Shown here piece by piece: positions 1 to 64,000 of a stretch of DNA of 64,000 nt. A program made the position numbers and the translations under genes. Within the stretch, counting starts at the first letter, position 1, and each line of letters begins with the position of its first letter. Under the pieces are notes generated by a model. That model worked only from the letters and a program-made list of their open reading frames with translations, was not told the DNA's origin and made no database searches. Source of the DNA: Kiloniella laminariae DSM 19542 (GTDB lineage: Bacteria; Pseudomonadota; Alphaproteobacteria; Kiloniellales; Kiloniellaceae); NCBI RefSeq assembly GCF_000374005.1, contig NZ_KB893134.1:115730-179729 (forward strand). The letters are read 5' to 3'.

Positions 1-93
1 GTTGCTGAAGAGACAACGCGTAAGCGTGTCTTGCGGCAGATCTCAAACGACATGGCCTTGCAGGTCGGGGCTTATCTGAACCGGGCACAATAA
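1..93 (+). CDS. lptE: LptE family LPS-assembly lipoprotein, C-terminal end (partial)
   Basis: An open frame enters from the left edge and stops at TAA 91-93, giving 30 residues that end in QVGAYLNRAQ. LptE is the outer-membrane lipoprotein that plugs and assembles the LptD lipopolysaccharide channel. The call rests mainly on context: in alphaproteobacteria lptE sits directly upstream of holA, as here, with a 48 bp gap. The fragment is too short to show family motifs, so the name is an inference. Confidence 0.55.
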   Translation, partial: VAEETTRKRVLRQISNDMALQVGAYLNRAQ

Positions 94-141
94 TCCTGGT
101 GGGTATAGAAAAACGTCGGTGATATAAAGCGGGACAAAAAA

Positions 142-1173
142 TTGAAGGTGGCGGCAAACAGGGGTGATGCTTTTTCTAGGTCTCCGGACCCGGTTTGTCG
201 GGCCGTTCTGGTTTATGGTCCCGATGAAGGGCTTGTCCAGGAACGTTGCCTGAACCTCCTCAAAAGTGTTGTCGAAGATCCCCGAGATCCCTTTCGGGTT
301 GTTGATCTTGAAAATGATCAACTGAAAAAAGATCCTGCCCTGCTCGCAGATGAAGCAGCCGCGCTCTCTATGATGGGCGGGAGGAAAGTAATCCGGGTAA
401 AGTCCGCCACGGACCTGCTGGCAAATCTGTTCAAGGACTATTTTGAAAGTCCGGCAGGGGATGCGTTAATTGTTGTGGAGGGAGGGGATCTGCCTGCCCG
501 TTCCAAGCTGCGGAAAATTTTCGAAGACAGCAAACAGGCCGCCGCCCTGCCCTGCTACAAGGATGACGAAAAAACCCTGCCTGGCGTGATTCGCCAAATC
601 ATTGAAAATGAAGGATTATTTATTGAAAACGACGCTCTCGCCTTCCTCGTGCAAAATCTTGGTACCGATCGACGTTTAACGCGCCGAGAAGTGCAGAAAT
701 TATGTCTCTACAAAGGAATAAATTCCGGGAAAATTACCCTGGCAGATGTTGTTGTTTGTGTCGGAGATACCGCCGGTCTTGCACTGGATGATCTTGCCGC
801 GGCCGTTGCCTCGGGAAAAATCGACGAGCTGGAAAAACAACTGCTGCGCGCCCAGCAGGAACATCAGAATCCGATCACCATTCTCAGAGCGGTTTCAAGA
901 TATTTTCAACGGCTGCATCTGGTCTCGGGATTGACGGCACAGTCTGTCCCTCTCGACAAGGCTCTCGGCAGCCTGCGTCCGCCTCTCTTCTGGAAAGCTG
1001 CGGATGCGTTTAAACTGCAGGCCCGAAAATGGTCGCTCCTCGCCCTGACAAAAGCCCTGGCCCAGCTGATGGAAACAGAAGCTGCCTGCAAAAAAACCGG
1101 TGCGCCCTCGGAAACCCTCTGTGCCCGCACCCTGCTGGAACTGACAGCCAAGTCACCAGCCCGCACCCGTTAA
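142..1173 (+). CDS. holA: DNA polymerase III subunit delta
   Basis: The 343-residue product has the usual length of HolA, the delta subunit of the clamp loader that opens the beta sliding clamp. The N-terminal VYGPDEGLVQE stretch (about residues 24-34) is the family's hallmark, and the rest fits the AAA+ fold plus helical collar. The start is a TTG preceded by a weak GGGA about 7 bases upstream; the protein then aligns in register with the usual alphaproteobacterial N-terminus (..PDPVCRAVLVYGPDEG), so no better start is visible. It lies just after lptE and is convergent with parB, with 56 bp between them. Confidence 0.93.
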   Translation: MKVAANRGDAFSRSPDPVCRAVLVYGPDEGLVQERCLNLLKSVVEDPRDPFRVVDLENDQLKKDPALLADEAAALSMMGGRKVIRVKSATDLLANLFKDYFESPAGDALIVVEGGDLPARSKLRKIFEDSKQAAALPCYKDDEKTLPGVIRQIIENEGLFIENDALAFLVQNLGTDRRLTRREVQKLCLYKGINSGKITLADVVVCVGDTAGLALDDLAAAVASGKIDELEKQLLRAQQEHQNPITILRAVSRYFQRLHLVSGLTAQSVPLDKALGSLRPPLFWKAADAFKLQARKWSLLALTKALAQLMETEAACKKTGAPSETLCARTLLELTAKSPARTR

Positions 1174-1229
1174 AACTAAAACCAGTTGCTTGTGGAGACC
1201 GAGGCAAGAGACCCGGCTCGATCAGAAAG

Positions 1230-2165
1230 CTATTTTGCAGCTGAGGCCTGGGTCAAGCGATGCAATACATCATCAAGCTGCTCCAGGGTGTCATAGGCGA
1301 TCTTCAGGGAGCCACCCTGCCCGTGGAAATCGATAGAAACAGTCAAACCCAACATATTGGAGAGATCCCTCTCCAGAGCCAACGTATCAGCATCCTTGTC
1401 AGCCCCCGGCGCTGAACGGGGTTTGATCGAACCGGCAATGCTTTTCTGCGCCGGAGCCGCTGTGGGGCCAGAAAGCTCTTTTTTCAGCGCCCTGGCCAAA
1501 CGCTCGGTCTCGCGGACAGAAAGCCCACGCGATGTAATCTGTTCCGCCAGATGGGTCGGATCATCCGCGCCAACGAGAGCTCTGGCATGGCCAGCACTCA
1601 GATCTCCCTTCTCGAGCAGCTCCTGGACATCTTCGGGAAGCGTAAGCAAACGAAGCATATTGGCAATATGACTACGGCTTTTGCCAATGATCTTGGCCAC
1701 ATCATCCTGCTTATGACCAAACTCATCCATCAGACGACGATAGCTGGTGGCTTCTTCTATCGGTGTAAGGTCCTGGCGCTGAACGTTCTCGATAATCGCG
1801 ACCTGGAGAACTTCCGCGTCGTTAAAATCCCGGATAACCACTGGAACTTCATGCAGCTTAGCCTGCTGTGAAGCCCGCCAGCGGCGCTCCCCCGCAACAA
1901 TTTCGTATTCGGCATTATGGACAGGGTGCCGACGCACCAGAATCGGCTGTAACAAACCCGATTGGGCAATGGATTCGGCCAGAGACGTCAGCGCATCCGC
2001 ATCAAAATGGCGACGCGGCTGCTTGGCATTGGGGTGAATATGCTCAATCGGCACCTGTTTGGTTGAACGTACCTTATCAAGCGATGCGTAATCTTCTGTC
2101 TCATCACCAAAAAGAGCAGCAAGTCCGCGGCCAAGATTAGTCCGTTTTTCCTGTTGATCCACCAA
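1230..2165 (-). CDS. parB: Chromosome-partitioning protein ParB
   Basis: The 311-residue ParB/Spo0J homologue is a CTP-dependent DNA clamp that loads at parS and segregates the origin with ParA. Visible are the N-terminal LGRGLAALFG motif that engages ParA (residues 11-20), the CTP-binding GERRWRAS motif (92-99), ENVQR (126-130), a helix-turn-helix around 152-173 (KQDDVAKIIGKSRSHIANML) and a C-terminal dimerisation segment. The start is TTG with GAGGG 7 bases upstream; a GTG follows at once. It lies 91 bp downstream of parA in the same operon. Its likely targets, parS sites, are found at 3389, 3689, 5785 and 7816. Confidence 0.97.
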   Translation of the reverse strand: MVDQQEKRTNLGRGLAALFGDETEDYASLDKVRSTKQVPIEHIHPNAKQPRRHFDADALTSLAESIAQSGLLQPILVRRHPVHNAEYEIVAGERRWRASQQAKLHEVPVVIRDFNDAEVLQVAIIENVQRQDLTPIEEATSYRRLMDEFGHKQDDVAKIIGKSRSHIANMLRLLTLPEDVQELLEKGDLSAGHARALVGADDPTHLAEQITSRGLSVRETERLARALKKELSGPTAAPAQKSIAGSIKPRSAPGADKDADTLALERDLSNMLGLTVSIDFHGQGGSLKIAYDTLEQLDDVLHRLTQASAAK

Positions 2166-2256
2166 GACTCTACCCTCTCATAACCACCATCGTGTTTTTA
2201 CCTGCCTTGCAGGCTCCCGATAAAAGGGAAACAACGACTGAATACCATAAAATCTA

Positions 2257-3087
2257 TCAGGCAACCGCAGCTTCAGCTGCCCGTTCCTTTTTGAGAATTT
2301 CTCCTGCCAGTTTGATATAGGCCTGTGAACCGGCACAGGCAACATCATAGAGCAAGACCGGTTTGCCGTGAGATGGTGCTTCAGAAACCCGGACGTTCCG
2401 CGGAATCACCGTGGTAAATACCTTTTCACCCAAAAAAGCACGAACATCAGCAGCGACCATTTCACACAAATTGTTGCGGCGATCATACATAGTCAACACA
2501 ACGCCTTGAATCTCCAACCGACGATTCAGCCCCCTCTTCACCCGGTCAATCGTCCGGAGAAGATGAGACAAACCTTCGAGGGCATAAAACTCGGTCTGCA
2601 GGGGAACCAGAACAGCATCGGAAGCAACCAGGGCATTCAGAGTCAACAAACCAAGAGCTGGAGGACAGTCGATCAGGATATAGTCAAAAATATCCAGAAG
2701 AGGACCAATAGCATTGGCCAGGCGGAACTCCCGCTCCGATGCATTGACCAGCTCCAGCTCCGCGCCAGAAAGTTCTACCCCGGATGTGATCACATGCATC
2801 CTGGGTACATCCGTTGAATGTATCGCCTGCTGTATCGGCAAACCTTCAATCATGACCTGATAGATGCTCTGCTTTCGCGCATCGACCTTCACGCCAAGCC
2901 CGGTACTGGCATTCCCCTGAGGGTCGAGATCAATGATCAGGACCTTCTTTTTACAGGCAGCCAAAGCCGTTGCCAGATTGACGGTCGTCGTGGTTTTACC
3001 CACGCCACCCTTCTGGTTTGCAATGGCCCAGATTTTAGCTTTGGTAATTTTCTGTCCTGAAATTGAGTCCATATCTAGTAGTGACAC
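2257..3087 (-). CDS. parA: Chromosome-partitioning ATPase ParA
   Basis: This is a Walker-type ParA ATPase. The deviant Walker A KGGVGKTTTT lies near residue 26, followed by the DLDPQGNAS and DCPPALGLLTLNA motifs. It binds nucleoid DNA when ATP-bound and moves ParB-parS complexes. The frame is open back to a TTG at 3102, but a GTG at 3087 has GGGGGGA six bases upstream and is preferred, giving 276 residues; an ATG at 3072 is a third option. It sits 16 bp after rsmG and upstream of parB, so rsmG-parA-parB are probably co-transcribed. Confidence 0.96.
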   Translation of the reverse strand: MSLLDMDSISGQKITKAKIWAIANQKGGVGKTTTTVNLATALAACKKKVLIIDLDPQGNASTGLGVKVDARKQSIYQVMIEGLPIQQAIHSTDVPRMHVITSGVELSGAELELVNASEREFRLANAIGPLLDIFDYILIDCPPALGLLTLNALVASDAVLVPLQTEFYALEGLSHLLRTIDRVKRGLNRRLEIQGVVLTMYDRRNNLCEMVAADVRAFLGEKVFTTVIPRNVRVSEAPSHGKPVLLYDVACAGSQAYIKLAGEILKKERAAEAAVA

Positions 3088-3103
3088 GGTCAATCCCCCC
3101 AAT

Positions 3104-3781
3104 TTATAGAAGTTTGAGGCGTAATATCGTTGCTTCTGAATCAGACAAAGATTTGTACCTCGACAAAGACATACTCCACTTTTTCTCCGCTTCGGTCAAT
3201 TCCTGATCCACGGACCTCCCCTTCAACAAAAGGAATTCTGGAGGGGTTTCACGCGAAGAAACCTCGATAAAGGGTTGAGCAAAATCGATAATCTTATCAA
3301 GTGATGCAAAAGCCCGCGCCGTAAAAAAATTCACCGCAAACGGGGTGATTTTTTCAATACGCTGATTATGGACTGTTAGAGGTGTATTTGTTTCACGTGA
3401 AACTTCGCGGAGGAAAGTAGATTTTTTAATATCAGATTCCATAGCATGGACATCCCCTACTCCAAGGATAGCCAACACTATTGCTGGAAAACCAGCACCA
3501 CTGCCAAAATCTACAATTACCGGCTTTGAGTTATTCTCTTGAGATGAAATTTTAGGAAAATACTGTGCTAACTGCGCTGAATCCAGAAAATGACGACGCC
3601 AGAGATCTGATATTGTGTCCCGGCCAACAAGGTTGATCGCTTTGTTCCATTTTACCAACAGGTCAGCATAACATTTCAACTTGTCTTCTGTTTCACGTGA
3701 AACAGGAACAAGCTTTTTAAAATCCTCAAATCCAAATTTCTCGGACTTAAAATTTTCGGACTTAAAATTTTCAGGCGACAT
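3104..3781 (-). CDS. rsmG: 16S rRNA (guanine527-N7)-methyltransferase RsmG
   Basis: RsmG (GidB) methylates N7 of G527 in 16S rRNA. The SAM-binding [15 protein letters not shown] motif and LLKG are visible in the 225-residue product. The N-terminus is odd: before the conserved [14 protein letters not shown] region there is an extension carrying a tandem FKSEN repeat, produced by a 15 bp DNA repeat. Two exact parS sites lie inside the gene and are read as Val-Ser-Arg-Glu-Thr, so partition sites are embedded in codons. The start overlaps the end of mnmG by 11 bp, indicating translational coupling. Confidence 0.95.
3389..3404. promoter_or_regulatory. parS: parS site 1, inside rsmG
   Basis: The core GTTTCACGTGAAAC at 3390-3403 is a perfect 14 bp palindrome and matches the bacterial parS core. 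It lies within the rsmG reading frame, where it encodes VSRET. ParB encoded at 1230-2165 is the expected ligand. Confidence 0.93.
3689..3704. promoter_or_regulatory. parS: parS site 2, inside rsmG
   Basis: TGTTTCACGTGAAACA is an exact match to the 16 bp parS consensus and is fully palindromic. It also encodes VSRET, near the RsmG N-terminus, exactly 300 bp from site 1. Confidence 0.95.
3737..3775 (-). repeat. 15 bp tandem repeat at the 5' end of rsmG
   Basis: About two and a half copies of a 15 bp unit (TCGGACTTAAAATTT on the plus strand) lie in the first codons of rsmG. They translate as FKSEN-type pentapeptides, so copy-number change would keep the frame. The last copy sits only a few bases before the mnmG stop codon. 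Confidence 0.8.
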
Positions 3782-5639
3782 CAGAACTATCCATACGTCT
3801 TACATATTTCAGGAGGGCAACAATCGCAGCCGGAGTGACCCCAGAAATTCTGGCTGCCGCCCCCAGTGTCTCAGGACGAGACTGTGTCAGCTTCTGTATA
3901 ATTTCTGTAGAGAGGCTTGGCACCGAGGCATAGTCAAAATCACGCGGCAACTTTAAAGCCTCATCTTTACGAAAAGCCCTGATATCCGCATCCTGTCTTT
4001 CAATGTATCCAGCATAACTGGCGTCAATTTCAAGCTGTTCAATAACAGCCGGATCATAGCTGGATAATTCAGGCCAGATCACAGACAAACGTGCAAGCGT
4101 AACATCGGGATAGCGAAGCAGATCAAAAACGCTGCGACGCTGACCATCCATATTAACTGTTATGCCATGAGTTTTAAGCTGGTTTGGTGTTGCCGCATTT
4201 GTCTCGGCAAAGCGGCGTGCTTCGGTAAGCTTGTTTTTCTTTTCTGCAAATATCTGTTGTCGCTCAGAACCGATACAGCCAATAGAATTACCGATATCTG
4301 TCAAACGCTGATCGGCGTTATCTGCACGAAGTTTTAATCTGTATTCTGCCCTGCTCGTAAACATGCGATAAGGTTCTGAGACACCGAGACTAACCAGATC
4401 ATCAATCATCACCCCCATATAGGCATCAGCCCGGTCAAGAACAAATTCCCTTTCAGCACCTGATGCTTTAAGAGCGGCATTGATCCCGGCAAGAAGCCCC
4501 TGCGCGCCCGCCTCTTCATATCCGGTTGTTCCATTAATCTGTCCGGCAAAAAACAGTCCCGGAATTTTCAGAGTTTCCAGCGTTGGTCTAAGCTCACGAG
4601 GGTCAACATAATCATATTCGATGGCATAACCCGGTTGAAGGATTACAGCCTTTTCCAAACCCGGTATTGTTTTCAAAAATGCTGCCTGGACATCTTCAGG
4701 CAAAGAAGTCGAAATCCCGTTAGGATAGACGTTGATATCATCCAGCCCTTCCGGTTCAAGAAAGATCTGATGTCGCTCCCGCTCTTCAAAACGAACAACC
4801 TTGTCTTCAATTGAAGGGCAATACCTTGGCCCTTTACTGGCAATCTGTCCGGAATACATCGGGGACTGAAGAATATTTGCCTTGATCACGGCATGGGTTT
4901 GCGGATTGGTATAGGTAATATGGCAGGGAATCTGAGTTTGACTGATAGATTTATTCAAATAGGAAAAGGGTTCCGGCGGCGTATCCCCGGCTTGAACCTC
5001 CAGGGAAGAATAATCAATAGTCCGGGTATCAAGCCTGGCTGGTGTGCCGGTTTTCAAACGCCCGAGGGTGAAACCAAATCGTTCCAGGGTTGCAGAAAGT
5101 CCGAGAGCAGGTTCATCCCCTACCCTTCCTGCCGGAATCTGTTTTGTTCCAAGGTGAATAAGGCCGCGTAAAAAAGTACCTGTTGTCAACACGACCGAGC
5201 CAGAACGATAAACCGTTCCGTCAGCAGTGATTACCCCGCAACAGTGATTATTATTATCCAGCTGAAGATCTTCGACCGCAGCCTCGATAATTGTCAAATT
5301 TGATTGCTCGGCGAGCAGCTCCTGTATCGCAAGTCGATAGAGCTTTCTGTCAGCCTGGGCACGGGGTCCCCGGACCGCAGGACCCTTGCTCCGGTTCAAA
5401 ACCCTGAATTGAATCCCGCCACGGTCAATTGCCTTGCCCATTAATCCGTCCAGAGCATCAATCTCGCGAACAAGATGACCCTTTCCCAACCCGCCAATAG
5501 CCGGATTACAGGACATAACACCGATCGTCGATTTTTTATGTGTGAGAAGCAGTGTTCTCGCCCCGGTCCGGGCAGCAGAGGCAGCGGCCTCGGTACCGGC
5601 ATGGCCACCGCCAACAACAATCACATCATAGTTCTGCAT
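3771..5639 (-). CDS. mnmG: tRNA uridine-5-carboxymethylaminomethyl modification enzyme MnmG
   Basis: The 622-residue FAD enzyme (GidA) works with MnmE to build the cmnm5 group on wobble U34 of certain tRNAs. The N-terminal dinucleotide-binding motif [19 protein letters not shown] (about residues 8-26) and the conserved [21 protein letters not shown] and [12 protein letters not shown] segments are present; the C-terminal helical domain ends normally. Length is typical. It overlaps rsmG by 11 bp at its 3' end and starts 208 bp downstream of mnmE across a spacer that holds a parS site. Confidence 0.97.
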
Positions 5640-5784
5640 AACAGATCACTTTTCATAGAGCGTTTATTACCAGGTAAAGTAGGGCAAGAGACAAGGTCAT
5701 CATCTGAACTGGTTTACAGTTCCAGGGTAACTTCAGGTTGGTCTCTTAAGTAGCTGACTCGCCGAACATTTATTTAACAGCTCA

Positions 5785-5800
5785 TGTTTCACGTGAAACA
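5785..5800. promoter_or_regulatory. parS: parS site 3, between mnmE and mnmG
   Basis: TGTTTCACGTGAAACA is an exact 16 bp parS palindrome in the intergenic spacer upstream of mnmG. ParB loading here could also affect mnmG transcription; that is an inference. Confidence 0.95.
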
Positions 5801-5847
5801 TCAAAGGCCGAGTCAGATAATGTCCCCAGCTTTTAAGCCATTCTGAC

Positions 5848-7206
5848 TTATTTTCCAATACAAAAATCACGGAAAATTACATCCAGAAGATCCTCAACAT
5901 CAACTTTCCCCGTAATTCTGCCAAGATGACGTGTTGCCAGTCTTAAGTCTTCGGCTGACAATTCCGGTAAGGGTGCGAGAAGACTGCGCGAAAGGGCATC
6001 GGAAGTATCGATTAAAGACTTGCGATGACGTTCTCTGGTTATTCCCACAGAAGCCCCTGCGCTACCAAGCTTTGTCACAACTTCATCGGTAAGACGTTTG
6101 ATAAGTTCATCAATACCGGTTCCGGTTTTGGCAGATATTTTCCGGACTTCAAAGTCGGATAATTCCGCCACAAGATCCGGGTTTTTATCATCTGGCTTAT
6201 CCGTTTTGTTCAAAACGACAAGACCGTCACCGCGCTCAAGGAGACGAAGTGTTTCCGGGTCAAGCTGTTGGCTTGCCGCAAGATCAAAAACGGCCAGTCT
6301 GAAATCAGCGGCCTCGGCTCGTAACCTTGCCCGACGCATGCCTTCGAGCTCGATATTATTATCACTGGCCTCTTCAAGCTCTCTTAGACCAGCTGTGTCT
6401 GCCAGAGTTACCGGATAACCCGCAAGATCAAGGTGAACCTCAATCACGTCTCTGGTCGTCCCTGCAATATCGGAAACAATGGCAACTTCCCGACGCGCCA
6501 GAGCATTCAACAAAGAAGATTTTCCAGCATTCGGTGGGCCAATAATGGCAATTGAAAAACCATCTCTCAGCCTTTCAAAGCGATGACCATCATCCAAATG
6601 TTGATTGATTTCTGACTGTAATCTCAAAATATTGTTTTTAACCTGCTCGGAAATCCCCTCTTCCAGTTCTTCGTCCGGAAAATCTATTTCCGCTTCCAGG
6701 TAAGCAAGTGTCCGGACAAGCTTTTCTCTCCAGCTTCCGATCAGGCGGGAAAGTTCCCCATCCATCTGCCGGATAGCCTGTTTTCGCTGGGCTTCAGTCT
6801 CAGCTGCAATAAGGTCGGAAAGTCCCTCGACCTCGGTCAGATCAAGCTTGTCATTGGCAAAAGCACGCCGGGTAAATTCTCCGGCCTCTGCCGGACGAAA
6901 CTCCGGGAGTTTAGCCAAGCCTGAGATCGCTCCATTGACCACAGCCCTGCCCCCATGAAGATGGAGTTCAACAACATCCTCGCCCGTAAAGCTCGCTGGT
7001 GCAGGAAACCACAAGGCAAGGCAGCGATCAATTTCTGAAGCATCTTCCGGGTCAGCCAGCTTTACCAGACTGGCCGTACGCGGTTCGGGTTGCCGGGAGG
7101 TCATCTTGTTCCAGATCATCCCTGCATTCCTGCCTGAAATCCTGATAACAGCAACTCCTGCCTGGCCCGGCGCAGTTGAAAGGGCATAAATCGTATCTGA
7201 TGCCAT
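5848..7206 (-). CDS. mnmE: tRNA modification GTPase MnmE
   Basis: The 452-residue product is the GTPase partner of MnmG. Visible are the N-terminal formyl-THF-binding part beginning SDTIYALSTAPGQAGVAVIR, the G domain with Walker A GPPNAGKSS, the AGTTRD switch, DTAGLRE and NKTD, and the C-terminal FCIGK whose cysteine is characteristic of the family. The frame is open a further 27 codons upstream, but the ATG at 7206 gives the canonical N-terminus and is preceded by AGGA. mnmE, mnmG, rsmG, parA and parB all read leftward in this order, as in many proteobacteria. Confidence 0.97.
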   Translation of the reverse strand: MASDTIYALSTAPGQAGVAVIRISGRNAGMIWNKMTSRQPEPRTASLVKLADPEDASEIDRCLALWFPAPASFTGEDVVELHLHGGRAVVNGAISGLAKLPEFRPAEAGEFTRRAFANDKLDLTEVEGLSDLIAAETEAQRKQAIRQMDGELSRLIGSWREKLVRTLAYLEAEIDFPDEELEEGISEQVKNNILRLQSEINQHLDDGHRFERLRDGFSIAIIGPPNAGKSSLLNALARREVAIVSDIAGTTRDVIEVHLDLAGYPVTLADTAGLRELEEASDNNIELEGMRRARLRAEAADFRLAVFDLAASQQLDPETLRLLERGDGLVVLNKTDKPDDKNPDLVAELSDFEVRKISAKTGTGIDELIKRLTDEVVTKLGSAGASVGITRERHRKSLIDTSDALSRSLLAPLPELSAEDLRLATRHLGRITGKVDVEDLLDVIFRDFCIGK

Positions 7207-7341
7207 AATGATTAGAATTCCTATAATCCAGACAGGGGCACCATAGGCAAAGGGACTGAAACCGTCAAAGTACTTTCCTTGCGACAAAAACCGTCAGATC
7301 TGCTGCTGTAGCAAGCAGTTCTCCCAGTACCTCGCAAGAGA

Positions 7342-7650
7342 TTATGTTTTATCTTTGGAAGTCTTGTTATCCCCGGCTTGGGCAAACTGGGACCAAAACA
7401 TTTTTTGCATCTGTTCAAGACCCGGGATCGCATCAGGCATGGCACCCGGCATGGCACCGGGCATACCAGCTGGCATTGTCAACGGCATCCAGGCTTTCAT
7501 AAGGCTTTCCGGATCGGATTTTTGAATAGCATCAAGCATGCGTTTGCGAATTTCAGACATAGCCTCTTCTTGAAGAGCGGTAACGTCCGGCAACCCGAGA
7601 AACCTGCGTGCTTCTTCTGGAGTACAGTCAACGTCTACTGTGAATTTCAC
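7342..7650 (-). CDS. DUF6489 family protein
   Basis: A small acidic protein of 102 residues starting VKFTVDVDCTPEEARRFLGL, a pattern I recognise from an alphaproteobacterial family of unknown function (DUF6489). The middle carries a Met-Pro-Gly-Ala tetrapeptide repeat (GMPGAMPGAMPDAIPG) and the end QMQKMFWSQF is also typical. The start is set to a GTG at 7650 with GGGGAG seven bases upstream; the longer open frame to 7725 has no support. It reads toward mnmE, 135 bp away. No membrane segment or enzymatic motif is seen; function unknown. Confidence 0.8.
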   Translation of the reverse strand: MKFTVDVDCTPEEARRFLGLPDVTALQEEAMSEIRKRMLDAIQKSDPESLMKAWMPLTMPAGMPGAMPGAMPDAIPGLEQMQKMFWSQFAQAGDNKTSKDKT

Positions 7651-7815
7651 CAGAATTCTCCCCGTTTTTTTCAGACAAAATCCAGACGGCAGAAACCATA
7701 TGGATTGTTCACCCGAATGATACATGAGCCATCCCGGAACAACGACCTAAAAGCTGTTGTAAGTTCAAAAATCATCCAGAGGTCTTTGCCAAATCAAGAA
7801 AAGTTGTTTCGAAAT

Positions 7816-7831
7816 TGTTTCCCGTGAAACA
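7816..7831. promoter_or_regulatory. parS: parS-like site 4 (one mismatch)
   Basis: TGTTTCCCGTGAAACA differs from the parS consensus by a single base in the centre (A to C). It lies in the spacer between the PAP2 phosphatase gene and the DUF6489 gene, about 2 kb from parS site 3. It is likely a weaker ParB site. Confidence 0.7.
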
Positions 7832-7900
7832 TCCTCATTCCTTAATTTGAATCAAAATCCAGTTCTGATCAGAAACCAAACACAATCTGAAACAGAGAAA

Positions 7901-8695
7901 TCACGGCCAATTTTGAACCAGCCTTGCGAATATTCCCAGTTTAAACAAGCGAGCGACCGACCCACGGATAACAGCCAGCAAAGGTGTATATACCGTCCAG
8001 GAGTAAATGAAGAGAGACAATAAGGTTCCGCCAATCCAGATATCTCCGAACCAGTGACCGCCTCCAACCATACGCGGTGTTGCATTGACCAGACAGAACA
8101 GAAACAGGACCAACCCGTAGCTGCGACCAAAAAGACGGCCCATTACTAAAAAACAGATAAAAGAAACGGCTGCATGATCACTGGGAAAAGATTTTCTTGT
8201 TCCGGTTTTTACCTCAATCCAACTGACAAGCTCGTTTATATCGGTAAAGGGTGACACAAGCTGTGAAGGACTGGGATGATGATAATCATTAAATCCCCGT
8301 GCAATAACCAGCATGACCAAAGCAACAGAAATAACCACCAAAATTACCCTGGAGAACCTTTCTCCAAAACTGTTTTCCCGGTTTTTGACAAGATAAAACA
8401 AACAACATCCGCCAAGAAAAACAGCGCTGAGACTATCAAATATCCGGCTATTGGTAAAAGCCCAGTAATTGTTCCAAACGTCCCTTCCCTCTTGAAGCGA
8501 TCCGTTTAAAAACAGGAAAACAGCTTCATCCCAAGGGGTTTTAAAATCATATTCTGCCAGAAGGAAAACCGCAGTAATAACCAGGAAATTACAAACCAGA
8601 AGCCACCCAAGATTCCACTCAGAATTCCACCCATGATTCTGTCTTGGATTCTGCCCTGGATTCTGCCCGGTAATGTTACTGTTATTTTTGTTCAC
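7901..8695 (-). CDS. PAP2-family membrane phosphatase
   Basis: The product (about 264 residues) is a multi-pass membrane protein with several hydrophobic helices. It carries the PAP2 phosphatase motifs: KSFPSDHAAVSF (the PSGH-type motif with Asp for Gly) and, further on, TPRMVGGGHWFGDIWIGG with the catalytic Arg, His and Asp. Such enzymes dephosphorylate lipid phosphates such as undecaprenyl pyrophosphate or phosphatidate in the inner membrane; the substrate here is unknown. A GTG start at 8695 with AAGGA seven bases upstream is preferred to a TTG at 8740. The N-terminus holds an unusual Gly-Gln-Asn-Pro repeat encoded by a 12 bp minisatellite. Confidence 0.85.
   Translation of the reverse strand: MNKNNSNITGQNPGQNPRQNHGWNSEWNLGWLLVCNFLVITAVFLLAEYDFKTPWDEAVFLFLNGSLQEGRDVWNNYWAFTNSRIFDSLSAVFLGGCCLFYLVKNRENSFGERFSRVILVVISVALVMLVIARGFNDYHHPSPSQLVSPFTDINELVSWIEVKTGTRKSFPSDHAAVSFICFLVMGRLFGRSYGLVLFLFCLVNATPRMVGGGHWFGDIWIGGTLLSLFIYSWTVYTPLLAVIRGSVARLFKLGIFARLVQNWP
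8609..8668 (-). repeat. Five 12 bp tandem repeats in the PAP2 gene
   Basis: Five contiguous 12 bp units occupy this stretch. The last two are identical (TGGATTCTGCCC) and the others diverge progressively. On the minus strand they encode tetrapeptides of the GQNP type ahead of the first membrane helix, so unit gain or loss would stay in frame. Confidence 0.85.
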
Positions 8696-8849
8696 AAAAA
8701 ATTCCTTCAATTCTGACCTCAGTTCTGGCCAGTGAAACAATAATAGACCCAGCTAAATGGTGATACCTTTAGGTTCTGCTTGATTCAACGGCTAAGCATG
8801 CAAAACTGTAATAAAAGTAGTGGCCTGATAATTTAGCCGGGATGTGCTC

Positions 8850-9344
8850 ATGTATCACTTGTCGTTTTCTTCACCCCAGGGCTATCTGGATATAGCCGAA
8901 GATGACGGGAAGATTGTCTCGCTTATCTGGCTTGATGGATCAGATGATCTACACAGAGATGAAACGCCTTTATTGCTTGAATGCAAAAAACAGATTCTCG
9001 AATATTTCCAGGGCCAGAGACAGAATTTTGACAAGCTTCCTCTTAATCCAAAAGGGACTTCATTTCAAAAAAATGTCTGGGAGTCCCTTTATCATATCCC
9101 CTATGGAGAGCTCAAAACCTATGGTGATATTGCCAGGGAAGTAGGTTCTGTTGCCAGAGCAGTCGGGGGAGCTTGTGGGGCAAATCCCATTCCCATCATA
9201 ATCCCCTGTCACCGGATTATTGCCGAAAACAAGGGTTTGGGGGGATTTTCCGGGGGCAAGGGAACCAGTTCCAAACTTGAGCTTCTTGCCCTGGAGGGTG
9301 TGAAGATTTTCGAGGAAAACCAGCCCTCCCTGCCCGGACTATGA
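8850..9344 (+). CDS. ogt: Methylated-DNA--protein-cysteine S-methyltransferase
   Basis: The 164-residue suicide enzyme removes methyl groups from O6-methylguanine in DNA. The active-site PCHRII motif with the acceptor Cys is present, preceded by the helix-turn-helix region (GELKTYGDIAREVGSVARAVGGACG) and followed by GLGGFSGGKG. Length fits the single-domain Ogt class without an Ada regulatory part. The ATG at 8850 has GGGA eight bases upstream; a GTG two codons earlier is also possible. It is divergent from the PAP2 gene and upstream of the quinone oxidoreductase gene. Confidence 0.94.
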   Translation: MYHLSFSSPQGYLDIAEDDGKIVSLIWLDGSDDLHRDETPLLLECKKQILEYFQGQRQNFDKLPLNPKGTSFQKNVWESLYHIPYGELKTYGDIAREVGSVARAVGGACGANPIPIIIPCHRIIAENKGLGGFSGGKGTSSKLELLALEGVKIFEENQPSLPGL

Positions 9345-9406
9345 TAAGGTAACCAAGATTTATAGAATCATAAATTTACCCCGAGAAACCAAGGAACAGT
9401 CAGAAA

Positions 9407-10390
9407 ATGACGAAGGCAATTCGCTTCCACGAATATGGTGGACCAGAAGTTCTTAAATACGAAACTGTCGAAGTTGGCCAGCCAGGTCCCGGAGAGATCC
9501 GTCTGAAGCAAACTGCCATAGGACTCAACTTTATTGATGTCTATCATCGGACAGGACTTTATCCTCAGGCCAGTCTCCCATCAGGTATCGGTCTTGAAGC
9601 CGCAGGGATCATAGAAGCTGTTGGTCCCGGCGTGAAGGATTTTCATGTTGGAGACCGTGTCGCCTATGGTACTGGACCGGTTGGATCCTATGCCGAACAC
9701 AGGTTAATTCCTGCAAACAAGGTTATCCTTATTCCGGAAAGAATTAGTGATAACCAGGCCGCATCAATGATGTTGCAAGGCATGACCACCGAGTATCTGA
9801 TCCGTCGGACTTACTGCGTACAGGCCGGGGATACAGTGCTGTTACATGCCGCCGCAGGGGGCGTAGGATCCATTGCCAGTCAGTGGCTCAATCATCTGGG
9901 TGCAACTGTTATCGGTACTGTTGGTTCCGAAGAAAAAGCGGACATTGCCCGTTCCAAGGGGTGTCATCATACAATCAATTACAAAACCGAAAATTTTGTC
10001 GAAAGAGTAAAAGAAATTACCGCGGGCAAGGGCGTCAATGTTGTCTATGATTCCGTTGGTAAAGATACTTTTATGGGGTCGCTTGATTGTCTGAAAGTCC
10101 GCGGAACCATGGTAACCTTTGGCAATGCTTCCGGGCCTGTACCACCGATTGAACCGCTTATCCTCAATCAAAAGGGTGGCCTGTATCTGACCAGACCAAG
10201 TCTGGCTCACTACACGGGAACTCACAGTGATCTTGTTGCCTCTGCCAAGGCGCTTTTTTCTGTTGTTTCATCCGGAGTGGTCAAGATTGATATCAACCAG
10301 AGCTATCCCCTGTCTGAAGCAGGCAAAGCCCATCAGGATCTTGAAGCCAGAAAGACAACCGGCTCAACAATCATGATACCTCAACATTAA
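9407..10390 (+). CDS. qor: NADPH:quinone oxidoreductase (zinc-independent MDR family)
   Basis: The 327 residues match the Qor branch of the medium-chain dehydrogenase/reductases, which reduce quinones or other enones with NADPH. Visible are the N-terminal GroES-like part (FHEYGGPEVLKY, GIGLEAAGIIEAVGPGV) and the Rossmann motif AAAGGVGSIASQW near residue 148. Cys ligands for a structural zinc are absent, as expected for this class. It follows ogt by 62 bp and is convergent with rho across a strong bidirectional terminator. Confidence 0.92.
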   Translation: MTKAIRFHEYGGPEVLKYETVEVGQPGPGEIRLKQTAIGLNFIDVYHRTGLYPQASLPSGIGLEAAGIIEAVGPGVKDFHVGDRVAYGTGPVGSYAEHRLIPANKVILIPERISDNQAASMMLQGMTTEYLIRRTYCVQAGDTVLLHAAAGGVGSIASQWLNHLGATVIGTVGSEEKADIARSKGCHHTINYKTENFVERVKEITAGKGVNVVYDSVGKDTFMGSLDCLKVRGTMVTFGNASGPVPPIEPLILNQKGGLYLTRPSLAHYTGTHSDLVASAKALFSVVSSGVVKIDINQSYPLSEAGKAHQDLEARKTTGSTIMIPQH

Positions 10391-10415
10391 AAGAAGTGTC
10401 AGTTTAATATAAAAG

Positions 10416-10451
10416 AAGAAGGACCGTAAAATCTGATTTACGGTCCTTCTT
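10416..10451. terminator. Bidirectional intrinsic terminator between qor and rho
   Basis: A perfect 15 bp stem (10416-10430 with 10437-10451) and a six-base loop are flanked by A-rich and T-rich tracts. It can serve both the convergent qor and rho transcripts. Confidence 0.92.
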
Positions 10452-10485
10452 TATTTGTGGAAACCTTACGGGTCAGCCCGAGTTC

Positions 10486-11742
10486 CTACTGGTTCATCGC
10501 ATCAAAGAAATCAGCATTATTTTTTGATGTCTTCAGCTTATCGACCAGGAACTCAACAGAATCAGTAACTCCCATCGGCATGAGAATACGGCGCAGAACC
10601 CACATTTTGGAAAGCGTGCCCTTGTCGACAAGCAGCTCTTCCTTACGGGTACCGGATTTACCGATATCAATTGCCGGGAAGGTCCGTTTGTCGGCCAATT
10701 TACGATCGAGAACGATCTCGGAGTTACCTGTTCCCTTGAATTCTTCAAAGATAACTTCGTCCATACGGCTTCCTGTATCGATCAGAGCCGTAGAGATGAT
10801 CGTCAGACTGCCACCTTCCTCGATGTTACGTGCAGCCCCAAAGAAGCGCTTAGGGCGCTGTAGCGCGTTCGCATCGACACCACCGGTCAGAACTTTACCA
10901 GAACTGGGAACAACGGTGTTGTAGGCCCGCGCCAGACGGGTAATGGAATCAAGCAGGATAACGACGTCCTTTTTGTGTTCCACAAGGCGCTTTGCCTTTT
11001 CAAGAACCATCTCGGTTACCTGGACATGGCGGTGTGCCGGTTCATCAAAGGTCGAGCTGACAACCTCGCCTTTGACCGAGCGGGCCATATCGGTAACTTC
11101 TTCCGGGCGTTCATCAATCAGGAGAACAATCAGGAAGACTTCGGGATGGTTCGTCGCAATGGAGTGGGCAATATTCTGCATCAGAACCGTTTTACCGGTT
11201 CGTGGCGGCGCAACAATAAGTGCGCGCTGGCCTTTGCCCAGAGGAGCAACCAGGTCAATAACCCGGGTTGTCATGTCTTTTTTGGTAGGATCGTCGATTT
11301 CCAGATTGATTTTTTCATCCGGATAGAGCGGGGTCAGGTTGTCAAAATTGATCCGGTGACGGGAACTTTCCGGCTGGTCAAAATTGATCTGGTTAACTTT
11401 CAGAAGCGCAAAATAGCGCTCTCCGTCCTTTGGTGCCCGTATCTGGCCTTCTACTGTATCCCCGGTGCGCAGTCCGAAGCGTCTGACCTGGCTGGGGCTG
11501 ACATAGATGTCATCCGGGCCAGGCAAATAGTTTGATTCGGGTGCGCGGAGGAAACCAAAACCGTCCTGCAAAATTTCAAGAACACCTGAACCAAAAATAG
11601 GTACATCGTTCTCGGCCATTTGCTTGAGGATAGCGAACATCATGTCCTGCTTGCGCAGGGTACTGGCGTTCTCGATTTCAAGTTCTTCTGCGAGTTTTAA
11701 CAGCTCGGCAGGACTTTTAATTTTGAGATCTTGTAGGTTCAT
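10486..11742 (-). CDS. rho: Transcription termination factor Rho
   Basis: The 418-residue hexameric RNA helicase ends untranslated transcripts. The N-terminal Rho domain begins [20 protein letters not shown]; the RNA-binding cold-shock-like part includes [25 protein letters not shown]; the ATPase core shows [25 protein letters not shown] and [11 protein letters not shown]. Length is standard. The gene reads leftward from a promoter about 180 bp upstream and ends at the terminator shared with qor. Confidence 0.97.
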
Positions 11743-12121
11743 ATGACAGAAAAGGTTGGTTCAGTCGTAAAAAAGAACGGGATGAAGGGACGTAACATAA
11801 AAGTTGAATAGCGCAAGGAAAACCGCCGCATCTGCAGGGGACCTCAACGATCTAATACCATGTCACGTGTAAGGACGGGATAGCGGGCCAAAGAACATGC
11901 CCGTATTCGTTATGCGGCGTGGATTATAGTACCTCAAAAAAGAAGTCAAGTAAAAGAATTCCAGCTATTTTCCGAATTTAGGCCTGCTTCTCTGGATCTT
12001 TACTCGGGAATTAAAGCACAAACATCAAAAGGCTTGTCAATTTCAGAGAAAAGTATTTGTCAGGAAAAAAGACAGGCTTCTCTGAAAAGGATCACTGCGG
12101 AAAACAACTTTTATTTATTAC
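11743..12121. other. Intergenic region between rho and hemJ
   Basis: About 380 bases without a credible reading frame. It holds the rho leader and promoter (minus strand) and an AT-rich tail downstream of the hemJ stop. No clear hairpin terminator for hemJ was recognised. Confidence 0.6.
11923..11949 (-). promoter_or_regulatory. Probable rho promoter
   Basis: On the minus strand TTGACT (11949-11944) is followed after 15 bp by a perfect TATAAT (11928-11923). The predicted transcript has a leader of about 170 nt before rho, compatible with the autogenous control known for rho leaders. The spacer is a little short, so this is a good but not certain sigma-70 promoter. Confidence 0.6.
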
Positions 12122-12565
12122 TTAAAAGGGTTTTACCACAGCAAGTACTACAATGGCAATCATCAAGAGAGTCGGTACTTCATTGGCAAGCCTGAAGAAT
12201 TTTTCACTTTTATTGTTTTTATCAAACTGGAAGTTCTTCATCCATTTTGATGACATGCCATGGAATGCCTGCATGCCAAGCAGACAAAGCAGCTTGCCAT
12301 GAAACCAGCCTTCCCGATAGGCCTCGATATTCAGAACCAGCAGTATTCCAAAGATCCAGGTTGCTGCCATTGCGGGTGTCATGATGAAGCGAAAAAGCTT
12401 CCGCTCCATGACTTTGAAAATTTCCGACCGTTCAGACCCTGCCGGCACCTGTGTATGATAGACAAACAATCTGGGAAGATAGAACAGGCCTGCCATCCAG
12501 GAGATGACAGCCATTATATGTATTGCTTTGATCCAGAGATAAAAATCTCCCAGAAAGCCACCCAT
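12122..12565 (-). CDS. hemJ: Protoporphyrinogen IX oxidase HemJ
   Basis: The 147-residue membrane protein oxidises protoporphyrinogen IX to protoporphyrin IX, the penultimate step of heme synthesis in bacteria lacking HemG/HemY. Visible are FYLWIKAIHIMAVISWMAGL with the conserved His, the LPRLFVYHT segment, MERKLFRFIMTPAM and several hydrophobic helices. The ATG at 12565 follows AGGA and gives the usual N-terminus; the open frame continues into hemE and is ignored. It lies 28 bp downstream of hemE, so the two heme genes form an operon. Confidence 0.92.
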   Translation of the reverse strand: MGGFLGDFYLWIKAIHIMAVISWMAGLFYLPRLFVYHTQVPAGSERSEIFKVMERKLFRFIMTPAMAATWIFGILLVLNIEAYREGWFHGKLLCLLGMQAFHGMSSKWMKNFQFDKNNKSEKFFRLANEVPTLLMIAIVVLAVVKPF

Positions 12566-12593
12566 TTCTATCCTGCCCTGACGTGATTGTTGT

Positions 12594-13625
12594 TTATCCG
12601 CGAATGCGTTTGAGCATCTGTTCAACATGCTCGATTGGTGTTTGTGGCAGAATGCCATGTCCCAGGTTGAAAATAAAGGGACCATCGGTAAAGGCAGAGA
12701 GAATGCTGTCAATCGATTGATCGAGCATGCTGCCGCCTGCAACCAGTAACAGGGGATCGAGGTTGCCCTGGACTGTTACGTGGGACTGGATGTTGTCTCT
12801 GGCCCAGAGGGGAGAAAGAGTTGTGTCGAGACCAAGAGCGTCTGCGCCGCTTTCTCTGGCAAAAAGCGGATAGCTGTCTCCGACGCCCCGTGGAAAGAGA
12901 ATAACCGGGACATCGGGATAAACCGCCTTAATGCCGGAAATGATCTTTTTGCAAGGCTCGAGACACCAGCGTTTCAGGGCAAATTCTGGCCAGACACCGG
13001 CCCAGGAATCAAAAATCTGGACTGTTTCAGCCCCACTTTCAATCTGTTTGATCAGATAAAGCGTTGTTGCCTCGACTACAAGATCGATGATGCGGTCAAA
13101 CTCCAGCGGATTTGAATAGGCCCAGGTTTTGGCCTTGGCATAATCCTTGGAGGAGCCGCCCTCGATCATATAACTGACCACTGTCCAGGGAGCACCGGCA
13201 AAGCCGATCAATGTGGTTTCCTTTGGCAGATCTTCGCGCAGGCGACCAAGGGTTTCGTATACTGGGGAGAGATGGCTGTGGAGATTGTCCAGGGTTAGTT
13301 TCTCGAGATCAGCGATCGACTGGAGGGGCTGAAGTTTGGGACCGACCCCCTCCTCAAACCAGACTTTTTGACCCAGAGCGTGAGGGATGACCAGAATGTC
13401 ACTGAAAACAATCGAGGCATCAAATCCGAAACGGCGGATCGGCTGCAGGGTTACCTCAACTGCTAGATCGGGGCTGTAGCAGAGATCGAGAAAACCGTCA
13501 GCACTGGCGCGTGTCTTGCGATATTCGGGAAGAAACCGGCCTGCCTGACGCATAAGCCACACGGGTGTGCGTTCGGTTTTCTCCCCCTTCAGGGCACGGA
13601 TCATGAGCTTGTTTTCGGTTTTCAC
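12594..13625 (-). CDS. hemE: Uroporphyrinogen decarboxylase
   Basis: HemE decarboxylates the four acetate side chains of uroporphyrinogen III to give coproporphyrinogen III. The N-terminal signature RTPVWLMRQAGRFLPEYR and the mid-protein GFAGAPWTVVSYMIEGG are present; 343 residues is the family length. The gene reads away from oriC, and the adjacency of hemE to the origin is conserved across many alphaproteobacteria. It is followed by hemJ. Confidence 0.96.
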   Translation of the reverse strand: MKTENKLMIRALKGEKTERTPVWLMRQAGRFLPEYRKTRASADGFLDLCYSPDLAVEVTLQPIRRFGFDASIVFSDILVIPHALGQKVWFEEGVGPKLQPLQSIADLEKLTLDNLHSHLSPVYETLGRLREDLPKETTLIGFAGAPWTVVSYMIEGGSSKDYAKAKTWAYSNPLEFDRIIDLVVEATTLYLIKQIESGAETVQIFDSWAGVWPEFALKRWCLEPCKKIISGIKAVYPDVPVILFPRGVGDSYPLFARESGADALGLDTTLSPLWARDNIQSHVTVQGNLDPLLLVAGGSMLDQSIDSILSAFTDGPFIFNLGHGILPQTPIEHVEQMLKRIRG

Positions 13626-13639
13626 GGTCTTATTGAACC

Positions 13640-14160
13640 TCGCGCTTTGGGTTATCTCTCATACTATACTTAGTAATAGTAATTATTTGTAGTTGTTGTA
13701 GATCCCTGTGAGTCACGGGGATTAGTCACTTATTCATAACTTGTCCGCAAGCTTCAAGGCCTCGTTTGATCAATTTCGTTTTTCTGTGAGTCTCTTTCGG
13801 GATCTTTTCGAGCGACTCGTCAGGACTCACGGAGTCATATTCATCCACAAGATTAGGTGAATCATGGGGATAACTTTTTTCTTGCCGGAGTCCTTGTACA
13901 AGTTTTGCACAGCTGTGGGTATTGCTGCGAATTGTCGCATAAAGCGAGGTATCATCAGGGGGACAGCGTGTGTAGAAAAGCCGGCTGGGGATAAAAGGGG
14001 ATAGTTATCCACAAAGTTTTCACCTTCGTCCGCAGCTTTATGCACATAAGATATTGATCCTCCTGATGATCTGCCTGTTGCTTCACTGATATGATTTTCG
14101 GGTTTGCTTCACTGGTTTGATTCTTGGACTTCGTTCTCTGGTTTAGATTTCTCTGTTTAA
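13640..14160. other. oriC: Chromosomal replication origin (oriC)
   Basis: This gene-free stretch lies between divergently read hemE and ppsR. DnaA boxes seen: TTATCCACA (14005-14013, perfect), TTATGCACA (14038-14046), TTTTGCACA (13903-13911), TCATCCACA (13841-13849), and two minus-strand copies of TTATCCCCA (13865-13873 and 13986-13994). Six GANTC methylation sites start at 13710, 13788, 13814, 13824, 13832 and 13888. An AT-rich block at 13660-13700 may be the unwinding element. Most genes left of it read left and those right of it read right. The hemE-oriC-ppsR order matches Caulobacter Cori. dnaA itself is not adjacent, as is usual in this class. Confidence 0.9.
14078..14155. repeat. Degenerate 26 bp direct repeats at the right side of oriC
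   Basis: Units starting at 14078 and 14104 share TTGCTTCACTG followed by T-rich TGATT and TGG/CGG ends, about 20 of 24 positions identical. A weaker third copy begins near 14130. The array lies between the last DnaA box and the ppsR start. The function is unknown; it may be an accessory origin element or part of the ppsR leader. Confidence 0.55.
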
Positions 14161-14258
14161 TTTCTCTGGGTTTCCCGATTCCGCCAGAATGTGTATGTAT
14201 GATCACAAGAGAGCAAACCTTCGGGCAAACACTTTGGGTAAACAGCCGGGACCGGATA

Positions 14259-15080
14259 ATGACACAGACCCACCTGCACCTCGTTTCTGATTCGACGGGT
14301 GAAACCATCAATTCAGTTGCCCGTGCCTGCATGGTGCAGTTCAAGGTCGAGGAACCGGTCGAACATGTCTGGAGCCTGATCCGGACCAAAGGGCAGATGG
14401 AAAAGGTGCTGGTCCAGATCCGCGAGAAACCAGGTCCGGTTCTGTTTACCGTTATAAATCAGGAACTTCGCGATATCCTGATCCGCGAGTGCCGCCGTCT
14501 TGGCCTGCCGTCGATCCCGGTGCTCGACCCGGTGATCCACGCGCTGGCGAGCTATTTCAATCTCGAGATGTCAGGTAAACCCGGGCTGCAGCACGCGCTG
14601 GATTCCGAATATTTCAACCGCATCGAGGCGATGAACTTTGCCCTGAACCACGATGACGGCCAGCTGCCGCAAAATCTCAACGAGGCCGAAATTGTTATTC
14701 TGGGGGTGTCGCGGACTTCCAAGACCCCGACCTGTATCTATCTGGCTAACCGCGGTTTCAAGGCAGCAAACGTGCCGGTGGTGCCGGGCTGCCCGCTGCC
14801 GGTGGAGCTTAACAGCCTGACCAAACCCTTTGTTGTCGGGCTGACCAAAGACCCGGCCAGTCTGGTCCAGATCCGCCGTACCCGCCTGAAGATGATCTCG
14901 AACGAGGAGGAAACCGACTATGTCCACCTTGAATCGATCAAGGAAGAGGTCAAGATCGCGCGCAAGCTCTGTAACGAAAACCGCTGGCCGATCATTGACG
15001 TGACCCGGCGTTCGATCGAGGAAACCGCCGCAACCATCATCAAGTACTACCACCGCCATATCGGTATCGGCGATGAATAA
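14259..15080 (+). CDS. ppsR: Pyruvate, phosphate dikinase / PEP synthase regulatory protein (PPSR)
   Basis: The 273 residues match the DUF299 family, bifunctional kinase/phosphotransferases that switch pyruvate phosphate dikinase or PEP synthase off and on by ADP-dependent phosphorylation and Pi-dependent dephosphorylation. The N-terminus THLHLVSDSTGET and the P-loop-like GVSRTSKTPTCIYLANRG are diagnostic. The ATG at 14259 follows CGGGA; the longer frame to 14124 runs into oriC repeats and is rejected. It overlaps maf by 8 bp. A homologue flanks the origin in other alphaproteobacteria. Confidence 0.94.
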   Translation: MTQTHLHLVSDSTGETINSVARACMVQFKVEEPVEHVWSLIRTKGQMEKVLVQIREKPGPVLFTVINQELRDILIRECRRLGLPSIPVLDPVIHALASYFNLEMSGKPGLQHALDSEYFNRIEAMNFALNHDDGQLPQNLNEAEIVILGVSRTSKTPTCIYLANRGFKAANVPVVPGCPLPVELNSLTKPFVVGLTKDPASLVQIRRTRLKMISNEEETDYVHLESIKEEVKIARKLCNENRWPIIDVTRRSIEETAATIIKYYHRHIGIGDE

Positions 15081-15702
15081 ACCCGCTGATTTCAAAGGAA
15101 CAAATCAGACTGAAGTCATTTTGGCCTCGGCAAGCAGCGCCCGGCAACAGCTGCTGGAAAATGCGGGTGTCCGGTTGGCAAAACTCCTGCCTGCCGCCCT
15201 TGATGAAGAAGCAGTCAAGGAGGCCCTGAAGCAGGAAGGCGCAACGGCGCTGCAGGTGGCGGAAACACTGGCGGAGCTGAAAGCGCGCAAGGTGTCGCTG
15301 TCAAACCCGGGCTGTTTTGTCATCGGGGCCGACCAGATGCTGGAGTGCAACGGGATCTGGTTCGACAAGCCGGTTGATCGCGACCACGCCGCCGCGCATC
15401 TCAAGGCTCTGGCGGGCAAAACCCACCAGCTGCAGTGTTCTGTCTGTGTGGTCAAGGATGGCCAGCGCCTCTGGCATCATAACGAAACCGCTTCGCTGAC
15501 CCTGCGCGCCCTCGACCCTGACTTTATCACCCGCTATCTTGATGCGGCCGGAGAAGAGATCCTGCAGTCGGTCGGGGCCTATCAGCTGGAAGGGCTGGGC
15601 GCTCAGCTTTTTCAGCGGATCCAGGGCGACTATTTTACCATTCTCGGGCTGCCGCTGCTGCCGCTTCTGACTTTTTTACGACATAACGAGGTACTGGCCT
15701 GA
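15073..15702 (+). CDS. maf: Maf family nucleoside-triphosphate pyrophosphatase
   Basis: The 209-residue Maf protein hydrolyses modified or non-canonical nucleotides (dTTP/UTP or m7GTP classes). The N-terminal substrate loop ILASASSARQQLLENAG and the catalytic GADQML segment are visible; the protein ends with GDYFTILGLPLLPLL, typical of the family. Which nucleotide it prefers cannot be told. It overlaps ppsR upstream by 8 bp and aroE downstream by one base (TGATG), indicating a translationally coupled operon. Confidence 0.92.
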   Translation: MNKPADFKGTNQTEVILASASSARQQLLENAGVRLAKLLPAALDEEAVKEALKQEGATALQVAETLAELKARKVSLSNPGCFVIGADQMLECNGIWFDKPVDRDHAAAHLKALAGKTHQLQCSVCVVKDGQRLWHHNETASLTLRALDPDFITRYLDAAGEEILQSVGAYQLEGLGAQLFQRIQGDYFTILGLPLLPLLTFLRHNEVLA

Positions 15703-16550
15703 TGATTCTTTCCGGAAAAGCCCGTCTGGCCGGGGTTGTCGGCTGGCCGGTATCACACTCAAAATCCCCCCAGCTGCACGGTTACTGGCTGGAACAGCTC
15801 GGGATCGACGGGGCCTATTTGCCTCTGGCGGTTGAACCTGAGTCTTTTGATCTGGCTCTGACAGGTTTGATGGCTGCGGGATTTCAGGGGGTGAATGTCA
15901 CGGTGCCGCACAAGGAAGCCGCCCTGCAGTTCTGTGACGAGGTGGACCCCCTCGCCCGCCGTATCGGTGCGGTCAATACGATTGTCTTCAGGGAAGGCAA
16001 GGCCATAGGCTCAAACAGCGATGCCTTTGGGTTTATTGAAAACCTGCGCCAGAATGCCCCCGGTCTCAATTTCAGCTTGGCGAAGGCTGTTGTTCTGGGC
16101 GCGGGTGGCGCGGCCCGTGGAGTGATTGCCGCGTTGCAGGATGCGGGGCTTCGCGACATTGTTCTGCTGAACCGGACCCGAAGCCGGGCCGAGGCGCTGG
16201 CTGAGGATCTGTGTAAAGACCAGACCGGGACGATCAGGGTTTTAGACTGGGAAGAACGAAACTCTGCCCTGGAATCTGCCGACCTTCTGGTCAATACCAC
16301 CAGTCTGGGCATGGCCGGGCAGCCCGCGCTGGAACTGGATCTGTCTGCCTTGCCGCAATCCGCTGTGGTGACAGACATCGTCTATGCCCCGCTGATTACC
16401 CCCTTGCTGGCGCTGGCACAGAAACAGGGCAATCCGGTTGTGGATGGACTGGGCATGTTGCTGCATCAGGCCCGCCCCGGCTTTGAAGCCTGGTTTGGCG
16501 CAAAACCTGTGGTAAACGAAGAATTGAGGAAGTTTGTTCTTGCGATCTGA
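15702..16550 (+). CDS. aroE: Shikimate dehydrogenase (NADP+)
   Basis: AroE reduces 3-dehydroshikimate to shikimate in aromatic amino-acid synthesis. The N-terminal substrate site VGWPVSHSKSPQLHGYWL, the catalytic NVTVPHKE lysine motif and the nucleotide-binding VLGAGGAARGVIAAL are all present in 282 residues. The start codon shares one base with the maf stop codon. A 63 bp gap separates it from coaE. Confidence 0.96.
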   Translation: MILSGKARLAGVVGWPVSHSKSPQLHGYWLEQLGIDGAYLPLAVEPESFDLALTGLMAAGFQGVNVTVPHKEAALQFCDEVDPLARRIGAVNTIVFREGKAIGSNSDAFGFIENLRQNAPGLNFSLAKAVVLGAGGAARGVIAALQDAGLRDIVLLNRTRSRAEALAEDLCKDQTGTIRVLDWEERNSALESADLLVNTTSLGMAGQPALELDLSALPQSAVVTDIVYAPLITPLLALAQKQGNPVVDGLGMLLHQARPGFEAWFGAKPVVNEELRKFVLAI

Positions 16551-16613
16551 GTCTGATCTGGCGGATTTTTCTGTTCCTGAGTACACCTGCAGAGACAGGC
16601 AGGGGAAAAGCTG

Positions 16614-17264
16614 ATGTTTATCCTGGGACTGACCGGATCAATTGGCATGGGCAAAAGTACGGCGGCCGCGATGTTTCGCCGGTTTGGTATTCCGGTGCAC
16701 GATGCCGATGCTGTCGTACACAGGCTGATGGGCCATAAGGGCACCGCAGTTGCCGCCATTGCCGCCCTTTTTCCAGCAGCGGTCAGTTCAGGAGGGGTTG
16801 ATCGCAAAAAGCTGGGGGACGAAGTTCTGGGCAAGCCGGAAAAACTGAAACAACTGGAGCAGATTATCCACCCGCTGGTCCGCCGGGAAATGCAGGCTTT
16901 CCTGACACGGCAAGCCCTGTTGCGCCACAGGCTGGTGGTGCTGGATATCCCTCTGCTCTATGAAACAGGGGGTGATGCCTTTTGTGATGCGGTGCTGGTG
17001 GTCAGTTGCCCCGGATTCCTGCAACAGCAGCGGGTGCTGTCGCGTGCCGGAATGACCAGAGAAAAGTTTGCCTCTATTGTGCAAAAGCAGGTTTCTGATC
17101 TGGAAAAACGGGCCCGGGCTGATTTTGTTGTCGCGACAGGACTGGGAAGAAGGCACACGCTTCTGACAATTCGTAACCTGCTTGCGCTGTCGCAAAGCCC
17201 ACAAGGTCTGCCAGGGCAGAAAAACCGAAGGTTTCTGCCCTGGTTGTCGCGTTCACTTGCTTAA
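16614..17264 (+). CDS. coaE: Dephospho-CoA kinase
   Basis: CoaE phosphorylates dephospho-CoA, the last step of coenzyme A synthesis. The P-loop LTGSIGMGKST is at residues 5-15, followed by GIPVHDADAVVHRL and the LDIPLLYETGGD segment. Length (216) is typical, with a slightly long basic C-terminus. It is part of the ppsR-maf-aroE-coaE-dnaQ run. Confidence 0.95.
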   Translation: MFILGLTGSIGMGKSTAAAMFRRFGIPVHDADAVVHRLMGHKGTAVAAIAALFPAAVSSGGVDRKKLGDEVLGKPEKLKQLEQIIHPLVRREMQAFLTRQALLRHRLVVLDIPLLYETGGDAFCDAVLVVSCPGFLQQQRVLSRAGMTREKFASIVQKQVSDLEKRARADFVVATGLGRRHTLLTIRNLLALSQSPQGLPGQKNRRFLPWLSRSLA

Positions 17265-17313
17265 TTGACGTCATTTTCTGACGTTCAGGATTTTAGAATA
17301 CGGAAGTTGTTTT

Positions 17314-18009
17314 ATGCGTGAAATCATTCTCGATACCGAAACCACCGGGTTCAAACCCGAAGAGGGTCACCGCATTGTCGAGATCGGCTGTCTGGAGGTC
17401 TATCAGAACCTGCCGACGGGAAAATCGCTGCAACTCTATATCAACCCTGAACGCGATATGCCGGAGGGTGCTTTCAAGGTCCATGGCATCAGCAGCGAGT
17501 TTCTGGCGGATAAACCGCTTTTTGCAGCTGTCGCTGACGAGTTTCTGGACTTTATCGGTGAAGATCCGCTGGTAATCCACAACGCGCCCTTTGATATGAA
17601 GTTCCTCAACAGCGAGCTGCGCTGGGCCGGAAAACCGTCGCTTAAAAACAAGCCGATTGATACCGTTATCATTGCCCGCGAACTTTTCCCGGGCTCCCCG
17701 GTGAATCTGGATGCGCTCTGTCGCCGTTTTGAAATTGATAACTCAAGCCGTACCTACCACGGCGCGTTGCTCGATTGTGAACTGCTGGCAGAGGTTTATC
17801 TGGAACTGCGCGGGGGACGGCAGCATGGCTTTGATCTCGGCGCAAAAAGCCGCAAGGGACAAAACGCCGGGGCGGGGGGCAGCGGGTCCCTCACCCTGCC
17901 CTCGGGCAAAAAAATCCGCGAAGCCCGCCCGCACCCGATATCCGAAGAAGAGCTGGCGGCGCATGAAGCTATGCTCGGTCTGCTCAGTGATCCCCTGTGG
18001 AAAAAATAA
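17314..18009 (+). CDS. dnaQ: DNA polymerase III subunit epsilon (3'-5' proofreading exonuclease)
   Basis: DnaQ proofreads for the replicative polymerase. The DEDDh motifs are clear: Exo I ILDTETTGF (residues 5-13), Exo II HNAPFDMKFL, and Exo III YHGALLDCELLAEVY with the catalytic His and Asp. The C-terminal tail beyond residue 185 (Gly-rich linker, then LTLPSGKKIREARPHPISEEE) resembles the segment that joins polymerase alpha. It is the last gene of the ori-proximal operon, and usually neighbours secB; here a regulator pair lies between them. Confidence 0.96.
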   Translation: MREIILDTETTGFKPEEGHRIVEIGCLEVYQNLPTGKSLQLYINPERDMPEGAFKVHGISSEFLADKPLFAAVADEFLDFIGEDPLVIHNAPFDMKFLNSELRWAGKPSLKNKPIDTVIIARELFPGSPVNLDALCRRFEIDNSSRTYHGALLDCELLAEVYLELRGGRQHGFDLGAKSRKGQNAGAGGSGSLTLPSGKKIREARPHPISEEELAAHEAMLGLLSDPLWKK

Positions 18010-18050
18010 GGCTGGCAAGAAACGTACCAATTCTACAAAGCTTCCGGACA

Positions 18051-19013
18051 CTAATTTTTATAGATTCTGCTTAAACAATCAATTTCTTCCCTGATGTGTT
18101 CGACCAGCTCGGGCGGATCCAGAACCTGACAGTCCGAACCAAGGCGTAAGAGGTCAAAACAGGCCTGTAGTATAGACTCGATCGGTATCGAGACGATAAA
18201 ACAGTCGTTTGAATCTGGACCGTGACAGCTCTCTTCAGCTGCCTGTGCAACAGAGGCGCTCAGTTCACCGATACGTTTAAGGCCATTACGGGTAAGTTGT
18301 AATCTTGCTGTGGCCTGATAGATGTTTGTCTCATACCGCCTTACAGCCTGTTGCCAAAAATCGGCCAGATTAAAACCACTGGGCCGGATAAAGTTGTCTT
18401 TCAACAGGTCAACTTTGCGAAATTTCGAAACGCGGTAGATCCTCTCGTCACCATCTGTGAGGCCTGCGAGATACCATGTACCGCCTTTTACCACGAGACC
18501 AAGCGGGTTGATTGTGCGTGTGACACAGCCGCGCCAGCTTTCATAGCTGCAGTGGATCCGACGGGAATTCCAGACGGCATTGGCAATTTCATGAAGTTTG
18601 CTCGCCGGTTCAGCGATTCCAAACCAGGAAACCGGGTCAACATGCACATGGGCGGATATCTTGCCAATAAGGGCGCGTTGAGCTTCGGGCAAGGCATCAA
18701 ACAGCTTGTTTTGTCCTCTGAGTAATGCCGCCTGCAAACCCAACTGTCTGACCTGATCAGGCAGACCCGAGAGCAGCAGTGCTTCGGTTTCAATCCCGGT
18801 CAAACCTGTTGGCGGCATGCGCCATCCGTCAAGCAGCTGGAATCCTCCTGTCCTTCCCCGATCCGCATAGACTGGCACTCCGGCAAAACTCAGGTGATCC
18901 ATGTCACGGTAAATCGTACGGACTGATACTTCCAGCTCGACAGCAAGCTGTTCTGCAGTTACCTGCCCTTTTTGCAGGTGCATGAGAATAGAAAGAAGTC
19001 TGGAAGCCCGCAT
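18051..19013 (-). CDS. YafY/WYL-domain transcriptional regulator
   Basis: A 320-residue regulator with an N-terminal DeoR-type helix-turn-helix (RASRLLSILMHLQKGQVTAEQLAVELEVSVRTIYRDMDHL, described here by residues 2-41) and a central-to-C-terminal WYL domain that senses ligands or single-stranded nucleic acid. The WYL landmark appears as KGGTWYLAGL. It is divergent from the DUF1579-like gene at 19176 and probably controls it and itself from the 162 bp spacer. This pair interrupts the usual dnaQ-secB adjacency. Confidence 0.9.
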   Translation of the reverse strand: MRASRLLSILMHLQKGQVTAEQLAVELEVSVRTIYRDMDHLSFAGVPVYADRGRTGGFQLLDGWRMPPTGLTGIETEALLLSGLPDQVRQLGLQAALLRGQNKLFDALPEAQRALIGKISAHVHVDPVSWFGIAEPASKLHEIANAVWNSRRIHCSYESWRGCVTRTINPLGLVVKGGTWYLAGLTDGDERIYRVSKFRKVDLLKDNFIRPSGFNLADFWQQAVRRYETNIYQATARLQLTRNGLKRIGELSASVAQAAEESCHGPDSNDCFIVSIPIESILQACFDLLRLGSDCQVLDPPELVEHIREEIDCLSRIYKN

Positions 19014-19175
19014 TTATTTTTATGACTCTCTTAAAACCTGACATTATCTGACAAGTATATGCGGTTAGTTTCGGTTTTGTATCAAAAAAACCAAGAATGT
19101 ATCGTGATTGGTTCCGGAAAAAAGCGCCGAAAAGGATCAATCAGAGGTAATTCGAAACTGACAGGATCTCAAAAT

Positions 19176-19646
19176 ATGACCCAAAAACCTGGCTCGGAAT
19201 TCAACTTTCTTGCGGGGGCATGGAAGGTGCAGCATCGCCGTCTTAAAACCCGCCTTGCAGGGGCTGAAGACTGGGAGGAATTTTCTGGTCAGACGACTGC
19301 GCATCTGACTTTGGGCGGTCTGGGGAATATTGATGACAATATTCTTGAACTTCCTGATGGGCGTTACCGTGCGATTTCTCTACGCAGTTATGACCCATCG
19401 ACAAAACTCTGGGCGATATGGTGGCTTGATGGACGGAAACCGCATGATCTGGATGTCCCGGTTGTGGGGGGATTTAGCGATGGGATTGGTCTTTTTTATG
19501 CGGAAGATATTTTTGAAGGAAAAGCGATCAAGGTTCGTTTTGTCTGGAGAGATATGACCACGGCATCACCTTGTTGGGAGCAGGCGTTTTCTCCTGATAA
19601 CGGACAGACGTGGGAAGTTAACTGGACCATGAGTTTTACAAGATAG
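19176..19646 (+). CDS. DUF1579-like protein
   Basis: The 156-residue cytosolic protein has the features of small beta-barrel DUF1579-type proteins: an N-terminal FLAGAWKVQHRRLK, then LRSYDPSTKLWAIWWLD and a C-terminal CWEQAFSPDNGQTWEVNWTM. No catalytic residues can be named. The ATG at 19176 follows AGGA with nine bases spacing; the frame upstream to 19059 overlaps the spacer and is not used. Its divergent partner is a WYL regulator, an arrangement that suggests ligand-responsive control. The family function is unknown. Confidence 0.75.
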   Translation: MTQKPGSEFNFLAGAWKVQHRRLKTRLAGAEDWEEFSGQTTAHLTLGGLGNIDDNILELPDGRYRAISLRSYDPSTKLWAIWWLDGRKPHDLDVPVVGGFSDGIGLFYAEDIFEGKAIKVRFVWRDMTTASPCWEQAFSPDNGQTWEVNWTMSFTR

Positions 19647-19648
19647 TC

Positions 19649-19675
19649 AAAGGGCGGTCACCAGGACCGCCCTTT
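19649..19675. terminator. Bidirectional terminator between the DUF1579-like gene and secB
   Basis: An 11 bp stem (AAAGGGCGGTC with GACCGCCCTTT) and five-base loop is flanked by T-rich sequence on the plus side. It lies between two convergent genes. Confidence 0.88.
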
Positions 19676-19705
19676 TCCATTTTAAGTTCTGAAACGCTAT
19701 CGGAT

Positions 19706-20230
19706 TTAAGCTGTTTCCGTTGCTTTGTCTTCTGCCTTGGCGTCTGTTTCGTCAGCTGCCATGGCTTCGTTAGCCTGTTGGGCGGCTTCTTCGTTGCGGC
19801 GCTGCAGGAACATCTGGTGAAAGTCGATCGGATTCATGATCAGCGGCGGGAAGCCGCCATCGCGGGTGATGTCCGCGACGATGTTTCTGGCAAAGGGGAA
19901 GAGATACCGGGGTGTCTCGACCATCAGCAGAAGATCGATGATCTGTGGCTCAAGACCTTCGGCCAGGGTAACAATCCCGCCGTAATCGAGCTCAATCATA
20001 AAAGCTGTTTTGTCTTCGACCTTGGCTGATCCGCGCACGTTGAGGACAACCTCGTAGGCGGTGTCGGAAAGCTGTGTCGGGCTGACATCAACCTGGATAT
20101 CAAGCTGGGGTGCTTTGCCGGACATCATTGGATAAATCATTGGTGCGTTGGGGTTCTCGAAGGACATGTCCTTGATGAACTGCATCTTGATTGCCAAAGG
20201 CTGCTGCTGGGCTGTTGTTTCTTCAGCCAT
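19706..20230 (-). CDS. secB: Protein-export chaperone SecB
   Basis: The 174-residue tetrameric chaperone keeps preproteins unfolded and delivers them to SecA. The conserved QFIKDMSFENPNAP near the N-terminus and YLFPFARNIVADITRDGGFPPLIMNPIDF are diagnostic. The C-terminus is an acidic and Ala-rich tail. In related genomes secB sits between dnaQ and fxsA; here other genes have been inserted on both sides. Confidence 0.97.
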   Translation of the reverse strand: MAEETTAQQQPLAIKMQFIKDMSFENPNAPMIYPMMSGKAPQLDIQVDVSPTQLSDTAYEVVLNVRGSAKVEDKTAFMIELDYGGIVTLAEGLEPQIIDLLLMVETPRYLFPFARNIVADITRDGGFPPLIMNPIDFHQMFLQRRNEEAAQQANEAMAADETDAKAEDKATETA

Positions 20231-20391
20231 AAATAAATTCTCCCTATATGTTTGCCTGTTTGGCTAGCATGGATTTAGCGCCTAAACAACAGTAGAATCC
20301 AGTGTTTTCCTGTTCTTTTTATGAAAGAAATCTGGCGAAGCGCGCCGTCAAACCCTGTTTTTCATTTCCCTGTTGGTGTCGTGCGTTGTAC

Positions 20392-20940
20392 TCAGCTTTC
20401 TGTGTGGATAACCAGACCTGGAAGATCAATAGAAATCAGGCCGCCGTTGCCGATTTCATGCCCGGTCAGGCCGCGGATAAAGGCCCAGTGGCTGACAACA
20501 AGGGTTTTTGACCAGTCTTCCAGCGCGATCATTTTTTGTTGAAAGAGATGACAGCGTTGTTTGACCTGCTGTTCGGTTTCATCAAGGTCCGGCCACCAGT
20601 GCTCGTTCAGATGGGCAAAATCAATATGAGGCCATTGCCGGGAGAGTTTTGAAGCCGGAGAGCCGATATCGCAGGAAAAAAAGGCGTGTTCGCGCACCAG
20701 GGGTTCGATTTCAATGGGTAAAGCCAGGATATCCGCGACGATCTGGGCCGTTTGCAATGCCCGGGTATAGGGGCTGGCAATAATTCTGGTGATAACTTTT
20801 TTGTCGGCAAGTTCCTCGCCAGCGACTTTGGCCTGATCGCGGCCTTCGTCGGTTAATTCCGGATCCGGAATGTTTGGATCAATCCTTGTTGTAGTGTAAC
20901 TGGCGTTGAATTGGGACTGTCCATGTCTGAGAAGGTACAT
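20392..20940 (-). CDS. Histidine phosphatase superfamily protein
   Basis: The 182-residue product starts MYLLRHGQSQFN, the RHG motif with the phospho-accepting His, and has the second catalytic His in VVSHWAFIRG. The chosen ATG has AAGGA six bases upstream; the frame extends 54 codons further but without signal or homology features I recognise. Members dephosphorylate small metabolites or proteins, or act as phosphoglycerate mutases; the substrate here is unknown. It lies on the minus strand just upstream of secB in gene order, at the edge of an accessory block. Confidence 0.85.
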   Translation of the reverse strand: MYLLRHGQSQFNASYTTTRIDPNIPDPELTDEGRDQAKVAGEELADKKVITRIIASPYTRALQTAQIVADILALPIEIEPLVREHAFFSCDIGSPASKLSRQWPHIDFAHLNEHWWPDLDETEQQVKQRCHLFQQKMIALEDWSKTLVVSHWAFIRGLTGHEIGNGGLISIDLPGLVIHTES

Positions 20941-21153
20941 CCGGTTTCCTTGATGTTGTTTTGCCAGTGCAGACAGATCTCCCGCCCGGGCCGTTTTGTT
21001 TCCGGCACAGGTCAATCTGTGGATTTGTCTTAAATCAGGATAAGAATATACTTCTGTCTTTCCCGGGAAAACAATCAGTTCTTGGTTGGTTGCTTTTTTC
21101 ACTTGATCCTTGCGGGTTCGGGAAGGAGCTTTTGATGAACAGAAAGAAGGCCC

Positions 21154-21699
21154 ATGCTTTTACAGACACCCCTTTGCGACTTTGGCTGGAAAGCCCCTTC
21201 CTTTACGCTGAAAGACCTTGAGGACAGGACCGTCAGTCTGGAGAGCCTCAGAGGTGAAAAAGGTACTCTTCTGGCCTTTATTTGTAATCATTGTCCCTAT
21301 GTGAAGGCGATTGTCTCGTTTCTGGTAGAAGACGCCAAGGTGCTGCAGGAGAACGGCATAGCTGTCGCCGCGATCATGTCCAACGATTATCATGACTATC
21401 CGGAAGATTCGCCCGAGAACATGAAAATCTTTGCTGCGCAACACGGTTTTACCTTTCCCTATCTTCTCGACGAAGATCAATCAGTTGCCCGTCAGTACAA
21501 TGCCGTCTGTACACCGGATTTTTTCGGTTTCGACGCCGGGTTGGGCCTGCAGTACCGGGGGCGACTGGATGCCTCAACCGCCAGAGTGGTGCCTGATGCA
21601 CGCCGGGAATTGCGCGAAGCCATGCTCGCGGTTGCCCAAGGAGGCAAGGGCCCGGAAAACCAGATCGCTTCTATGGGCTGTTCGATAAAGTGGAGATAA
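21154..21699 (+). CDS. Thioredoxin-like AhpC/TSA-family protein
   Basis: A 181-residue thioredoxin-fold protein with the segment LLAFICNHCPYVKAI, where Cys-Asn-His-Cys-Pro forms the redox site, followed by the peroxiredoxin-like VAAIMSNDYHDYPEDSPENM and the cis-Pro region NAVCTPDFFGFD. No signal peptide is seen, so it is probably cytosolic. A thiol oxidoreductase or peroxidase role follows from the family; the substrate is unknown. The start is an ATG with AAGG four bases upstream, and it is divergent from the histidine phosphatase gene. Confidence 0.85.
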   Translation: MLLQTPLCDFGWKAPSFTLKDLEDRTVSLESLRGEKGTLLAFICNHCPYVKAIVSFLVEDAKVLQENGIAVAAIMSNDYHDYPEDSPENMKIFAAQHGFTFPYLLDEDQSVARQYNAVCTPDFFGFDAGLGLQYRGRLDASTARVVPDARRELREAMLAVAQGGKGPENQIASMGCSIKWR

Positions 21700-21726
21700 A
21701 TCTGATAAACGAAATGGGAAAACTTG

Positions 21727-22617
21727 CTATAGATCCATTGTGACAAAAAGCGGTTGATGGTCAGAAGCAATCGCCTGAAGGTTTACAAAAGTATCTTTGA
21801 CCCTTTGTCCCAGATTACTGGTGACAAAACAGTAATCCAGTCGCATATCCCGGCTGCACTCTGCATTTTGGGGATAGGTTGTGCCGGATTTCTCGCGCCC
21901 GTGAATCAGTTCCCAGCAATCAATCAAGCTATCCTCGTAGAGTACCCGACCATAAAAAGGATCTAACGGGCCAACCAGCATTTCATATTCCGGTCCGACG
22001 GGCTCAAGGTTGAAGTCGCCTAAATAAATTGCTGCGGTGCTGTGACCTGTAGAAACCTCTCCATTAGACCAATCGGTTGTGTTTCGAACCATGGGGGGGC
22101 CGGTCCAGACACTGCCGTGCTGGTGGCGGCGCTGGTGAAAATCGAGTAATGAGCGAATTTGCAGCAGCCGTTCTCGGGTGGAGAGGGAACTCAATTGCAG
22201 AGAACAGAAGGCGACTGGGCCAATATCTGTTTCTACCAGAACCTCGAGTATACCTGTTTCACTGTTGTAGTGACTAAGCGAGGCAATTTTAGGAAGCAGA
22301 TGCATTCTGGTCGAAAGGATCGGACGTTTGGAGAGAATCATACAGCCGAACTGCCTGCGGTTATGGTGTATAATTCCGTCCTGATCCGCATAATTTGCCC
22401 CGACATCAAAGGCCGGATGGTAGCTCCAGTAATAACCCGGCAACAATTTTGAAATTTCTTCCGGTTGATTGACCAGTCCGCTACGTTTCCAGTTTACTTC
22501 AACTTCCTGAAGCGCAATCAGATCCGTCCCTTTTACCTGGTCGACAATACGGGAAAGATCAAAGATTCCATCCCGGCCTTTACCATATTGAATATTGTAA
22601 CTTACCAGCTGCATCAA
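21727..22617 (-). CDS. Endonuclease/exonuclease/phosphatase family protein
   Basis: The 296-residue protein carries the metal-dependent EEP fold: QLVSYNIQYGKG at the N-terminus (Asn), LIALQEVEV (catalytic Glu), LGDFNLEPVG and a final SDHQPLFVTM (catalytic Asp-His). Members cleave phosphodiesters in nucleic acids, sphingomyelin or phosphoinositides; the target here cannot be told. There is no signal peptide. It is convergent with the thioredoxin-like gene, with 27 bp between the stops. Confidence 0.88.
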   Translation of the reverse strand: MMQLVSYNIQYGKGRDGIFDLSRIVDQVKGTDLIALQEVEVNWKRSGLVNQPEEISKLLPGYYWSYHPAFDVGANYADQDGIIHHNRRQFGCMILSKRPILSTRMHLLPKIASLSHYNSETGILEVLVETDIGPVAFCSLQLSSLSTRERLLQIRSLLDFHQRRHQHGSVWTGPPMVRNTTDWSNGEVSTGHSTAAIYLGDFNLEPVGPEYEMLVGPLDPFYGRVLYEDSLIDCWELIHGREKSGTTYPQNAECSRDMRLDYCFVTSNLGQRVKDTFVNLQAIASDHQPLFVTMDL

Positions 22618-22658
22618 AATCTCGGTTTATTAATAAAATCAATTATCTAAAAAAGCGC

Positions 22659-22680
22659 CCCCACGGTAAAAACCGTGGGG
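22659..22680 (-). terminator. Intrinsic terminator after the substrate-binding-protein gene
   Basis: On the minus strand CCCCACGGT, a four-base loop and ACCGTGGGG are followed by GGCGC and six T residues. It ends the 22708-24273 gene. Confidence 0.92.
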
Positions 22681-22707
22681 ACCAGGCTTGCTGAGGGAGC
22701 TGGAATT

Positions 22708-24273
22708 CTAACTGTCCAGCCATACGCGTTCACCTGCACGGTCACCGCTGAGATGACCATCAGGTGAGCCGGCGTAACCTTTGACATGATCGCGTCCTGC
22801 ATCGAGGAAATCGGCAAATACCGGAATTATTGCCCCGCCATCTTCTTGAATCATTTTTTGCAGATCGTGGTACATTTCGCGTCGACGCTGGCTGTCCAGC
22901 TCAGCTCGTGCATCTATCAACAACTGGTCAAAATCAGCTCTTTTCCAGAAGCTATCGTTCCAGGCAGCGTCGGATTTATAAGCTACAGACAGCATGCTGT
23001 CGGCGGTAGGGCGACCAGACCAGTAAGAGGTGCAGAAGGGTTTTTGCATCCAGACACTGGACCAATAGCCATCCGCAGGTTCGCGCTGGACATTTACGCT
23101 GATCCCAGCTTTTGAGGCACTTTCTTTGAACAACACGGCTGAATCAATGGCGCCCTCGAAGGCAGCATCAGAAGTGTGAATGGTGATTTCCTGACCCTCC
23201 ATCCCGGCTTTTTTGAAGTGATAGGCCGCTTTATCCGGATCGTAGGAACGTTGCGATAGATTACTGGCATGGAAGGGATCGGTGATGGGAATTGGGTGAT
23301 CATTTCCAATCTGTCCATAGCCCCGAAGGATAGTCTGCAGCATCTGTTCACGGTTAATGGCGTATTTGAGGGCCAGGCGTAGATCGTTGTTGGTATAGGG
23401 GGCGGTATCGGTGCGCATCAGAAACGGAAGATGGCGCCCACCTTTAGCAGCAAGAATCCTGACACCTTTTGCTCTTTTCAAGAGACCAAGAGTTTTTGGG
23501 TCAACCTTGTTGATCAGATCAACCTGACCTGTCTGCAATGCGGAAGTTCTTGCCGCTACATCTGCTATTCCAAGGGTTTCAATAGCATCGACATGGGCAC
23601 GACCCTCTTTCCAGTAATTCGGATTTCGGGTGGTTAGGCCGCGAACCCCGGGCTCAAAAGATTGAAGCTGATAGCCGCCGGTTCCTTGCCCATCGCTGAA
23701 ATCAGTGGTTCCCGCAGGAACAATCTGGAGATGATAGTCGGACAGCAGTGAGGGAAGATCTGCATTGCCACTTTCCAGTTCGATCACGATCTGGTGGGGT
23801 CCATCTGCTTTGATATTTACGATAGACGTGACCAGACCCTTGGCACCAGAACTGGAATTTTCCCCTCTATGATAGTTCAGGGAGTAGACAACATCTTCGG
23901 CAACCAGCGATTTACCGTTGTGAAATTCTACGCCTTTGCGGAGATTGAACACCCAGGTCCGGGCACCTGCTTTGGCATCCCAGCTTTCAGCCAGTTCCGG
24001 AATAGCTTCGCCATTTGGGCTGATTTCCACCAGATTGTTTCGAAGTTGCCAGGTGATATTTGTTGGCATGTGCGAAGTGAGAGTTGCTGGATCGAGTGAA
24101 TCCGTCGTGGCGCCTCCTGCCATCCCCAAGCGTAATGTGCCGCCTTTTTGGGGGGCTTCTGCACGAGCCTGTTTTGATCCCAGTGAGGAGAGCGCCAAGC
24201 CTCCAGCGGTCATGGCAGCCCCGGATACGAGCAGATCGCGTCGGGATAGAGTATCGTTTCTGTTATCTGACAT
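22708..24273 (-). CDS. ABC transporter substrate-binding protein, family 5 (Tat-exported)
   Basis: A 521-residue periplasmic binding protein of the peptide/opine/nickel class (SBP_bac_5). The N-terminus has a Tat signal: SRRDLLVSGAAMTAGGLALS, with the twin Arg near residue 11. The core shows WDAKAGARTWVFNLRKGVEFHNGKSL, the classic family-5 signature, and repeated solvent-exposed loops. The ATG at 24273 has GGGA eight bases upstream. No permease or ATPase genes accompany it, so it is an orphan binding protein; the ligand is unknown. Its upstream region has heptad repeats (24429-24474), and a three-part winged-helix regulator gene precedes it on the same strand. Confidence 0.9.
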   Translation of the reverse strand: MSDNRNDTLSRRDLLVSGAAMTAGGLALSSLGSKQARAEAPQKGGTLRLGMAGGATTDSLDPATLTSHMPTNITWQLRNNLVEISPNGEAIPELAESWDAKAGARTWVFNLRKGVEFHNGKSLVAEDVVYSLNYHRGENSSSGAKGLVTSIVNIKADGPHQIVIELESGNADLPSLLSDYHLQIVPAGTTDFSDGQGTGGYQLQSFEPGVRGLTTRNPNYWKEGRAHVDAIETLGIADVAARTSALQTGQVDLINKVDPKTLGLLKRAKGVRILAAKGGRHLPFLMRTDTAPYTNNDLRLALKYAINREQMLQTILRGYGQIGNDHPIPITDPFHASNLSQRSYDPDKAAYHFKKAGMEGQEITIHTSDAAFEGAIDSAVLFKESASKAGISVNVQREPADGYWSSVWMQKPFCTSYWSGRPTADSMLSVAYKSDAAWNDSFWKRADFDQLLIDARAELDSQRRREMYHDLQKMIQEDGGAIIPVFADFLDAGRDHVKGYAGSPDGHLSGDRAGERVWLDS

Positions 24274-24428
24274 GTGTTTTTCCCATTTATCCCTTGAAGC
24301 CCCTGGTATCAATATATTGGGGCGATAGCTGTCAGGATTATTTTCGAGTGGTGATCGGTAGAATTAAGGACCTGTCACTTCTTGATTTTCTTATGGGATA
24401 TCATCGTTTGAAGTCAGTAATGTTCTCA

Positions 24429-24474
24429 ATGTTCGAAACTCGAAACAGAGAATTTAATGTTCGAAAATCGAAAG
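24429..24474. promoter_or_regulatory. Paired heptad direct repeats upstream of the binding-protein gene
   Basis: Two 18 bp copies (starting 24429 and 24457, 16 of 18 identical) each contain two TCGAAAN heptads in tandem, for example TCGAAACTCGAAAC. The copies start 28 bp apart, a multiple of seven. They lie about 155-200 bp upstream of the substrate-binding-protein ATG. Direct heptads like these suggest a cooperative operator; which regulator binds is unknown. Confidence 0.55.
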
Positions 24475-24553
24475 GGAAAAGTATCTTTCTGCTAGAATCA
24501 CCCCGGACCTGGCTGTGGAATATTAACGGGGCAAGGTTTGTATAAGTTCAAAT

Positions 24554-25396
24554 TCAGAGGGTTGGTAACAGGATAAGGTTCGGTGAAATCAGCTTTGCCA
24601 GCTTTCGACTGGTTTGTATTGCTTGATCGGGATCGGCGACGATAACAGCGTCGCAAGACTGTAAGGCCGTTATTAATTGATGTTCCGTTGCATCAGGGTC
24701 CAGTACAGAAAACAGATGCAAAGTGGATTTTTGAAGCTCTAACAGGGCAATATCCGCCAGATTTCCGCGCCCGACGAGTAAGATTTTGTGCCAGTGCTTG
24801 TCTTCGGCCTGTTTGACCAGTTCGGCGTATTCCAATCTGATCTCGTTAAACAGGGAGAGGCCATTCTGGAGAAGTGCCTGGATCAGTTGATCCATATGGC
24901 GAGATCCGGTTTCGGTAAGAAAGTAGATATAGCCAAAAGTCTTGTGCTGATGAGAGGTAACTTTTTTGATCCACCCGCTCTCTGTGGCCAAGGTAAAGTA
25001 ACTGTTTATTACGCCAATGGAAACTTTGAGCTGGTCCGATATGGCACGTTGAGAGATGGCATGATTACTGTCGATCAGTTGCAGGACTCTCAACATGATT
25101 TCTTGCTGTACTTTGTGTTTTGCATCTCTGATTCGGGGTTTAAACTTCTGTATCAATAGCTGTTTTTCGGCCAGGTCATATTGTATCTGGCGTTCATTGT
25201 CCCCCACAATAACTGGATAGACCTTTAAGGCCCATAGTTTGGCGGCTTCTAGATTTTTTTGCCGCGTGCTTTTGACAATTGGCCTACTGCGCCAGGGAAT
25301 TTTGAACTCAGCTTGCCAACAAACCGAAGTTCGGTCCCGTCGTTTGAAAAGCCTGATTTCCCGGTTTTCTAAAAAGAAGCTATTTTCTGCTGACAT
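24554..25396 (-). CDS. Winged-helix regulator with integrase-arm-like N-terminus and Rossmann-like C-terminus
   Basis: The 280 residues appear to fall into three parts. Residues about 10-55 (IRLFKRRDRTSVCWQAEF then STRQKNLEAAKLWAL) resemble the arm-type DNA-binding domain of tyrosine integrases. Residues about 95-165 form a winged helix of the MarR/EPS-associated kind (AISQRAISDQLKVSIGVINS, then GYIYFLTETGSRHM). Residues about 200-280 (KILLVGRGNLADIALLELQ, LFSVLDPDATE) look like a small Rossmann/CoA-binding fold. No recombinase catalytic residues are present. The ATG has no Shine-Dalgarno sequence and is preceded by CA repeats. It precedes the orphan binding-protein gene. Confidence 0.6.
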   Translation of the reverse strand: MSAENSFFLENREIRLFKRRDRTSVCWQAEFKIPWRSRPIVKSTRQKNLEAAKLWALKVYPVIVGDNERQIQYDLAEKQLLIQKFKPRIRDAKHKVQQEIMLRVLQLIDSNHAISQRAISDQLKVSIGVINSYFTLATESGWIKKVTSHQHKTFGYIYFLTETGSRHMDQLIQALLQNGLSLFNEIRLEYAELVKQAEDKHWHKILLVGRGNLADIALLELQKSTLHLFSVLDPDATEHQLITALQSCDAVIVADPDQAIQTSRKLAKLISPNLILLPTL

Positions 25397-25398
25397 GA

Positions 25399-25479
25399 TG
25401 TGTGTGTGGTGTGTGTGAAAATGAATGCTGTCAGGTGCATCTTACCACAAAAAAAGCAGTGTGTGTGCAAAGTGTGTGT
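25399..25479. repeat. Two GT-rich dinucleotide blocks upstream of the winged-helix gene
   Basis: TGTGTGTGTG-type tracts occur at 25399-25417 and 25459-25479, each interrupted once in the middle. On the minus strand they are CA repeats, the first ending three bases before the ATG of the regulator gene. They may be an operator pair or a translation-enhancing CA leader. Confidence 0.7.
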
Positions 25480-25540
25480 AATGAAGAGATCTTATTATTT
25501 ACGCCCTTAACCTGGGAAAAACTGTCTTGAGCAAAATAAA

Positions 25541-25569
25541 ACGCGGCATCAAAAATATTGATACCGCGT
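25541..25569 (-). terminator. Intrinsic terminator after fxsA
   Basis: A 12 bp stem (ACGCGGCATCAA with TTGATACCGCGT, one G-U pair in minus-strand RNA) is followed on the minus strand by TTTATTTT. It lies 40 bp beyond the fxsA stop. Confidence 0.82.
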
Positions 25570-25609
25570 GATTCGTTTTTTTCATAGAAAACTGTTATCT
25601 AGTGGCCAA

Positions 25610-26119
25610 TTATTTAAGGCGATCGGGATTTTGTTCTGCCCCGTCTTTGGTTACATCCTGATAATCGCCATCGATAACCGTGTCGTCGCCTTTGTTCCAG
25701 CTGCCAGCCTGGGTCGGACCTTGAGGGCCTGATCCCTGACGATAAAAGCTCTGTTGCTGAATACCGGCGAAGATTTTCTGCCCGAGGGTGTTGCGCAGGA
25801 GTTCGCGCACAGGGGGGAGCAACAGGCTGAAACCTATACTGTCGGTAACAAAGCCAGGGGTGAGCAGCAGGGCACCGGCAGCAAGCAGACAAAGGCCGTC
25901 AAAAAGTTCCTGGGCCGGGATTGCCCCTTGATTCAATTGGGTTTGTGCGCGGGCAAGTGTGGCAAGCCCCTGTCTTTTCAGCATCCAGGTCCCGATCACC
26001 GCAGTCAGAATGATGAGGCCGATGGTACTCCAGAGACCGATCTGGTCGCCGACCTGGATCAGGACGGCAATTTCCAGCAGCGGAATCCCGATAAAAAGAA
26101 AAAGGAAAACAATTCCCAT
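25610..26119 (-). CDS. fxsA: FxsA family membrane protein
   Basis: The 169-residue protein has the family pattern: an N-terminal hydrophobic helix (IVFLFLFIGIPLLEIAVLIQVG), a second one (IGLIILTAVIGTWMLKRQG) and a third near residues 85-110 (LLAAGALLLTPGFVTDSIGF). In E. coli, FxsA overproduction relieves phage T7 exclusion; the native role is unclear. The C-terminal tail is Gly/Gln-rich. It is divergent from the timA gene, as in other alphaproteobacteria. Confidence 0.92.
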   Translation of the reverse strand: MGIVFLFLFIGIPLLEIAVLIQVGDQIGLWSTIGLIILTAVIGTWMLKRQGLATLARAQTQLNQGAIPAQELFDGLCLLAAGALLLTPGFVTDSIGFSLLLPPVRELLRNTLGQKIFAGIQQQSFYRQGSGPQGPTQAGSWNKGDDTVIDGDYQDVTKDGAEQNPDRLK

Positions 26120-26234
26120 ACTTGCTCTTTCTTAAGCAGTTGCTTATTTAAAGTAGGTAAGATGACTATGAATATAGGGGCTGTACGGGCCTCTAGCCAG
26201 TAGTTGGTCAATATTTATTGGAACATAATCACCT

Positions 26235-26996
26235 ATGGGTAACGGTTTCCCGGTTCTTGAAATAATCCTCCTCGCAGCTGTTGCGGTTTTTCTGGTCTTG
26301 CGTCTTCGCAGCACCCTGGGAAAACGCACCGGGTTTGAAAAGAGACCCGGCCAGGACTCTTTTGTTGATGACCAGAGTTCCAAGGACAATGTCGTTAACT
26401 TGCCTCCGCGCGGGCGTCCGCAGGAAAAAGACAGCGCCTTTGCTGATTCTTCTGGTGATTCACAACGCGAACCGGTCAAGGAAGTGCATGCCAGCTCTCT
26501 GCATGGTGGCAAGATGGCCGATGATATTCTGCCAGCGGATTCTGCACTGGCAGCAGGCTTGTCCGAGATCGAGAAGCAGGATCGCAGTTTTAATTCAAAA
26601 GAGTTTGTCCAGGGGGCCGGAACCGCTTTTGAAATGATTGTGTCGGCTTATGCCTCTGGTGACAAGAATACCCTGAGGGATTTGCTGGCGGATGAGGTCT
26701 ATCGGGACTTTCAAACGGCGATTGATGACCGGGAAGCGGCAAACCAGACCCATGAGACTGTCCTGGTCGGTATTTCCGATGCGGACATTGTCGATGCTGA
26801 AATGCGGGGTCGTTACGCTGTTGTCACGGTGAAATTTGTCTCGCAGCAGGTGAACGTAACCCGGGATGCCGACGGCAGTGTCGTCGAGGGAGATTCCAAT
26901 CACGTGGCCAAGGTCACTGATATCTGGAGCTTTGCCCGCGATACCCGGAACAAAAACCCAAATTGGCTACTGGTCGAAACCCGCAGCCCCAACTAG
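26235..26996 (+). CDS. timA: Tim44-like adaptor protein (TimA family)
   Basis: The 253-residue protein has one N-terminal transmembrane helix (FPVLEIILLAAVAVFLVLRL), a charged linker and a C-terminal Tim44-like domain (residues about 110-253, including FVQGAGTAFEMIVSAYASGD, WSFARDTRNKNPNWLLVET). Its mitochondrial relative tethers mtHsp70 at the import channel; bacterial members sit at the inner membrane with uncertain partners. It is followed by mltA. Confidence 0.9.
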   Translation: MGNGFPVLEIILLAAVAVFLVLRLRSTLGKRTGFEKRPGQDSFVDDQSSKDNVVNLPPRGRPQEKDSAFADSSGDSQREPVKEVHASSLHGGKMADDILPADSALAAGLSEIEKQDRSFNSKEFVQGAGTAFEMIVSAYASGDKNTLRDLLADEVYRDFQTAIDDREAANQTHETVLVGISDADIVDAEMRGRYAVVTVKFVSQQVNVTRDADGSVVEGDSNHVAKVTDIWSFARDTRNKNPNWLLVETRSPN

Positions 26997-27054
26997 ACTT
27001 CCCGGAACTGCTTTTCCAATCCGAAGACAAGAGCGTTGCTCTGGGGGGATTCCG

Positions 27055-28338
27055 TTGTCGGCTGCTGATTATTCTTTTCCACCAAAATCCGTTATTTCGA
27101 TGATGACTTCCAGCGTTGTTTCCGGCGCTGGCTGGGCACGCCGGGCCAGCCTGATCCTGGTTGTTCTTGGCCTTGCTGCCTGTGAACAGAAAGACCAGGT
27201 AACTCCGCCTTCCTCCGGGGCTGCCCAGGAAGACAAGCTTTCCCTCTTCCGGGTTGACTATTCGGCCCTGCCGGGCTGGCAGGATGACCAGACGCAGGAA
27301 GCCTACCCGGCCCTGGTCCGAAGCTGTGAACGCTTTCAGCGCTGGCCGGACAGCAAGGCTGTCGGCCCCGATGCCGTGGCAGGCACAGCCGCAGACTGGA
27401 AACCGCTTTGCCATTCTCTGACGGGCTTTATGGCGAGCGCCGGGAACAAAAGGGATTTCTCGATCTGGCTGGAAGAAAATCTTGTTCCCTATCAGGTTTA
27501 CAACAACGACAATACCGAGGGCACCTTTACCGGCTATTATGAAGCCGAGCTCAAGGGATCACTGCTTCGCGACGAAACTTATAAATATCCGCTCTATGGC
27601 CTGCCGCAGGATCTGGTCTCGGTCAAGCTGAGCGATTTTGATGAAGAGCTCAAGGGAACGGTTCTGGCCGGACGCGTGGAAGGCAACCGTCTGCTTCCCT
27701 ATCATGACCGGATCGAGATCGAAAAAGGTGTTCTGGATAATAAGGCTGTAGAAGTACTCTGGGCTGATGACCCTGTTGATGTTTTCTTTCTGCATATTCA
27801 GGGCTCCGGCATGGTCACCCTGCCCGATGGCCAGGTCATCCGGGTTGGCTATGCCGGCAACAACGGGCACAAATTTTATGCCATTGGCCGGGCACTGATT
27901 GATGAAAAGGTGCTGCCAAAAGACCAGGTTTCCATGCAGTCGATCCGGGACTGGTTGCGCGCCAACCCGGAGCAGGCGCAAGAGATTATGAACCGGAACA
28001 AGCGCTTTATCTTTTTCCGCAAGATCGAGGGAGACGGCCCGATCGGAGCGATGGGGGTTGCCTTGACCCCTGCCCGATCGCTGGCGGTTGACCCTCGCTA
28101 TATGCCGCTGGGGGTGCCTTTGTGGCTCGACACCACCTGGCCGGGCTCTGACAGGCCGCTGCAACGGCTGATGGTCGCCCAGGACACCGGCAGCGCCATT
28201 CGCGGACCAATCCGGGGAGATTTTTTCTGGGGGCCAGGTGAGGCTGCGCTGGCGCAGGCAGGCGGGATGAAACAAAGGGGCAGCTATTATCTGCTGTTGC
28301 CAAAATCTGTTGCGGAAAGAAGAGACGCCACAGGTTAA
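27055..28338 (+). CDS. mltA: Membrane-bound lytic murein transglycosylase A (lipoprotein)
   Basis: MltA cleaves peptidoglycan glycan strands to 1,6-anhydro-muropeptides at the outer membrane. A lipoprotein signal is visible (SLILVVLGLAAC), then the MltA barrel with GTFTGYYEAELKGS and a C-terminal 3D domain including VAQDTGSAIRGPIRGDFFWG, whose Asp residues are catalytic. The TTG at 27055 has GGGGGGA five bases upstream and is preferred (427 residues); an ATG at 27100 without a Shine-Dalgarno is the alternative. The open frame back to 26866 overlaps timA and is rejected. Confidence 0.93.
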   Translation: MSAADYSFPPKSVISMMTSSVVSGAGWARRASLILVVLGLAACEQKDQVTPPSSGAAQEDKLSLFRVDYSALPGWQDDQTQEAYPALVRSCERFQRWPDSKAVGPDAVAGTAADWKPLCHSLTGFMASAGNKRDFSIWLEENLVPYQVYNNDNTEGTFTGYYEAELKGSLLRDETYKYPLYGLPQDLVSVKLSDFDEELKGTVLAGRVEGNRLLPYHDRIEIEKGVLDNKAVEVLWADDPVDVFFLHIQGSGMVTLPDGQVIRVGYAGNNGHKFYAIGRALIDEKVLPKDQVSMQSIRDWLRANPEQAQEIMNRNKRFIFFRKIEGDGPIGAMGVALTPARSLAVDPRYMPLGVPLWLDTTWPGSDRPLQRLMVAQDTGSAIRGPIRGDFFWGPGEAALAQAGGMKQRGSYYLLLPKSVAERRDATG

Positions 28339-28558
28339 GAATACAGGCGGTTCAACAAGTTGTGCCATTTTTCCGGGTAAGATTTCCGGATAAAGGGGCT
28401 TGCCAAATCAGGACAGGTTTATTACCCCGAGCGCCTTGAGATTGAATTACCTGTAGATCTACCATCGGGGACATTGGTGTTTGTGAACTGTTTCCTGCTG
28501 GCATCAAGGGTTCAATCATCGTCACAACGTTTGCGTTAATAACTTGTTGGAACCCCCG

Positions 28559-29287
28559 ATGACGGAAAGATGCCCTGACGAAAATGGATGGTTAAGTTCA
28601 GCCAATGCCTGGATTGACCGGATGGGAGAGGAAGGTGACTTCGCCCGAAAATATATTCTCGATCACCTGATGATTCCACGAATACTGAATGAGAAACCGG
28701 CAAATATGCTGGATATTGGATGTGGTGAAGGCCGATTTTGCCGTGTGATCGGTGAGCAGAATGTTGAGGTGACCGGCATTGATCCGGTCGATTCCTTCAT
28801 TAATCATGCAAAAAGCCGTGATCCAAGGGGCAACTATCAGTGCTGTTTTGCAGAAAGCTTACCTTTTGCAGATGAGAGCTTTGATCTGGTTGTGTTTTAT
28901 CTGAGCTTGATTGACATCACCGATTTGCAGGCTGCCATTCGAGAAGCCACCCGGGTTTTGAGGCCAAATGGCAGGGTATTGATTGCGAATCTGACAAGCT
29001 TTACCACTTCAAATGGAACGACCGGCAGTGTTATTGGTCGGGATGGAAAAGTGTATTATCCTCTTGGTTCCTATCTGGAAGAACGTGCCAACTGGTTTGA
29101 GTGGGGAGGCTTACGTATTCGGAACTGGCATCGTCCCTTGTCCACATATATCTCATCATTACTTGATGCAGGCCTGGTATTGACCTATTTCGATGAGCCA
29201 AAGCCAATTGGCGGCCCGCATGATAGTGTAGAAAAGTATAATAAGGTGCCTTTTGTCATGATGATGGAGTGGAAGAAGCCTCTCTGA
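28559..29287 (+). CDS. Class I SAM-dependent methyltransferase
   Basis: The 242-residue protein has motif I MLDIGCGEGRFCRVIG at about residue 48, an acidic residue ending strand 2 (VTGIDPVDSFI) and ESLPFADESFDLVVFYLSLI, the methyltransferase-11 pattern. The substrate is not evident. It sits between mltA and smr, which usually adjoin, so it seems to be a lineage insertion. The ATG at 28559 is preferred over a TTG five codons upstream. Confidence 0.85.
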   Translation: MTERCPDENGWLSSANAWIDRMGEEGDFARKYILDHLMIPRILNEKPANMLDIGCGEGRFCRVIGEQNVEVTGIDPVDSFINHAKSRDPRGNYQCCFAESLPFADESFDLVVFYLSLIDITDLQAAIREATRVLRPNGRVLIANLTSFTTSNGTTGSVIGRDGKVYYPLGSYLEERANWFEWGGLRIRNWHRPLSTYISSLLDAGLVLTYFDEPKPIGGPHDSVEKYNKVPFVMMMEWKKPL

Positions 29288-29384
29288 GTCTTAAGAAACT
29301 CTGGTCAGACCTTGATAGGAGGTTTATGACCGGGGCAACATTTATTTCTTTGGCTCTTTTGATAGAAGCCCTTGGTAAAATTCT

Positions 29385-30101
29385 GTGGCAAGAAAAAACA
29401 AATCCAGATCAATCAAAGCTCCTAGCAGTCAGAAGAGTTCCGCTGTTACGGCGGAGCCTTCTGCGAGATCTGGTGAGGGGTTAAAGTCGCAGGCCAAAGC
29501 CGTCTCAGGGACTCGATCTGAAAAAAAAGCACCAGGTGAAACAGGCCTTTGGCGGATGGTGTCAAAAACGGTCAAGCCCCTGGAGCAGAGGGATTACTTT
29601 GTTTTTGGCCGCACACTGCCCCAACCCTGGAGTGATCAGGATTCAGCCAGTTCCGATCTGGATAACACGGCTGAAGAAATTCCCTTCAAGGCCTATCGTT
29701 CTGCGCCCAGTCAGATCCGGCCCAGTAAATTTCCCAAACAGACTTCGGCCCTGTCACATGGCCAGGTTCATGACATGGACCGCCGGCAGGCGGAGCGTTT
29801 TACCAAGGGAAAACTGCCGCTGGAGGCGGTGCTGGATCTTCACGGTCAGACCCAGCAACAGGCACAGGCTTCGCTTGAACGTTTTGTTGCCAGCTGCCGG
29901 GCCCGGGATCTGCGCAATGTCCTGGTAATTACCGGCAAGGGGTCAGGCCCGCATTCCCAGGGAGTCCTGAAAGCCATGGTCCCGCGCTGGCTGAACGAAG
30001 AGCCCAACCGCAGTGCTATCCTTGCCTTCAGTCACGCCAAACATCACCATGGCGGCAGCGGGGCGTTATATGTTCTCTTGAAAAGAACGCGGGAAAGTTA
30101 G
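29385..30101 (+). CDS. Smr domain-containing protein
   Basis: The 238 residues comprise a basic, low-complexity N-terminal half and a C-terminal Smr (small MutS-related) domain from about residue 140: LDLHGQTQQQAQASLERFV, then VLVITGKGSGPHSQGVLK, RWLNE and SHAKHHHGGSGALYVLLKR. Smr domains are often nucleases; this alphaproteobacterial form follows mltA in conserved order. The start is a GTG at 29385. Function beyond nucleic-acid binding is uncertain. Confidence 0.9.
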   Translation: MARKNKSRSIKAPSSQKSSAVTAEPSARSGEGLKSQAKAVSGTRSEKKAPGETGLWRMVSKTVKPLEQRDYFVFGRTLPQPWSDQDSASSDLDNTAEEIPFKAYRSAPSQIRPSKFPKQTSALSHGQVHDMDRRQAERFTKGKLPLEAVLDLHGQTQQQAQASLERFVASCRARDLRNVLVITGKGSGPHSQGVLKAMVPRWLNEEPNRSAILAFSHAKHHHGGSGALYVLLKRTRES

Positions 30102-30192
30102 AGACTGTCCCTCCTTTGGCCCATTCTTTTGGCTCTTCCCGCCCCTGTTCAGGTTTTGTCCTGACCACCTGAAAATATTTAGTACTGTTGAT

Positions 30193-30591
30193 ATGACCCC
30201 CTTTGGACAGAAACTTCGCGAGATCCGCGCCGAACGTCAGCTGACCATGAAAGAAATGGCCAAGGGGCTGGGTGTCTCTTCCGCCTATCTATCATCGGTG
30301 GAACACGGGCATCGGGGACAGCCGAGCCGACGCTTTGTCCACCGGGTTTGCCAGTATCTGAATATCATCTGGGATGACGCCGAAGAACTGGAGGCGCTGG
30401 CAATTCGTTCGGACCCGAAGGTTTCGGTCAATACCGCCGGGCTGGCCCCCAAGGCGACCTATCTTGCCAACTGTCTTGCCGAAAAAATCGCCGGACTTAC
30501 GGATGAGCAGATCGAAGCCATGCTGGACATTCTGGGGGTGGAGAGCGAGCCTGTGCCGGGTGAGAAGTTCGGGGATGACAAGCAGGGCTAG
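30193..30591 (+). CDS. XRE-family helix-turn-helix regulator
   Basis: The 132-residue protein has a Cro/CI-type helix-turn-helix in its first 60 residues (GQKLREIRAERQLTMKEMAK, then GVSSAYLSSVEHGHRGQPS) and a helical C-terminus (LTDEQIEAMLDILG). Similar proteins follow smr in related alphaproteobacteria. No ligand domain is seen. It is convergent with the hslVU operon. Confidence 0.85.
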   Translation: MTPFGQKLREIRAERQLTMKEMAKGLGVSSAYLSSVEHGHRGQPSRRFVHRVCQYLNIIWDDAEELEALAIRSDPKVSVNTAGLAPKATYLANCLAEKIAGLTDEQIEAMLDILGVESEPVPGEKFGDDKQG

Positions 30592-30605
30592 CGGAAGAGA
30601 AGCCT

Positions 30606-30629
30606 GCAGATGATCTAGCAGATGATCTA
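30606..30629. repeat. Two 12 bp direct repeats after the XRE gene
   Basis: GCAGATGATCTA occurs twice in tandem, with a partial third copy (GCAAGATGAT). It lies 15 bp beyond the XRE stop and before the terminator hairpin. Confidence 0.75.
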
Positions 30630-30646
30630 GCAAGATGATAAAGAAT

Positions 30647-30685
30647 CAGGAGGTGTCCGGACAGGCTTGTCCCGGACACCTCCTG
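30647..30685. terminator. Hairpin between the XRE and DUF1737 genes
   Basis: A perfect 14 bp stem (CAGGAGGTGTCCGG with CCGGACACCTCCTG) lies between convergent genes. T tracts on either side are short, so it may be a terminator of moderate strength or an mRNA-stabilising stem. Confidence 0.7.
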
Positions 30686-30702
30686 TATAGCTTTCTACAG
30701 CT

Positions 30703-30879
30703 TTATGATGCTTTTGTATCTTCCGGCCAGACAACAGCCTGCCCACAGATAACCTCGGTGCCATTGAAGGTCAGCGAGGGTGAGCCATAGAGCTGGTACC
30801 CGTCGCTCAGGGCCTGTGAAACCCTTTTGCAAAACTGGTCGTCGTCCCTGCCGGTAATAAAGCGATAGCGCTGCTTCAT
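30703..30879 (-). CDS. DUF1737-family small protein
   Basis: A 58-residue protein, MKQRYRFITGRDDDQF then CKRVSQALSDGYQLYGSPSL and TFNGTEVICGQAVVWPE. This is the pattern of DUF1737 proteins, small soluble proteins of unknown role. Its ATG has GGAGGA six bases upstream, and that Shine-Dalgarno lies next to the hslU stop codon, 15 bp away, so it is the third gene of the hslV-hslU operon. The reading frame is short enough to be missed by length-filtered gene calling. Confidence 0.82.
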   Translation of the reverse strand: MKQRYRFITGRDDDQFCKRVSQALSDGYQLYGSPSLTFNGTEVICGQAVVWPEDTKAS

Positions 30880-30894
30880 CTACAGTCCTCCGAA

Positions 30895-32229
30895 CTAGAG
30901 AATAAATTTGGACAGATCGGTGTCTTTGGCCAGGCTTGAGACCCGTTCCGCGACCAGTTCTGCGGTTATGACCACAGACTCTCCGCCCCTGTCCGTGGCG
31001 GTGAAGGAGATTTCCTCCAGCAGTTTTTCCAGCACGGTGTGCAGACGGCGGGCGCCGATGTTTTCCACCGAACTGTTGATCTCGGCGGCAAGATCCGCCA
31101 GGGCATCGATCGATGCGTCCTCAAAGGAAAGTGTCAGATCTTCTGTACCCATCAGGGCAACATATTGTTTGATCAGACTGTTTTCCGGCTCGGTCAGAAT
31201 ACGTTTCATGTCATCGCGTGTCAGCGCATTGAGTTCGACCCGGATTGGCAGACGGCCCTGGAGTTCGGGCAGCATGTCCGAAGGCTTGGAGAGGTGGAAC
31301 GCGCCGGAAGCAATGAAAAGGATATGATCGGTTTTGACCGCGCCGTGTTTGGTGCTGACGGTGGTGCCCTCGATCAGCGGCAGAAGATCGCGCTGTACCC
31401 CTTCGCGGCTGACATCGCCGCCACTGCGTTCGGAGCGAATGGTGATCTTGTCGATCTCGTCGAGGAAGACAATACCGTTCTGTTCCACATTGCGGATGGC
31501 TTCGCCGACAATACTTTCCTCGTCGAGCAGCTTGTCGCTTTCTTCGGCCATCAGCAGATCATAGGATTCTTCAACCTTGACCCGGCGCTTCTTGGTTTTC
31601 TGACCAAAGCTCTTGCCAAAGATATCACCGAGATTGAGCATGCCCATGCTGGCGCCGGGCATGCCGGGAATATCCATGGTCGGCATCTGCATGCCGCTGT
31701 GGTCGACGACCTCGATCTCGATTTCCTTGTCTTTCAGCTGGCCTTCGCGCAGCATCTTGCGGAATTTCTGGCGGGTTTCCTCGCTCGCACCTTCGCCGAC
31801 CAGTGCATCGAGAACCCGGTTCTCGGCGTTCAGCTCGGCCTTGGCCACAACCGACTTGCGCTGGTTTTCCCGCGCCAGCAGGATCGAGGTATCGACCAGG
31901 TCCCGGATGATCTGTTCAACATCGCGGCCAACATAACCGACTTCAGTGAATTTGGTGGCTTCTACCTTGAGGAAAGGCGCATTGGCCAGCTTGGCAAGGC
32001 GGCGGGCGATTTCAGTTTTACCCACGCCGGTGGGGCCGATCATGAGGATGTTTTTTGGCAGTACTTCCTCGCGCATTTCCTCGGGAAGCTGCTGTCGACG
32101 CCAGCGGTTGCGCAGGGCAATGGCCACGGCGCGCTTGGCCTCGTTCTGGCCGACGATATAACGATCCAGTTCCGAAACGATTTCCCGGGGGCTGAAGGCA
32201 CTGGCGTGCTGGGGGGCGAGTTCTGTCAT
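30895..32229 (-). CDS. hslU: ATP-dependent protease ATPase subunit HslU
   Basis: HslU (ClpY) is the AAA+ unfoldase that feeds substrates to the HslV peptidase. N-terminal [23 protein letters not shown], Walker [16 protein letters not shown], the Walker B region GIVFLDEID and the sensor [12 protein letters not shown] are present in 444 residues; the intermediate I-domain spans about 110-240. It follows hslV by 78 bp. Confidence 0.97.
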
Positions 32230-32307
32230 AATTTACCGCTCGAATTTTTTGAGGTCGTGGCTTTTTAATGGCCTGTCTGGCCAGGGACCTATCTGGTCAG
32301 GGATTGC

Positions 32308-32871
32308 TTATTTTGCTTTGGTGGCGATGCTTTCAACCGTCAGGTTGCTGTTGGTATAGACACAGATATCAGCGGCAATACCCAAGGATTTCCGGGCGAT
32401 TGCCTCTGCTTCCAGGCCGTCAATATCGATCAGAGCCCGTGCAGCAGACAGGGCGAAGGAACCACCGGAGCCAATACCCATCAAGCCGTCTTCAGGTTCC
32501 AGTACATCGCCGTTCCCGGTCAGGATCAGCGAGGTATCGGCATCGGCAACCACCATCATGGCCTCGAGTCGACGCAGATAACGATCGGTACGCCAGTCCT
32601 TGGCCAGTTCAACACAGGCCCGGGTCAGCTGGCCCGGATAGGTTTCAAGCTTGGCTTCGAGACGTTCAAAAAGGGTGAAGGCATCAGCTGTCGCCCCGGC
32701 AAAACCGGCAATGACATCGCCTTTTCCCAGCCGTCGGACCTTGCGGGCATTTGCCTTGATAACAGTGTTGCCAAGGCTGACCTGGCCGTCACCGGCAATG
32801 ACCACCTTGTTCCCTTTGCGGACGGAAAGAATTGTCGTGCCGCGCCATTTGATTGGATCGTGTTCAGACAT
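32308..32871 (-). CDS. hslV: ATP-dependent protease peptidase subunit HslV
   Basis: HslV is the proteasome-like threonine peptidase. The propeptide [11 protein letters not shown] precedes [20 protein letters not shown], where the first Thr becomes the catalytic N-terminus. The chosen ATG at 32871 gives the normal 187-residue length; the longer open frame to 33006 is rejected, although the ATG lacks an obvious Shine-Dalgarno. It is divergent from hisB, as in many alphaproteobacteria. Confidence 0.96.
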
Positions 32872-33298
32872 GGTTTTGAAATGGTCCGTTCGTTGTGTCA
32901 CTTCAAGAGAGGATGCCTTGAAAGTAGGGATTCTTTTCGGGATTGCGATGAAGTTTTTTGATTCTTCTTCTCCCTCCCTGGCTCCCTCTTTTGAAAAGCT
33001 CGTCAATTTCTGCTTCTGTCATACAGATTTGCCCCGGATATGACAACGGGCGGAAGGGAGGCAGCAGTCGCTGTTGCTGTACGGTACTGGTGGCGGTGCT
33101 GGAGACGGTACTGGTGAAGCATCCGCGGGACAGGGTTATTCAGGACAAGTATTATTGAATCATCTCTGGAACGAAGGCCGCTGACCTGCTACAAAAGCCG
33201 CGGCTTTTCTGACAAAACAGAAGGTCAGTCGTCTATACAATTCCCGTTTGCATCCCTGAGTGTGGTGCTTTCGGTCCAGTTATTGGGAAGGACAGCCC
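32872..33298. other. Intergenic region between hslV and hisB
   Basis: A 427-base spacer between divergent operons with no convincing gene. It holds a 12 bp triplicate repeat (33081-33116) and a perfect 16 bp palindrome AAAAGCCGCGGCTTTT at 33193-33208, about 90 bp before hisB. Promoters for both operons must lie here. No sigma-32 or CIRCE element was recognised. Confidence 0.6.
33081..33116. repeat. Three 12 bp tandem repeats upstream of hisB
   Basis: ACGGTACTGGTG appears at 33081 and 33105, with a diverged copy GCGGTGCTGGAG between them, giving three contiguous 12 bp units. The role is unknown. Confidence 0.7.
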
Positions 33299-33886
33299 GT
33301 GCGGCAGGCAAGCATAGAGCGCAACACCAACGAAACGCAGATTACAGCGACCATTAACCTGGATGGCAGCGGCAAGTACGATGTCGAAACCGGTGTTGGA
33401 TTCCTCGACCATATGATCGAGCAGCTTTCCCGTCATTCCCTGATGGATATTACCCTGCGTGCCAAGGGCGACCTGCACATCGATTTTCACCACACCACGG
33501 AAGATTCCGGGATTGCGCTGGGTCAAGCTTTCAAACAGGCTCTGGGCGACAGAAAAGGCATCAAGCGTTATGGGTCCTGTTTGCTGCCAATGGACGAAGC
33601 CCTGAGCCGGGTGGCGCTGGATCTGTCCAACCGTCCCTATCTGGTCTGGAATGTCGAGTTTGATCGCGACAAGATTGGTGACATGGATACCGAGCTGTTT
33701 CGTGAATGGTTCCAGGCCTTTGCTTTTAATGCGGGCATGACCCTGCATGTGGATCAGCTGCATGGCTTCAACAATCACCATATCATCGAGTCCTGTTTCA
33801 AGGCTCTGGCCCGGTCGATCCGCGAGGCGATCGAGATCGATCCGCGCAAAGCCGATGAAGTGCCGTCGACCAAAGGTGTGCTCTGA
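33299..33886 (+). CDS. hisB: Imidazoleglycerol-phosphate dehydratase
   Basis: HisB dehydrates imidazole-glycerol phosphate in histidine synthesis. The metal-binding repeats [14 protein letters not shown] and [15 protein letters not shown] are clear, and [13 protein letters not shown] is present. The GTG at 33299 has GGAAGGA six bases upstream and yields the standard monofunctional 195-residue enzyme. It heads the hisB-hisH-GNAT-hisA-hisF-hisE operon. Confidence 0.96.
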
Positions 33887-33956
33887 TCTGGTCGCGCCCA
33901 CCCGGGTGGCAGAACAGGGCATAAAGTGAGAGAAGAAACTTGATGAGGTGCATTCC

Positions 33957-34598
33957 ATGACGCTGGCGATCATTGATTATGGATCGGGCAATCTGCGTTC
34001 CGCCGCCAAGGCGTTTGAACGCTCAGCCCGGGAAGCTGGGCTGACGACTACTGTTCTGGTGACCGCTGACCCCGAAGCCGTACGTCAGGCTGATCATATT
34101 GTCTTGCCGGGTGTCGGTGCCTTTGCCGATTGCTGGCAGGGTCTCAATGCGGCAGAAGGTATGGTTGAGGTCCTGCGCGAGTCCGTTTTGCAACAGGGCA
34201 AACCCTTTATGGGGGTTTGCGTCGGCATGCAGCTGATGGCCTCGGTTGGTCGCGAATATCGCGATTGTGAAGGTCTGGGCTGGATTCCTGGCGAAGTGGT
34301 GAAAATGGACCCGGAAGACCAACGCCTGAAGATCCCGCATATGGGCTGGAATGAGCTGAATATTCGTCGTCCTCATCCGGTGCTGGATGGTTTGGATAAC
34401 GGGACGCATGTTTACTTTGTCCACAGCTATCACTATATCCCGGAGAACAGCGACCATATTCTGGCCCAGGTTGACTATGGGGATGCCCTCACCGCCGTTA
34501 TTGGCCGCGATAATATGATCGGGACCCAGTTTCACCCTGAAAAAAGTCAGTCTGCCGGGCTGAACCTATTTAGCAACTTCCTGAAGTGGAAACCCTGA
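33957..34598 (+). CDS. hisH: Imidazole glycerol phosphate synthase, glutaminase subunit
   Basis: HisH hydrolyses glutamine and channels ammonia to HisF. The N-terminus is TLAIIDYGSGNLRSAAKAF; the nucleophile lies in FMGVCVGMQLM and the catalytic His-Glu in TQFHPEKSQ. The ATG at 33957 has GAGGTG six bases upstream, better than the GTG three codons earlier. 213 residues. Confidence 0.96.
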   Translation: MTLAIIDYGSGNLRSAAKAFERSAREAGLTTTVLVTADPEAVRQADHIVLPGVGAFADCWQGLNAAEGMVEVLRESVLQQGKPFMGVCVGMQLMASVGREYRDCEGLGWIPGEVVKMDPEDQRLKIPHMGWNELNIRRPHPVLDGLDNGTHVYFVHSYHYIPENSDHILAQVDYGDALTAVIGRDNMIGTQFHPEKSQSAGLNLFSNFLKWKP

Positions 34599-34600
34599 AC

Positions 34601-35149
34601 GTGACTCCCCAGATGCCGGATCTTGCCCCGACAACCGAGGTAAACGAACTTACTGAATTTCGCGGACCGGATCTCTATGATCTCTGTGACGCGACTGAAT
34701 CTGCAATTGAAGCCGGTGGAGGCTTCGGCTGGCTGCGGGTTCCTGAACGCGAGATCATGGAAAACCATTGGCGCGGAACCCTGCTGGTTCCGGGGCGACA
34801 GATCTTTGTCGCCCGGCTGGATGGCACAATCTGCGGGTCGGCCCAGCTCCATTGCCAGCCGCGCAACAATGAAGCCCAGGCCCATTCCGGCCAGCTCTCT
34901 TCCTTCTTTCTAGCCCCCTGGGCGCGAGGGCATGGGCTGGCTGCACAGATGGTCAAAGCGGTGGAGAAAGCGGCAATTGACCGCGGCTTGAGTGTGCTTA
35001 ATCTGGATGTGCGTGAAACCCAGAAACAGGCGATCCGGGTTTATGAGCAGGTCGGTTTTACCCGCTGGGGCACTCAGCACACCTATGCACGTGTCAATGA
35101 CCAGTGGGTTGCGGGACATTTCTACAGTAAAATTTTGAATGCTTCCTGA
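34601..35149 (+). CDS. GNAT family N-acetyltransferase inside the his operon
   Basis: A roughly 182-residue acetyltransferase. The acetyl-CoA loop reads LAPWARGHGLAAQMV, and the C-terminal VRETQKQAIRVYEQVGFTRWGT is typical of GNATs. The start is uncertain: GTG codons at 34586 (overlapping hisH) and 34601, or ATG at 34613. It lies between hisH and hisA with minimal spacing, so it is expressed with histidine synthesis genes; the substrate is unknown and there is no direct evidence that it acts in the pathway. Confidence 0.85.
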   Translation: MTPQMPDLAPTTEVNELTEFRGPDLYDLCDATESAIEAGGGFGWLRVPEREIMENHWRGTLLVPGRQIFVARLDGTICGSAQLHCQPRNNEAQAHSGQLSSFFLAPWARGHGLAAQMVKAVEKAAIDRGLSVLNLDVRETQKQAIRVYEQVGFTRWGTQHTYARVNDQWVAGHFYSKILNAS

Positions 35150-35161
35150 GGGAGATAAGTT

Positions 35162-35932
35162 GTGATTGTGTTTCCGGCAATTGACCTGAAGGACGGCGAG
35201 GCTGTCAGGCTTCTCAAGGGAGAGATGAATACCGCTACGGTGTTCAATTCCAATCCTGCTGCTCAAGCCAAGGAGTTTGAGGACGCGGGGTTTCAGTTCC
35301 TGCATATGGTTGATCTGAACGGCGCTTTTGAAGGCCGCCCGGTCAATCGTGCCGCGGTCGAAAAAATTGTGGCGACGATTTCCATGCCGACCCAGCTGGG
35401 AGGCGGGATTCGTGATCTGAAAACCATCGAGCAGTGGCTGGAGGCCGGTGTGTCCCGGGTTATTCTCGGAACCGTCGCAGTGAAAAACCCGGCACTGGTC
35501 ATTGAGGCCTGTAAATTTTTTCCCGGCAAAATCGTTGTCGGTATCGATGCCCGTGGTGGCATGGTGGCGACCGAGGGCTGGGCTGAAACCAGTGACCTGG
35601 AAGCGACTGAGCTGGCGCGCAAGTTCGAAAATGCCGGCGTTAGTGCCATCGTCTATACGGATATTGATCGGGACGGCCTGTTACAGGGCTGTAACGTCGA
35701 GGCGACAGCGAAACTGGCCCGGGCAATTTCGATCCCCGTCATTGCTTCGGGCGGGGTTGCCTCGGTTGAAGACATTCGTCAGCTCAAGGCGGTTGAAGAT
35801 GCAGGGATTGAAGGGGTGATCTGTGGTCGTTCGATCTATGACGGCCGGATTGATCCCCGGGAAGCGCTTTCGATTGCCAGCGGGGGAAAAGCTGGTGGAG
35901 TCTTCGCTGCTGGTCAGAACACTGCGGGATAA
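35162..35932 (+). CDS. hisA: Phosphoribosylformimino-5-aminoimidazole carboxamide ribotide isomerase
   Basis: HisA is the (beta/alpha)8 isomerase producing PRFAR, the HisF substrate. The catalytic Asp lies in [17 protein letters not shown] and the second in [15 protein letters not shown]; phosphate-binding GGGIRD and ASGGVAS are present. The GTG start follows GAGGGAGA at good spacing. 256 residues. Confidence 0.96.
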
Positions 35933-35946
35933 TTCTGGAGAATAAA

Positions 35947-36726
35947 ATGCTGAAAGCACGAATTATTCCCTGCCTTGATGTGAAGGACGGGCGCGTCGTT
36001 AAGGGGGTCAACTTTGTTGGACTCCGCGATGCCGGTGATCCTGTTGAACAGGCCCGCCTGTACGACAAGGCCGGAGCAGACGAGCTTTGTTTCCTTGATA
36101 TCACCGCCAGCCATGAAAAGCGCGATATCATGCTGGATGTGGTTTCCCAGACGGCTGAAGAATGTTTTATGCCCCTGACAGTTGGCGGGGGAATCAGAAC
36201 GCTTGAGGATATCCGGGCGCTGTTGCTGGCGGGAGCTGACAAAGTTTCTATCAATACGACGGCTGTGACAAATCCCGAATTTGTGCGTCAGGCCAGTGAA
36301 AAATTTGGCAGCCAATGCATTGTTGTGGCGATTGATGCCAAGGAAGTTGCACCGGGAAAATATGAAATTTTCACCCATGGTGGTCGCAAGGAAACCGGAC
36401 TTGATGCGGTTGAATGGGCCCGGAAAATGGAAAGCCTGGGGGCGGGAGAGCTGTTGCTGACCTCCATGGATCGCGACGGCACCAAGCAGGGGTATAATCT
36501 GCCTCTAACCAGAGCCATTGCCGACGCGGTGAGAATTCCGGTTATTGCATCGGGTGGTGTCGGCAACCTTGATCATCTGGTTGACGGTGTCCGGGAAGGC
36601 CATGCGACAGCGGTTCTTGCGGCCTCGATCTTCCACTTTGGAACTTACAGCATTGCCGAAGCCAAGGAACATATGGCCAAAGCTGGCGTTGCTGTGCGCC
36701 AGATCACGGAGGATTCTGATGTCTGA
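35947..36726 (+). CDS. hisF: Imidazole glycerol phosphate synthase, cyclase subunit
   Basis: HisF closes the imidazole ring using ammonia from HisH. N-terminal [42 protein letters not shown] and VIASGGVGN are all in place; 259 residues is the usual length. It starts 14 bp after hisA and overlaps hisE by 8 bp. Confidence 0.97.
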
Positions 36727-37066
36727 CGGGTTTAACGAAGGTATTTCTGCAACGATTCTGGATGAGCTTTACAAGGTTGTTCTCAGTCGCAAGGGGGATG
36801 ACGCTTCTCAATCCCATACTGCCAACCTTTTTTCCAAGGGGATTCACAAGATCTCGCAGAAGGTTGGGGAAGAGGCTGTTGAGGTGGTGATTGAAGCTGT
36901 TGCCGGCCCTCGTGAAGGGGTGATCTCTGAATCAGCCGATCTGCTCTATCACATGATGGTGCTCTGGGCAGAACGGGGTATCCAGCCTGCAGAAGTCTGG
37001 TCAGCACTTGAGGGGCGCAAGGGGATTTCCGGAATCGCCGAGAAAGCCTCCCGCAAGGGTGAGTGA
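36719..37066 (+). CDS. hisE: Phosphoribosyl-ATP pyrophosphatase
   Basis: HisE hydrolyses phosphoribosyl-ATP to phosphoribosyl-AMP. The MazG-like core includes [14 protein letters not shown] and [18 protein letters not shown]. The ATG overlaps the end of hisF by 8 bp and has GGAGGA upstream. 115 residues; the frame upstream of it belongs to a shadow. Last gene of the his operon. Confidence 0.95.
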
Positions 37067-37075
37067 TTCCAGGTT

Positions 37076-37105
37076 CTTGACCAGAAAGCTGCTGATCTGG
37101 TTAAG
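37076..37105 (+). terminator. Intrinsic terminator after hisE
   Basis: A 10 bp stem (CTTGACCAGA with TCTGGTTAAG, one G-U pair) with a ten-base loop is followed by TTATTTT. It lies 10 bp beyond the hisE stop. Confidence 0.7.
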
Positions 37106-37181
37106 TTATTTTCCTGAGTAGTTCTTGACTCAATTTCTGGCAGTGACTGGCAGACATTCTTACATTACGGGAAAGCAGACA

Positions 37182-37535
37182 ATGGCATATGATTCGAACA
37201 ATATTTTTGCAAAAATTCTGCGTGGCGAAATTCCTTGCACCAAGGTTTTTGAAAACGAGCATGTTTTTGCGTTCAATGACATTGCGCCAAAAGCACCAGT
37301 ACATGTTCTGATCATTCCCAAAGGAGCCTATGTCTCTTTCGCAGATTTTTCGGCCAAAGCCACGGCTGAGGAAATTGTTGCGCTTAACCGGGCGGTCGGC
37401 GAGATTGCGCGGGAAAAGGGGATTGATGTAACCGGGTATCGCCTGCTGGCCAATCATGCAGAGCACGCCAGACAGGATGTACCGCACTATCATGTACACC
37501 TGCTTGGAGGTGTTGATCTGGGGCCTTGTTTCTAG
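37182..37535 (+). CDS. HINT/HIT family nucleotide hydrolase
   Basis: The 117-residue protein is a histidine-triad hydrolase of the HINT branch: NIFAKILRGEIPCTKVFENE at the N-terminus, HVLIIPKGAYVSF and the catalytic HYHVHLLGG. Such enzymes cleave AMP from aminoacyl or phosphoramidate substrates. The ATG at 37182 has GGGAAA about eight bases upstream. It is placed directly after hisE, an arrangement common in alphaproteobacteria. Confidence 0.94.
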   Translation: MAYDSNNIFAKILRGEIPCTKVFENEHVFAFNDIAPKAPVHVLIIPKGAYVSFADFSAKATAEEIVALNRAVGEIAREKGIDVTGYRLLANHAEHARQDVPHYHVHLLGGVDLGPCF

Positions 37536-37625
37536 GGCTCCTTATTTCTTCGATCTGAAGAAAAGAACCTGGGGCTGGCTGTCCCAAGGAGGTCAGGAAA
37601 ATTTTTGGAGAAATCTTTCTTGATA

Positions 37626-39194
37626 TCACCCGAGATATTTCCGCAGTTTGCGATCATTTGAATTGACGGCAAGGTTTTCCGGGAAACGCAGCACGATATT
37701 GGTGCCCTGCCCCGGATTGCTTGTCAGTTGCAGGGCACCCCCACTGATTTCCACCAATGATTTGGACAGGGGTAAACCCAGGCCGACACCGCCATATTTT
37801 CGGCCAAGTGAATCATCAATCTGGGTAAAAGGTCGGAGTGCCAGCTCTATTTCATCCTTGTTCATACCGATCCCGTCGTCTTCAATCCGGATGGTATAGC
37901 CGCTCTTGTTCGAAAAATTGGCCGCAATCCGGACAGTGCCACTGTAGTCTGTAAACTTGAAGGCATTTGAAATCAGGTTTGACAGAATCTGCTTCAGACT
38001 TTTGGGGTCAATTCTGATGGGCGGGCAATCGGGCTGGATATGTGTGCTCAGGCTAACTTGATTTTTGGTGTTTTTACTCTGGACCAGCCTGAGAGTATGA
38101 TCAATGGCTGAAACAAGATCAACATTTTCAGGGCTGATATAGTATTCTCCGGCCTCGATCATTGTAAGATCTAGGATATCATTGATCACCTCGAGTAGTT
38201 GATTGCCACTTGCATTGATATCATTTGCATATTCCTGATATCTGGCATGTCCGAGGGCTCCGTATATTTTTTGGGCCATGGCTTCGGAGAACCCGATGAT
38301 GGCATTCAGTGGTGTGCGCAATTCGTGACTCATGGTGGCGAGAAAGGCTGTTTTTGCTCTGCTGGCTCTTTCGGCATGATTCTTTGCTTTTCGCAGGGCG
38401 CGCTCTACTTTTTTTACCTCGGTCAGATCGACGTCAATACAGTACATTTCCTTTTTATTCTGGCCATTGGTCATCAGAACGTGACTGGAATAGACCGGTA
38501 CAGCTTTTCCAGTTTTTGATTTCAGGGTGATTTCGCCTGAAGGAATAGCTGTACCCTCCCTTAGCCAATGGGTATGGGCTTTTATGATGTTCTTGCGCAG
38601 AGGATCGGGGATGATCAAATCTTCCAGCAATCTGCCATGGGCTTCTTCTTCGGAATAGCCGTATAAGCTGGTGCTGGCACTGTTCCAGTAAATAACCCTG
38701 CGATTTTGGTCATACCCCTGAACGGCGATGTTTTGCACCTGATCAAAGATGGACCGAAAGCGTCTTTCCGGAACAAGCTCGCTTCCCTCCTGCAAGGGAG
38801 CACAGGCCAAAGCTTCAATATAACCTTCTATGGCTATTGTTTTTCCTCTGGAATCTTCCAGAGCAATACAGCTTTCGCTGATCCACTGCACAGAGCCGTC
38901 AATTTTGTATACCTGGAAGGGGTGTGATTTGACTTCACCTTCTTTTTCAAGCCGCTGCAAGAAGATTTGCCGACTGCCGGGGTCAAGAAAAATACTGTGG
39001 CCCGGCTTTGTAACATGCTCATAAAAAAGGTCTGAATCAGCGGTGCCGAAAATGCGCATCAGAGCTGGATTGGCGGCCAGAAAAACACCATTTGCATCAG
39101 CAGAGTACATACCAAGAGGACTGTTATGGACCAGTCGTTCGCAGTCGTCCAAAATTGTCTGGTATTTAAGGTTACCGCCGTTTGAGACGCTCAT
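37626..39194 (-). CDS. PAS domain-containing sensor histidine kinase
   Basis: A 522-residue kinase without membrane helices. Two to three PAS domains occupy the N-terminal half (beginning around SPLGMYSADANGVFLAANPALMRIF and later FDQVQNIAVQGYDQNRRVIYWN). The phospho-acceptor is in ATMSHELRTPLNAIIGFSEAM, and the catalytic ATPase domain has NLISNAFKFT, IRIEDDGIGM and KYGGVGLGLPLSK. No response-regulator gene is nearby, so it is an orphan kinase with unknown stimulus. The ATG at 39194 has AGGA five bases upstream. Confidence 0.92.
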   Translation of the reverse strand: MSVSNGGNLKYQTILDDCERLVHNSPLGMYSADANGVFLAANPALMRIFGTADSDLFYEHVTKPGHSIFLDPGSRQIFLQRLEKEGEVKSHPFQVYKIDGSVQWISESCIALEDSRGKTIAIEGYIEALACAPLQEGSELVPERRFRSIFDQVQNIAVQGYDQNRRVIYWNSASTSLYGYSEEEAHGRLLEDLIIPDPLRKNIIKAHTHWLREGTAIPSGEITLKSKTGKAVPVYSSHVLMTNGQNKKEMYCIDVDLTEVKKVERALRKAKNHAERASRAKTAFLATMSHELRTPLNAIIGFSEAMAQKIYGALGHARYQEYANDINASGNQLLEVINDILDLTMIEAGEYYISPENVDLVSAIDHTLRLVQSKNTKNQVSLSTHIQPDCPPIRIDPKSLKQILSNLISNAFKFTDYSGTVRIAANFSNKSGYTIRIEDDGIGMNKDEIELALRPFTQIDDSLGRKYGGVGLGLPLSKSLVEISGGALQLTSNPGQGTNIVLRFPENLAVNSNDRKLRKYLG

Positions 39195-39423
39195 ACCGAT
39201 CCTGTTTACTATTGCGACAGTCGTTCGGGAGACCTTCAGTATACACACATTTGGGTTGTATTATCAGTTAAAAAATATAAACGACCTCTTGCTGTTATGA
39301 TGGTTAGTTATTGTAATCATTTGTTATAATAATGAAATTCTATAACTATAGGTCGTATTATTTATTTAGTTTGGCCTGGAGTTCTATTGGTGTAAGGGGA
39401 CAGAAACAGAAATGTCAGCCCCT

Positions 39424-40950
39424 CTACAAGACCTTGTTTCGGCGATATCTCAGAGCTTCTGCAATGTGGGTGGAGGCAATGTTTTCACTGTCTGCCAGAT
39501 CCGCGATTGTCCGCGATACCTTTAACACCCGGTGGTATGCCCGGGCAGACAGCCGGAATTTTTCTGCTGCGTTTTGCAACAGACTGGTTTCCTCCGGGCC
39601 AAGTGCTGTGACCTCTTCAAGAATTTTCCCCTCAGCTTCAGCATTACAATAGGGGCGCTGTTCTTTGGCAAAGCGGGCATAACGTTTGATCTGACGATTT
39701 CTGGCAGCCTGGACCCTGGCAGCGATTTCCCTGCTGCCTTCGCCTGGCGGCGGAAGAGACAGATCCTGCGCCCTTACGGCAGGAACATCGAAATAGAGAT
39801 CTATCCGGTCATAAAGCGGTGCCGAGATCCGGGCCTGATATTGCTGGCTACAGCGTTGTCCTCGGCCACAGATTTGGGTGACAGGGTCAACCTCGCCGCA
39901 GCGGCAGGGGTTCATGGCTGCAACCATCTGAATCCGGGCAGGATAGGTGATGTGGGCTTCGGCCCGGGCGATGGAAATATGGCCGCTTTCCAGAGGCTGT
40001 CGCAGAGTTTCCAGTACTGATCTGTTAAATTCGGGCAGCTCATCGAGAAAAAGAACTCCCCGATGGGCCAGAGAGATTTCTCCCGGTCTGGCTTTTTGTC
40101 CTCCACCTACAATTGCCGGAGCTGAAGCAGAGTGATGTGGATCGCGGAAGGGGCGCTGATTTTTTAGAGCGCCGTTCTTCAGCAATCCGGCGATGGAGTG
40201 AATCATGCTGACTTCAAGAATCTCTTCGGGAGTCATTTCCGGCAGTATCGAGGGAAGCCGGGAGGCCAGCATGGATTTTCCGGCTCCGGGCGGGCCGTTG
40301 AACAGCAGGTTATGTCCGCCAGCCGCGGCAATCTCCAGTACTCTTTTGGCTGTTTCCTGTCCCTTGACATCTTTCAGATCCGGCAGATGCGGACGGTCCG
40401 TGTTGTGCGATGGCATGTCGGCTTTTGGCGGGCTGAGGATTTGTCTGCCATTGATGTGATTGATCAGGGAAAGGAGGTTTGCAGGGGCCAAAATATCGAG
40501 CTTGTCGATCCAGGCGGCTTCCCTGCCCTGAGCTTCGGGGCAAATCAGGCCGCGTTCCTGTTCGAGAGCATGAAGGGCAGCGGGCAAGACACCGCTGACA
40601 GCGCGGATGCTGGCATCCAGTGCCAACTCGCCAAGGATTGTATAGTCCTGTAATTCCGCTTCCGGAATGATTTCCATGGCACAGAGAATTCCCAGTGCAA
40701 TTGGCAGATCAAAGTGGCTGCCTTCCTTTTGCAGGTCGGCGGGAGCCAGGTTAACGGTTATCCTTTTTGGAGGGAGAGCCAAACCGATGGCTGTCAGGGC
40801 GGCGCGTACTCTTTCCCGGCTTTCAGCCACGGCCTTGTCCGGCAGTCCTACCAGTGTGAATGTTGGTAATCCGCTGGAAAACTGGACCTGGACATCAATC
40901 GCCCGGACTTCGATGCCTTGAAATGAGACCGTCTTGAGCTGCACTGTCAT
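39424..40950 (-). CDS. comM: YifB family Mg chelatase-like AAA ATPase (ComM-like)
   Basis: The 508-residue protein has an N-terminal Lon-like fold (VQVQFSSGLPTFTLVGLPD), an AAA+ Mg-chelatase core with Walker A LLFNGPPGAGKSMLASRLP, LFLDELPEF, and a four-cysteine zinc-like cluster (NPCRCGEVDPVTQICGRGQRC). ComM in naturally transformable bacteria is a branch-migration helicase for integrating donor DNA; the same role is likely but not shown here. Confidence 0.93.
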   Translation of the reverse strand: MTVQLKTVSFQGIEVRAIDVQVQFSSGLPTFTLVGLPDKAVAESRERVRAALTAIGLALPPKRITVNLAPADLQKEGSHFDLPIALGILCAMEIIPEAELQDYTILGELALDASIRAVSGVLPAALHALEQERGLICPEAQGREAAWIDKLDILAPANLLSLINHINGRQILSPPKADMPSHNTDRPHLPDLKDVKGQETAKRVLEIAAAGGHNLLFNGPPGAGKSMLASRLPSILPEMTPEEILEVSMIHSIAGLLKNGALKNQRPFRDPHHSASAPAIVGGGQKARPGEISLAHRGVLFLDELPEFNRSVLETLRQPLESGHISIARAEAHITYPARIQMVAAMNPCRCGEVDPVTQICGRGQRCSQQYQARISAPLYDRIDLYFDVPAVRAQDLSLPPPGEGSREIAARVQAARNRQIKRYARFAKEQRPYCNAEAEGKILEEVTALGPEETSLLQNAAEKFRLSARAYHRVLKVSRTIADLADSENIASTHIAEALRYRRNKVL

Positions 40951-41067
40951 GTGAATTTATACATGTGATTTTACGCCATCTCACTTTATGTTTCTGGAAC
41001 AAAAAAGGAACATAACTGTAGCATCAAGTATTGTTGTGCAGAAGGTTTTTCAACCATTGTGAAAAGG

Positions 41068-41084
41068 GGAGTTTAAAAAACTCC
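41068..41084 (-). terminator. Probable terminator downstream of the DUF523 gene
   Basis: A 7 bp stem (GGAGTTT with AAACTCC, three-base loop) is followed on the minus strand by CCTTTTC, about 33 bp beyond the DUF523 stop. It is short and of moderate strength. Confidence 0.5.
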
Positions 41085-41116
41085 TGCTGCCGGGAAGCTG
41101 AAACGGTTACAGTCAG

Positions 41117-41611
41117 TTAAGCTGTTGTTTCAAGATAACAACAGGCTTCCTCAATCTGCTCCTCGCTGAAAACAGTGATCCCGTGGTTGCGAAGAAGCTC
41201 CGTTACCTTGCCAGCGCCCCTGACTTTGGTGCCGCTGAACTGTCCATCATAGATAAAGCTGCTGCCACAAGACGGGCTGTTTTCCTTGAGAATGGCCAGC
41301 GTGATTTTTTTGTTCTGGCAAAGCTGCAAGGCGATTTCTGCCCCTCTGTCGAAAGTATCGGTGAGATTCTCCCCCTGATCTGAAAGAACCTGCCCCTGAT
41401 GTATCTCTGCAGGCGGGCGCGGAACGGGGAGCCCGGCAGCCATTTCAGGACAAAGAGTAACAACCCTGCCCACAGCCTGCCACTCGAGCAGCTGTTTGTG
41501 GCCCCTGCTCGCGTAACGTCCATCGTAGCGCACAGCCTGTCCGAGAAGACAGGCACTGACCAGTATTCTGGTTTTGTGGGTTGGTACTTTTGATGAGGTC
41601 TGGTGCAACAA
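41117..41611 (-). CDS. DUF523 family protein
   Basis: The 164-residue protein matches DUF523: RILVSACLLGQAVRYDG at the N-terminus, LCPEMAAGLPVPRPPAEI, and LKENSPSCGSSFIYDG with conserved cysteines, suggesting metal or thiol chemistry. The function is unknown. The start is TTG at 41611 with GGGAGA upstream. It follows the GNAT gene by 22 bp, so the two are probably co-transcribed. Confidence 0.9.
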   Translation of the reverse strand: MLHQTSSKVPTHKTRILVSACLLGQAVRYDGRYASRGHKQLLEWQAVGRVVTLCPEMAAGLPVPRPPAEIHQGQVLSDQGENLTDTFDRGAEIALQLCQNKKITLAILKENSPSCGSSFIYDGQFSGTKVRGAGKVTELLRNHGITVFSEEQIEEACCYLETTA

Positions 41612-41633
41612 ATATTCTCCCGAATCACCCTAA

Positions 41634-42110
41634 TCAGGTGTCCTGTGACAGGAATTTTGACATGAGCACCCGTGGGTGAGCTTCGAAACCAAGCTTCTGA
41701 TATAGCGCGTGTGCCCGCTGATTCCCAGTCTCTACCTCGAGAAAAACCCGAGTTGCCCCGAGCTTGCGGGATTCCTGTTCGGCAAAGGCAATTGCCTTAC
41801 GTCCGATGCCCCGGCTTCTGTGTTCCGGAAGAAGGTAAATTTCGTCAATACAGAATTCACGTCCTCCGGCTTCCAGGGCAAAGCCCAGACAGACACAGAG
41901 ATAGCCTATAGTGGTCTGGTTACGTTCGATAATCCAGAGGCGCACCAGCGGATCGCCCGCCAGGACGGCGTCGATTGCCGTTACGATCCTTGGCAGACCA
42001 TAACTGTTATCATCTTCCCGGTAATAGGCTGATGCCAGGGCGATTACAGTTTCGCGATCAGGATTCTCTATTAAACGAAACCCCAGATTGGTTTCGGAGG
42101 GCAGAGACAT
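41634..42110 (-). CDS. GNAT family N-acetyltransferase
   Basis: The 158-residue protein has a full GNAT fold: an acidic strand pair near CIDEIYLLPEHRSRGIGRKAI, where the last part is the acetyl-CoA loop, and VFLEVETGNQRAHALYQKLGF at the C-terminal end. The acceptor substrate is not evident. It heads a short operon with the DUF523 gene. Confidence 0.9.
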   Translation of the reverse strand: MSLPSETNLGFRLIENPDRETVIALASAYYREDDNSYGLPRIVTAIDAVLAGDPLVRLWIIERNQTTIGYLCVCLGFALEAGGREFCIDEIYLLPEHRSRGIGRKAIAFAEQESRKLGATRVFLEVETGNQRAHALYQKLGFEAHPRVLMSKFLSQDT

Positions 42111-42154
42111 TTTTTGTGCTCAACAGAAGGCGTGGGTTGAATTGTTCAGGAGTA

Positions 42155-42586
42155 TCAGGTTTCTGTCATTTCCTGGGGCAGGCCGTCAGCCAGGTCGTAA
42201 TAGTCCCCCTTGAACTGGCAAAAGATATGTTTCTCTGCCTTCAGGTTTGTCGGCTCGTCCAGGCTTCCGGCTGATACGGCGATATGATCTTTCCAGGTTT
42301 TGTGCCGGTCTGCCTGCCAGAAAAGCGCGGAACCACAAGACTTGCAAAAGCCGCGCCGGGCAAAGCCCGATGAGACATACCAGCTTAGCAAATCTTCCCC
42401 GCGGGTTATCCTGAATTTGTCGATTGGGCACTCTGCCGAGGCCCAGTAGTGCCCTGACCAGCGGCGGCACTGTTTGCAGTGGCAGGCACCAACGGCTTTG
42501 AGAGGTGCTTTGACTTCGTAGCGCAAGCTGCCACAGAGACAACCGCCAGTATGGTTTTGTCTGTTATGATCATCCTGATTGTTCAT
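42155..42586 (-). CDS. GFA family (CENP-V/glutathione-dependent formaldehyde-activating-like) protein
   Basis: A 143-residue zinc-binding protein with the CGSLRYEV and CHCKQCRRW cysteine motifs and a third Cys pair in GFCKSCGSALFW, the pattern of the GFA domain. Enzymatic roles are proven for few members, so no reaction is assigned. The ATG at 42586 is chosen; the longer frame to 42643 lacks support. Confidence 0.9.
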   Translation of the reverse strand: MNNQDDHNRQNHTGGCLCGSLRYEVKAPLKAVGACHCKQCRRWSGHYWASAECPIDKFRITRGEDLLSWYVSSGFARRGFCKSCGSALFWQADRHKTWKDHIAVSAGSLDEPTNLKAEKHIFCQFKGDYYDLADGLPQEMTET

Positions 42587-42696
42587 GTCATTATCTCGTG
42601 AAAGTTTCAGAACAAAGAATGAACATGTCAAATTCGTAGACATCTGTCAAACGGGTCGTTGAAGCGGCAGTTATCGCGTTGGCGCTCCGGCAAAGT

Positions 42697-42727
42697 AACA
42701 AACCCCGCCAAAAAGGCAGGGTTTGTT
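42697..42727 (-). terminator. Hairpin downstream of the SulP gene
   Basis: A 13 bp stem (AACAAACCCCGCC with GGCAGGGTTTGTT; the one odd pair is G-U in minus-strand RNA) and a five-base loop. A T-rich tract follows only on the plus side, so strength on the minus strand is uncertain. Confidence 0.65.
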
Positions 42728-42765
42728 GTGTTGGTGTTATTTTATTTTTGTCGGGAGGCTGCTGT

Positions 42766-44367
42766 TCAGCTTTTGGCCCCGTTGTTGAGCGGGATTTCCA
42801 CGTCCTCATGATACATCCGGTCATAATCGACCAAGATTCCGTAATGGGGATCCCCTTCCCTGTCTTCCTCGACCATGCTGACGGATTTTTCCAGCAGATG
42901 GCGACAGTCAGGGCTGAGGTGGCGCAGATGCAGAGTTTTGCCGTATTTGGTGTAGCGGTCTGCCAGCGCATCAATGGCTTCCAGTCCCGAATGATCCCAA
43001 ACCCGGGCATTACGGAAATCGACCACGACATCATCGGCATCATCCTGCGGGTTGAAAAGATCGCGGAAGGAACTGATAGAGCCAAAAAACAGCGGGCCTG
43101 TGATTTCATAAACCGTGGTTTTCCCGTCTTCGCTGGTACCGACACGGGCATACATGTGTTTGGCCGAATTCCAGGCGAAAACCAGAGAGGAAACCAGAAC
43201 ACCGACGATCACGGCAATGGCAAGATCCGTTGCGACGGTGACGCCGGAAACCAGGATCAGCACAAAAGCATCCGATTTGGGAATCCGGTGCAGAATCCGG
43301 AAGCTGGACCATTCAAAGGTGCCGATGACCACCATGAACATAACGCCGACCAGAGCCGCCAGCGGAATCAGCTCAATCAAATCTGAGGCAAAGAGAATAA
43401 AGATCAGCAGAAAAACCGCACCGGTGACGCCGGAAAGGCGGGCTTTCCCGCCTGATTTGATGTTGATCATGCTCTGGCCGATCATGGCACAACCACCCAT
43501 GCCGCCAAAGAATCCTGTCACGAGATTGGCAAGCCCCTGCCCCATGCATTCCTGCGAGGTCCGGCCTTTGGTTTCGGTGAGCTCATCAATCAGGGTCAGG
43601 GTCAGAAGCGATTCAATCAGGCCAATCGCCGCGAGAATAAGCGAATAAGGCAGGATGATATAAAGAGTTTCCAGATTGAAAGGTACCAGCGGGATATGGA
43701 ATTCCGGCAGACCCCCGGCAATGGAGGCCATATCACCCACCGTCGGAATATCAAGCTGGAAGCCGATCACCAGCCCGGAGACAACAACAATGGCAACCAG
43801 GGGTGCCGGGATCAGCGTTGTTACCCGTGGCAGGAGGAAGCTGATGGCCATGGTGACCGCGACCAGACCAAGCATGATGTAGAGGGTTGATCCGCTGAGC
43901 CAGTTGCTGGAAGGATCCGTCGGAATCTCCTTGAACTGCGACAGCTGCGCCAGAAAGATCACGATCGCCAGTCCGTTGACAAACCCGAGCATAACCGGGT
44001 GCGGTACAAGGCGGATAAATTTCCCAAGCCGGAAGACACCGGCCAGAATCTGGAAGATCCCCATCAGGACAACGGCAGCAAAAAGATATTCAACGCCGTG
44101 GGTAACAACCAGAGATACCATGACAACGGCCAGAGCCCCGGTAGCCCCTGAAATCATTCCCGGGCGACCGCCGACAAGGGCGGTGATCAGGCCAACAATA
44201 AAAGCTGCATAAAGGCCGACAAGAGGTTCGACCTGAGCGACAAAAGCAAAGGCGACGGCTTCGGGAACAAGGGCGAGTGCAACGGTCAGGCCGGAGAGTA
44301 CCTCGGCCTTGATGTTGCGGGGATCACAAAAATTATAGGCTTTCATGTAGCGTCCGATCAGATCCAT
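42766..44367 (-). CDS. SulP family anion transporter with STAS domain
   Basis: A 533-residue membrane protein of the SulP/SLC26 family that transports sulfate, bicarbonate or other anions. The N-terminal LTVALALVPEAVAFAFVAQV, GGRPGMISGATGALAVVM and MGGCAMIGQSMINIKSGG are typical; about a dozen hydrophobic segments follow. A C-terminal STAS domain includes VVDFRNARVWDHSGLEAIDAL. The ion cannot be told; similarity in the core is to bicarbonate/sulfate carriers. The start could also be the ATG at 44346. Confidence 0.92.
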   Translation of the reverse strand: MDLIGRYMKAYNFCDPRNIKAEVLSGLTVALALVPEAVAFAFVAQVEPLVGLYAAFIVGLITALVGGRPGMISGATGALAVVMVSLVVTHGVEYLFAAVVLMGIFQILAGVFRLGKFIRLVPHPVMLGFVNGLAIVIFLAQLSQFKEIPTDPSSNWLSGSTLYIMLGLVAVTMAISFLLPRVTTLIPAPLVAIVVVSGLVIGFQLDIPTVGDMASIAGGLPEFHIPLVPFNLETLYIILPYSLILAAIGLIESLLTLTLIDELTETKGRTSQECMGQGLANLVTGFFGGMGGCAMIGQSMINIKSGGKARLSGVTGAVFLLIFILFASDLIELIPLAALVGVMFMVVIGTFEWSSFRILHRIPKSDAFVLILVSGVTVATDLAIAVIVGVLVSSLVFAWNSAKHMYARVGTSEDGKTTVYEITGPLFFGSISSFRDLFNPQDDADDVVVDFRNARVWDHSGLEAIDALADRYTKYGKTLHLRHLSPDCRHLLEKSVSMVEEDREGDPHYGILVDYDRMYHEDVEIPLNNGAKS

Positions 44368-44614
44368 CCGGAGATCGCCAGTAATCGTTAAGGCGATCAA
44401 AATAAAGGGCGGCCAATTCCAAGTCACCGTTTGGCCAATTCTATAATTGGTTGGGAAAAGGAGGCCGCCGCTTCTCTGTCTGGCGCGCTTGTAGCAAATT
44501 AATTGCTGGGAGAAAATAACTAATCTCGCTTGTCGGCTTTATCTGAAAAATAGAGGGATTGTGCCCCGTTATTAAGGTTTCCAGAATGCCGATTTTGCCG
44601 GAAGGATTCTAAAA

Positions 44615-45556
44615 CTAGAGCTCTTCAATCGCGACATGGTCTGCTGACCAGTTGCCGGGCCAGACTTCGGCAGAGCCTTTTCTGAGTTTGCGGATTTCTT
44701 TCAGCGGCAGATCATGGGCGATGATCAGGGGCCCCAGTCCGACAGTCGTGTCGTCAGGTTTAATCTCGGTGGCGATACCGTTGTGTCCCAGGCTTTCCTC
44801 ACAGGGAAGATAAACCGCTGCCGCGGAGGTGTAGTTTTTGCGTTTCCCGCCGAGAAAGGGTGTTTCCCCAATCGGACCAACGACCGCAACGGCACTGAGC
44901 AGCTCCACGGCCCGGGCCTTGGCACAGCCGAATACCCGGTGGTAGCCGGCAAGTTTTGATGTCATGGAAGGTACAAGGATGAGATCGATGTTCTGGTCAG
45001 CAAGCAATATCGACAGGGCAGGCATCTCGATATCGAGGCAGGTGAGGATTGTCATGCGCAGTCCGCGCCAGGAAAAGACTTTCAGCTCCTGTCCCGGGGT
45101 CAGGCACCAGGCCTCCTGATTGCTTTCGCTCGGGGTCAGACTCAGTTTGTCCTGGGTAATCAGGCGGCCATCGGGCAAAAAGAGGTGGGCCCGGTTATAG
45201 TGACCGATATTGTCGTTCACCGGGTGTTCGCCGATCTCGTCCTCTCCCTGGACCGTTACCGGGAAGGTTCCGGCGAGCAGCGCCATGTCATAGGTCTTGG
45301 CCAGACCCTTGAGCCGTTCAATGGCTTCACGGGCCTGCATGGCCATCCAGGGGATTTCTTCATCGGGCTGCAAACCGGCCGGGGCAAAAGACATCCACTG
45401 TTCGGACACATATTCGGGCATGACCAAAAAGTCAGCGCCGGCATTTTTGGCCTTTTCCATCTGGAGATTCACATGCCCGGCCCAATCAGCGAGTGATTTG
45501 ATCGGCGATTCCAGATTAACGGCCCATAAAGCCAGATTGAGCGAAGATACGTTCAC
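44615..45556 (-). CDS. Carbon-nitrogen hydrolase (nitrilase superfamily)
   Basis: A cytosolic amidase-like protein of about 313 residues. The catalytic triad is visible as Glu in FLVMPEYVSEQ, Lys in LITQDKLSLTPSE and Cys in TILTCLDIEMP. The substrate is unknown; no neighbour helps. The start is placed at a GTG (45556) with AGGAG ten bases upstream. Confidence 0.9.
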   Translation of the reverse strand: MNVSSLNLALWAVNLESPIKSLADWAGHVNLQMEKAKNAGADFLVMPEYVSEQWMSFAPAGLQPDEEIPWMAMQAREAIERLKGLAKTYDMALLAGTFPVTVQGEDEIGEHPVNDNIGHYNRAHLFLPDGRLITQDKLSLTPSESNQEAWCLTPGQELKVFSWRGLRMTILTCLDIEMPALSILLADQNIDLILVPSMTSKLAGYHRVFGCAKARAVELLSAVAVVGPIGETPFLGGKRKNYTSAAAVYLPCEESLGHNGIATEIKPDDTTVGLGPLIIAHDLPLKEIRKLRKGSAEVWPGNWSADHVAIEEL

Positions 45557-45774
45557 AATACACAACTCCTGTCCTATAGCTAAAATATGGCACAGGCGAT
45601 GGCAGGTGAAGAACAATTTCTTTTCTGCTGAGTCACTTTGGTTTGGCAGGGGCGGATAAAAGCTTTAAAAAGGCGCTGAAACCAAGAGGCAGGTTTCGGA
45701 TTTATGTTCATTTACAGACTGAAATAGTTAAGTCTTCGTCATAAAAACCTGAGTAATATCACGCTGTTTTTGGG

Positions 45775-46842
45775 GTGTTATTATTATTCGACAAGACTGA
45801 CTTAATCGCTAAATATAATTCTGGCAAGGACCCTAAAGAGCTGATGACTGATTTTGGCAATACACTGGTTGTGACAGGGGGCGGGCTTGGGGATACCCTG
45901 TTTCACCTCCCCTTTATCCGTTCGATCCAGCAACAGGCCAAAGGCAGGTCTGTGGTTCTTGCCTGTAAAAAAGGGCGGGAAATTAGCGAGCTTTTTGCCG
46001 AGGTTGATCTGGTGCGTTCGGTTTTGCCCATAGCCAAAGATCAGGATGTATCAGGGCAGGCTGATCTCTTTCGCCTTACGCGTTTGATCCGCAAGGAAAA
46101 AATCGAGACGGTATTTGTCTTTCACAAGTCCAAGGGGATTTCCTTTGCAACGTTGCTGGCGGGGGTCAGAAATCGCTATGGTTATTATTTTAAAGGTGGA
46201 ATCAATCGCTGCTTCTTGAACAAGGGCATCTGTGTTGCCAAAGACGTGCCCCTGCCCGCTTTTATGAGCCATGCGGCGCTGGTGATGGATGCTGCCGGAA
46301 TTTCCTATGATTGCAGCGATGTTGCTTTTCGTCAGCCTGAAAATGTGGTGGAGCAAGCCTTTCAACAGCTGGAGCTTGATCCCGCTATTCCGATGGTTGC
46401 TCTTGGAATAAACTCAAGCGCTGAATACAAGCAATGGGGTGGCGAAGGCTATTCCGCTGTTGCAGAGCGGTTGCTGGCGGCTTTTCCGGGTAAAATTTTG
46501 CTGTTCGGCGCCGGGGATGTAAAACCTGTTGCGCAAAAGATATTGGCGCAGACGGCCAGTCCTGAGCGTTTTGTCGATCTGACAACCCGCAAGATCGCGC
46601 TTAATCACAGTCACGCCTTGCTACAGAAATGTGCTTTCTATGTGGGGAACGATAGTTTCGGGCTTAATCTTGCAGCCATGTCGAGCCAACCTGCGGTCGG
46701 GATCTTTATCAAAAGCTACCACTTTGCCTATTCGGACTGGATCAAGCCTGTGATTTCCAGCAGTGATGATATTCATGACATTTCAGTTGAGATGGTTTGG
46801 AACGAGGTGGAAAAACTGCTGCAGGCTGAAAAACACTGGTAA
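45775..46842 (+). CDS. Glycosyltransferase family 9 (heptosyltransferase-like)
   Basis: The 355-residue frame has the GT9 fold: VVTGGGLGDTLFHLPFIRSI near the N-terminus and C-terminal CAFYVGNDSFGLNLAAMSSQPAVGIF, where nucleotide-sugar contacts occur. Such enzymes add heptose or other sugars to lipopolysaccharide core at the inner membrane. The ATG at 45844 gives a more typical N-terminus than the GTG at 45775. It is a single gene with no LPS cluster nearby. Confidence 0.83.
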   Translation: MLLLFDKTDLIAKYNSGKDPKELMTDFGNTLVVTGGGLGDTLFHLPFIRSIQQQAKGRSVVLACKKGREISELFAEVDLVRSVLPIAKDQDVSGQADLFRLTRLIRKEKIETVFVFHKSKGISFATLLAGVRNRYGYYFKGGINRCFLNKGICVAKDVPLPAFMSHAALVMDAAGISYDCSDVAFRQPENVVEQAFQQLELDPAIPMVALGINSSAEYKQWGGEGYSAVAERLLAAFPGKILLFGAGDVKPVAQKILAQTASPERFVDLTTRKIALNHSHALLQKCAFYVGNDSFGLNLAAMSSQPAVGIFIKSYHFAYSDWIKPVISSSDDIHDISVEMVWNEVEKLLQAEKHW

Positions 46843-46870
46843 AATATTAAGTTCTCTGGTCGTTCAGAAA

Positions 46871-46899
46871 CAGAAGGCAACAGCTTTTGTTGCCTTCTG
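46871..46899. terminator. Bidirectional terminator between the GT9 gene and gshB
   Basis: A 12 bp stem (CAGAAGGCAACA with TGTTGCCTTCTG) and a five-base loop lie between convergent genes. Confidence 0.85.
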
Positions 46900-46910
46900 T
46901 CGATAACAGA

Positions 46911-47855
46911 TTAGCGCACCAGTTTTTCTTCGATTGCGTCCCAGATATCGGCTTCGAGGGTTACACCGTTGAAACGGTTGATTTCCTGGATACCTGTTGG
47001 CGAGGTGACGTTGATCTCGGTCATGTAATTGCCGATGACGTCAATGCCGACGAAGATCAGACCTCGTTCTTTCAGGGTGGGGCCGATGGCGGCGCAGATC
47101 TCGTGGTCCCGTTCCGTCAGGCCAATGGGGTCCGGGCGACCGCCAACATGCATGTTGGAACGCGCTTCGCCGTCGGCAGGAACCCGGTTGATGGCACCGG
47201 CAGGCTTGCCGTCGATCAGAATAATGCGTTTGTCGCCTTTGCGTACATCAGGCAGATAGAGCTGGGCGATGATCGGCTCGCGGTAATGTTTGTCAAACAA
47301 CTCGTACACCGAGTTGAGGTTTTCATCCCCCGGTTTGATATGGAACACACCTGCGCCGCCATTGCCGTAGAGCGGCTTGACAATGATGTCCTTGTGCTCT
47401 TCCCGAAAAGCCTTGATTTCCTGGAGATCATTGGTGATCAGCGTGGGCGGCATCAGATCAGGGAATTCTGCAATGAACAGCTTTTCCGGGCAGTTGCGCA
47501 CCCAGGTGGGGTCATTGACCACCAGGGTTTTCGGGTGAACATGATCAAGCAGATGGGTGGCGGTGATATAGGACATGTCAAAAGGGGGATCCTGTCGCAT
47601 CAGGATCACATCAATGTCGGCCAGATCCATCAGGCGTGCTTCACCCAAAGTAGCGTGATTTCCTTGTTCCCGACGAAAGGTAACGGGACGACAGCGGGCA
47701 TAGACCTTTGTCCCCTTCATTGACAGATCTCGGGCGAGATAGTGATACAGCGTATAGCCGCGTTTCTGTGCTTCCAGCCCAAGAATAAAAGAACTGTCGC
47801 CATCAATGTTAATGGTGGAAACAGGGTCCATCTGAATGGCAACGGAAAGTGTCAT
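46911..47855 (-). CDS. gshB: Glutathione synthetase
   Basis: GshB joins gamma-glutamylcysteine and glycine. The 314-residue ATP-grasp enzyme shows the N-terminal [35 protein letters not shown] (ATP-grasp), and [18 protein letters not shown] (metal and substrate site). It is the second of two minus-strand genes with the SirB1-like gene upstream of it, 20 bp away. Confidence 0.96.
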
Positions 47856-47875
47856 GGTCTAGGGTCCGTATCTGG

Positions 47876-48835
47876 TCAGTTCAGTTGTGTTTTCAGCTTT
47901 TGCAAAAGCCGGGCTGCTTCGGGATGACCTCGGGGATCTTCCTCAATCATTAAATAGTGTTCAAGCGAACGGATTGCAGCCACCATATTGTTTAAATAGG
48001 CCTGCATCATCCCTGCTTCGCGCCAGATCGAGGCTTCTTTCGGCGCGATAAGCAGCATCTGATCAAGAACCGCCAGGGCCTTTTCCGGATCTTCAGCTTC
48101 GATCAGGCGGATTTTTACGTTGTTTTGCAAGCGCAACAGAATACCTCTGTTGCTGACCTTGCGGCAATATTCTGTTTTAAGTTCGCTGTCCGGACCAAGA
48201 TATTCTTTCAGCGTGTTTCTGAGCCAGAAGCTGTTGCGGATTGAGCCCTTGTCAAAGGGATCAATGATCTCCCTGTCCTTGCCATGGTTGAAACGCAGGA
48301 GGAAATGTCCGGGAAAATTCAGGCCGTCGACATCCCAGCCCAGGGAGCGGGCAATGTGGATATAGAGAATTCCGAGAACAATCGGCAGGCCCTTGCGCCG
48401 GTCGATAACGGTCAGAAAATTAGCATTTTCAAGATTGTTATAGTTGTCCTTGTCCCCGCTATAGCCGTGCAGATCATACAAGACTGTGCCAATTGCCTGG
48501 AGGCAGTCAGTCAGGCGGGGCGGGCCATCACGAGGCGGGAGCTGTTCAATCAAGCGTCGGGTATCGGCAACAAGGCAATCCAGATGATCGCGATAGCGGT
48601 CCAGCGAAATTTCTTCCTGATCGCCGACAGCCAGCAGCAGCGCGGATTCAGCCAGATCAATGTCAGCATCTTCAGACTTGCCGATGGCCTGGAGACAGTT
48701 TTCAAGATCATCCCGGTACAAGGGGCGTCGATCGATCATTAATTTCTGGTCCAGCATAGCCGAGGGGACAAAAGAGGAATAACCGAAAAAGGCTATTCCT
48801 CCGGAGGGTGGGTTACTCTGATCGCGCGGGGTCAT
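47876..48835 (-). CDS. SirB1/transglutaminase-like protein with TPR tail
   Basis: The 319-residue protein has the transglutaminase-like SirB1 core (CLQAIGTVLYDLHGYSGD, RKGLPIVLGILYIHIARSLG, NFPGHFLLRFN) and C-terminal helical repeats (residues about 230-310) like tetratricopeptides. The catalytic Cys of active transglutaminases is not obvious. It overlaps the start-side gene (DolP-like) by 23 bp. Function unknown. Confidence 0.85.
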   Translation of the reverse strand: MTPRDQSNPPSGGIAFFGYSSFVPSAMLDQKLMIDRRPLYRDDLENCLQAIGKSEDADIDLAESALLLAVGDQEEISLDRYRDHLDCLVADTRRLIEQLPPRDGPPRLTDCLQAIGTVLYDLHGYSGDKDNYNNLENANFLTVIDRRKGLPIVLGILYIHIARSLGWDVDGLNFPGHFLLRFNHGKDREIIDPFDKGSIRNSFWLRNTLKEYLGPDSELKTEYCRKVSNRGILLRLQNNVKIRLIEAEDPEKALAVLDQMLLIAPKEASIWREAGMMQAYLNNMVAAIRSLEHYLMIEEDPRGHPEAARLLQKLKTQLN

Positions 48836-49466
48836 CTTTCAGGACGACGTAACTGACGACCCGTTTCACATAGTCAATGTCCTTGGCATGTGCAATGGCC
48901 CGGTTAAGTTCTGTCTGGTCCTGGGCGATCCCCATAAGGTAGATGTTCTGGTTGACCGTTTCGACGTTATAGTTGATCGAAGTTATCTGTTTGTCGAACA
49001 GAAGTTTTGATTTCAGCTGGGTCGCAATCCAGACGTCCTGGGTATAGTCAGTGAAACCGGCATCATTATTGACTTCGATCTCGTTGACAACTTCGCGTAC
49101 CCCATTGGCTTTCCAGGCTTCCCGAACGGCAATAACCCGGTGGTCAGGTTCCTGAACATTGCCTGTCAGCAGTACCTTCCCTTCGGTCACAGCGATATTG
49201 ACATGACGAAAGATATTCAGATTTTCCTGAAAAAGGTTGTCATTAATCGCGATCTTGATCTGGGCATCACTTACGGTCTTGGTGAAAGGGCGTTCCTCAA
49301 GAGCAGTTGTTGTTGCAACAGCCCCGGCACCAACTGCAGCGCCCAGAGGGGTGCAGGCGTTCAGGGTTGATAGCCCCAGAAAAACAAAGGCGATCGGGGT
49401 TATGATTCTTCTGTTCAAGCCAGCACGCTGTTCTGTCGTGCGTTGCTCGGTCCCCTTAACGGTCAT
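48813..49466 (-). CDS. BON-domain lipoprotein (DolP-like)
   Basis: A 217-residue lipoprotein: signal helix and lipobox FLGLSTLNAC, then two BON domains (from about VSDAQIKIAINDNLFQENLN and again YTQDVWIATQLKSKLLFD). E. coli DolP (YraP) is a dual-BON outer-membrane lipoprotein that guards envelope integrity and the assembly machinery. Its position beside yraN, rsmI and lpoA parallels the yraLMNP order in E. coli. The ATG at 49466 follows AGGAG and GAG. Confidence 0.88.
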   Translation of the reverse strand: MTVKGTEQRTTEQRAGLNRRIITPIAFVFLGLSTLNACTPLGAAVGAGAVATTTALEERPFTKTVSDAQIKIAINDNLFQENLNIFRHVNIAVTEGKVLLTGNVQEPDHRVIAVREAWKANGVREVVNEIEVNNDAGFTDYTQDVWIATQLKSKLLFDKQITSINYNVETVNQNIYLMGIAQDQTELNRAIAHAKDIDYVKRVVSYVVLKDDPARSE

Positions 49467-49516
49467 TGTGATCTCACTCCTGAATGACAATTCTTTACGT
49501 TTCAAGCAAGGCAGCC

Positions 49517-49891
49517 TCAAGGGTTCTGCCATGCATTGGTGATATGTTGGGGCCAAACTGTGGCGCCAATAAGGATAGCATCAAATCTGGCATCAAAAGC
49601 AGCAAAGGCTGGATTTTGTGTCAAAAAACGGCTGGCAGTCCGAAAAATCCGGATTTGCTGTTTTTTTGCTATGGCTGCAGCAGCCTCTGCTGTGTCGGGA
49701 CGTTTTTTGACCTCGACAAAGCAGATGGTATCCTGCTTTACGGCGATAAGGTCGATCTCTCCAAGAGCCGTTTTATAATTTTTTGCAACAATTTTGTAAC
49801 CTTTCAGACGCAGATACCACGCCGCGATCATTTCGGCTCTGACGCCGCGGGTTCGAGCGGCCTTTTTTGCCTTTGTTGAGGGGCTATCCAT
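49517..49891 (-). CDS. yraN: YraN family (UPF0102) protein
   Basis: The 124-residue protein has the restriction-endonuclease-like core of UPF0102: RAEMIAAWYLRLKGYKIVAKNYKTALGEIDLIA and CFVEVKKRP, with Asp, Glu and Lys arranged as in nucleases. No function is established for the family. It sits between rsmI and the DolP-like gene, 28 bp from rsmI. Confidence 0.92.
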   Translation of the reverse strand: MDSPSTKAKKAARTRGVRAEMIAAWYLRLKGYKIVAKNYKTALGEIDLIAVKQDTICFVEVKKRPDTAEAAAAIAKKQQIRIFRTASRFLTQNPAFAAFDARFDAILIGATVWPQHITNAWQNP

Positions 49892-49919
49892 GGATATACT
49901 TCTGCGTTAATGAAGGGGC

Positions 49920-50900
49920 TTAATTTCCTGCTTTTTTGGTGAGATCCAATGCCCGCTGATAGATTTTTTTCTTTGGCAGGCCTGTTGCTGTGGCCACAAT
50001 TTCTGCGGCATCGCGCAGGGAATTCTGCAGCAGTGCATCGCTGATCTGTTCATCAAGGCTTGCATCTGTAATTGCTGCGGCGGCTTTGCCAGGTGGACCA
50101 ACCACGACAACGATCTCCCCTTTTGGGCCCCCGGCTTCGGTGTAGTGTGCTGCGAGATCCTGCAGGGAACCACGCCGGACTTCCTCGAATTTTTTGGTCA
50201 GCTCTCTTGCAACAGCGGCGGGACGGTTGCCGAGGACGGTTGCCATGTCGGTGAGGCTGCTGGCCAAACGGTTGGCTGATTCAAAAAAAATCAGGGTAGA
50301 GGGAATACTTTCGAGCTCTTTCAGATTTTTGCAGCGTGCACCGGTTTTGCTTGGCAGAAAGCCGTTGAAGAAAAATCTGTCCGAGGGCAAACCGGAAAGC
50401 AGTAAAGCAGTCAGGGGGGCTGAAGCTCCGGGGATGGAGATCAGGTCGATTCCCTCGTCAATGGCCGAGGCGGCAAGTTTATAGCCGGGGTCGGAAATCA
50501 GCGGCGTCCCGGCATCGGATACCAGAGCCACGACCCCGCCATTTTTTACCTTTTCAATAAGCTTTGGCCGGACCTTTTCCGCATTGTGTTCGTGATAGGC
50601 GATCAGAGGTGCGGTAAAACCAAAGGCCTGTGCCAGTTTTTTGGTCACCCGGGTGTCTTCGCAGGCGATCAGGTCTGCTGCAGCCAGGATTTTTTTTGCG
50701 CGATCAGTCATATCGCCCAGGTTGCCGATAGGGGTTGCAACAAGGTAAAGTGCTGCATTCAGTTTTTCGGCTGACTTTTCGGCCGATTTTTCGGCTTCAG
50801 GTGCAGATCTCCTGTTGGCTTGATCCTCCGGGAGTGCTTTATTAGCCCCAGACGCATGACTGGCGGGACGATTTCGAGAGGGTGAGGGTTTTGAACTCAA
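49920..50900 (-). CDS. rsmI: 16S rRNA (cytidine1402-2'-O)-methyltransferase RsmI
   Basis: RsmI methylates the 2'-OH of C1402 in 16S rRNA. The tetrapyrrole-methylase-type fold starts at ALYLVATPIGNLGDMTDRAKKIL; ACEDTR, VALVSDAGTPLISDPGYKL and PGASAPLTALLLSGLP follow. An N-terminal extension with an AEKS repeat (EAEKSAEKSAEK) precedes it, and no ATG, GTG or TTG lies in frame between the core and the TTG codons at 50900 and 50909. If one of these is used, the start overlaps or abuts the divergent lpoA start. 326 residues from 50900. Confidence 0.9.
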   Translation of the reverse strand: MSSKPSPSRNRPASHASGANKALPEDQANRRSAPEAEKSAEKSAEKLNAALYLVATPIGNLGDMTDRAKKILAAADLIACEDTRVTKKLAQAFGFTAPLIAYHEHNAEKVRPKLIEKVKNGGVVALVSDAGTPLISDPGYKLAASAIDEGIDLISIPGASAPLTALLLSGLPSDRFFFNGFLPSKTGARCKNLKELESIPSTLIFFESANRLASSLTDMATVLGNRPAAVARELTKKFEEVRRGSLQDLAAHYTEAGGPKGEIVVVVGPPGKAAAAITDASLDEQISDALLQNSLRDAAEIVATATGLPKKKIYQRALDLTKKAGN

Positions 50901-52327
50901 CGTTGGCAACTTTCCTGGTTGGATTTTTTGCGCGGTTTGGCCGCAAGGCAGTATCCCTGCCCCTGATTCTGGCAACTTTACTGATTGTTTCCGCCTGTCA
51001 AACAACCATGAAAACAGGACCTGACGCAACGGTTGAAGAACCGCCTGTCGCAGAATCGACCACGGATGCTGAAACAACGCAAACCGAACAGGATGCTTTT
51101 GAGGCACTGGAAGCTGAAGGCGCGACGGAACAGGAACCTTTTGCGGATCTGCAGAACCAGCCTCTGATCATCGGGGACTATAAAACCAAGGTCGGTGTTC
51201 TGCTGCCTCTCAGCGGTCGGCACCAAGAGGTTGGTCAGGCGCTGATGAACGCGGCCCAGCTGGCCCTGTTCGATCTGGCGGGTGAAAAATTTGAGCTTGT
51301 GGTGCGCGATACTGCCGGCACAGCAGATGGTGCGCGTCGGGCTATGGAAGCAGTATTGCAGGAAAAAGTTGATCTTGTGATCGGGCCGTTGTTTGCCACG
51401 TCGGTTTCGGCGATTACACCTCTGGCACGGGCGGCAGGCGTCAGTGTTCTGTCTTTTTCCAATGACCAGGCGGTTGCAGGTAACGGCATCTATGTTTTGG
51501 GCCTGACGCCGGAAGAACAGATTCGCCGGGTTGTTGATTATGCCGCTTCGCAGGGCGTGCGCCGGGTGGCGGTCTTTGCCCCGGATGACGACTATGGGCG
51601 ACGGGTTGTCAGTGCCTTGCAGATTCAGTCCTACGGATCAGGAGTCGAGTTGGCAAAACTGAGTTTCTTCAATCCGAATGACCCGGATCTCAATGACGAG
51701 GTCAAGGCGATTGCCAGCTATGACCAGCGTCATCAAGCCCTGATTTCCCATCGGGCCCAGCTTCGGGCTAAAGGAGATGCAGCCTCGCTCAAAGCTCTGC
51801 GTCGCCTGACCGGACGCGATACCCTCAACCCGCCGGGCTACGATGCGATTATTGTTCCGACCGGGGGCAAGCAGTTACTGACTATTGCTCCTTTGATGAA
51901 CTATTACGATATTGATCCCAGCCAGGTTAAATATATTGGAACCGCCCTGTGGAATAATCCGAAGCTGGGCCGGGAACCTGCCTTGGTAGGCAGCTGGTAT
52001 GCTTCTCCGTCGCCAGCTCACTGGGATGGTTTCAGTAACCGCTATCAAACTCTTTATGGCAAAGAGCCGCCGCGTCTCGTGACTTTGGCCTATGATTCAG
52101 TGGCGCTGGCTGCTGTTGTTGCAAGGCAGGCAGAAAGCCAATCCATCAAGACCAGTTATTCACAGCAGGTTTTGACCAACCCACAGGGCTTTTCCGGACT
52201 GGATGGTGTGTTCCGGCTGCATCCCGATGGCCGTAGCGAACGCGGACTTGCCGTGCTGACACTCAAAAGGGATCTGATTGAAGTGGTTGATCCGGCACCA
52301 GCCAGTTTTGCGCCTCTGGTCAACTAG
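50882..52327 (+). CDS. lpoA: Penicillin-binding protein activator LpoA-like lipoprotein (LppC family)
   Basis: A 481-residue outer-membrane lipoprotein of the LppC/LpoA family; in E. coli it activates PBP1A. The signal and lipobox read LPLILATLLIVSAC (about residues 26-39), followed by an acidic linker and a periplasmic-binding-like domain with KVGVLLPLSGRHQEVGQAL and LVIGPLFATSVSAI. The start is GTG 50882 or TTG 50891 or 50903; all are close to the rsmI start. An ArsR-family gene follows by 9 bp. Confidence 0.9.
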   Translation: MRVLNSTLATFLVGFFARFGRKAVSLPLILATLLIVSACQTTMKTGPDATVEEPPVAESTTDAETTQTEQDAFEALEAEGATEQEPFADLQNQPLIIGDYKTKVGVLLPLSGRHQEVGQALMNAAQLALFDLAGEKFELVVRDTAGTADGARRAMEAVLQEKVDLVIGPLFATSVSAITPLARAAGVSVLSFSNDQAVAGNGIYVLGLTPEEQIRRVVDYAASQGVRRVAVFAPDDDYGRRVVSALQIQSYGSGVELAKLSFFNPNDPDLNDEVKAIASYDQRHQALISHRAQLRAKGDAASLKALRRLTGRDTLNPPGYDAIIVPTGGKQLLTIAPLMNYYDIDPSQVKYIGTALWNNPKLGREPALVGSWYASPSPAHWDGFSNRYQTLYGKEPPRLVTLAYDSVALAAVVARQAESQSIKTSYSQQVLTNPQGFSGLDGVFRLHPDGRSERGLAVLTLKRDLIEVVDPAPASFAPLVN

Positions 52328-52336
52328 GTCAGGCTG

Positions 52337-52720
52337 ATGAGCACAGCAAATAAGCATGAGGACTGTTTGCCCGGCGAAGGAGAAGCCGTTAGCGAACAAG
52401 ATTGCTGTGCCGGGTTGCCGTACCTTGATCGTGCGGGGCTGGAAAGCCTGAGCGGCATTTTTCACACTCTCGGGGACGAGGGGCGTCTCAGGCTTTGTCT
52501 CTGCTGTTTTGCGCAGGCCTGTTCGGTTTCCGAACTTTCGCAGGCAACAGGTCAGTCCCAGTCTCTTACCAGTCATAACCTGAGGCAGCTCCGTGATGCC
52601 CGGATACTGGTCGCGCGCAAAGATGGCCGGCGTGTGCTCTATGAACTGGCTGACCAGCATATCAGACATGTTATTGCCGATATGGCGCATCATGTTCTGG
52701 AAGAGAACGCTCCTCAGTGA
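52337..52720 (+). CDS. ArsR/SmtB-family metal-sensing repressor
   Basis: A 127-residue winged-helix repressor. The DNA-reading helix lies in CSVSELSQATGQSQSLTSHN. Two potential metal sites are visible: an N-terminal and alpha3 cysteine-rich set (DCCAGL and LCLCCFAQAC) and a C-terminal alpha5 motif that fits D-x-H-x10-H-x2-E exactly, the zinc site of SmtB/CzrA. Metal binding should release it from operators. Two fitting palindromes lie at 55459-55494 in front of the P-type ATPase gene. It starts 9 bp after lpoA and has no promoter region of its own. Confidence 0.9.
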   Translation: MSTANKHEDCLPGEGEAVSEQDCCAGLPYLDRAGLESLSGIFHTLGDEGRLRLCLCCFAQACSVSELSQATGQSQSLTSHNLRQLRDARILVARKDGRRVLYELADQHIRHVIADMAHHVLEENAPQ

Positions 52721-52870
52721 GCTGTATAGTTTTCGCCAGGTTATTTTTCCTGTTAATTTTCAATCTGGTTTCTGATTAACAGCCAGAGGCAATCTACAGA
52801 ATTTCCAGTTTGCGAATGGCAGAGATTCCCCTGCTGTGTATAGTGAGGCAGATTTGTCTTCTCTCAAGGG

Positions 52871-53445
52871 ATGAAAATGTTGTCACTGAGTACACTTGCC
52901 CTGATCGGTATCGGGGGTTTTCTGGTTCTGTTTCTCTGGGCGGTTGCCATCTACAACAAGCTGGTACGCTACCGACAACAGGCAGCTGAGGGCTGGAGCG
53001 GTATTGACGTTCAGCTCAAACGCCGGGCCAACCTTATTCCCAATCTGGTTGAAACGGTCAAAGGCTATGCGAGCCATGAAAAATCGACCCTTGAGGCGGT
53101 AACAGAATCCCGGGCGCGTTGCACAGATGCTGTACGGGGAGCTGTTCCGGAACGGGGAGCGGCAGAAGGGCTATTGTCACAGGCTCTGGTCGGGCTCTTT
53201 GCAGTGGTGGAAGATTATCCTGATCTCAAGGCCGATGAGAGTTTTCTTGGATTGCAAAAATCCCTTTCGGAAATTGAGGACAATATCCAGATGGCCCGGC
53301 GTTATTACAATGGTACGGTCAGGATTCTGAATATTGCGGTAGAATCCTTTCCCGATGTGTTGATCGCCCGGCAGTTTCGTTTTGAACGGGCGGAATATTT
53401 TCAGATAGAAGATTCACACGACAGGCAGGTTCCGGGGGTAGCATT

Positions 53446-53449
<4 letters not shown>
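52871..53449 (+). CDS. LemA family protein
   Basis: The 192-residue protein has one N-terminal membrane helix (ALIGIGGFLVLFLWAVAIYNK) and a coiled, helical LemA domain (GWSGIDVQLKRRANLIPNLVETVKGYASHEKSTL, given here as positions 38-71, and QMARRYYNGTVRILN). The family is linked to membrane proteins of unknown role and often paired with a DUF2207 protein as here. It ends in an ATGA overlap with the next gene. Confidence 0.93.
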
Positions 53450-55434
<1,985 letters not shown>

Positions 55435-55444
55435 AAGACCGGGC

Positions 55445-55473
55445 TTGACGAATCATATATATGAAAATATATT
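55445..55473 (+). promoter_or_regulatory. Promoter of the P-type ATPase gene
   Basis: TTGACG (55445-55450) and TATATT (55468-55473) are spaced 17 bp, a good sigma-70 promoter. Transcription would begin near 55480, about 25 bases before the ATG at 55505. Confidence 0.75.
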
Positions 55474-55494
55474 CATATGAATAATTATTCATAT
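55459..55494. promoter_or_regulatory. Tandem ArsR/SmtB-type operators
   Basis: A perfect 20 bp palindrome ATATGAATAA/TTATTCATAT lies at 55475-55494, and a second, with one imperfect pair, at 55459-55478 (ATATGAA-N6-TTCATAT). They share one arm and are offset by 16 bp. Both overlap the -10 box and start site, so binding by the ArsR-type protein of 52337-52720 would block transcription. Confidence 0.85.
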
Positions 55495-55504
55495 TAGGTG
55501 TCTC

Positions 55505-57970
55505 ATGCAACAAAGTCTCTCCCTGTCTGACTATATGCCCGAAGCAGCCAACTGTGGTGACTGTCGGGAAAAAATAAGCGAGGGAATGTCCGCGATTCCC
55601 GGTGTTACGCAAATCGAGGTGACGCGTAACAGTGTCAGCTGGCTAGGCACGGATGGCTTAAAGACTGCCGTAGAGAAGTTGCTAGGGGAGCTGAAAGACC
55701 GTCATCATCACCGGACCTGGTCAGTGCAGGGAATGGATTGCCCCAGCTGTGCCAAGAGTATTGAAAAGGCGATAGAACGCCAGCCGGGGGTCCACTTCGG
55801 GCGGATTACCTTTGCCCGGGAGAGACTCTCAGTTGATTTTGACCCGGCTGAGATTTCCCAGGAACAGATAAAAGGCGTTGTCACCGGGCTTGGTTACAGC
55901 CTTGCCGAGATAACGGCCAAGGGGAAGTTGCAGCCTGAAGCCGCTGTTTCGAGCAGCTGCTGTGCTTCTTCTCAAGTGGCGACAGGATGTGCCGGGGCAA
56001 AGCACAGTGCAGTCCATGGAGACAGCCATGATCATGCAGACCAGAAGGCAGGAAAGATCCCGTCAACAGCATCGGGATTTTTCCGCGATCCGGCCTGGCG
56101 CAAAGTTGTCCTGACCGGGCTGGTTCTGCTGGCTGCGGTCGCTCTGTCTGAACTGTTGCCAACATTTTTTGAGGGACAGGCGCGGGTTTTCTATAGTGTG
56201 GCCGCGCTGATCGGTCTGCTGCCGATCCTGAAAAATACTTTTCGCTCGCTGCGTTTTGGCCAGTACTTCGGGATTCAGACTCTGATGTCTGTGGCCGCAA
56301 TCGGGGCGCTGGTTATTGGTGAAGCACTGGAAGCCTCCATGGTGCTGTTTCTGTTTCTGATCGGTGAGGCGCTGGAGAAGCAGGCTGCGAGCAAAGCCCG
56401 GGAGGGTATCTCTCTGTTGCTCAACCTGCAGCCGCGAACGGCTCATCTGGTGCATCTGGGGGGAACAGACGATGCTCATGAGGCGGGTGATCACAGTCAT
56501 GAAGTACCTGCCGAGAGTCTGTCGGTTGGTAATGTGATCGAGGTTCGGCCGGGGGAAAGGTTGCCTGCGGATGGCGAGATCCTGGGCGAGCTGGCAATTC
56601 TTGATGAATCAGCCCTGACCGGAGAGTCGATGCCGCGCAACCGGGAAAGGGGCGAGACGGCTTTTGCCGGGGCGCTGGTGCTCGAACGGTTGGCCCGTTT
56701 CAGGGTTACGTCAGAAGCCGGGGATAACACGCTTGACCGTATTGTGCGGATGATCGAGGAATCCGAGGCACACAAAGCCCCGGTGGCCCGCTTTATTGAT
56801 CGTTTTTCCAGTATCTATACCCCCCTGATGATGCTGGTTTCGCTGCTGGTTGCGGTTGTACCGCCCCTGTTGTTTGGCGGCGACTGGAGCAGCTGGATCT
56901 ACAAGTCACTGACATTGCTGATTATCTCCTGCCCTTGTGCGCTGGTGATCTCGGTCCCTGCTGCGGTGACTTCTTCGCTGGCTGCTGCGGCGCGAAGTGG
57001 CCTTCTGATCAAGGGCGGGGCGGCGCTGGAAGCTCTTTCCCGGGCAAAAACCATTGCCTTTGACAAAACCGGGACTCTGACCGAAGGACGTCCCCAGATT
57101 ACCGACGTTGTGGTCACACAGGGCGAGGAAACAGAACTGCTGGCGCTGGTTGCTGCAGTTGAGCGTGGATCAGGCCATCCCCTGGCCAGAGCGTTGGTCA
57201 GTTATGTGGAAGGCCGGAAGATTGCCATTCCAGCGGTAGAAGATGCCCAGACAATTGCCGGAAAAGCAGCCAGGGGGCGGGTCGGGCAAAGGGAGGTGAT
57301 GGTGGGATCACCGAAACATTCTGCCGCGCTTCTGGTTGCTGCGCCGGAGCTGGGGCACCAACTGGCTGAGCTGGAAGAGGCTGGCAAGACGGTGGTGGTG
57401 GTCACGGTTGATGATCAGCTTTGTGGTTTGATTGCCCTGCGGGATGAACCGCGGGCCACGGCGATATCCGTGATCGGGGAGCTGGCAGGGCTTGGTCTGA
57501 AAACGGTGATGTTGACCGGAGATAACGCGCGGACGGCGAAGGCGCTTGGCCAGGAACTGGGTTTAAACGTTCGGGCAGAGCTGTTGCCGCAGGATAAACT
57601 GACCGAGATTAACCAGCTTTCGCTGGAAGGTTCTGTGGTGATGGTTGGCGACGGCATTAACGACGCCCCGGCACTCAAGATTGCCGAGGTGGGGATTGCC
57701 ATGGGCGGGGGGACGGATGTGGCCCTGGAGGCCGCGGATATTGCCCTGATGGAAAACCGTCTTGAATCTCTTCCTGCCCTGTTGCGCCGGGCGCGGGCGA
57801 CCATGGCGAATATACATCAAAATGTTGCCCTAGCGCTGGGGCTCAAGGGCCTGTTTCTGGTGACAACCCTGCTGGGTATGACAGGCTTGTGGATGGCCGT
57901 GGTGGCCGATACTGGGGCAACTGTGCTGGTCACCCTCAATGCCCTGCGGCTGCTGAACCGCAGGGCATAG
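55505..57970 (+). CDS. zntA: Zn/Cd/Pb-transporting P1B-type ATPase
   Basis: The 821-residue pump exports soft divalent metals through the inner membrane. The N-terminus has a degenerate HMA-like region with CGDC (about residues 17-20), a second HMA domain with GMDCPSCAKS, and a Cys/His-rich linker (SSCCASS, HGDSHDHAD). The core shows the CPC transport site (ISCPCALVI), DKTGTL with the phosphorylated Asp, SGHPLA, and GDGINDAPAL. The CPC plus metal-rich N-terminus and SmtB-type control indicate Zn(II)/Cd(II)/Pb(II). It is separated by lemA and DUF2207 genes from its probable repressor. Confidence 0.94.
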   Translation: MQQSLSLSDYMPEAANCGDCREKISEGMSAIPGVTQIEVTRNSVSWLGTDGLKTAVEKLLGELKDRHHHRTWSVQGMDCPSCAKSIEKAIERQPGVHFGRITFARERLSVDFDPAEISQEQIKGVVTGLGYSLAEITAKGKLQPEAAVSSSCCASSQVATGCAGAKHSAVHGDSHDHADQKAGKIPSTASGFFRDPAWRKVVLTGLVLLAAVALSELLPTFFEGQARVFYSVAALIGLLPILKNTFRSLRFGQYFGIQTLMSVAAIGALVIGEALEASMVLFLFLIGEALEKQAASKAREGISLLLNLQPRTAHLVHLGGTDDAHEAGDHSHEVPAESLSVGNVIEVRPGERLPADGEILGELAILDESALTGESMPRNRERGETAFAGALVLERLARFRVTSEAGDNTLDRIVRMIEESEAHKAPVARFIDRFSSIYTPLMMLVSLLVAVVPPLLFGGDWSSWIYKSLTLLIISCPCALVISVPAAVTSSLAAAARSGLLIKGGAALEALSRAKTIAFDKTGTLTEGRPQITDVVVTQGEETELLALVAAVERGSGHPLARALVSYVEGRKIAIPAVEDAQTIAGKAARGRVGQREVMVGSPKHSAALLVAAPELGHQLAELEEAGKTVVVVTVDDQLCGLIALRDEPRATAISVIGELAGLGLKTVMLTGDNARTAKALGQELGLNVRAELLPQDKLTEINQLSLEGSVVMVGDGINDAPALKIAEVGIAMGGGTDVALEAADIALMENRLESLPALLRRARATMANIHQNVALALGLKGLFLVTTLLGMTGLWMAVVADTGATVLVTLNALRLLNRRA

Positions 57971-57976
57971 CAGAGG

Positions 57977-58915
57977 TCAGGCCCAGTTTTTGATCGAGAG
58001 AATTTTCTGGACGGCCTGGTAGTGATCGGTATTGAGCAGGGGAAAACCCTGCTGTACCGCCGTTTTATAGAGCCTCGGGTCAAGCTGGTCCGGGGCAAGA
58101 CGGCGGTCTCCGCGCCCGAGATCGAGCAGGGCCGGGATGTTGTGTTCAGCCAGAGAAAGCGAGGCCCGGATATCGGGCAGATAGAGCCCGGCAAAGCCGA
58201 TCAGCTGGTCCGGCTTTGCGCCGCTGTCGAGCACAGATTCCAGATCGGGCAGATCAAGTTCGGGAACAAAGGGCACAAAATAGACCAGATCGGGGGCAAA
58301 CTTCAGGAATTTCAGCAGGTTTTTGCGGCCATAGGCGCTGACAATTACCCGGGCTTCGGCCTTGTGTTCCCTGATTTTGGCGATGACCTTTTTCGGGGAG
58401 GCTTCTTTGATATCGAGCCAGAGGACTGCGCCGCAAGATGACCAGACGAGAAAGTCGTCAAGCGAAGGAATCCGGTAGCTGGTCTGAGCCCCTTTGGCAT
58501 CAAGAAGATGCAGGTTGTAGATGGTTTCAGCCGAGGTTTCCCGAACCGGGCCTTGTCCACTGGTGCCATTGTCGAGGGTTTTATCATGGATACAGAAGAG
58601 TTCCCCGTCTGCAGAGGTTCTGACATCAATCTCGATAATCGCCGGACCATTTCTCAGGACTTGATCAGCGCTTTCCAGGGCGCATTCCGGCCAGAGTCCA
58701 GTCGGGGAGTAGCCCGCGCGATGGGCAATGATCAGAGGCTGCTTCAGGGCAGAAAGCCGGGTGTAGCGGGAGAGCTCCTTGGGGGAGGAAAAGCGGCGGG
58801 CAAAGGTCGGGGACAACACAGAGGCCTCAACCAGATTGAGGCTTTGGGTTTTGTTGTCAGCGGTTGCAGAAAAAAAGGTCGGAAGAGAGGTCTTTAAAGA
58901 GGAATTGCGGGACAT
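57977..58915 (-). CDS. Glycerophosphodiester phosphodiesterase family protein
   Basis: A 312-residue GDPD-fold enzyme, likely cytosolic. Catalytic residues can be placed in LIIAHRAGYSP (His-Arg), IIEIDVRTSADGELFCIHDKTLD (Glu, Asp, His) and VLWLDIKEAS. It hydrolyses glycerophosphodiesters or related lipids; the true substrate is unknown. It is convergent with the P-type ATPase with only 6 bp between stop codons. Confidence 0.9.
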   Translation of the reverse strand: MSRNSSLKTSLPTFFSATADNKTQSLNLVEASVLSPTFARRFSSPKELSRYTRLSALKQPLIIAHRAGYSPTGLWPECALESADQVLRNGPAIIEIDVRTSADGELFCIHDKTLDNGTSGQGPVRETSAETIYNLHLLDAKGAQTSYRIPSLDDFLVWSSCGAVLWLDIKEASPKKVIAKIREHKAEARVIVSAYGRKNLLKFLKFAPDLVYFVPFVPELDLPDLESVLDSGAKPDQLIGFAGLYLPDIRASLSLAEHNIPALLDLGRGDRRLAPDQLDPRLYKTAVQQGFPLLNTDHYQAVQKILSIKNWA

Positions 58916-59011
58916 GATGCTGATCTCTCGTGTGATCGGTCTTTGGTGCCCGCGCTGATAAAGGATCTTTATGACAGTTCTGTCTTTATCAACATGACGA
59001 AACGATGAAAC

Positions 59012-59842
59012 TCAGCTTTTTTCCATATGAAGGTATTTTTCCAACTGCTTGAGGACCAGTTCCAGTCTGGCTTCGGGAGGCGGCGGGGTTTGCGGGTCGA
59101 TCAGTGGTTCGCAGAGAGGATCGAGAGCTGCATTCTGGAATTCTAGTGAAAGGCTTAGGCGCGGGCCCTGGGCTGTACGATGGCTCCTTCCGCCCCAATG
59201 GTAGAGGTCCTGGCGCCAGCCGAGCAGGGAGCCTGCTTTGGCCGGTAGGGCGAGGGCATCCTGAAGCCGGATCTGGCCCTGATCGGTCAGGAGTGGCTCA
59301 TAAGTGTTTTCACAGCTTTTGGGCAAAATCGACATACAGCCATTTTGCAGGGTTGCGTCGGTCAGGGGCAGCCAGAGGCTGAGGGAGACCAGCATTTCCT
59401 GCCCATAGAGGTTGATGACGGACTGATCGGCAGAGTCGCGGTGCGGGGGCCAACCCGTTCCTTTTCCGGCTTCGATATACCAGGCCCAGAAGTGGGGCAG
59501 TATCCGGTACTGGTCCCCGAGATAGTGGGAAAGAAGAGGCCTGGCGCGGAGAAACAGCTGCCAGACTTCGTCGTAGAGATAGATAAAAGCCTGGGGCAGG
59601 TTGTGCTGCTGAAGGCGGGTCATCGCCTGGCGCAGCGGGGCCAGCTCTGATTCCGGATAGAGCTCAGGACAAGAGAGATAACCGTCCTGCCAGAGAGTAT
59701 CAGAGACCTGTTCCAGACAAGGCTCGTCAATTCCGGGCAGGGCGGGACTTTCCTTTGGGGTGTTGGTGATTGAAAGTTCCGGGTTGAGCTTGCGCCAGAA
59801 ACCGAGATCCCTGCATTCGGGAGGGAGGGAGCAGGAAGGCAT
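59012..59842 (-). CDS. Phytanoyl-CoA dioxygenase-like Fe(II)/2-oxoglutarate oxygenase
   Basis: The 276-residue protein has the HxD motif in GWPPHRDSADQS, a distal His in WGGRSHRTAQGPRLSLS and the matching Arg that would bind 2-oxoglutarate. The middle (EMLVSLSLWLPLTDATLQNG) matches PhyH-family strands. The hydroxylated substrate is unknown. It lies 12 bp downstream of the 59855-60211 gene, so both may be in one operon. Confidence 0.78.
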   Translation of the reverse strand: MPSCSLPPECRDLGFWRKLNPELSITNTPKESPALPGIDEPCLEQVSDTLWQDGYLSCPELYPESELAPLRQAMTRLQQHNLPQAFIYLYDEVWQLFLRARPLLSHYLGDQYRILPHFWAWYIEAGKGTGWPPHRDSADQSVINLYGQEMLVSLSLWLPLTDATLQNGCMSILPKSCENTYEPLLTDQGQIRLQDALALPAKAGSLLGWRQDLYHWGGRSHRTAQGPRLSLSLEFQNAALDPLCEPLIDPQTPPPPEARLELVLKQLEKYLHMEKS

Positions 59843-59854
59843 GGGAAGACAAGC

Positions 59855-60211
59855 TCAGCTGGAAGAAGATGCAGTGAGGGCCCGGGCCAGGCTTGCGTCG
59901 AGAATCGCGCCGGCCATGGCTCTGGCGGTATCGGTCAGCAGCTTTCCGTCATCAGTCTTGGGACCCTTGAGCTTTTCAAGAACATAGTCCTCTGGCAGAT
60001 CAGGAATTTTCGCGGCGATAACATCAGGGTGAGCTTTGAGTTCCGCGATCAGGGCGATACAGCCAAGCCACTTGCGTACGAGAGTCTCAATCACCCGGTT
60101 TCTGTCTTCGGCGATGAAGGCGAGCTTCTGTTGATCCGAAAGTTCGGCAAAACCTGCTTTTCTGGCGGCTTGTGACAGGATGATTTCGGCGGCTTTTTCC
60201 AGATTGATCAT
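59855..60211 (-). CDS. Hypothetical protein
   Basis: An alpha-helical, 118-residue protein with no signal peptide or membrane segment and no recognised family. Notable parts are SQAARKAGFAELSDQQKLAFIAEDRN and PDLPEDYVLEKLKGPKTDDGK. It is probably translated, because it fits its neighbours in strand and spacing (12 bp before the dioxygenase gene) and codon use looks normal. Function not inferred. Confidence 0.65.
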   Translation of the reverse strand: MINLEKAAEIILSQAARKAGFAELSDQQKLAFIAEDRNRVIETLVRKWLGCIALIAELKAHPDVIAAKIPDLPEDYVLEKLKGPKTDDGKLLTDTARAMAGAILDASLARALTASSSS

Positions 60212-60316
60212 GATTCCTCTCTCTTTATGGTCTTGTCCCAGAAACTCTGTGCCAAGGCAATCTCAATAAGACGGGGTCGCAAAAGTTAATATCAGATACA
60301 AAGCCCCTGAAGCTGA

Positions 60317-60841
60317 TTAGCAGTGTGAAGAGAGGTGCCGAAAGGTGGGAAAAGAACCATCGCTGGAGCTGAGGGAATAGCAGTAGGTCATGAAAAAATC
60401 CGGTACGGCAGCCGCAGTTTCATCGTCACGGGTAAAGGGCAGCATAAGGCGCAGGTATTCAAAGCTTTGCGGGTCCAGAGTATAGCTGACATGCCAGAGC
60501 CGGGGCTCTGCAGCCTCAAGAGTGATTTTGAATTCCTGGAAATGGTTCTGGTAAACTTCTGAGGGTGTGCCGTCGAGGATGCTCAGGCCGTGCAGATCTT
60601 CGTTGGAAGTCGCAGAAATTTCTGTGCCATCAAGACGGTAGATAAAATCCAGTGGCTGCTGGAGGACCTCTATGATGCAAATCCGCCCCAGATGTGTTTT
60701 AAAATCTGCGGGGTTCATTATTCTTTTTAACGGCAGTTTGTTCTCGGCCCGGTACAGATCCCATAGATCAAGCAAGGTCTGGATCTCCTGGGGAGCGCTA
60801 TCCAGATCTACCAGTGCAGCATGATATTTATAATCGGCCAT
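60317..60841 (-). CDS. PAS-domain (PAS_5-like) protein
   Basis: A 174-residue soluble protein of a type widespread in Rhodospirillales, with no output domain: DLWDLYRAENKLPLKRIMNP, GRICIIEVLQQPLDFIYRLDGTEI and EYLRLMLPFTRDDE are typical. It probably senses a small ligand or protein partner; no role is established. The ATG at 60841 is chosen over a TTG at 60853. Confidence 0.8.
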   Translation of the reverse strand: MADYKYHAALVDLDSAPQEIQTLLDLWDLYRAENKLPLKRIMNPADFKTHLGRICIIEVLQQPLDFIYRLDGTEISATSNEDLHGLSILDGTPSEVYQNHFQEFKITLEAAEPRLWHVSYTLDPQSFEYLRLMLPFTRDDETAAAVPDFFMTYCYSLSSSDGSFPTFRHLSSHC

Positions 60842-61023
60842 TATATGTTTCAAACCTGCTGATCGTCAGAGCAGAACAGTTCGTGGTTGATTTCCCAGAT
60901 TATCCACAAGGGCTGCTATCAATCATCACCTGCAACTATAGAGAAAAGCCCTTACTGATTCCTGAACAGTTCCAGGGGCTACTGTCAAAAAGATCAGCTT
61001 GCCTGCTGGCCTGTATTGCGGAA

Positions 61024-62259
61024 TCAGCCCAGCAGATAAGACAGCAGGGTATCCAGCCTTATTCTTCCTGCGGCTGTTGCGCTGATGACATCGTCATTTT
61101 TGACGAGTAAATCCTCGTCGCAGAGGGCGGTTAAACGAGAGGCAGGGATCAGCTGTTCCAAATCTTGTCCCGTTTCCAGCCGGATTTCCGCAAGAGAAAT
61201 CCCTTCTTTCAGGCGCAGACCCATCATAATCATTTCCTCAAATCGTTCCCGATCCGAAACAATATCAAAATTTCGGGTGGCATGGGCAGCCTGTTCCACG
61301 GTTTCGAGCCAGATTTCCGGCGCACGGTGCTGGCGGGTGGCCAGTTTTTCTGTGCGGCTGCCAGATCCGGAGGAAGAGTCATTTGGGTTCAGGGTCAGGC
61401 GGCCATGCGCGCCGGGGCCGATCCCGATGTAGTCGCCATAGCGCCAATAGGTCAGGTTATGGCGGCTTTCTTCTCCGGGGCGGGCATAGTTTGATACTTC
61501 GTAACCGGGCAGCCCCTTTTCGGCCATGATCTCGTTGGTCAGTTCATAAAGTTCTGCAGCCTTGTCCTGATCGAGCTCTTTCAGTTCACCCCGACGCCGC
61601 GCAGCATGAAAGACGGTGTTTTCCTCGATTGTCAGCTGGTAGAGCGACAGATGACCAGTGCCTTCGCCAAGGGCACGTTCTAGTTCGCGCTTCCAGGCCT
61701 TGCGGTCCTGTTCAGGCCGGGCATAGATCAGGTCAAAAGAGAAACGTTCAAAATTTTTGCGGGCGATATCAATCGCGGCCAGAGCTTCGCTGGCAGAGTG
61801 TTCCCGACCAAGAAACTTCAGGTCGTCGTCATTCAGGGACTGGATGCCCAGAGAAACACGATTGATCCCGGCCTGACTGAAAGCGGCAAACTTTCCGGCC
61901 TCAACCGAGGTTGGATTAGCTTCAAGGGTGATTTCGAGATCATTGCGCGTGGGCCAGAGCTGGCGGATACGATCAATCAGTGCTGCTACTGTTTCTGGTG
62001 CCATGAGCGAAGGGGTACCGCCGCCAAAGAAAACCGAACTGACAATCCGGCCTTCGCCACCACGCTGTTTCAGCAGCTCGGCATAGTGGTCGAGTTCCTG
62101 CAACAGTGCTGCCCGCCAGCGACTTTGTGAGACATCTTCCCGGACATGGCTGTTAAAGTCGCAATAGGGGCATTTTTTCAGACAGAAGGGCCAGTGGATA
62201 TAAATCCCGAAACCTCGTCTTGCCGCTGCAGGGACTGTGCCTGGGCTTGTTTGTTGCAT
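61024..62259 (-). CDS. hemW: Radical SAM heme chaperone HemW
   Basis: HemW transfers heme to membrane proteins and was formerly called coproporphyrinogen dehydrogenase-like. The cluster motif CPYCDF is part of WPFCLKKCPYCDFNSH at the N-terminus, where three Cys ligate [4Fe-4S]. The HNxxYW heme-binding motif appears as HNLTYWRYGDYIGIGPGAHG, and the HemN C-terminal domain follows. 411 residues. Confidence 0.95.
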   Translation of the reverse strand: MQQTSPGTVPAAARRGFGIYIHWPFCLKKCPYCDFNSHVREDVSQSRWRAALLQELDHYAELLKQRGGEGRIVSSVFFGGGTPSLMAPETVAALIDRIRQLWPTRNDLEITLEANPTSVEAGKFAAFSQAGINRVSLGIQSLNDDDLKFLGREHSASEALAAIDIARKNFERFSFDLIYARPEQDRKAWKRELERALGEGTGHLSLYQLTIEENTVFHAARRRGELKELDQDKAAELYELTNEIMAEKGLPGYEVSNYARPGEESRHNLTYWRYGDYIGIGPGAHGRLTLNPNDSSSGSGSRTEKLATRQHRAPEIWLETVEQAAHATRNFDIVSDRERFEEMIMMGLRLKEGISLAEIRLETGQDLEQLIPASRLTALCDEDLLVKNDDVISATAAGRIRLDTLLSYLLG

Positions 62260-62372
62260 CTATTAGTTCATCCCGTGAAGTCACCGGGGTCTAATGGTGG
62301 ACACCCTCTTGGGTGACTTCAGTTTAGCACAGACTTGTATAACAGTTTTATCCAGCAGGATTCTTCTGCTTG

Positions 62373-63020
62373 TCAGGCTGTGAATTTATGCTTGACCAAC
62401 AGGGTAAAGGCGCGGGCCCGATGGCTCATGGAATGTTTGCGAACCGGGTCCATTTCGCCAAATGTAATGCTTTCCCCTTCGGCCTGAAAGACCGGATCAT
62501 AACCAAATCCCTGATCCCCGCGAGGGGGATGAACGATGGTGCCATCCACCCGGCCTTCAAAAACCTCGGTTGTACCATCGGGCCAGGCGAGGCAGAGCGC
62601 GCAGATAAAGTAGGCTGCGCGATTGTTGTCGCCCTGTGCCGCCGCCGCAGCGAGGGCCTGTTCTACTGAGGTCATGGCCAGGGAAAAATCTTTGGTCGGT
62701 CCTGCCCAGCGGGCAGAGTAAATTCCGGGATCACCGTTCAGGGCAACAACGGCGAGACCACTGTCATCCGAAAGGGCTGGAAAACCAGATTCCTTTGCTG
62801 CAGCCAGGGCCTTAATCCGGGCGTTGGCGGCAAAGCTGTCGCCATCCTCGATCGGTTCCGGCAGGCCGAGATCACCAGCCGAGACAACATCCATGCCATA
62901 GGGGGCGAGCAGTTCTGCTATTTCCCTGAGCTTCCCGGCATTGTGAGTGGCAAGAACCAGTTTCCCGCTGTCCAGGGGACGATTCAGGTTTGATCCTTGC
63001 TGGGACTGTTGTTCGGACAT
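62373..63020 (-). CDS. rdgB: XTP/dITP diphosphatase RdgB
   Basis: The 215-residue HAM1-type enzyme removes deaminated purine nucleotides. [18 protein letters not shown] at the N-terminus binds the substrate, SDDSGLAV and GFGYDPVF are conserved, and SHRARAF ends the domain. It sits between rph and hemW, a common alphaproteobacterial order. Confidence 0.96.
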
Positions 63021-63096
63021 TGTGTTTCCCTGTGTAGTCTAGAGGCAAGGAACTCTGCGCTGCCCAAAAGAACAGCAGCAGAGTTATCCTATCAAC

Positions 63097-63816
63097 TTAG
63101 GCCTGGCCGATGGCCTGTTTTTGCAGAATCACCAGTTCGGCGATACCTTTTTCGGCCAGATCCAGCAGGCTGTTGAATTCGTTCCTGGAGAAGGGTTTTT
63201 CTTCGGCAGTTCCCTGGATTTCAACAACACCGAGATCTCCGGTCAGGACAAAGTTTGCATCGGCCTGGGCGTTGGAATCTTCGGGATAATCAAGATCCAG
63301 CACAGGTGTGCCTTCGAAAATGCCACAGGAAATGGCCGCAACATGGTCGGTCAGGGGAATTGAGTCGATCATGCCGATTTTCTGCATGTGCTGGAAGGCC
63401 AGATGCAGGGCGATAAATCCACCGGTGATAGAGGCGGTTCGGGTGCCACCGTCAGCTTGCAATACGTCGCAATCAACCTTGATCTGGCGTTCGCCAAAAC
63501 CGCCCATATCGGCCACTGCCCGGAGAGAACGGCCGATCAGCCGCTGGATCTCTTGGGTTCTGCCGGACTGTTTGCCCTTGGCAGCTTCACGGGGTGAGCG
63601 GCTGTGGGTCGCACGGGGGAGCATGCCGTATTCGGCTGTGATCCAACCTTTACCCGTGTTGCGCAGCCAAGGGGGTGTGCCGTCTTCGACAGAGGCTGTA
63701 CAGAGAACATGTGTGTCCCCGAATTTGATCAGACAGGAGCCTTCAGCATGTTTGCTGAAGTTGGTTTCGATGGAGACCTGACGCATCTGGTCTGGGTTCC
63801 GGCCTGATGGACGCAT
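63097..63816 (-). CDS. rph: Ribonuclease PH
   Basis: The 239-residue phosphorolytic exonuclease trims tRNA 3' ends. N-terminal [48 protein letters not shown] (positions about 73-100), [19 protein letters not shown] and [17 protein letters not shown] are diagnostic. The ATG at 63816 gives the canonical N-terminus, with GAGGG seven bases upstream; the frame above it is not used. Confidence 0.97.
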
Positions 63817-63966
63817 GGCGATGCCCTCAATTGATGATTGGTAAGATTGAGCGGAAGCTACCCCATGCAATGCCCTGCGTCCAGTCCCGGCACGTCTTCT
63901 CAGTGCGTCTTCCCGGATTATCTGCACAAGTAGGATCAGCTGTCGGGTGGTGTCGGTAGTACGGGT

Positions 63967-64000
63967 TTGGCGGCGACAAATGAATCGGTTCCTCTGAGAC
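63967..64000 (+). CDS. hrcA: Possible start of hrcA (partial)
   Basis: A frame running off the right edge reads [11 protein letters not shown]. HrcA repressors often begin like this ahead of DLNERSREIF, and hrcA is divergent from rph in alphaproteobacteria. The only in-frame start visible is the TTG at 63967. With eleven codons, the call rests mostly on context. Confidence 0.45.

Follow-up and report, generated by a model that had tools for sequence, protein, structure and literature searches.

The spacer between the divergent hemE and ppsR genes of Kiloniella laminariae is, judging from its sequence and its relatives, very probably the origin at which DnaA starts replication of the main chromosome, together with its unwinding module. 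Comparison of such spacers across Alphaproteobacteria revealed that the probable DnaA box nearest to the DnaA-trios of this module often holds a GANTC (CcrM) site; as a sequence pattern, this composite box is reproducible. The window analyzed is a stretch of 64 kb, i.e. positions 115730-179729 of contig 1 (941 kb) of a 4.44 Mb draft genome in 38 contigs; its features are listed in Table 1.

The chromosome origin between hemE and ppsR

The initial annotation, made from the window alone, proposed a chromosomal origin at this locus, and the position of the GC skew minimum had been named beforehand as the test that could refute it. Along positions 1-400000 of contig 1 (400 kb) the cumulative GC skew is lowest at position 124479, with a clean sign change there, 4.9 kb from the origin locus (129355-129991 of the contig). 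Sites similar to parS (TGTTNCACGTGNAACA, at most one mismatch) are found four times in the whole genome, all at positions 119118-123560 of contig 1 and 6-10 kb from the origin spacer, and parA-like and parB-like ORFs adjoin them. The origin boxes are also conserved across eight Kiloniella species. The proposed origin is strongly supported by the skew, the parS-like cluster and this conservation, while the diverging hemE and ppsR flanks, also proposed then, are confirmed by profile matches. Genes for a UPF0093 (hemJ-like) protein and for rho are situated beyond hemE, and the ppsR protein is identical in K. laminariae strain G21630-S1 and 90-92% identical in other Kiloniella and close relatives. 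It is hardly credible that we are dealing with a chance or plasmid-like cluster of DnaA boxes and not with the main origin: the draft consists of 38 contigs that are not ordered, so that no whole-chromosome skew curve could be drawn, which is in favor of such a cluster, but it is contradicted by the sign change of the skew, by the group of parS-like sites, by the synteny of hemE and ppsR and by conservation across the class. We regard the assignment as solid, and as an origin the locus is ordinary.

Table 1. Positions of features in the 64 kb window.
Feature	Position	Strand	Basis or remark
parB-like gene	1230-2165	-	named from reading the translation
parA-like gene	2257-3102	-	named from reading the translation
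parS-like cluster	3389-7831 (3389-3404, 3689-3704, 5785-5800, 7816-7831)		genome's only such sites
hemE (uroporphyrinogen decarboxylase), left flank	12594-13625	-	PF01208, E=2.6e-117
Origin region (hemE-ppsR spacer, genes diverging)	13626-14258		skew, parS, box and GANTC clusters, Kiloniella conservation
DnaA-trio track, putative unwinding element CTACAACAACTACAAATAATTACTATTACTAA	13670-13701	-	trios, AT peak, conservation, profile match
GC-rich spacer GGGAT between box and trios	13702-13706	-	Kiloniella and class comparison
Trio-proximal DnaA-box-like site TGACTCACA	13707-13715	-	holds GANTC 13710-13714
GANTC (CcrM) cluster, seven sites	13710-13892		13710, 13788, 13814, 13824, 13832, 13859, 13888
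Upstream tandem DnaA-box-like site TAATCCCCG	13716-13724	-	most anchored loci have an ATCCCC[GA]-type box immediately upstream
DnaA box TTATTCATA	13730-13738	+	1 mismatch; invariant in 8 species
DnaA box TCATCCACA	13841-13849	+	found in 2 of 8 species only
DnaA box TTATCCCCA	13865-13873	-	core invariant in 8 species
DnaA box TTTTGCACA	13903-13911	+	box scan and Kiloniella comparison
DnaA box TTCTACACA	13969-13977	-	box scan and Kiloniella comparison
DnaA box TTATCCCCA	13986-13994	-	box scan and Kiloniella comparison
Perfect DnaA box TTATCCACA	14005-14013	+	invariant in 8 species
DnaA box TTATGCACA	14038-14046	+	box scan and Kiloniella comparison
ppsR/RP001-type kinase-pyrophosphorylase, right flank	14259-15080	+	PF03618, E=2.6e-92

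DnaA boxes were counted at no more than one mismatch from TTATNCACA. There are seven of them at 13841-14046 and eight at 13730-14046 (317 bp), by far the densest cluster in the window; the cluster first described thus stands, with one perfect box as reported, but its number of boxes at 13841-14046 had been given as six. The IHF consensus has only two one-mismatch sites (14047 and 14110). The stretch GCGAATTGTCGCATAA at 13927-13942 does not vary among the eight Kiloniella origins and contains the dyad GCGA-N4-TCGC, while GCGAATTGTCGC, the core of the stretch, occurs in none of the 176 other hemE-ppsR spacers surveyed; the stretch is possibly a genus-specific protein site. The dyad was also considered as a general origin element and rejected: it is present in eight of eight Kiloniella and was found once elsewhere compared with two occurrences in control sequences, and is therefore genus-specific at best. 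Between the box array and ppsR (14078-14172) there are direct repeats of 13/26 bp, degenerate and TTCACTGGTTT-like, that are not conserved in the other Kiloniella.

The probable unwinding module at the hemE end

Read on the minus strand from 13724 to 13670, the hemE end of the spacer consists of TAATCCCCG TGACTCACA GGGAT CTACAACAACTACAAATAATTACTATTACTAA, the trio part beginning with CTACAACAACTAC. On the plus strand four TAG/TAA trios are found at 13671-13682, and their run, TAGTAATAGTAA, is the only four-trio run in 64 kb; the trio polarity is 3'-GAT-5', as in the basal unwinding system (BUS). The trio track is situated within the AT peak (78% AT at 13660-13699), which adjoins hemE and not, as had been annotated for the AT-rich block, the main DnaA-box cluster. 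At least three trios of the right polarity are present no more than 16 bp from a DnaA box, with the trio taken in a relaxed form (C-N-A) and the nearest box weak. The whole stretch is nearly invariant in the eight Kiloniella origins; as trio-proximal box six of them have TGATTCACA and the two remaining ones TGACTCACA or CGACTCACA. With Kiloniella left out of its training set, a profile of the element has a single match in 400 kb, at 13724-13687 (E=1.2e-6). A BUS-type unwinding module at the hemE end is well supported by this comparison.

The same element was sought in 184 alphaproteobacterial hemE-ppsR spacers, 125 in a first set and 59 in a later one. The anchor pattern (CAC[AG], 2-10 nt, at least three trios) takes no account of the first half of the box; it was devised after inspection of the first 125 spacers, and the later 59 are an independent set. 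It was found on the hemE-pointing strand in 47 spacers of the first set, compared with 2, 1 and 1 in three control orientations, and in 12 of the later set, compared with 0, 0 and 0. The profile, for which 34 of the first 125 spacers were training sequences, matches 68/125 and 17/59 spacers, always on the hemE-pointing strand, and has no matches in reversed spacer sequences; the unwinding element was in this way detected in only about half of the spacers of the class (85/184).

The BUS mechanism is known from work on B. subtilis and six further bacteria, where tandem boxes lie at most 16 bp from the trios, the upstream box being needed for opening and the downstream one lowering the DnaA concentration required (PMC8287927). 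If the Kiloniella origin works in an analogous way, DnaA would gather on the right-hand box array (13841-14046), then load onto the tandem boxes TAATCCCCG and TGACTCACA, and finally extend along the trio strand, melting 13670-13701. Binding of DnaA at the trio-proximal box is assumed, as this is a weak box with two mismatches to TTATNCACA.

GANTC sites and methylation

CcrM, with 64% identity to the Caulobacter protein, and GcrA are both encoded in the genome. GANTC is depleted in the window as a whole, with 192 sites observed and 291 expected from dinucleotide shuffles, yet it is clustered at the origin, where the seven sites in 183 bp form the densest group both in the window and in 400 kb of contig sequence; if 192 sites are randomly placed over 64 kb, at least seven in any 183 bp have a probability of about 0.003. 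Clustering beyond chance was also stated in the initial annotation, with a count of six sites between 13710 and 13892 instead of seven. The sites at 13710, 13814, 13824, 13832 and 13888 are kept in all eight Kiloniella, and two of them (13710 and 13824) retain GANTC while their N drifts. Three NGACTCAC[AG] sites are present in the origin (13707-13715, 13785-13793 and 13823-13831), and in other CcrM-positive spacers the motif GANTCACA occurs 29 times, about 5-fold more often than in shuffles (5.2). Elsewhere in the window, at 8635-8663, three GATTC with an exact 12 bp spacing are found in a PAP2-like ORF whose N-terminal part is repetitive (GQNPRQNHGWNSEWN).

The trio-proximal box is NGANTCAC in 25 of the 59 anchored loci (22/47 in the first set and 3/12 in the later one), which belong to 11 families; ordinary DnaA boxes overlap GANTC in 14 cases out of 366. 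G2A3 and T5C6 of the trio-proximal box are both present in 25 loci and both absent in 27, G2A3 is alone in one and T5C6 in six. This covariation has p=8e-10 if every locus is counted and p=1e-4 if each family is entered once, families for the latter test being assigned by hand. Such covariation, together with GANTC being retained despite the drift of its N, suggests that GANTC itself is under selection. The N of the composite-box GANTC is T or C only.

In hemE-ppsR spacers of CcrM-positive genomes GANTC is present at 7.7/kb, compared with 1.7-3.3/kb for seven sister motifs, and at about 1.9/kb in flanking coding DNA. The idea that this enrichment tracks CcrM was not accepted, because in 25 CcrM-less spacers it fell only slightly, to 6.3/kb, and it stayed high, at 9.2/kb, in family f34 (loci L084, L106, L204, L215, L217, L220, L221 and L230), where none of the eight genomes has a CcrM match. 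The GANTC richness of this family could be attributed either to another GANTC methylase or to a reason independent of methylation. Composite boxes were found in 24 of 53 CcrM-positive loci and in one of six CcrM-negative loci, which are few.

It had also been suggested at the outset that origin firing may be tied to CcrM methylation. This is only partly supported: in its favor, CcrM and GcrA are encoded, five GANTC sites are conserved and GANTC is found inside many trio-proximal boxes, but it is weakened by the CcrM-less family that is still rich in GANTC and by Caulobacter, in which the delta-ccrM strain has normal DNA content and normal control of initiation (Gonzalez et al. 2014, PMC3973325), so that methylation is at most a modulator there. 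By analogy with B. subtilis, where the counterpart position tunes the need for DnaA, a CcrM site inside the trio-proximal box might make the DnaA threshold for opening dependent on methylation state, which we regard as possible and somewhat doubtful. The effect of the methyl group would be a modest tuning or a brake after initiation, and not an on/off switch. In its full form, that the trio-proximal box of many families is a composite DnaA/CcrM site (NGANTCACA) at which hemimethylation after firing shifts the threshold for re-opening by DnaA without SeqA, the proposal is a tentative one.

The same data can be read with a true origin and a trio-proximal GANTC that has no role in methylation, NGATTCAC/NGACTCAC being a variant of a weak DnaA site and the other GANTC the usual intergenic surplus. 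Such a reading is nearly an even bet in our judgment. The persistence of the enrichment in CcrM-less genomes, family f34 included, and the normal initiation in delta-ccrM Caulobacter are in accordance with it, as is the restriction of N to T or C, which a preference of DnaA would give, and GANTC is in general over-represented more than 1.5-fold in alphaproteobacterial intergenic DNA (PMC3973325). It explains less well why GANTC overlap is rare in other boxes, why T5C6 accompanies G2A3 in 25 of 26 loci while boxes lacking G2A3 are mostly without T5C6, and why Kiloniella keep GANTC at 13710 and 13824 while N drifts.

We regard it as improbable that the hemE-pointing element is a promoter or leader of hemE, with its GANTC read by GcrA and CcrM, and not an unwinding module. 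The element does always point to hemE and mostly precedes its start codon by some 50-170 bp, and both proteins are encoded; however, other genomes have TTATCCACA, TTATTCACA or TGATCCACA in its place, as expected of a DnaA box, and the tandem box, GC spacer and trio track fit the BUS layout and coincide with the AT peak. Sequestration of the Dam/SeqA type, in which a dedicated binding protein would delay re-initiation at the hemimethylated GANTC cluster, has a similarly small likelihood. To our knowledge there is no SeqA-like reader in Alphaproteobacteria, the DNA content of delta-ccrM Caulobacter is normal and GANTC enrichment persists without CcrM; on the other hand, a methylase is present and seven of its sites are packed into 183 bp, a dense and conserved cluster beside the opener that resembles the GATC density of E. 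coli oriC, and hemimethylation of GANTC was proposed to limit re-initiation at A. tumefaciens ori2 (PMC11514494).

Ever since several GANTC sites were noticed in Cori, and since over-expression of CcrM reportedly led to extra chromosomes while its deletion did not, there has been debate over whether CcrM methylation acts at the origin of Alphaproteobacteria. The trio-proximal box is one place, resolved to the base pair, where methylation could act, and the link between methylation and the start of replication thereby becomes testable. Through the survey the opening site of hemE-type origins is also mapped across the class, independently of CtrA.

Comparison with known origins

Cori of Caulobacter crescentus is situated between hemE and an RP001-type gene and has weak DnaA boxes, and the Kiloniella origin has the same position and the same kind of boxes. 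Several GANTC sites are another shared feature, as they are present at the origin in Caulobacter and its close relatives (PMC3973325). A CtrA orthologue is encoded in the Kiloniella genome (69% identity), but the full CtrA site of the Caulobacter-type CtrA-controlled origin, TTAA-N7-TTAA, is absent from the whole 64 kb window, in agreement with the initial annotation, and there is only one TTAA in the hemE-ppsR spacer. CtrA control of the Kiloniella origin was rejected for lack of this site. With BUS of B. subtilis and other bacteria (PMC8287927) the Kiloniella module shares tandem boxes, a short GC-rich spacer and trios of the right polarity within 16 bp; unlike the described systems, its trio track mixes CAA with CTA units, its downstream box carries a GANTC methylation site and it adjoins hemE. 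We found no earlier description in the open literature of DnaA-trios combined with GANTC, nor of a trio element with embedded GANTC for Cori (subscription papers on Cori being outside the scope). As far as the open literature shows, the class-wide composite element is new and the type of origin is known.

The Kiloniella origin and E. coli oriC, which is dense in GATC, both have adenine-methylation sites clustered within and near their DnaA boxes. In E. coli these are GATC sites methylated by Dam, while Kiloniella has GANTC and CcrM and no SeqA that we know of, and Caulobacter retains control of initiation in delta-ccrM. The CcrM-linked ori2 (repABC) of Agrobacterium tumefaciens, for which hemimethylated GANTC was proposed to limit re-initiation (PMC11514494), is a RepC-dependent secondary origin, different from the probable DnaA/BUS origin of Kiloniella.
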